21,022 nt of DNA from a virus. A program made the translations under genes and the position numbers. A model generated the notes under the pieces. That model made no database searches. It worked only from the letters and a program-made list of their open reading frames with translations, and was not told the origin of the DNA. The DNA lies in the IMG/VR virus record IMGVR_UViG_3300025647_000342, positions 1-21,022 of that record; one strand, written 5' to 3'. Within the stretch, counting starts at the first letter, position 1; the number at the start of each line of letters is the position of its first letter. This document shows, piece by piece, positions 1-21,022 of the stretch.

Positions 1-1
1 C

Positions 2-634
2 GGCACCACGCTGACCACGATGGCGCTGGAGCGGCAATACAACGACCTGACCAACAAGTTCGTCCATTACCTGGGCATGGCCGTCAACGGCTTTACCCTG
101 GAAGGCGCGAACGGCGATCTGTTCAAGCCCTCTTTCGATCTGATCGGAAAGTCGGAAGTGTCCGCTGCTTCCACGGATGGCAGCGCTACCGCCGCGCCCA
201 CGAACGATGTCATGTCTGCGGTGGACCACCTTCAGTATCTGTGGGAAGGCACCACGGCGAAGACCGCGCTGGGATGCGGTTTCACGGTCGCCAACAACCT
301 GCGCCAGCGCTTCGCCATGGGCACGCTGGGCGCCACGGACATCGGCACCGGCGTGGCCGCGGTGACCGGCTCCCTCCAGGTCTACCTGGAGGACGAAACG
401 CTGCTGGACAAGTATCTGAACCAGACCGAAAGCTGGCTGGCTTTCGAAGTGGCCGATGAAGTCAGCAGCCAGGGGAACAGCTACATCTTCGACTTCCCCC
501 GCATCAAGTTCACGGACGGCGGGCGGTCGGCTGGTGGCCAGAACCAGGACATCATCGCAGACCTGACCTGGCAGGCGATCCGGCACGCCACCGAAGATGC
601 CACCATCCGCATCTGTAAGCTGGCCAGCAGCTAG
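2..634 (+). CDS. Major tail tube protein (3' part of gene)
   Basis: The frame is open to the left edge, so the gene starts outside the window; the first in-window ATG (20) lies inside the folded domain and is probably not the start. The visible part is about 210 residues. It resembles tail tube proteins of GTA-like siphophages (Phage_tube_2 type): an aromatic-Gly-Met-x-Val-Asn segment near residues 22-32, then alternating beta strands and a loop rich in Ala, Ser and Thr. Many copies would stack into the tube through which DNA passes. Its position just before the tail chaperone and tape measure is the usual place for this gene in siphophages. It ends in TAG and is followed by a hairpin that may limit downstream transcription. 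The family call rests on pattern and context, not on a database match. Confidence 0.75.
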   Translation, partial: GTTLTTMALERQYNDLTNKFVHYLGMAVNGFTLEGANGDLFKPSFDLIGKSEVSAASTDGSATAAPTNDVMSAVDHLQYLWEGTTAKTALGCGFTVANNLRQRFAMGTLGATDIGTGVAAVTGSLQVYLEDETLLDKYLNQTESWLAFEVADEVSSQGNSYIFDFPRIKFTDGGRSAGGQNQDIIADLTWQAIRHATEDATIRICKLASS

Positions 635-686
635 GCCAGCAGCCGTGGGCCGTTGAGGACCGGCCTTCGGAAAGGGGCTGGAAACG

Positions 687-717
687 AAGGGGCTGGCAGC
701 TATGCTGCTGGTCCCTT
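687..717 (+). terminator. Hairpin after tail tube gene, possible partial terminator
   Basis: A 14-bp stem (687-700 with 704-717) closes on a 3-nt loop (TAT). Three of its pairs are G-U wobbles in the + strand RNA; they would be A-C mismatches in the opposite strand, so the structure favours + transcripts. It is followed only by a short U run (CUUCACC). It sits in the 114-nt gap between the abundant tube protein and the chaperone, where an attenuator would reduce expression of downstream tail genes. Confidence 0.5.
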
Positions 718-748
718 CACCACATCAACCTGAAACCACGGAAGGAAC

Positions 749-1153
749 ATGGTCAAACTGTCTGCCATCAAGTCGGACCCCGAACTGGAAAGGGAAGGCG
801 TCTGGCAGGACTACGAACTGGGCATCCGCGTGAAGGTGGCCCGCATGGGCAATCAGGCATTCGACGAATGCGTGCGCAAGCTGTCCGAACCGCACCTGTC
901 CGGCTTCCGCCGGAACAAGCTGCCCAGCGAAGTGCTGGAGCGGATCACCAAGCAGGCGGTGGCCCGCCACATCCTGCTGGGCTGGGAAGGCATCGACGGC
1001 GAAGACGGAAAGCCGCTGCCCTACAGCGAAGAAACGGCGCTGGAAATCCTGAATGACCCTGCGCTGGCGGACTTCTACAAGTTCGTGCTGCTGGCGGCGA
1101 ACGAAGCCGAACTGTTCCGCCGCAAGGACATGGAGGAAGCCGCGGGAAACTGA
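749..1153 (+). CDS. Tail assembly chaperone, short form (lambda gpG-like)
   Basis: A 134-residue acidic protein, the size usual for the upstream half of a siphophage tail-assembly chaperone pair. These proteins coat the tape measure during assembly and are absent from the virion. The ATG is preceded by a good purine-rich site (GGAAGG, about 4 nt upstream). I cannot name a specific family from sequence alone. The call rests on position (between tail tube and tape measure), size, and the frameshift signal at its last codons, which is the hallmark of this gene pair. About two thirds of the protein looks helical. Its last codons are GCG GGA AAC TGA. Confidence 0.8.
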   Translation: MVKLSAIKSDPELEREGVWQDYELGIRVKVARMGNQAFDECVRKLSEPHLSGFRRNKLPSEVLERITKQAVARHILLGWEGIDGEDGKPLPYSEETALEILNDPALADFYKFVLLAANEAELFRRKDMEEAAGN

Positions 1154-1482
1154 CGGCGTGCCTGGACTGGCACCTGCGATGGAGCCAGCACCAGGCGGCC
1201 CTGGAAAAGCGGCGCCAGCAGGGCAGGGATGTGCCTGTGCTGGACAAAAAGCCGGAACTGTTCGAAGACCTGTGGACCTTCTGGCACGCCTTCTTCGACC
1301 TTCACCGCACGCGCACGGTCGGCATGTCTGTGGATCCAATCCAGCCCACGAATGTGCTGGCCTGGCTGGACATCCGCGGTGTGCGGTGGCCGATGTTGCG
1401 CCAGCAGTATTATGAACTGGTGGCGGCGATGGATGCCGCCTTCCTAGCCTGGAACCGCGAACAACAGGACGCCAAGAAGTGA
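749..1482 (+). CDS. Tail assembly chaperone, -1 frameshift product (lambda gpGT-like)
   Basis: A second frame, open through the stop of the first chaperone, runs from 1150 to 1482 and adds 110 residues, giving a 244-residue fusion. The extension contains a Trp-rich segment shortly after the junction (D-W-H-L-R-W) and a helical C-terminus ending in lysines. The only ATG-like internal start (GTG at 1231) has no convincing ribosome site, and the frame is open well upstream of it, so frameshifting at 1144-1150 is the simplest expression route. In lambda the equivalent gpGT binds the tape measure and recruits tube protein. The stop overlaps the next start (GTGA). Confidence 0.85.
1144..1196 (+). 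promoter_or_regulatory. Programmed -1 ribosomal frameshift signal
   Basis: The slippery heptamer G GGA AAC is at 1144-1150, in the correct phase to the upstream frame and immediately followed by its TGA stop (1151-1153). It fits X XXY YYZ and differs from the lambda G/GT site (GGGAAAG) only in the last base. Nine nucleotides downstream a stem-loop can form: 1160-1165 pairs with 1191-1196, and 1167-1171 with 1184-1188, with small bulges and a 12-nt loop. Heptamer, stop, spacer and stem together make a textbook frameshift cassette. Confidence 0.88.
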
Positions 1483-1622
1483 CCTACCGCACCGAACTTC
1501 ACATGCCGCTGCCTGACAATGGCAGCGGCGCCGTCGCGCAGGCAGACGCGGGCGCCACCGACTTCAGCACCGGCGATCCCACGCCGTTCTACATGCTGTC
1601 GGTGGGTTGGGTGTTGCTGTAG
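1479..1622 (+). CDS. Small protein between chaperone and tape measure
   Basis: A 47-residue frame starts at a GTG that overlaps the chaperone stop by 3 nt (GTGA) and ends in TAG 3 nt before the tape measure ATG. It fills the gap exactly, which suggests translational coupling. The product is rich in Gly, Ala and Asp and ends in a hydrophobic stretch (M-L-S-V-G-W-V-L-L). No family is recognised. It could be a real minor tail-assembly peptide, or just a coupling leader that carries ribosomes into the tape measure gene, which itself lacks a clear ribosome site. Confidence 0.5.
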   Translation: MTYRTELHMPLPDNGSGAVAQADAGATDFSTGDPTPFYMLSVGWVLL

Positions 1623-1625
1623 AAC

Positions 1626-4600
1626 ATGGCAACCCTGCGCCTGGCCATTGACGCCCGCGCTGCGGCTGCGGGCGCTGCTGCCTTCGACAATGCCGCCAAG
1701 CGGGTCGCCGGATCCGCGCTCCAGGCTGACGCTGCGCTGACGAAGCAGAACGCCACCATGGCCCGCAGCGGCGTTGCCGCGAAGGCGATGGGCAGCCAGT
1801 TCAAGGCCATGATGGTGCCGCTGGTTGGCTTCTTCGCTGTGATCAAAGCGGTAAAGACCATTGCCAGCTTCGAAGAACGAATGCGGCAGGTTCAGCAGGT
1901 CACGCAGGCGAACGAAGCCGCCTTCGCTGCGCTGACTGAACGGGCGCGGGAACTGGGCGCCACCACCAGGTTCAGCGCCACGCAGGCCGCCGAAGGTCTG
2001 CTGGAGCTATCACGGGCGGGCTTTGATGCGAACGAAGCCATGGACGCCGTGGGCGCCACGCTGGACCTGGCGGTGGCGGGCAGCCTGGAACTGGGCGAAG
2101 CCACCGGCTTTGTTGCCAACGCCATCCGGCAGTTCGGCCTGGACGCCAGCGAAGCCAACCGCGTGGCGGATGCCTTCGTGGTGGTTGCCAACAACGCCAA
2201 CACAGATGTGCGGCAGCTTGCGGAGGCTTTGAAGTTCGCGGGCACGGTGGCAGCCAGCGTGGGCATGTCGGTGGAAGAAACCGCCGCGGCCATCGGTGTG
2301 CTGGGCGACCGCGGCGTGAAGGCCAGCCTGGCGGGCACGCAGCTTCGCGGCACGCTGCTGGGCCTGGCCAGCCCGACTGACGGCGCCGCCGCCGCCATGG
2401 CCAAGCTGGGAATTCAGTTCGACGAAATCAACCCGGCAACGCACAGCCTTCACCAAATCGCGGTGCGGCTGAAGCAGGGGATCGACAGCCTGGCCAACCC
2501 GCTGGAAGCCGCGGGCATCTTCGCGGACATCTTCGGGCGCCGGAACGCGGCGGCTGCGCTGGCCCTGGCGGACGCGAACGAAAAGCTGGCCGAGAACACG
2601 CGCCTGGCGGAAGAATCCGTGGCCGCGCACAGCGACTTCGCGGCGGCCATGAATGACACCATCATCGGTGCCTGGAAGTCGCTGGTGTCGGCCATCGAAG
2701 AAGCCATGCTGGTCACCGGGGACGCAGGCGTGGGGTCCGCGCTGAAGGCCACGCTGGAGGTCATGGCCGAAACTGTGCGGATGCTGGCGGGCGTGGAAGG
2801 GGCATTCAAGAAGGCCAGCACCGGGGCCAAGATCCTTTCTGTGGCCATCATCGCCCTGACCGCCAGGATGGTCGCCCTGCGGGCGGTGGCCATTGTCGGC
2901 TGGCTGTTCGGCTTCGTGCGGGCCGCCTGGGCCGCTGCGGCGGCCTCTACGGGCCTGACGGCCAGCATCCGGGCCATGACGGTGGCGATGGCCGCGAACC
3001 CCGCCACGGCGCTGGCTGTGGCTCTGACGGCCATCGGGTCCGCGCTGTTCTTCGCCAAGGGCGAAGCCAGGGACGCCGCGGGCGAACTGGAAGACCTGAA
3101 GGCCGCACAGCAGGATCTGGTGCGGGCCAGCCAGGACTTGCGGGACGCCCAGGACGGCGTGAACCGGGCGGTGGAAACGGGCAGCAAGGGCGGCCTGGTT
3201 GACGCGCTCCAGAACAAGATGGCGGGCCTGAAGGACACCATGGAAAAGCTGGCGGGCGCCGCCGAGTCCTTCCAGGGTGACCTGTTCTTCGGTGACCTTG
3301 CGGTGCCTGCGGGCAAGGCGCGGGCGGCCCTGCCTGGCCTGGACCTTCCGGTGTATCGGGAAGGATCGGTGACCCGCGGGGGCTTCGGGCGCCCCATGCG
3401 CGGCATGGGCGGGACCAGCGGGCGCGAAATGGTCCTACTGGAGGACGCCGCAGAAGCGGTGGCCAAGGCTCTGAAGGAAGTGGAAGACCGACTGGCCGAA
3501 CTGGGCCGCCCGGAACTGACCACGCAGCCGTTCAGCGAAGCTGAAATGGCGGTGGGCGACCTGCTGGACAGCTACCAGCGCGAACTTGAAATCCTGGCGC
3601 TGCGCGGGACCACCTACGAAGAAACGCTGGCCATCCAGGAAGCGGCACGCCAGGCGATGAAGGCGGAAGCCGACCTGCTGGAGAAGATCAGCGCCGAAGA
3701 CCGCGAACGGATGGCCGAGAAGATCCAGGCCCTGAACGCCGCACGGAAGGCGGTGGCCAATCTTCAGCGGGACGAACAGGAAGCGGCCCGCCTGGCGGCA
3801 CAGGCTTCCGCAGACGCCGCAGCCGCAGCAGAGCGGAACGCCCGGCAGCGGGCGGACCAGGCGCAGGGCGCCAAGGAATATGTGGCCGGGCTGCGGACGC
3901 AGGCGGGCATGGAAAGGCTGCGCCTGCGCGGCGACAGCGACACGGCGGAACTGCTGGAAGCCCTGAACGGGCTGCGGCGCTACGGGAATGAAGTCACCGC
4001 GGACCAGGTTCAGGAAACCATGCGCCTGGTGGCTGCGCTTCAGGAACTGAATGCGGCGAACGAAGATGCCGTGAAGGTGGATGAACGGCGGCGCCAGGCC
4101 GAAGGCGCGGGCGTCCAACTTGAAAGGAACCTGGCGCTGCTGAAGGACGAAATGAGCCTGCGCAGCGAATTCGGCACGGAACGGGAAATTGCGCTGGCGA
4201 CCTTGGAAGCCGAACGCCTGGCCACGGAAGCGCTGACGGTGGCGAACGACAAGCAGGCCGCGGCGATCCACCGCACGCTGACGGAATATAAGGCGCTGGT
4301 GGCGGAACAGCAGAAGCTGGAGCAGCAGCGGGCGCTGGCGGAAGGCTTCGGCCAGGCCATGACAGATGCCCTGTTCAACATCGTGGAAGGCACGAACAGC
4401 GCGAAGGAAGCGCTGGAAGGTCTGGCCAAGGACATGCTGCGCATTTTCATGGACATGTATGTGCGCAGCTACTTCACCAGCGCTTTCGCCGGGATCTTCG
4501 GCCCGGCTCCATCGGCCCACGGCAACGCCTTCCAGTTCGGCAGGGCGAAAGCCTACGCCAAGGGCGGCGTGGTCAACCAGCCCACCTTCTTCAACACCAT

Positions 4601-4820
4601 GAACGGCCTGGGCGTGGCTGGCGAAGCAGGGGAGCCTGAAGCTATCCTGCCGCTGAAGCGGGGCGCGGACGGTGACCTGGGCGTGAAGGTCCAGGGCGGG
4701 AACACCGGGCGGCCCGTGACGGTCCACATGAACATCACCACGAAGGACGCCGACAGCTTCCGCCGAAGCCGCGTCCAGATCCAGGAAGACATGCGGCGGG
4801 CAACTACGGCGCTCCAATAA
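1626..4820 (+). CDS. Tape measure protein
   Basis: A 1064-residue protein, the longest in the window. Residues about 80-270 match the TP901-type tape measure core (F-E-x-x-M near the start, later T-x-F-S-A-T-Q-A-A-E-G and G-x-x-G-V-K-A-S-L-A-G-T-Q-L-R). Residues about 400-475 hold hydrophobic segments that could enter the host membrane during DNA ejection. A long Ala/Glu/Arg-rich helical and coiled-coil region follows to about 905. The C-terminal 150 residues (F-x-x-A-M-T-D-A-L, A-K-G-G-V-V, G-E-A-G-P/E-E-A-I-L-P-L) resemble the lambda gpH-type end. At about 0.15 nm per residue the tail would be near 160 nm long (inference). It acts as the ruler for tail polymerisation and is released at ejection. 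Confidence 0.95.
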   Translation: MATLRLAIDARAAAAGAAAFDNAAKRVAGSALQADAALTKQNATMARSGVAAKAMGSQFKAMMVPLVGFFAVIKAVKTIASFEERMRQVQQVTQANEAAFAALTERARELGATTRFSATQAAEGLLELSRAGFDANEAMDAVGATLDLAVAGSLELGEATGFVANAIRQFGLDASEANRVADAFVVVANNANTDVRQLAEALKFAGTVAASVGMSVEETAAAIGVLGDRGVKASLAGTQLRGTLLGLASPTDGAAAAMAKLGIQFDEINPATHSLHQIAVRLKQGIDSLANPLEAAGIFADIFGRRNAAAALALADANEKLAENTRLAEESVAAHSDFAAAMNDTIIGAWKSLVSAIEEAMLVTGDAGVGSALKATLEVMAETVRMLAGVEGAFKKASTGAKILSVAIIALTARMVALRAVAIVGWLFGFVRAAWAAAAASTGLTASIRAMTVAMAANPATALAVALTAIGSALFFAKGEARDAAGELEDLKAAQQDLVRASQDLRDAQDGVNRAVETGSKGGLVDALQNKMAGLKDTMEKLAGAAESFQGDLFFGDLAVPAGKARAALPGLDLPVYREGSVTRGGFGRPMRGMGGTSGREMVLLEDAAEAVAKALKEVEDRLAELGRPELTTQPFSEAEMAVGDLLDSYQRELEILALRGTTYEETLAIQEAARQAMKAEADLLEKISAEDRERMAEKIQALNAARKAVANLQRDEQEAARLAAQASADAAAAAERNARQRADQAQGAKEYVAGLRTQAGMERLRLRGDSDTAELLEALNGLRRYGNEVTADQVQETMRLVAALQELNAANEDAVKVDERRRQAEGAGVQLERNLALLKDEMSLRSEFGTEREIALATLEAERLATEALTVANDKQAAAIHRTLTEYKALVAEQQKLEQQRALAEGFGQAMTDALFNIVEGTNSAKEALEGLAKDMLRIFMDMYVRSYFTSAFAGIFGPAPSAHGNAFQFGRAKAYAKGGVVNQPTFFNTMNGLGVAGEAGEPEAILPLKRGADGDLGVKVQGGNTGRPVTVHMNITTKDADSFRRSRVQIQEDMRRATTALQ

Positions 4821-5804
4821 ATGGGCTTTCACGAAACGCAATTCCCGACCGACATCAGCTATGGCAGCCGCGGCGGGCCTGGCTTCAGCACGAACATCGG
4901 CACGCTGGACAGCGGCCACGAAATCCGCACGGCCAGGTGGTCCCAGGCGCGGCACCGCTACGACGCGGCCTATGGCATCCGCACGCTCACCCAGATGAAC
5001 ACCGTGCTGGAGTTCTACCACGCCCGGCAGGGACCGGCACACGGCTTTCGCTGGAAGGACTTTCTGGACTTCACCACGAACGCCGACCACCGCAGCGAAC
5101 CGGCGTGGAACGACCAGGATCTAGGCATCCTGTCCAGCGGCGATCAGATCCAGCTTCGCAAGGCATACACCAGCGGCGGCACCACGCAATACCGCGACCT
5201 GTTGAAGCCGGTGTCTGGCACGGTGGTGGTCGGCTGGGACGATGGCGGCGGTCTGTCCGAGAAGACAGAAACCGCGGACTGGTCGGTGGACACGACCACC
5301 GGCATTATCACCATCGCATCCGGCAGCCTGGCGGGCGCCACCGGGAAGACGATTTATGCCGGGTGCGAATTCGATGTGCCGGTGCGCTTTGGGGAAGAAC
5401 TGGACGAAAACCTGCCCGTGGCCATCGCGGCCTACGACAGCGGCATGATCAGCAGCCTGCCCATCGTGGAAATCAAAGGTGCGACCGCGCACGCCACAGA
5501 TTACAACTACGGCGGCGCCACGCGCTACACCGCGGCAGGCGCTCACAGCCACAGCATCGCGGACGGGCGCCTGATCGTGGGCGCACCTTCGGGCACGGAC
5601 AACCAGGAAATCACCATCCCCACGGTGACGAACAACCACCAACTGGGCGGCCCCTACTTCTACGCCCTCCACGCAGGCGGCAGCGGAACGGTCACCATCA
5701 AGTCGAACGGCGCGACGGTGAAGGCTCTGGCTACGAACGAATGCTGCGCCATCCACATGACCATCGACAGCGGCGGAAGCCGCGAATGGACGGTGTGGGG
5801 CTGA
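4821..5804 (+). CDS. DUF2460 distal tail protein with extra C-terminal domain
   Basis: A 327-residue protein starting directly after the tape measure stop. Residues 1 to about 215 match DUF2460 (TIGR02217, GTA gp12-like): F-P-x-x-I-S-Y-G-S near the start, a GHE-x-R-x-x-R-W motif, the F-Y-x-A-R-Q-G-x-x-x-G-F-R-W-K-D segment and the closing P-V-R-F-x-E-x-L-D. GTA gp12 forms the distal-tail ring that links tube to hub. The usual family length is about 200-215 residues, so roughly 105 extra C-terminal residues are unusual. They form a Gly/Thr-rich beta domain that resembles the next gene product. The stop overlaps the next ATG (TGATG). Confidence 0.88.
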   Translation: MGFHETQFPTDISYGSRGGPGFSTNIGTLDSGHEIRTARWSQARHRYDAAYGIRTLTQMNTVLEFYHARQGPAHGFRWKDFLDFTTNADHRSEPAWNDQDLGILSSGDQIQLRKAYTSGGTTQYRDLLKPVSGTVVVGWDDGGGLSEKTETADWSVDTTTGIITIASGSLAGATGKTIYAGCEFDVPVRFGEELDENLPVAIAAYDSGMISSLPIVEIKGATAHATDYNYGGATRYTAAGAHSHSIADGRLIVGAPSGTDNQEITIPTVTNNHQLGGPYFYALHAGGSGTVTIKSNGATVKALATNECCAIHMTIDSGGSREWTVWG

Positions 5805-6211
5805 TGGACCGCGCCACCTTCTACGGGGGAAGCACGGCGCACATCACGCTGTCAGGCGCCTACACCGCCAGCAGTCCCTACATCATGTCCGACCTGGGCG
5901 CGTGGAACCGCTACCGCATCTGGCAGTTCGCGCCGACCGCGGCCAGCACCTTCATCCTGCTGCCTGACGCACGCCTGTGCGACCTGGGCGGCCCCATCTT
6001 CTGGATGCGGAACACGCACGCCAGCAACCAGGTCCATGTCGGGGCCTGGGGACCGGACCCCTACCCGGTCAAGTTCGTGTCCATCCGCGGCACCGGGACG
6101 CCTGGCCAGAACCGCATGGCCTTCTTCCTGCGGGACAACAGCACCGGCGCAGGGAAGTGGTTGGCGGTCAGCGCGGAAGCCGGTGCGCTGACTCTGCGGG
6201 GGACAAGCTGA
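5804..6211 (+). CDS. Small tail protein, paralogue of DUF2460 C-terminal module
   Basis: A 135-residue protein whose ATG overlaps the preceding TGA by one base; its own stop overlaps the next ATG in the same way. No named family is recognised. It is beta-rich with a hydrophobic core (T-F-I-L-L-P-D, L-G-G-P-I-F-W-M-R-N, F-F-L-R-D-N, G-K-W-L-A-V). The order L-G-G-P-aromatic, then a strand ending in a Gly loop, then N/R-x-x-aromatic, then S/T-G-x-x-x-W also occurs at the end of the DUF2460 protein, so the two are probably duplicates. Such modules occur in phage fibre and decoration proteins, so a tail-tip attachment or decoration role is plausible but unproven. Confidence 0.7.
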   Translation: MDRATFYGGSTAHITLSGAYTASSPYIMSDLGAWNRYRIWQFAPTAASTFILLPDARLCDLGGPIFWMRNTHASNQVHVGAWGPDPYPVKFVSIRGTGTPGQNRMAFFLRDNSTGAGKWLAVSAEAGALTLRGTS

Positions 6212-7161
6212 TGGCCCACGATGTCGGCAACGGGCGCCAGAACCTGCTGGACGGCGAACTGTGCCGCCTGGCCCACCTGTTCCGCGTGACCCGCCTGGAC
6301 GGCACGGTGCTGCGGGTCACCGACCACGACGGCACGCTGACCTTCACCGAAGGATGGATCGACGGCGACACGGACCCTTTCACCAGCGAAAACACCTACA
6401 GCCCGGTGGACGGCTGGGACGCATCGAACGAACGCGCCGAAGCGGCCATGAAGCGGTCGAACATCGAATTCCGCGGCGCCATCGGCGGCAGCATCGTGAC
6501 CACCGCAGACCTTCAGGCTGGGCTGTGGCACGACGCTGCCGTGGACGAAGTGATCGTGGACTGGATGTATCCATGGCTGGGGCCGATCCGGTGGAAGCAC
6601 TACCGCCTGACGGATTTCAGGTTCGACGGTGATGTGTGGATGGCCCAATGCGAAAACCGGATGGGCGAACTTCACCGGAAGGTCGGCAAGGTCTTTTCGA
6701 AGACCTGCTGGCACGGCTTCGGTGATGCCCGCTGCGGCATCAACGCCAGCGCTTCGAACACCACCATGTTCAGCAGCACCGTCACCGCGGTGACCACGAA
6801 CGCAGATTTCAGGTTCGAAGGCACCGGCGGGCACACGCCCGAAGACCAGGCAGACGATTTCTTCAAGGTCGGGCACCTGACCTGGACCAGCGGCAACAAC
6901 AAGGGCCGCAGCTACCCGGTCTACCAGAGTTACCAGAAGACCGGCAGCGATCCGGGCACCAGCGATGATGCGCGGCTGGTTCTCCAGTATCCGACCGCAG
7001 CCACCATCCAGGTGGGCGACGGCTTCACGGTCTACGCTGGCTGCGACCGAACCCTGGCGGAATGTTCCACCAAGTGGTCGAATCTGGTCAACTTCGGCGG
7101 GTTCCCACAGATCCCCGGCACCAGCGCGGTGGCGAAGACGGGTGAAGAAGTCGCAGGCTGA
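6211..7161 (+). CDS. DUF2163 / BR0599-family tail hub protein (GTA gp13-like)
   Basis: A 316-residue protein starting at the ATG that overlaps the previous TGA. An N-terminal segment (L-C-R-L-x-H-L-F-R-V-T-R-x-D-G, then T-D-H-D-x-x-L) and a C-terminal Y-A-G-C-D-x-T-x-x-x-C...N-F-x-G-F-P-x-I-P-G are diagnostic of TIGR02218/DUF2163. Cys166, Cys175 (G-D-A-R-C-G), Cys278 and Cys285 are positioned like the conserved cysteines of the family; the analogous lambda gpL binds an iron-sulphur cluster, so metal binding here is a reasonable inference. Residues about 215-265 form a Gly/Asp-rich insertion. The GTA equivalent is part of the hub below the distal tail ring. The 3' end overlaps the NlpC/P60 gene by 20 nt. 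Confidence 0.9.
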   Translation: MAHDVGNGRQNLLDGELCRLAHLFRVTRLDGTVLRVTDHDGTLTFTEGWIDGDTDPFTSENTYSPVDGWDASNERAEAAMKRSNIEFRGAIGGSIVTTADLQAGLWHDAAVDEVIVDWMYPWLGPIRWKHYRLTDFRFDGDVWMAQCENRMGELHRKVGKVFSKTCWHGFGDARCGINASASNTTMFSSTVTAVTTNADFRFEGTGGHTPEDQADDFFKVGHLTWTSGNNKGRSYPVYQSYQKTGSDPGTSDDARLVLQYPTAATIQVGDGFTVYAGCDRTLAECSTKWSNLVNFGGFPQIPGTSAVAKTGEEVAG

Positions 7162-7603
7162 CCAGCACGCCGCCAGAGGCGCAGCGGTGGCCGCTGCGGC
7201 GCTTTCGCAGGTCGGGGTGCGGTTTCACCCGCAGGGGCGCCTGAAGGGCGCAGCGCTGGACTGTGTGGGCCTGGCGGTGGTGGCCGCAGAAGGCGCCGGT
7301 GTCTGCCTGGCCGGACCCCTGGACTACGATGTGCGCCGGGGCGACTACGGCGGCACCCTGCTGGATCATGTCAGGCAGGCGTGCGATCAGGTGCCCGAAC
7401 TTGAAATGGCCCAACCTGGTGACTTCGTGCTGATCTTCCTGCGTGACCCGGCGGACCCGCGCCACCTGGCGGTGGTTGTGGAAGGTGACCAGCAGCCGCT
7501 GGACCTGGTTCACGCCGCGCCCCGCTACGGCTGCGTGGTCCGGCAGGGCCTGGACCAGCAGCACAGGAACCACATTCACAGCGTCTGGAGGCTGAAGGGC
7601 TGA
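7142..7603 (+). CDS. NlpC/P60-family tail peptidase (GTA gp14-like)
   Basis: A 153-residue protein of the phage NlpC/P60 type (TIGR02219-like). The start chosen is GTG at 7142, inside the end of the previous gene; there is no ATG before the conserved domain. Catalytic Cys41 lies in L-D-C-V-G-L, the His is His108 in R-H-L-A-V-V, and His124 in the V-H-A-A motif is the likely third residue. The A-x-P-G-D motif before the His strand is also present. These enzymes cut peptide bonds of the cell wall, and here the protein would sit in the tail tip and open the peptidoglycan during DNA entry. Length is typical. The stop overlaps the hub ATG (TGATG). Confidence 0.92.
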   Translation: MKKSQADQHAARGAAVAAAALSQVGVRFHPQGRLKGAALDCVGLAVVAAEGAGVCLAGPLDYDVRRGDYGGTLLDHVRQACDQVPELEMAQPGDFVLIFLRDPADPRHLAVVVEGDQQPLDLVHAAPRYGCVVRQGLDQQHRNHIHSVWRLKG

Positions 7604-9324
7604 TGGCCACGATTGCCCTGGCAGCCGCGTCTGGCTTCGAAGCAGGCACCGCCGGATACGCCCTGGCGGCGATGCTGGGCAGCGTGATTGACAACACGCT
7701 GGTGTTCCCCAGCCTGTTCCCCGCTGACCCCATCGAAGGTATGCGCGTGGGCGAAGTCCAGATCATGGGCGCGGACGAAGGCACGCCTGCGGCGAAGTGC
7801 TACGGCGCCGAAGCCAAGGTGGGCGGGCAGATCATCTGGGCTGGTGCGCTTCAGGAAGTCCAGACCAGCAACCACAGCGGGAAGAACACCAACCGGATTG
7901 AATACACCTACTACTTGGACTGTGCGGTGGTCTGCTGCCACACAGACGGGAATGCCCTGGCCAGCATCGAACGGGTGTGGGCCGACGAAAAACAGGTGTT
8001 TGTGGACCCCGGAGTGTTCAACGGCATCACCGTCACCGACGAAGACGGCATTGGCGTGTATGTCGAAAACTGGTCCACCTACTGGATCTTCTTCGACGAA
8101 ACGGTGAACGCCAATGTCAAAGCCAATGTGTATGACCTGTTTAGCGTGGGCAGCCGGGTCACCTACACCGGGTTCACGAACAGCGGCAACAATGACACCG
8201 CCTGCGAAATCCTGGAGAAGCGGAAAAAGACATTCTGGGACAAGGCGGGCGGCTACGGCTACCGCGAACACTACGCCTGGCGCGTCAGCAAGTCCAAGGT
8301 GGACGAATTCGTGCTGGGAAATGTTGGCGACAACGGGCCACACGGCACCACCAACCTGATCAGCTTTGCGGAAGTGGTGGGCAACGGCTGGAAGACTGAC
8401 ATTCAGCAGACGGGAACGCCCACCATTCACCTGGGCGACCAAACCGCGGCATGGTCGCACATGGCCACGACGCTGGGCGCCGCGAATGTTCCGGCCTTCA
8501 AAGATGTGGCCTACATCGGCTTCGACAGTCTGGCGCTGGAAGACTTCGGTGTGCGCATCCCTAACTTCGCCTTCCTGGTCACGAACACCGGGCAGAACAC
8601 CGTCAGCGCCGTGGTTGACGACATCCTGGCGGATACTGGCCTGCCCACATCCGTGTTCGACACCACCGGCATCAGCAGCCAGACGGTGCTGGGATACACC
8701 AGACGCGGCCCGGTCGAAACGGCGAAGGCGCTCCAGCCGATCATGGTGGCCTTCAACCTGATTGCGCAGGAGCGTGGAACAACCATGTATTGGATGGACC
8801 GCAGCGCCGCACCCAGCATCACGATTCTGGACGCATACCTGGGATTCGCCAGCGGCAGCGGAAGCACCAGCGGCGGCGTGGAAATTCAGGAAGTGCCGGT
8901 GAACGAACGCCTGGGCGAAGTGGTGGTGGACTTCATCGACAGCGGCGACAATTGGCAGGCTGGCACAGAACGCGCCAACGCCTGGACAACCATCAGCAGC
9001 ACGCCTGGCCTGAACAGTCGCCAGGCCCAGGGCCGCTGGACCAGCCGGAAGGTGAACCTGTCCAACCTGACCATTAGCGGTGACACCGCCCGCAGCATCG
9101 CCCACCGGCTGCTGTGGTCTTCGTGGTCGGACTGCCTGCGTTTCAAGTTCACGCTGCCGCCCCGCTATCTGGCGGTCCAGGAGAACGACCGGCTGACCTT
9201 CAACGCCAACGGCGTAGCCTACAACGCCATGGTCACCCGCGTGGATGTCGGCGCCCACTTCGTGATCGAAGTGGAAGCCAATCTGGATGTGGCTGTGGAT
9301 CAGTCCTACGATTACCCGGAATAG
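7603..9324 (+). CDS. Tail hub / host-specificity protein, N-terminal part (gpJ / GTA gp15-like)
   Basis: A 573-residue protein. After a short hydrophobic N-terminus, residues 45-85 carry the E-G-x-R-V-x-x-x-Q-x-x-x-x-x-G-T-P...Y-G...G-x-I-I-W-A pattern typical of the baseplate hub proteins that end GTA-like tail modules. Residues about 230-420 fit the Phage-tail_3 type domain. No TIM-barrel or glycosidase region, as found in full GTA gp15, is evident. The protein ends in Y-P-E-TAG, directly followed in the same frame by the next gene, which holds what is normally the continuation of this protein. It would close the tail tip and help trigger ejection. Confidence 0.85.
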   Translation: MATIALAAASGFEAGTAGYALAAMLGSVIDNTLVFPSLFPADPIEGMRVGEVQIMGADEGTPAAKCYGAEAKVGGQIIWAGALQEVQTSNHSGKNTNRIEYTYYLDCAVVCCHTDGNALASIERVWADEKQVFVDPGVFNGITVTDEDGIGVYVENWSTYWIFFDETVNANVKANVYDLFSVGSRVTYTGFTNSGNNDTACEILEKRKKTFWDKAGGYGYREHYAWRVSKSKVDEFVLGNVGDNGPHGTTNLISFAEVVGNGWKTDIQQTGTPTIHLGDQTAAWSHMATTLGAANVPAFKDVAYIGFDSLALEDFGVRIPNFAFLVTNTGQNTVSAVVDDILADTGLPTSVFDTTGISSQTVLGYTRRGPVETAKALQPIMVAFNLIAQERGTTMYWMDRSAAPSITILDAYLGFASGSGSTSGGVEIQEVPVNERLGEVVVDFIDSGDNWQAGTERANAWTTISSTPGLNSRQAQGRWTSRKVNLSNLTISGDTARSIAHRLLWSSWSDCLRFKFTLPPRYLAVQENDRLTFNANGVAYNAMVTRVDVGAHFVIEVEANLDVAVDQSYDYPE

Positions 9325-10347
9325 ATGGCGCAGCTTCACGAAGCGATCTACACCGCGCCCACGCCCGTCCTTCATGTCGTGGATGTGGCCCCGCTGTTCC
9401 CCGGCGACGAACAGCAGCCCGGCGTCTACTTCTGCGTGGAGGTTCCGCAGAACACCGGCGCCCACATGCTGGCCACGCCGCCGGTGATCGTCTACGAAAG
9501 CAGGGACAGCGGCACGACCTGGGACCAAGTGGCCGTGATCCAGCAGATGGTTGAAACGGGCACGCTGGGCCTGGTCGAACTTGAAACGCCGCCTGCCTTC
9601 GCATACATCCGCACGCTGGACGCCAGCCTGCCCTACGGCTGGGACGAAGGCAGCGAAATGCGGGTGTCGTTCAACAAGTCCTATGCGCCTGCGACAGCAA
9701 CGGAAGACCAGGTGCTGGACGGCGCCAACCGGCTGCTGGTTGGTAGCGAAGTTCTCCAGTTCAAAACCGCCGCGGTGGCGGACGCCGACACGAACGATTA
9801 TCTGCTGACCAGCCTGCTGCGCGGGCGGCGCGGAACCGAAACCGTGGTCAGCGGCCTGGCCCAGACGGATCGGGTGTTCGTGATCGACCAGAACACCTTT
9901 CACTTCCACGCCCTGGACCCCAGCGACATCGGCAACGCACTACAGTTCAAAGCGGTGACGCCTGGCATGGACCTGTCCAGCGTGGACGCCGTGACGCACA
10001 CCGTCCAGGCCCTGAATGTGTCGCCCTTCGCGCCCGCCAATGTCAGCGGCACCCGCGACGGCAGCAACAACCTGACCATCACCTGGGACCGCCGCACGCG
10101 GGCGCCTGTGCGCCTGCTAGGCCCGCAGGGGCGTCCTTACTTCGAAGACACGGACAACTACGAAGTGGACATCTACGACGGCACGCCCGCTGTGGTCCGC
10201 ACCATCGAAGTCACCACCACCAGCGCCAGCTACACCGCAGCCCAGCAGACGGCTGACGGGCTGACGCCGGGCAACCCGGTCAGCCTGCGGGTCTACCAGA
10301 TGTCGCGCATGTGCGACCGCGGGCGGGCAGCCATCGAAACCGTCTGA
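9325..10347 (+). CDS. Tail hub protein, C-terminal part (GTA gp15-like), split off by an amber codon
   Basis: A 340-residue protein in the same frame as the preceding gene, separated by a single TAG. Its start region (P-V-L-H-V-V-D-V-A-P-L-F-P-G-D-E) and the later G-S-E-V-L-Q-F-K-T-A...L-L-R-G-R-R-G-T-E segment are typical of the C-terminal third of GTA gp15-like proteins, followed by a fibronectin-III-like stretch (S-P-F-A-P-A-N-V-S-G...W-D-R-R-T-R) at about 235-330. A GGA lies about 4 nt before the ATG, so re-initiation is possible. It is probably the partner of the N-terminal hub in the tail tip. Whether it is a natural split, occasional readthrough or a recent mutation cannot be told from one sequence. 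Confidence 0.8.
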   Translation: MAQLHEAIYTAPTPVLHVVDVAPLFPGDEQQPGVYFCVEVPQNTGAHMLATPPVIVYESRDSGTTWDQVAVIQQMVETGTLGLVELETPPAFAYIRTLDASLPYGWDEGSEMRVSFNKSYAPATATEDQVLDGANRLLVGSEVLQFKTAAVADADTNDYLLTSLLRGRRGTETVVSGLAQTDRVFVIDQNTFHFHALDPSDIGNALQFKAVTPGMDLSSVDAVTHTVQALNVSPFAPANVSGTRDGSNNLTITWDRRTRAPVRLLGPQGRPYFEDTDNYEVDIYDGTPAVVRTIEVTTTSASYTAAQQTADGLTPGNPVSLRVYQMSRMCDRGRAAIETV

Positions 10348-10354
10348 ACCTGAA

Positions 10355-11029
10355 ATGCCGACCACCCCGAACCACTCCCTGCCGCTGCTGACTGAAGGCC
10401 AAGACAACGCCGAAGCAACGGTGAACACCGGGCAGCGCCAGGCAGATGCGCTGATGGCGTTGGAAGTCCAGAGTGATGCGCTTTCAGCGCCGCCTGGCGG
10501 CGAAACTGATGGCCAGGCGTGGATCATTTCCGGCACCGCCACGGGCGCCTGGGCTGGCTTCGCAGCAGGCAGCCTGGCGCTTTACCTGAACGGCGCCTGG
10601 ACGAACAAGACGCCCACCGGCGGGCAGACCGCCTTCGTGAAGAACCAGAAGGCGTGGTATGGCTACAGCAGCCAGGAAAGCGCCTGGCACCCGCTTCAGC
10701 GCATCTGGTCCACCAGCGAATACTGGACCGGCGAATATGGCAGCGGTGGAACGAAGCTCTACTGTAAGTGTTTCGACCTTGGCGCCCTGCCGAACAACAC
10801 CACGACCACGGACGCGCACGGCATTACCAGCATCGACCTGGATAGCCACATCGCCACCGAACTGGCCTTCAGCAACAGCAGCCAGGCATACGCCGGGGAA
10901 GCTGCCTTCGTGACTGGCGGCGTGATCCTGGAACTGTGGATCGACGCCACGAACATCAACCTGAAAGACAACTACAACTTGTCCAGCTACAACGGTCTGC
11001 TGCGGCTCTATTACGAACGCACGGCGTAG
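10355..11029 (+). CDS. DUF2793-family tail fibre / receptor-binding candidate
   Basis: A 224-residue protein, the last of the tail operon. Residues about 5-90 fit DUF2793: S-L-P-L-L near the N-terminus, A-L-x-x-Q-S-D-A-L-S-A-P-P-G-G, then the G-x-A-W-I-I-S-G-T-A-T-G-A-W-A-G-F motif. DUF2793 domains occur in fibre-like proteins after the gp15 gene of GTA-like phages. The remaining 130 residues (Y-W-T-G-E-Y-G-S-G-G-T-K-L-Y-C-K and onwards) form an Asn/Thr/Tyr-rich beta domain ending in L-R-L-Y-Y-E-R-T-A, suited to being a variable host-contact tip. It ends 3 nt before a convergent gene. The receptor-binding role is an inference from position. Confidence 0.78.
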   Translation: MPTTPNHSLPLLTEGQDNAEATVNTGQRQADALMALEVQSDALSAPPGGETDGQAWIISGTATGAWAGFAAGSLALYLNGAWTNKTPTGGQTAFVKNQKAWYGYSSQESAWHPLQRIWSTSEYWTGEYGSGGTKLYCKCFDLGALPNNTTTTDAHGITSIDLDSHIATELAFSNSSQAYAGEAAFVTGGVILELWIDATNINLKDNYNLSSYNGLLRLYYERTA

Positions 11030-11032
11030 CGG

Positions 11033-11149
11033 TCAGGGCCTGGTGCGCCCGCGGAACACACCGCCCAGCTTCACCAGGTATTCCTTCCGCAGAATCAGGC
11101 CAAGGGCTGCGCCGATGGCCATGCTGATCAGGTCGATGCTGAATTCCAT
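11033..11149 (-). CDS. 38-residue membrane peptide
   Basis: ATG at 11149 opens a 38-residue frame with one hydrophobic segment (about residues 4-20, I-D-L-I-S-M-A-I-G-A-A-L-G-L-I-L) and a basic C-terminus rich in Arg and Lys. No family is recognised. It begins just after the terminator at 11166-11205 and has no clear promoter or ribosome site, which weakens the case. The sequence itself looks like a real single-span peptide. It converges with the last tail gene, leaving only 3 nt between the stops. Confidence 0.45.
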   Translation of the reverse strand: MEFSIDLISMAIGAALGLILRKEYLVKLGGVFRGRTRP

Positions 11150-11165
11150 GGCCCCAGGATAGCGC

Positions 11166-11205
11166 ACGAAATTGAAATGGCCGCCAACCCGGAAGGCTGG
11201 CGGCC
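11166..11205 (-). terminator. Rho-independent terminator of the left early operon
   Basis: In the - strand RNA an 11-bp GC-rich stem (11195-11205 with 11179-11189) closes on a 5-nt loop. It is followed by AUUUCAAUUUCG (11178 downward). One pair is G-U in - strand RNA but A-C in + strand RNA, and a U-containing tail exists only on the - side, so it terminates leftward transcription. The tail is identical to that of the terminator at 13805-13841. Confidence 0.7.
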
Positions 11206-11237
11206 AAGTGCGACAGGTAGGTGGCGCAGGTGGGAAA

Positions 11238-11311
11238 CGATGGTGGCGGCCCACGCGGGTAACCATGAAGGGACCGCTTCGGCGGGTGTCAAGTCCGCCC
11301 CACCACCATCG
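11238..11311. repeat. Widely spaced inverted repeat, possible RNA structure
   Basis: CGATGGTGG (11238-11246) and its perfect complement CCACCATCG (11303-11311) flank about 56 nt that are themselves GC-rich and contain no gene. It lies just downstream of the 36-residue membrane peptide gene on the - strand and upstream of the terminator. It could be a 3' UTR structure. No known RNA family is recognised. Confidence 0.35.
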
Positions 11312-11318
11312 CGCCCGC

Positions 11319-11429
11319 CTAGGTCAGAAAGGCCCAGGCGAGAAGCAGCAGGCTGATCAGGAAAGAACCTTCCAGGACTTCGCCCAGCGTGCGGCTGGGC
11401 ATGGCCTGGTCTTCGTGGGTATGGCGCAT
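11319..11429 (-). CDS. 36-residue membrane peptide
   Basis: ATG at 11429, one base after the TAG of the preceding gene, opens a 36-residue frame ending in TAG. A polar N-terminus (M-R-H-T-H-E-D-Q) is followed by a strongly hydrophobic C-terminal segment (about residues 22-35, F-L-I-S-L-L-L-L-A-W-A-F-L). This is the layout of a small single-span membrane protein. Tight spacing suggests coupling to the upstream gene. No function can be assigned; small phage membrane peptides include holin-like, superinfection-exclusion and toxin-like proteins, and nothing here separates these. Confidence 0.55.
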   Translation of the reverse strand: MRHTHEDQAMPSRTLGEVLEGSFLISLLLLAWAFLT

Positions 11430-11430
11430 T

Positions 11431-11805
11431 CTAGTTCACCGTGGGCTTCGCTGCCAGGCGGAATCGCTGGCGCTGCGTGATGTGGTCCATGAAGTCCTGC
11501 CAGGGCTGGTCGCCCACGCCAGGAACGAAAGGCCCCATGGTGGCGGCCAGGGCATCGCCCAGGAACTGCTGGACCACGCGCTGCTTTAGGTCGATCACAC
11601 AATGCGCGGCCTTCGGCAGTTCGGTGGGCGACGGGCGCCACCAGTAGCTGGCAATTTCAAGTTCACCGGCCTGGATGGCTTCGTGGTTCCGGGTCACCAG
11701 CTTGGACAGCCCGCAGTCGCACAGTTCCGTCAGGGCCTGGCACATCGGGCAGCGGTCGCTGGTGGTGGTGTAGGTCTTTTCCCTGGATCGGCGGCGGCGT
11801 GTCAT
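11431..11805 (-). CDS. Hypothetical protein with N-terminal Cys-rich motif
   Basis: A 124-residue protein. The start chosen is ATG 11805, one base after the previous stop; the frame is open further upstream but that region overlaps a better gene. After a basic N-terminus (M-T-R-R-R-R-S-R) comes C-P-M-C-x7-C-D-C (about residues 19-32), which could bind one zinc ion. The centre is helical with E-L-E-I-A-S-Y-W-W, and the C-terminus ends in a P-W-Q-D-F-M-D-H-I segment. No family is recognised. It is part of the leftward operon from the promoter at 13378. Confidence 0.7.
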   Translation of the reverse strand: MTRRRRSREKTYTTTSDRCPMCQALTELCDCGLSKLVTRNHEAIQAGELEIASYWWRPSPTELPKAAHCVIDLKQRVVQQFLGDALAATMGPFVPGVGDQPWQDFMDHITQRQRFRLAAKPTVN

Positions 11806-11806
11806 G

Positions 11807-12169
11807 TCAGTAGCGTAGCCGGTCCATGACCAAGCGCTGGAGTGTGCCGGAAGTCGGGTGGCATTGAGGGCCACCGTAATACTCCAGGCGGATGCGCGAT
11901 GCTGGGGTGCCGGACATCCACCAGCTATCCAGGTCGCGCACCGCGCCAATCGGGTCTTCCAAGTGGGCCGCTTCCAGGCGCAGCCGCGGCCTGCGCCGGT
12001 AGCCTTCCGGCCACGGCGGCAGCAGGATGATGGGATCCTCCGCACAGCCAAGGGCATCCAAGATGCCCAGGGCTTCTTCCAGGGTCAGGCGCCGGATGGC
12101 GGCGCGGTAGGTCGGCGGTCGCCTGCCAGGCAGGCGCAGCGCCAGGTCGGGGTCAGGCGGCTTAGTCAC
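11807..12169 (-). CDS. Hypothetical protein, 120 residues
   Basis: It starts at GTG 12169, overlapping the end of the preceding gene by 8 nt, so translation is probably coupled. Basic and Pro/Arg-rich at the N-terminus (P-G-R-R-P-P-T-Y-R), then a likely helix (L-T-L-E-E-A-L-G-I-L-D-A-L), an I-I-L-L-P-P-W-P-E-G-Y strand, and an aromatic C-terminal half (W-W-M, L-E-Y-Y-G-G). No domain is recognised. The leftward stop lies one base before the next ATG. It is a typical accessory phage gene with no evident function. Confidence 0.65.
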   Translation of the reverse strand: MTKPPDPDLALRLPGRRPPTYRAAIRRLTLEEALGILDALGCAEDPIILLPPWPEGYRRRPRLRLEAAHLEDPIGAVRDLDSWWMSGTPASRIRLEYYGGPQCHPTSGTLQRLVMDRLRY

Positions 12170-12377
12170 GGCGCTTCACCGTCTGGCAGAGGAAGCCGCG
12201 GATGTAGGCCGCGGCGCCAACCAGGCGCAGCGCTTCGGCCACAGTCATGGGGCGGCCATGGTTGGCGTTTACGACAGCAAGGTGCGCAAGAAACTGAACG
12301 ATGTCCAGGTGTTCATCGACAGTTTCAATCCCCGTGCGCGGGGGAGGGGAAAAGTCAGCAGGCGTGGGGTCAGGCAT
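12162..12377 (-). CDS. Hypothetical protein, 71 residues
   Basis: ATG at 12377, 16 nt after the previous gene; stop TAA at 12162. The N-terminus is Pro-rich (P-D-P-T-P-A-D-F-S-P-P-P), and the rest is predicted to be helical: D-I-V-Q-F-L-A-H-L-A-V-V-N-A-N and M-T-V-A-E-A-L-R-L-V-G-A-A-A-Y-I-R-G-F-L. No family is recognised. It has the helix content of small phage regulators or adaptor proteins, but nothing specific supports that. Confidence 0.65.
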   Translation of the reverse strand: MPDPTPADFSPPPRTGIETVDEHLDIVQFLAHLAVVNANHGRPMTVAEALRLVGAAAYIRGFLCQTVKRRD

Positions 12378-12393
12378 CGCGGTGGGTTAGGGT

Positions 12394-12624
12394 TCAAAGC
12401 AGTTTCCAGGTCATGGTGCTGGCGTCAGGCTTTACGCCTTCGTGTTTCACCGTCCGGTCACACATGACGAACAAGGCAGCAAGCACGGCAGGCACGGTGG
12501 CGTCCAGGCGTTCGGCAAGTTCGTGGGCGGTCAGCCCGAAGCCGTGGCCGCCCGTTTCAGCTTCGTGCTGGAACAGAGCGGCCAGGACTTCGCGCCGCAG
12601 GATGCGGTGGTGCGACAGGCCCAT
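12394..12624 (-). CDS. Small winged-helix-like protein
   Basis: A 76-residue protein starting at ATG 12624, 2 nt after the preceding TGA. Residues about 27-60 (G-L-T-A-H-E-L-A-E-R-L-D-A-T-V-P-A-V-L-A-A-L) fit a helix-turn-helix: a G-L/T-A-x-E-L-A helix, a turn, then a recognition helix. The C-terminal T-V-K-H-E-G...T-W-K-L-L suggests the wing. Such proteins bind DNA as repressors or activators. The start is preferred over an upstream in-frame codon because that would overlap the upstream gene by 80 nt. Confidence 0.62.
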   Translation of the reverse strand: MGLSHHRILRREVLAALFQHEAETGGHGFGLTAHELAERLDATVPAVLAALFVMCDRTVKHEGVKPDASTMTWKLL

Positions 12625-12626
12625 GA

Positions 12627-13328
12627 TCAGGCACCCTTCACGCGGGCAGCAGCAAGTCTGATCATGGCGGTGTCGCCCGCTTCGGCGCGGGCGCTGGCCA
12701 GCCATTCGGTGTAGCCGAAGGTGAAGCTGCGGCGGTCGCCGCTGCTGTTCAGGCGGGCGCGGATGAAGGCAGCCGCGGCGGCGCGGTCACGCATCTTCGC
12801 CACGCGCAGCGCCACGCCCATGCCAGCGGCGGCGTGGGACTGGCTGACGATGGTGTGGCGGCGGAAGTCGCCCGTGCGGCGTGCCAGCAGCGTGGCCTGG
12901 TTGTGCTGGGCGCAGAACGGGATCATCTGGACCCGGATGGCCGGGGCGCCGCATTGGGCGCAGGTGTGGCCTTCGGCGGTGTGGGCCGGGGCGACCACGG
13001 GCACGGCGTCCGCCAAGTCCGCGATGGTGGCGGCCAGCGCCACATCCTCTGCGATGGCGGCCATGTCGGCGGCTTCGGCTTCCATTTCGCGGAAGCGGCA
13101 AGGGACGCCAGCGGAAGCGCTGTAGGTGGCGCGGGCAGCCAGGAAGCCAGCAGCGAAAGCGGGGCGGCAGCCAGCCAGCTTCGCCATCAGGCGGTCTTCC
13201 CGCACGCTGGTGTCCATCGTGGCGATGGCGCGGGCGCGGCTGTGGCGCAGCGACAGGTTGATGCGCAGGCCAGCCTTGAATCCGGCGCGGCGGTGGTGAT
13301 CCTGAAGGGCGTTGGAGGCGTTGGTCAT
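12627..13328 (-). CDS. Hypothetical protein with zinc-ribbon-like motif, first gene of left early operon
   Basis: A 233-residue Ala/Arg-rich protein. ATG 13328 is chosen because it follows the conserved leader CCCACGAAGAACC and sits about 45 nt after the promoter -10 box; the frame is open further but only to a TTG next to the -10. The centre carries C-A-Q-C-G-A-P-A...F-C-A-Q-H-N (about residues 122-142), a C-x2-C-x(n)-C-x2-H element that may bind zinc. The flanks are helical and basic (A-F-I-R-A-R-L, R-R-S-F-T-F-G-Y-T-E-W). No family is recognised. A nucleic-acid role is possible but unproven. Confidence 0.72.
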   Translation of the reverse strand: MTNASNALQDHHRRAGFKAGLRINLSLRHSRARAIATMDTSVREDRLMAKLAGCRPAFAAGFLAARATYSASAGVPCRFREMEAEAADMAAIAEDVALAATIADLADAVPVVAPAHTAEGHTCAQCGAPAIRVQMIPFCAQHNQATLLARRTGDFRRHTIVSQSHAAAGMGVALRVAKMRDRAAAAAFIRARLNSSGDRRSFTFGYTEWLASARAEAGDTAMIRLAAARVKGA

Positions 13329-13432
13329 GGTTCTTCGTGGGGTTTGGTGCGGGGCGGTTTGTCCCGCTGACAATTGAGTTATCGGCTACGCCGCGGGAAT
13401 GGTCAACCCCCATTCCTGACTTTCTTCTGACC
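13320..13432. repeat. Direct repeat copy A (promoter/leader of gene 12627-13328)
   Basis: About 113 bp that matches 15420-15532. The part from the ATG leader through the -10 box (13320 to about 13391) differs by only a couple of bases; the -35 region and the TGAC element are also conserved, with more change between them. It covers the first two codons, leader, -10, -35 and upstream operator of the left early operon. Confidence 0.85.
13378..13406 (-). promoter_or_regulatory. Sigma70-type promoter A
   Basis: On the - strand: -35 TTGACC (13406-13401), 17-bp spacer, -10 GATAAC (13383-13378). Transcription would start near 13370, giving a leader of about 43 nt before ATG 13328. A short inverted repeat (TTGTC-5 nt-GACAA) lies just after the -10 and could be an operator. 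It drives the left early operon. Confidence 0.75.
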
Positions 13433-13435
13433 TTT
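13417..13435 (+). promoter_or_regulatory. Tandem TGAC operator-like element, copy A
   Basis: TGACTTTCTTCTGACCTTT read on the + strand, upstream of promoter A. The same tandem element occurs at 15516-15534 (+) and, on the - strand, inside the two right-hand promoters at 19806-19824 and 20862-20880. Two TGAC half-sites are 11 nt apart, about one helical turn, suggesting a site for a dimeric regulator. Confidence 0.5.
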
Positions 13436-13489
13436 TTCAAGTTCACGGTGCCGCGAACTGTGGCGGCCTGGGCAGGGCCATGGGTGCCA

Positions 13490-13518
13490 GGCCGCCTTCA
13501 CCCCCCGGCAAGGCGGCC
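13490..13518 (-). other. GC-rich hairpin downstream of the 73-residue gene
   Basis: A perfect 9-bp inverted repeat, GGCCGCCTT (13490-13498) with AAGGCGGCC (13510-13518), lies 10 nt after the stop at 13529. There is no U run on either strand, so it may be a processing or stability hairpin rather than an intrinsic terminator. The rest of the 200-bp gap 13329-13528 holds promoter A and its operator. Confidence 0.4.
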
Positions 13519-13528
13519 CAGCGTGCCG

Positions 13529-13750
13529 TCAGGCCGCCTGCGGCGGCTCCTGCGGCGTCCTCAGGCCCAGGTAGACCGCCAGCCGGTCCAGGGCGTCCGG
13601 CGCTTCCAGCGGCTTCCCAGCCAGCGCACGGGCCAGGTCTTCGATGGACACACCGGCTTCCACTTCCACCAGGGCCAGCCGGTGAAGGCGGCGGTGGTCT
13701 TCCAGGCGCTGGGCAATCCGGCGCATCAGGTCAGCGGTGCGGTGGTCCAT
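13529..13750 (-). CDS. Hypothetical protein, 73 residues, helical
   Basis: ATG 13750 to TGA 13529. The sequence is almost wholly helix-forming: R-R-I-A-Q-R-L-E-D-H-R-R-L-H-R, then A-G-V-S-I-E-D-L-A-R-A-L-A-G-K-P (about residues 32-47), which resembles a helix-turn-helix element, and A-L-D-R-L-A-V-Y-L-G-L. The C-terminus is Pro/Gln-rich. A small DNA-binding regulator would fit, but similarity is weak. It sits between a terminator and promoter A, so it needs its own promoter; a poor candidate is at 13769-13798. Confidence 0.55.
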   Translation of the reverse strand: MDHRTADLMRRIAQRLEDHRRLHRLALVEVEAGVSIEDLARALAGKPLEAPDALDRLAVYLGLRTPQEPPQAA

Positions 13751-13768
13751 CGGTTCAGCACGGGCGTC

Positions 13769-13798
13769 ATTCTATTGGCACAGTCAGGGGAATGCCAG
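13769..13798 (-). promoter_or_regulatory. Weak promoter candidate for the 73-residue gene
   Basis: On the - strand, CTGGCA (13798-13793), an 18-bp spacer and TAGAAT (13774-13769). The -10 is good and the -35 is poor. It is listed because the upstream terminator would otherwise isolate gene 13529-13750. Confidence 0.3.
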
Positions 13799-13804
13799 AC
13801 CGCC

Positions 13805-13841
13805 GAAATTGAAATGGCCCACCAGCCGAAGCCGGTAGGCC
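13805..13841 (-). terminator. Rho-independent terminator with UUCG tetraloop
   Basis: In - strand RNA an 11-bp stem (13841-13831 with 13826-13816) closes on a C(UUCG)G tetraloop and is followed by AUUUCAAUUUCG. Two pairs are G-U wobbles in this RNA and would be A-C mismatches in + strand RNA, which fixes the direction. It ends the unit that carries the cyclotransferase-like gene. Confidence 0.85.
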
Positions 13842-13862
13842 AACCCCATGAAGTTCCTTCCC

Positions 13863-14291
13863 CTAGGCCCGCAGTTCCAGGAAGTGCCGCCAGTCGCAGC
13901 CGGGCACGCGGGCCTGCTGCTTGGCCCAGTCCAGGCCCAGGTAGATCCAGGCGCGGTGCTGTTCGCTGGCACCGCCTTCCGGCTGGCACCGCACGGTTTC
14001 CGTCGCCCGCTGGTAGAAGGCGTGGTCAACACCTTCCAGGCGGTCCATCGACGCCAGCGTGGTGCTGTCGGCAGACCACAGTTCACCCTTCACGGCTTCG
14101 CCATCGTCATGGACACGGAACACCGCGGGGTAGGCCCCGTTGGTGGTCATGTGGAAGCCGCTGCGCACGGTTTCAGCTTCGCCCATGAAGGTGGCGCTGC
14201 GCAAAAAGTCGTTATTGACCAGGCCGCGCATCAGGGTGCCGTAGACAAAGACCAGATGGCGGCTGGTATCCGGTTTCTCGGTGTTGGTCAT
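13863..14291 (-). CDS. Gamma-glutamylcyclotransferase-like protein (AIG2/GGCT fold)
   Basis: A 142-residue protein, normal for the family. The N-terminal V-F-V-Y-G-T-L-M-R-G (residues 14-23) is the family signature; G-A-Y-P-A-V (52-57), A-V-K-G-E-L-W (66-72) and M-D-R-L-E-G (82-87) follow in the usual order, with Glu86 the candidate catalytic residue and an F-Y-x-R strand after it. GGCT enzymes release 5-oxoproline from gamma-glutamyl amines or peptides. The ATG follows a GAACC leader and a MTN start as in other early genes here. It is the second gene of the promoter B unit. The substrate is unknown; the same phage region also encodes a glutamine amidotransferase, suggesting linked gamma-glutamyl or amide chemistry. 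Confidence 0.88.
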   Translation of the reverse strand: MTNTEKPDTSRHLVFVYGTLMRGLVNNDFLRSATFMGEAETVRSGFHMTTNGAYPAVFRVHDDGEAVKGELWSADSTTLASMDRLEGVDHAFYQRATETVRCQPEGGASEQHRAWIYLGLDWAKQQARVPGCDWRHFLELRA

Positions 14292-14351
14292 GGTTCTGTT
14301 CCGTGGGTTCAGTTTCAGGTTCAGGTGGTGTGGTGGCGGTCAGGACTTCGA

Positions 14352-15428
14352 TCAGCGCTGGATGCCCGGCGCATGGAGGTAGGCCAGGACGCCGCAGCGG
14401 TGGTCCGTCTGCCCGCCAGGCAGCAGGATGTTCCAGCGCTGGAACGCCGTCACGCCGCGGGTGCCCTGGTCATGCGGGTAGGCAGCCACGATGTAGCCCT
14501 GGCGGCGGCGGCGGCGCAGGATCTGGCCCACCACCGTGCGGGCCTTCGTCCGCAGGCCCGTGGCAGAGTAGCCGAAGGTGCCGCTGGTCATGTCCTGCCC
14601 AGGCTGGAAGGTGTAGGTGGCCCCTTCCGGCTCCGGCTCCGGCTCCGGCTGCGCATCCACGAAGCCGCAACCGCAGCGGTCGCAGAAGTCGCCCTGGCTG
14701 CCGAAGGCGCGACCGTCGCCGTTGGCGTAGTTGTCCGCTTCGGTCACAGCGCCACAGACGCCGCAGGTGGTGAACAAGGTGCGGCTGCCTTCGTCGTAGC
14801 TGCGGGCGCAGGCAGGGTAGATTCCTCCGGTAGCTGCGCGGGCCAGGCGGATGCGCTTCACGATATCGTCCAGCAGCATGGCGGCGCTTTCCCTGTGCGT
14901 GGCCACGCAGGCAAGTCCGGTGGCTTCGGTTCCGCGCAGGACGCGCAGGCTGACCCGCGCCACACCAAGCATGGAGAAGTGCGCCTGGTCGAAGGTCAGC
15001 CAGTAGGACAATTCCGTGTCGGCGGCCATGGCGTTCAGCGTGTCCAAGGCGACCAGGATGGCCCGCGTTTCTTCCTGGGTGAACAGACCTTCATGGTCCA
15101 GGGCGGCGGCGCTCCGGGCGGCGTAGTCCTTCGCGGCGCGGCCCTGGTCCGCCCGCCAGGCTTCCAAGGCCTGGGCCACGATGCGGTCTTCGGCGTCGTT
15201 CGTCGCCTGGGACTGGTGTTCGAAGGTGGCCAGCGGGCGCTTGGTGTTGACCTTGAAGACGCGGAAGCACATTTCCGAACGGCGGCGCCGGATGCGGGTT
15301 GCCTTCTTGACTTCGAACTGCGGGCCGCAGGCCGTGCTGACTTCCAAGTGACCGACTCCCTTTCGGGTCCAGGTCATGGCCGGGGCGGCGAACTGGGGCT
15401 GGGCGGTGTTGGCGTTGGTGTTGGTCAT
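14352..15428 (-). CDS. Hypothetical protein, 358 residues, with zinc-ribbon-like motif
   Basis: ATG 15428 is chosen because it follows the conserved leader CCCACGAAGAACC and lies about 50 nt after promoter B; the frame is open to a TTG inside the promoter. No family is recognised. The N-terminal 60 residues are basic (R-I-R-R-R-R-S-E-M-C-F-R-V-F-K-V). The middle has helices and a cysteine set: C-G-V-C-G (about residue 232) and C-D-R-C-G-C-G (about 256), a likely zinc ribbon. A (Pro-Glu)5 run follows at about 268, then a domain with R-T-V-V-G-Q-I-L-R-R-R-R-R. Zinc ribbon plus basic patches suggest nucleic-acid contact, but no enzyme motif is visible. It is the first gene of the unit that includes the cyclotransferase. 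Confidence 0.7.
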   Translation of the reverse strand: MTNTNANTAQPQFAAPAMTWTRKGVGHLEVSTACGPQFEVKKATRIRRRRSEMCFRVFKVNTKRPLATFEHQSQATNDAEDRIVAQALEAWRADQGRAAKDYAARSAAALDHEGLFTQEETRAILVALDTLNAMAADTELSYWLTFDQAHFSMLGVARVSLRVLRGTEATGLACVATHRESAAMLLDDIVKRIRLARAATGGIYPACARSYDEGSRTLFTTCGVCGAVTEADNYANGDGRAFGSQGDFCDRCGCGFVDAQPEPEPEPEGATYTFQPGQDMTSGTFGYSATGLRTKARTVVGQILRRRRRQGYIVAAYPHDQGTRGVTAFQRWNILLPGGQTDHRCGVLAYLHAPGIQR

Positions 15429-15532
15429 GGTTCTTCGTGGGGTTCGGTGCGGGGCGGTCTGTCCCGCTGACAATTGAGTTATCGGCTACGCCCGCCGTAT
15501 GGTCAACCCCTATTCTGACTTTTTTCTGACCT
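15420..15532. repeat. Direct repeat copy B (promoter/leader of gene 14352-15428)
   Basis: Partner of 13320-13432. The conserved part covers ATG, leader, -10, -35 and the TGAC tandem element. Similarity stops beyond about 15534, where copy A continues into a different sequence. Confidence 0.85.
15478..15506 (-). promoter_or_regulatory. Sigma70-type promoter B
   Basis: On the - strand: -35 TTGACC (15506-15501), 17-bp spacer, -10 GATAAC (15483-15478). Leader length and sequence match promoter A. It drives the 358-residue protein and the cyclotransferase-like gene. Confidence 0.75.
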
Positions 15533-15534
15533 TT
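15516..15534 (+). promoter_or_regulatory. Tandem TGAC operator-like element, copy B
   Basis: TGACTTTTTTCTGACCTTT on the + strand, 10 bp upstream of the promoter B -35 box. It differs from copy A by one base in 19. Confidence 0.5.
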
Positions 15535-15540
15535 CGCGGG

Positions 15541-15706
15541 TCAGGGCCAGGCGCGAACTTGAAATGGGGCCGCCGGGTGAAAGCTCTGAATAAGGGGCGC
15601 CGCAACATCAGCGCGGCGGGCCGGATACAGCGGCGGCCCTCTAGAAGCCCTCCAAGGGGCCGCCACGGCGCCAGGGCAGCGAAACCGGCCTGGCAGGCGG
15701 CGCTGG
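15541..15706. other. Non-coding interval with an inverted repeat
   Basis: Between promoter B and the terminator at 15707-15748 no convincing gene exists on either strand. It contains an 8-bp inverted repeat (15632-15639 with 15657-15664) around a TCTAGA, a GAACTTGAAA motif (15555-15564) and other GC-rich dyads. It could be an operator region, an untranslated RNA or decayed sequence; nothing distinguishes these. Confidence 0.4.
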
Positions 15707-15748
15707 ACAGAAAAGCCGCCAGACGCGCCCGCAGGCCCGCCTGGCGGC
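15707..15748 (-). terminator. Rho-independent terminator of the recombination operon
   Basis: On the - strand, GCCGCCAG (15748-15741) pairs with CTGGCGGC (15722-15715) across an 18-nt GC-rich loop and is followed by TTTTCTG. It lies 16 nt after the last stop of the operon that starts at promoter 19797-19825. Confidence 0.75.
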
Positions 15749-15763
15749 GTCATGGCGGTGGCG

Positions 15764-16051
15764 TCAGGCCCCGGCGCCGGGGCCTTCCAGTTCCCTGGCG
15801 AAGTCCAGCACCCACCAGCAGGCCGGGCAAGGGGCCGCTGCGGGCACAGGCTCCGGCACAGGGCAGCCAGCTTGGTCGCAGGCGTCACCGCAGCAGCCAG
15901 CGGCGTGGCCAAGTCCGGTGCCGGTCACGGTGACGGCGCCGGTGCCGTCGCAGTTCGGGCACCGGCCAGCCACCAGGCGCACCAGTTCGGCGGCACCTTG
16001 CGACAGGTCAGCCACCTTCTGCCGCAGCAGGGTTTCCAAGTGGTCGGCCAT
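15764..16051 (-). CDS. Cysteine-rich zinc-finger-like protein, 95 residues
   Basis: ATG 16051 overlaps the preceding stop by one base (TGATG). A helical N-terminus (L-E-T-L-L-R-Q-K-V-A-D-L) leads to C-P-N-C-D-G-T-G (about residues 31-38), the repeat type found in DnaJ-like zinc fingers. Further cysteines follow (A-G-C-C-G-D-A-C-D-Q-A-G-C, then C-P-A-C-W-W). Eight or more Cys could hold two zinc ions. It may act in protein or nucleic-acid binding. It is the last gene before the terminator. Confidence 0.72.
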   Translation of the reverse strand: MADHLETLLRQKVADLSQGAAELVRLVAGRCPNCDGTGAVTVTGTGLGHAAGCCGDACDQAGCPVPEPVPAAAPCPACWWVLDFARELEGPGAGA

Positions 16052-16590
16052 CACTTCGCCGCTTCCTGGCCGGTCCCTTCTTCGCCGCTGGCGTCTTCCT
16101 GGCTGCCAGCACCGTCGCCCTTCGTGGCGTCCACGGTCATGGTGTTGATCTGCTTCACGGTGAAGCCGGGGAAGCCGGGGCCACGGTCCACGCCGTTCTT
16201 GAAGGCGGTGCGCAGGCTGCGCAGGTCCATGTCGTGGTATTCGACTTCCAGGGTGATGATTGCGGTTCGGGTTTCCATTGTGGTGTTGTTCTCTGGTTCG
16301 GGGTTGATGCTTACAGGCGTGGCGGATTCCATCCAGAACTGCGCCCCCAGCGCCACGCTGGCGGGCACGGCGCGTTCCACGAAGGCCAGGGAAATTGCCA
16401 GGCTGCCGTCCTGGTTCTGGTGGATGCGGTGGCTGTCTGTTTCTTCGATCAGCCGCGCAAGGCGGCGGCGACCGCCCAACAGCACGGTGGTGGCCGTGTC
16501 CAGCAGGGCGACCGGGCGCAGCCTGACATAGCCGCGGTGCGTAGTCTGCCATTCGATGGCGCAGACTTCGATCAGATAGCTGTAGGTCAT
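16051..16590 (-). CDS. Hypothetical protein, 179 residues
   Basis: ATG 16590 overlaps the RuvC-like gene stop by 4 nt (ATGA). The first half (to about 95) has beta strands and an R-G-G/R-R-R-L-A-R-L-I-E-E helix; the second half carries T-A-I-I-T-L-E-V-E-Y-H-D-M-D-L and a Gly/Glu-rich acidic tail. No family is recognised. An internal ATG at 16278, preceded by a sequence like the conserved leader (GAACCAGAGAACAACACCAC), could give a second product of about 75 residues, so this may be two overlapping proteins. Confidence 0.65.
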   Translation of the reverse strand: MTYSYLIEVCAIEWQTTHRGYVRLRPVALLDTATTVLLGGRRRLARLIEETDSHRIHQNQDGSLAISLAFVERAVPASVALGAQFWMESATPVSINPEPENNTTMETRTAIITLEVEYHDMDLRSLRTAFKNGVDRGPGFPGFTVKQINTMTVDATKGDGAGSQEDASGEEGTGQEAAK

Positions 16591-17102
16591 GCGGTGTTCC
16601 CCAGCGTCAGGCGCCGACCGTGTTCTGCGATCAGCGCGGCGTCTGCCATTCCCCAGTTGCGCTTCACCAGCAGCAGTTCGCGCATTTCGGGGAATAGCTC
16701 CAGGGCGAACTTCACGGCGGCTTCCTTCGTGTCTTCGACATCACCGCGGAACTGCGTGCGCTGCCAGTCCTTCGGGCGGAAGCGCAACATGCGGAACCCC
16801 ACGCCGTCAATGGCACCCAACAGGCGCCCGTAGGACGCGCCGAAATTGAAAGCCGCTACGGCGCCCTGCGGCGGGGCGTTCTTCCCCTTCCGCATGGCGC
16901 CCACTTCTTCCACCGCAACCTGCGGCAGTTCAGCAGAAGGCCACCGGCGCAGCCACTCGGCCACGCGGTAGCCGTCCACTTCGCGCTTCTTCGTGCCGCT
17001 GACCGGCATTCGTGTGGCGCCCAGGAAGGCGCCCCGGTCGCTGATGGCGACCAGGGCACCCGACAGCCCAGGGTCCGCACCAAAGCAGACGCGCAGGGAC
17101 AT
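16587..17102 (-). CDS. RuvC-like Holliday junction resolvase
   Basis: A 171-residue RNase H-fold nuclease of the RuvC type. Asp10 in F-G-A-D-P-G-L-S-G-A (residues 7-16), Glu65 at the end of a strand (V-A-V-E-E-V), and Asp154 in G-M-A-D-A-A-L-I-A-E-H-G supply the metal-binding acidic residues. The R-P-K-D-W-Q...D-T-K-E-A-A segment is typical of phage RuvC relatives. It would cut branched DNA during recombination or before packaging. ATG 17102 lies 2 nt after the preceding stop. It sits in the recombination operon with the annealing-like protein and Gp157. Length is normal. Confidence 0.87.
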   Translation of the reverse strand: MSLRVCFGADPGLSGALVAISDRGAFLGATRMPVSGTKKREVDGYRVAEWLRRWPSAELPQVAVEEVGAMRKGKNAPPQGAVAAFNFGASYGRLLGAIDGVGFRMLRFRPKDWQRTQFRGDVEDTKEAAVKFALELFPEMRELLLVKRNWGMADAALIAEHGRRLTLGNTA

Positions 17103-17104
17103 GC

Positions 17105-17323
17105 CTACTGTTCCCCTTCCGCTTCTGGCGCGAAGCGCGGCGGCACCTGGCCGTTCACGAAGGCTTCCACTTCATGCTTCAGCTTCATCAGGTCGCGTTC
17201 GTTTCCGAAGGCCACCACGCGCACCACCAGCTTCTTCGGTGCGCCAGCGGCAGACGATTCATAGAAGGCCGCATCTTCGATCAAGTAATACTTGACGGCT
17301 GCGTGTGTCAGGGACGGTTTCAC
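17105..17323 (-). CDS. Hypothetical protein, 72 residues
   Basis: It starts at GTG 17323, overlapping the Gp157 gene stop by 4 nt (GTGA), so translation is coupled. An amphipathic helix and short strands (K-K-L-V-V-R-V-V-A-F-G-N) precede a helix (D-L-M-K-L-K-H-E-V-E-A-F-V-N-G) and an acidic tail. No family is recognised. Strand-then-helix order and small size suggest an accessory protein of the recombination block. Confidence 0.65.
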   Translation of the reverse strand: MKPSLTHAAVKYYLIEDAAFYESSAAGAPKKLVVRVVAFGNERDLMKLKHEVEAFVNGQVPPRFAPEAEGEQ

Positions 17324-17811
17324 TTGAACTTCACCCGCTGGGTCTGGACCAGCTTCACGCCGCGGACTTCGCGGCCCGACTTCAGCGCATCCTTCAACGC
17401 AGCCTTGTCCGGGGTCACGGTCACCTTCGTGGTCAGGAATTCATCGGGCAGTTCTTCCGGCTCCACTTCCACCACCACGCTGGGCGGGTTCTTCACCAGC
17501 TTGGCGACATACTCCGGGCAACTGATTTCCTGGATGCCCAGGGCCACCATGTTGTCGCGCAGGTAGGTCAGGAACCAGTCGATGGACTTCTGCGCCTGCT
17601 TGCGGCGCTTGGCGATCCGTTCTTCCGCTTCCTTCATGGCCGCGATTTCGGCCTGGTGGTTCTGGACCAGCGCAGCGATGGCGCGGCCCTTTTCTTCTGC
17701 GACGGGCAGCAGGCTTTCCACCGTGTCGGCGGCAGCGGCTTCGTCGATTTCACCATCAGCCAGCATGGCCTGGACCTGCTGGACAGCGGCGGACACTTCG
17801 TAGAGTTTCAT
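17320..17811 (-). CDS. Siphovirus Gp157-family protein
   Basis: A 163-residue protein that fits PF05565: an N-terminal M-K-L-Y-E-V-S helix, a long central coiled coil (E-R-I-A-K-R-R-K-Q-A-Q-K-S-I-D-W-F-L), and a C-terminal A-L-K-D-A-L-K-S-G-R-E-V-R-G-V-K-L-V-Q-T segment diagnostic of the family. In Streptococcus phage Sfi21, Gp157 was linked to phage resistance phenotypes; its molecular role is unclear, but it is often next to ssDNA-annealing and RuvC-like genes, as here. ATG 17811 overlaps the previous stop by 4 nt. Confidence 0.88.
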   Translation of the reverse strand: MKLYEVSAAVQQVQAMLADGEIDEAAAADTVESLLPVAEEKGRAIAALVQNHQAEIAAMKEAEERIAKRRKQAQKSIDWFLTYLRDNMVALGIQEISCPEYVAKLVKNPPSVVVEVEPEELPDEFLTTKVTVTPDKAALKDALKSGREVRGVKLVQTQRVKFK

Positions 17812-18026
17812 TCTTCTTCCGTGGGTTGTTCGGTTTCAGGTTCAGGGTTCCAGCGGTCAGGCTGGACGCGCTGGCGCGGCAGCGGCGGCGGCGGCGCGGG
17901 CGCAAAGGCAGTCACCAGGGCCGCGATGGCGGCGCTGAAGGCGGCTAGGACACCGGCCCACATGATCAGCGCCAGGAACAGCCACCAGCCAGCGGCGGCG
18001 ACTTCGCGGAACAGGTCGGACATCAT
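17808..18026 (-). CDS. Single-span membrane protein, 72 residues
   Basis: ATG 18026 overlaps the HTH gene stop (ATGA); a second ATG follows at once, and either may be used. A strong membrane segment lies at about residues 13-42 (W-W-L-F-L-A-L-I-M-W-A-G-V-L-A-A-F), followed by a Pro-rich linker (A-P-A-P-P-P-P-L-P) and an acidic C-terminus (E-E-E). No family is recognised. Its location inside a DNA-metabolism operon is unusual for a lysis gene, so membrane anchoring or host takeover is as likely as holin activity. Confidence 0.7.
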   Translation of the reverse strand: MMSDLFREVAAAGWWLFLALIMWAGVLAAFSAAIAALVTAFAPAPPPPLPRQRVQPDRWNPEPETEQPTEEE

Positions 18027-18247
18027 GCGATCACTTCTGTGCTGCGCCACTTTCTGCTGCGGCGAATGTAGCCCTTGTCTTCCAGGGCGGAAAGGTGGTT
18101 GGCAATGTTCGTTCTGGTGACATCGAACTGCTGTGCCAGTTCCGCCTGTGTCGGCGCGATGCCGTGTTCGTCGATGAAGGCGGCAAGCGCTTCAAGCACG
18201 CGCTTCTGGTGTAGCGTCAGGGGTTCCCTTCTTCTTCTTCGCGGCAT
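18023..18247 (-). CDS. LexA-type winged-helix DNA-binding protein, 74 residues
   Basis: The whole protein matches only the LexA N-terminal domain: L-T-L-H-Q-K-R-V-L-E-A-L (10-21), G-I-A-P-T-Q-A-E-L-A-Q-Q-F (about 29-41), N-I-A-N-H-L-S-A-L-E-D-K-G-Y-I (about 47-61). The peptidase half is absent. It would bind DNA as a small regulator but could not self-cleave, so SOS-type derepression by its own cleavage is excluded. A basic N-terminus (R-R-R-R-R) may add affinity. It lies 2 nt after the preceding gene. It is a candidate regulator for the repeated operators of the early promoters (inference). Confidence 0.8.
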   Translation of the reverse strand: MPRRRRREPLTLHQKRVLEALAAFIDEHGIAPTQAELAQQFDVTRTNIANHLSALEDKGYIRRSRKWRSTEVIA

Positions 18248-18249
18248 GG

Positions 18250-18624
18250 CTACTTCGTGGCGTCAGGCAGAGCAGGGCGCCACACCCGCACCATGCGGCT
18301 GTGGCAGCTAGAGTGCTGCGCTTTCAGGATCTGGCCGGTGAAGGTGATGTCACCGGCCCGTGCGGCCCGGTTGAACGCGGCCCCGATTGCGGCGGGGCGC
18401 ACGGTCACACCAGGGTAGTTCCGTTCCAGGTATTCGCGCAGATGGTCACTAGTGAATTCCTGGTAGGCCGAACAGCAGTAGAGCATGGCGTCAGCCAGGG
18501 CCTGGGCTTCGTCAGCCCGCGAACTTGAAAGCACGGACTGGATGCCAGCTTCCTTGCGCTGGTCGCCGTCCATCTGTTCGCGGTCGCTGAACAGGTCGGG
18601 TTGTTGATCAGAAGGGCGCATCAT
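18250..18624 (-). CDS. Small protein with clamp-binding-like motif
   Basis: A 124-residue protein. The ATG pair at 18624/18621 lies within the last codons of the upstream gene; earlier in-frame starts would overlap it deeply. The N-terminus carries Q-Q-P-D-L-F (about residues 7-12), close to the beta-clamp motif Q-x-x-L-F, followed by an acidic linker. Residues about 60-124 form a winged-helix-like domain (V-R-P-A-A-I-G-A-A-F-N-R-A-A-R-A-G-D-I, then a C-H-S-R-M-V-R-V-W end) of a type seen in small phage DNA-binding proteins. It could link phage DNA transactions to the host sliding clamp. This is an inference from a short motif. Confidence 0.65.
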   Translation of the reverse strand: MMRPSDQQPDLFSDREQMDGDQRKEAGIQSVLSSSRADEAQALADAMLYCCSAYQEFTSDHLREYLERNYPGVTVRPAAIGAAFNRAARAGDITFTGQILKAQHSSCHSRMVRVWRPALPDATK

Positions 18625-19747
18625 CAGGGAAGTAGTCACGGGGTTGCGGTTCGTGACCCGGCGCATAGTCCGGGTTCGGTTGATGGGCGGGCGGCGCTGT
18701 GGACGCAGCAGCGGCACCTTCGACGGCTGCCTGAACAGCAGGGTCAGCAGAGGCGGGGCCGGTGTCGCCACCGGCGCGGTTGATCTGGTATGCCAGCATG
18801 TTGCCGGTTTCGTCCGGCACTTCGATGCGGCAGGCACCCTGTTCTTCCAGCGTGTTCACCAACTCGCGGACTTCCTTCACGATGCGCAGCGCGAAGCCCG
18901 CTTTGGACTTGTTCTGCCGTTCGTCCACATGGAACACAATCTGGTTGAAGGACTGGTAGGACTGGCTAGGAAGCCACCAGCCGCGGTCACCGTGATACTT
19001 CCCCGCGTGGTCAATCAGCAGGCGTTCCCACATCGACCGTTCGCAGCGGGCGATCTCGCACAGCTTGGCCATAAGCTGCGCCCAATCGTTCGGCAGCTTC
19101 GCGGCGCTGGCGAACCAGCCCTGGGCGTTCAGACACCGCTGCGGAACTTCGGTGTAGTCCACATGGCTGTCGCGCTGCTGCTGCTGCTGCGGCTGCTGGG
19201 CAGGCGGGCGCTGGGCAGGCTGCGGCTGCGGCTGCGGCTGATTGCCTTGCGGCTGCTGCCAGCCACCGCCGTTGCCGTTGCCGTTGCCGTTGCCCTGGCG
19301 GTGCCAGTCGCTGTTGAATTCTTCGGCGCCGTAGACGCCGCCGGTGGGCGATGCGAACGCCAGGATGCCGCGGACATGAAGGCGCTTCCATGCCATTTCC
19401 GGCGCATGGGTGGCTTCGGGGTTGTTCTTCCTGGGCGCCTGGTGGCGTTCGCGGTTTCCGCGATCATCCACCACTTCGTAGACCTTCGTGCCGTAGTCCC
19501 ACCGGCAGCTTCCGACTTCCTGGAGTGTTTCCCCCTGGCTGTTGGTGAAGGTTCCACGGTATGCGATGGACACCGGCGTGATGTCCACCGCGTCCACCTT
19601 CATGGTGATGCCGTCCTGTTGGGCGATTTTGTGCGCACCCTGCTTGGTGACGCACCATTTTCCGTGGCTGTTGTAGAAGTCTTCGAACTTCCCTTCCTTC
19701 AGGGAATACTTCTGAGCCAGCCTGTCGATTTCGGCGCGGTTCGTCAT
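18608..19747 (-). CDS. Putative ssDNA-binding/annealing protein with SSB-type C-terminal tip
   Basis: A 379-residue protein, first gene of the recombination operon, ATG 19747 after the leader CCCACGAACGAACC. The N-terminal 150 residues have the strand-helix layout of phage annealing proteins (W-C-V-T-K-Q-G-A-H-K-I-A, a G-S-C-R-W segment, then N-P-E-A-T-H-A-P-E-M-A-W-K-R-L-H-V-R-G-I-L), but I cannot assign it to Rad52/Sak, Erf or RecT with certainty. A low-complexity Gly/Asn, Gln/Pro linker covers about 152-192. A second domain follows to about 330, then a Pro-rich tail ending in D-Y-F-P-D-D-A-P-F. That tip matches the SSB interaction tip (D-D-x-P-F). Neighbours (RuvC-like, Gp157) support a recombination role. 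Confidence 0.7.
   Translation of the reverse strand: MTNRAEIDRLAQKYSLKEGKFEDFYNSHGKWCVTKQGAHKIAQQDGITMKVDAVDITPVSIAYRGTFTNSQGETLQEVGSCRWDYGTKVYEVVDDRGNRERHQAPRKNNPEATHAPEMAWKRLHVRGILAFASPTGGVYGAEEFNSDWHRQGNGNGNGNGGGWQQPQGNQPQPQPQPAQRPPAQQPQQQQQRDSHVDYTEVPQRCLNAQGWFASAAKLPNDWAQLMAKLCEIARCERSMWERLLIDHAGKYHGDRGWWLPSQSYQSFNQIVFHVDERQNKSKAGFALRIVKEVRELVNTLEEQGACRIEVPDETGNMLAYQINRAGGDTGPASADPAVQAAVEGAAAASTAPPAHQPNPDYAPGHEPQPRDYFPDDAPF
19175..19294. repeat. Low-complexity triplet and hexamer repeats inside the annealing-like gene
   Basis: CTG-rich tracts (19175-19198 and 19217-19240) and four perfect GTTGCC units (19271-19294) encode Gln/Pro and Gly/Asn runs of the linker. Copy number could vary by slippage, changing linker length in frame. 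Confidence 0.7.
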
Positions 19748-19796
19748 GGTTCGTTCGTGGGTTGTGGTGTGCCGCTTCCCGCGGCGTGGAGCGAGA

Positions 19797-19825
19797 AGGT
19801 TAGCTGAAGGTCAGGGGAAAGTCAA
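19797..19825 (-). promoter_or_regulatory. Sigma70-type promoter of the recombination operon with tandem TGAC element
   Basis: On the - strand: -35 TTGACT (19825-19820), 17-bp spacer, -10 TAACCT (19802-19797). The tandem TGAC element (19824-19806) covers the -35 and most of the spacer. The TGA stop of the upstream gene is part of the -35. It is nearly identical to the promoter at 20853-20881. Confidence 0.8.
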
Positions 19826-20082
19826 TCCCTGTTCATGCCCGCCTTCCGCCCGGCACAGTCGCGGCTGTCGAAGAAGTCCAGGATTTGCCGGATGTTCTGA
19901 AGGCAGACATAAGGCTGCGGGTGATTCGTCGCGGCATCGCGGATGCGCTGGATGTCGCTGCGGTGTTGCGCGGCCAGGATGTCCACCTGCGTGGCGGCAT
20001 CCACGATGCGTTCTTCGGCCATTTCAAGTTTGTGATTCAGGTGTCGAATGCGCTTCCAGAGGTCGGCGGCTTCCATGGTCAT
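19822..20082 (-). CDS. Small coiled-coil protein, 86 residues
   Basis: ATG 20082 overlaps the amidotransferase stop (ATGA); a second ATG six bases on (20076) has the better spacing to the upstream GGAGG, so either may be used. The protein is largely one amphipathic helix (E-A-A-D-L-W-K-R-I-R-H-L-N-H-K-L-E-M-A-E-E-R-I-V-D-A) with a basic, Asp/Arg-rich C-terminus. No family is recognised. Coupling to the amidotransferase gene hints at a shared role. Its stop codon forms part of the next promoter -35 box. Confidence 0.65.
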   Translation of the reverse strand: MTMEAADLWKRIRHLNHKLEMAEERIVDAATQVDILAAQHRSDIQRIRDAATNHPQPYVCLQNIRQILDFFDSRDCAGRKAGMNRD

Positions 20083-20821
20083 TTCCTCCGGCCAAGGCCA
20101 TCAGGCCCCAGCCCGCTGTAGTGGTAACCGAATGACAGACGCTGCTGCTTCGGCTGGTTCTGCGGGGCGACTTTAGCCGCACGCCGCTGGTGGTAGTCCT
20201 GGCGCCAGGCGTCAGGGTCATAGGTCTTCGGAGTGCCGCGGCGGTCCAGGTCGATTTCCATTTCGTCCAGGATGTCCGACACGGCGGGCACGCTGTCACG
20301 CTTCCTGCGCACGCGCCAGGTGGTGGGGTTCCACGGGTCTTCGCCGTTCTTCCGTTTCGTGGACGGCGCGAACAGGTGCGCCTGCGAATACCAGCAGCCG
20401 TCGCGCCACGCGCCAGCTTCTTCGTTCACCAGGAACAGTTCACCGGCGCCGGTCAGGAAAGCCAGGCGCGAATCATCGGCCAGGCGTTCCACCTTTTCCC
20501 AGGTGGCATCATCTTCCAGAAAGCCATGCGGAAGGTATGACAGGCGCGTGGCCAGCACCCGGCTGTCGGACATCCGCGGCGGCACCGCGATGGTGCGCAG
20601 CACGCCGTTGTGCGCCATGACCATGTTGTGCCCGGCGATGCGGAAGGGATGGCAGTTCGCCTTCACCTTCGCCCCGTTCGTGGCGTAGCGCATGTGGAGA
20701 ACGAAAGGGAACCCGGCTTCTTCCAGCGCCAACGCCTTGCGGCGGATTGGCGCCCAGTCCATGTTGGTCCACGCTTCCAGTCGGTGTGGCCCTTGGTGGT
20801 TCGGGCGATGATCAGGCACAT
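20079..20821 (-). CDS. Class II glutamine amidotransferase, apparently frameshifted near its start
   Basis: ATG 20821 follows the conserved leader and gives M-C-L-I-I-A-R-T-T-K-G-H-T-D-W, with Cys2 where class II amidotransferases keep their N-terminal nucleophile. That frame stops after about 52 codons. The rest of the enzyme is in the -1 frame, open from a GTG at 20819: H-M-R-Y-A-T-N-G, N-C-H-P-F, M-A-H-N-G-V-L and S-D-S-R-V, the standard Arg, His and oxyanion elements. Adding one base near the 16th codon (AAG-CG to AAG-GCG) joins the two halves into about 247 residues. Such enzymes hydrolyse glutamine to supply ammonia to a partner ligase. Without Cys2 the GTG product would be inactive. 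Options: sequencing error, real mutation, or recoding (no slippery site seen). Confidence 0.82.
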
Positions 20822-20852
20822 GGTTCTTCGTGGGATTGAAGGGAAAGAAAGC

Positions 20853-20881
20853 AGGTTACCAGAAGGTCAGCAGAAGGTCAA
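20853..20881 (-). promoter_or_regulatory. Sigma70-type promoter of the amidotransferase gene with tandem TGAC element
   Basis: On the - strand: -35 TTGACC (20881-20876), 17-bp spacer, -10 TAACCT (20858-20853). The tandem TGAC element (20880-20862) overlaps the -35 and spacer. The upstream gene stop TGA forms part of the -35, as at 19797-19825. Confidence 0.8.
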
Positions 20882-21022
20882 GCGCTGACGGCGGCCTGGT
20901 TCTGCGTGGTCGGACGCACGCCGAAGTGGGCGAAGCGCTGGGTGAAGAAGCGCAGCAGGTCCGCGGGCACCGTGGCGGGCGTGGCGGCGTTCGCGGTCAG
21001 GCGGTAGTTCCGCCAGCCGCTG
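20878..21022 (-). CDS. C-terminal 47 residues of an upstream gene (partial)
   Basis: The - strand frame is open from the right edge to TGA at 20880-20878. The visible end reads W-R-N-Y-R-L-T-A-N, then V-P-A-D-L-L-R-F-F-T-Q-R-F-A-H-F-G-V-R-P, which is a well-behaved protein sequence with this window's codon bias. The family cannot be named from this piece. Because class II amidotransferase genes of phages are often neighbours of amidoligase or ATP-grasp ligase genes, this is the place to look for the partner enzyme. Confidence 0.6.
   Translation of the reverse strand, partial: SGWRNYRLTANAATPATVPADLLRFFTQRFAHFGVRPTTQNQAAVSA

Follow-up and report, generated by a model that had tools for sequence, protein, structure and literature searches.

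Phage amidoligase cassettes and the window analysed

Sets of genes encoding an amidoligase, a glutamine amidotransferase (GATase) and a gamma-glutamyl cyclotransferase (GGCT) are found in podoviruses and marine phages (PMC5498523, PMC10580990; gene list in PMC3890496). Such phage cassettes have been annotated for years, and a role in modifying the cell wall against superinfection has been proposed for them (PMC5498523, PMC10580990). For instance, the 'peptidoglycan modification' cassette of LUZ24/PaP3-like and RIO-1/phiEco32-type phages, located in the early region, includes amidoligase, GATase and GGCT (PMC3890496, PMC5498523), along with a COOH-NH2 ligase and an ATP-grasp enzyme; these are arranged in one compact run, in which the GATase is long. 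In Mycobacterium phage Marvin (gp105-gp106) and the Methylophilales phages MEP401 and MEP402, an amidoligase immediately precedes a small class II GATase, a pair described as auxiliary genes in PMC10580990.

The stretch of DNA analysed here (the window) comes from a virus collection; the record is 21 kb long (21,022 nt) and probably a fragment. The plus strand carries tail genes up to approximately 11 kb, and from there to the right end the minus strand carries a replication and accessory region. The window resembles Marvin, MEP401 and MEP402 in this gene order, and its small class II GATase belongs to the same subfamily as theirs, as does the GATase of MW202733, which an amidoligase directly adjoins. 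By contrast, the stretches of Marvin, MEP401 and MEP402 examined carry no annotated GGCT, whereas the window has one; their amidoligases are more distant, with Pfam scores below the cut-off, and their GATases are intact, while that of the window is broken. The likeness to the LUZ24 and RIO-1 types lies in the three families and their early position, although the GGCT of the window belongs to a separate operon. Neither a COOH-NH2 ligase nor an ATP-grasp enzyme was hit in the window or in the 11.5 kb L089 part of the relative described below, both of which are fragments. This type of phage gene set is already known, and the window adds a member in which the ligase is identified and the GATase disrupted.

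A megablast comparison of the whole window with phages returned no match. The GATase alignment retrieved a nearly identical phage contig, IMGVR_UViG_3300025647_000577 (hereafter L009), a 15 kb record that terminates within its own GATase and lacks a GGCT; an intact trio of amidoligase, GATase and GGCT was not seen in any one genome of the window's phage type. Elsewhere in its minus-strand region, the window has a recombination and replication block. This encodes a Holliday junction resolvase (16587-17102, phrog_1770), a Gp157/Mu Gam-like protein (17320-17811, matching PF05565 at E = 3e-40) and, at 18023-18247, a small DNA-binding protein of replication-initiator or repressor type. On the same strand, 18608-19747 encodes a 379 aa early protein with a middle rich in glutamine and proline, which matched no PHROG, had no phage relative by tblastn and hit DUF5643 only below threshold.

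An amidoligase tail and a broken amidotransferase

The features at the right end of the window are as follows.

20878-21022, minus strand: 3' end (47 codons) of an amidoligase gene, ending ...RFFTQRFAHFGVRPTTQNQAAVSA and a stop codon, cut by the window end; assigned from near-identity to L009
20079-20821, minus strand: gene for a class II glutamine amidotransferase, disrupted by the loss of 76 bases; from reading frames, GATase_4 and comparison with L009
20079-20762, minus strand: longest remaining part that has an ATG of its own, 227 aa, beginning MDWAPIRRKAL...; from the sequence and comparison with L009

A preliminary description of this DNA suspected a ligase in a partial gene ending just before the GATase. 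The partial gene does end there, reading in frame SGWRNYRLTANAATPATVPADLLRFFTQRFAHFGVRPTTQNQAAVSA up to a TGA stop at 20878-20880, and is identical at 135 of 137 bases to L009 6735-6871. This segment of L009 falls within a gene (5791-6942) for a 383 aa amidoligase that matches PF12224 (Amidoligase_2) with 103 bits (E = 2.5e-29); the tail in the window is 21 codons shorter than its counterpart, in frame. The amidoligase identity of the 47 aa fragment rests on L009, as the fragment alone matched no family. A search of the window record for Amidoligase_2 was empty, as expected for a tail lying outside the domain, and the controls were silent too.

The L009 amidoligase keeps every invariant column of an alignment with 32 relatives, all 32 of which match PF12224. 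The motifs concerned are ExE, CGxHxH, N and ExR, the invariant residues being E11, E13, H97, H99, N182, E194 and R196 in L009 numbering, outside the portion present in the window. The structural model of this protein, reliable over the first ~240 residues and unreliable over the C-terminal 135, matches glutamine synthetase (Z ~12) and YbdK (Z 11.3), as well as PafA/Dop; the predicted fold is thus like those of glutamine synthetase, YbdK-type carboxylate-amine ligases and PafA/Dop, at 10-14% identity. No relative was found in the bacterial genomes scanned with the L009 amidoligase. Judged by sequence, the suspected ligase is present directly 5' of the GATase and is cut by the contig end.

The same description read 20079-20821 as a class II amidotransferase. 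The family assignment stands, since the product matches GATase_4 (E = 5e-6, 26.0 bits, cut-off 23) and aligns with phage class II GATases, with the R-ATHG, NCHPF and HNG motifs kept, but the single open frame does not. The ATG at 20821 reads MCLIIARTTKGHTDWK, which holds Cys2, and then goes out of frame; the remainder (...FVLHMRYATNGAKVKANCHPF...) stays open solely in the 20079-20819 frame, and the 743 bases from ATG to stop are not divisible by three. In L009 the start is intact (MCLIIARTTKGHTDWKLADYAATRNRHGYGVAWPRPDGRVGLWTNMDWAPIRRK...), the frame MCLII...NCHPFRI is unbroken and the Cys2 nucleophile is in frame with the GATase domain. Compared with this contig, the window is 76 bases short after codon 16, which shifts the frame and removes 25 residues; neither these residues nor the N-terminal cysteine are found in the 227 aa remnant. 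The window as written is therefore predicted to encode no GATase bearing its nucleophile.

The flanks of the deletion are otherwise nearly identical to L009, indicating either a recent break or an assembly error. A pattern scan with the DNA just past the deletion site retrieved the L009 contig only, so the deletion is judged against one relative. Another metagenomic phage contig (L077, 1923-2832) has a GATase also split over two frames, with an amidoligase and a GGCT adjoining.

The probable cyclotransferase operon and a repeated leader

The remaining member of the set lies further left, and several of the genes are preceded by copies of one leader sequence.

13863-14291, minus strand: gamma-glutamyl(amine) cyclotransferase of the GGACT/AIG2 family, 142 aa; from PF06094, the AlphaFold model and the E86 alignment
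14352-15428, minus strand: 358 aa protein 5' of the GGCT, no family assigned; start assigned from the leader motif CCCACGAAGAACCATG
15417-15535, minus strand: repeated leader (TTGACC-17-GATAAC-like, CCCACGAAGAACCATG) before the 358 aa and GGCT genes; from identity to 13317-13415
13317-13435, minus strand: second leader copy, before a 233 aa ORF (12627-13328); from leader alignment and motif
20819-20890, minus strand: shorter leader form (TTGACC...GGTAAC...CCCACGAAGAACCATG) before the GATase; from the exact motif and alignment

That 13863-14291 encodes a GGCT-like protein, as originally noted, is borne out by matches to PF06094 (GGACT; E = 6.4e-22, 78.8 bits, curated cut-off 22.8) and to the gamma-glutamyl cyclotransferase family phrog_2520 (E = 7e-23). 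The AlphaFold model (pLDDT 95) has mouse and human GGACT as its top PDB matches. The YGTL motif is present, and V16, Y17, G18, L20 and E86 are invariant across 38 sequences; E86 is aligned to E82 of human GGACT, its catalytic residue, which is changed to Q in 3jud, such that fold and position of the catalytic glutamate are shared at approximately 25% identity. The protein retains its catalytic glutamate, and its predicted activity is the release of 5-oxoproline from gamma-glutamyl amines.

The GGCT and the 358 aa gene, encoded on the same strand, probably share an operon behind the repeated leader. The leader is about 100 bases long; its copy at 15417-15535 is 91% identical to 13317-13415 over 99 nt and ~78% identical to the leader of the L009 amidoligase, while the exact 16-base motif found before the GATase was expected zero times in shuffled sequences. 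A generic promoter scan missed the repeated leader, which may represent a phage-specific early promoter and translation start region. As it is common to the GGCT operon and the L009 ligase operon, both would fall in the same expression class. The distance from GGCT to ligase in the window, 6.6 kb with the two in separate operons, is wider than in nearly all relatives scanned. A further copy of the leader lies at ~19725-19830, with TTGAC, TAAC and CCCACGAAGAACCATG with one extra base.

Association of the three families and the putative module

Viral contigs scanned with the single GATase protein or the single GGCT protein of the window yielded no relatives, although the GATase and GGCT alignments did find some. 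The best 80 loci each were gathered by the GATase alignment, the GGCT alignment and, as a control, Gp157, another early gene of the window, some of the seeds being members of known cassettes. One set of home-made profiles was run over every locus, covering 7 kb each side, and the loci were then reduced to non-redundant sets. An amidoligase was present in 26 of 28 viral GATase loci (Fisher p = 1e-17 against the control) and in 37 of 63 GGCT loci (p = 5e-12), a fraction that may be inflated by GGCT seeds taken partly from known cassettes, and in none of the 44 control loci. GATase was likewise found in 23 of the 63 GGCT loci, and in an earlier tally the amidoligase lay no more than 150 bases from the GATase in 42 of 45 clusters. 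Furthermore, several unrelated phage contigs encode fusion proteins in which a class II GATase forms the N-terminal part and a GGCT domain the C-terminal part.

L064, 6851-7873: GATase-GGCT fusion
L159, 5791-6864: GATase-GGCT fusion
L171, 3308-4219: GATase-GGCT fusion
L154, 1392-2324: GATase-GGCT fusion
L120, 4483-5538: GATase-GGCT fusion
L169, 5138-5992: GATase-GGCT fusion

Most of these contigs have an amidoligase nearby, while Pfam found no ligase in the flanking genes tested of the fusion in L064/L066. The co-occurrence of the three families in phages, on which the preliminary description had partly relied, is thereby far above the control, and the counts tie GGCT to the amidoligase set in many unrelated phages.

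We consider it likely, with a probability of roughly 0.7, that the amidoligase and the small class II GATase form a module acting together with the GGCT, encoded in a second operon under the same leader, and that its bearer is a tailed phage carrying it in the early region. From the chemistry of the families, the ligase, with its glutamine-synthetase/GCS2-like fold, would use ATP to activate a carboxylate as an acyl-phosphate, to which ammonia or an amine would then be coupled. The ammonia would be freed from glutamine by an intact GATase via its N-terminal cysteine, and the GGCT would take gamma-glutamyl groups off amines in the form of 5-oxoproline and so trim gamma-glutamyl linkages or undo them. 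Most likely, the set would serve to modify a host peptide or a peptide of the cell wall. With the GATase frameshifted, either the glutamine-dependent ammonia supply is lost or the deletion represents a minority variant or an assembly error; were the supply lost, the ligase may work with free ammonia or another amine. The genes are the remnant of a small enzyme set, present in many phages, that probably makes and removes amide or gamma-glutamyl bonds on a host molecule. The amide or peptide modification system originally envisaged is partly supported. Both checks named with it, for a ligase in the upstream gene and for joint occurrence of the families in phages, came out in its favour; it gains from the ligase tail, the co-occurrence and the fusions, and loses from the broken GATase and a GGCT 6.6 kb away in another operon.

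The frameshift itself, which costs the GATase 25 residues and its in-frame Cys2, could mean that the module is decaying: the 76-base deletion would then be genuine and fixed, the GATase would be a pseudogene, and the set as a whole would have no present function. This is possible though doubtful. The deletion junction has no microhomology, which speaks against a simple repeat-collapse artefact, and the in-frame 21-codon difference in the ligase tail is a further point in favour. However, the GATase remainder is open to its end and identical to L009 at 135 of 136 bases in the overlap, indicating a recent break, and 83 of 88 GATase ORFs in relatives retain the Met-Cys start; the similar split frame in L077 is of a kind that metagenome assemblies can show.

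It is less probable, and on balance unlikely, that the module consists of amidoligase and GATase only, with the GGCT an independent accessory clearing host gamma-glutamyl amines or breakdown products of glutathione. The separate operon and 6.6 kb spacing would fit this, as would the 26 of 63 GGCT loci with no amidoligase within 7 kb, and only three of the 28 GATase loci, most of which pair with an amidoligase, have a GGCT nearby (both sets from the best 80). The amidoligase in 37 of 63 GGCT loci against none of 44 controls, the fused proteins and the leader common to both operons argue instead for joint action. Class II amidotransferases and amidoligases also act in small-molecule pathways, and the genes sit amid replication and recombination genes, both of which are consistent with the set making a small metabolite or modifying nucleotides or DNA rather than cell wall or protein; with no base-modification genes matched by Pfam or PHROG among the early-region ORFs scanned, we hold this to be improbable. 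More speculative still, and very unlikely, is the generalisation that amidoligase, small GATase and GGCT, separate or fused, constitute a widespread minimal system for writing and erasing amide or gamma-glutamyl bonds, without an ATP-grasp or COOH-NH2 ligase, of which the window phage would have a version dependent on ammonia or an amine after loss of the glutaminase. The GATase-GGCT fusions are compact proteins on which the chemistry could be tested.

Other arrangements were also observed among the loci gathered. A 208 kb phage contig (L041, 6776-14330) combines, in a single run, an amidoligase and a COOH-NH2 ligase with an ATP-grasp protein and three GATase-like ORFs, and four contigs (L013, L014, L018 and L019) have a tandem pair of amidoligase-like genes 5' of the GATase.
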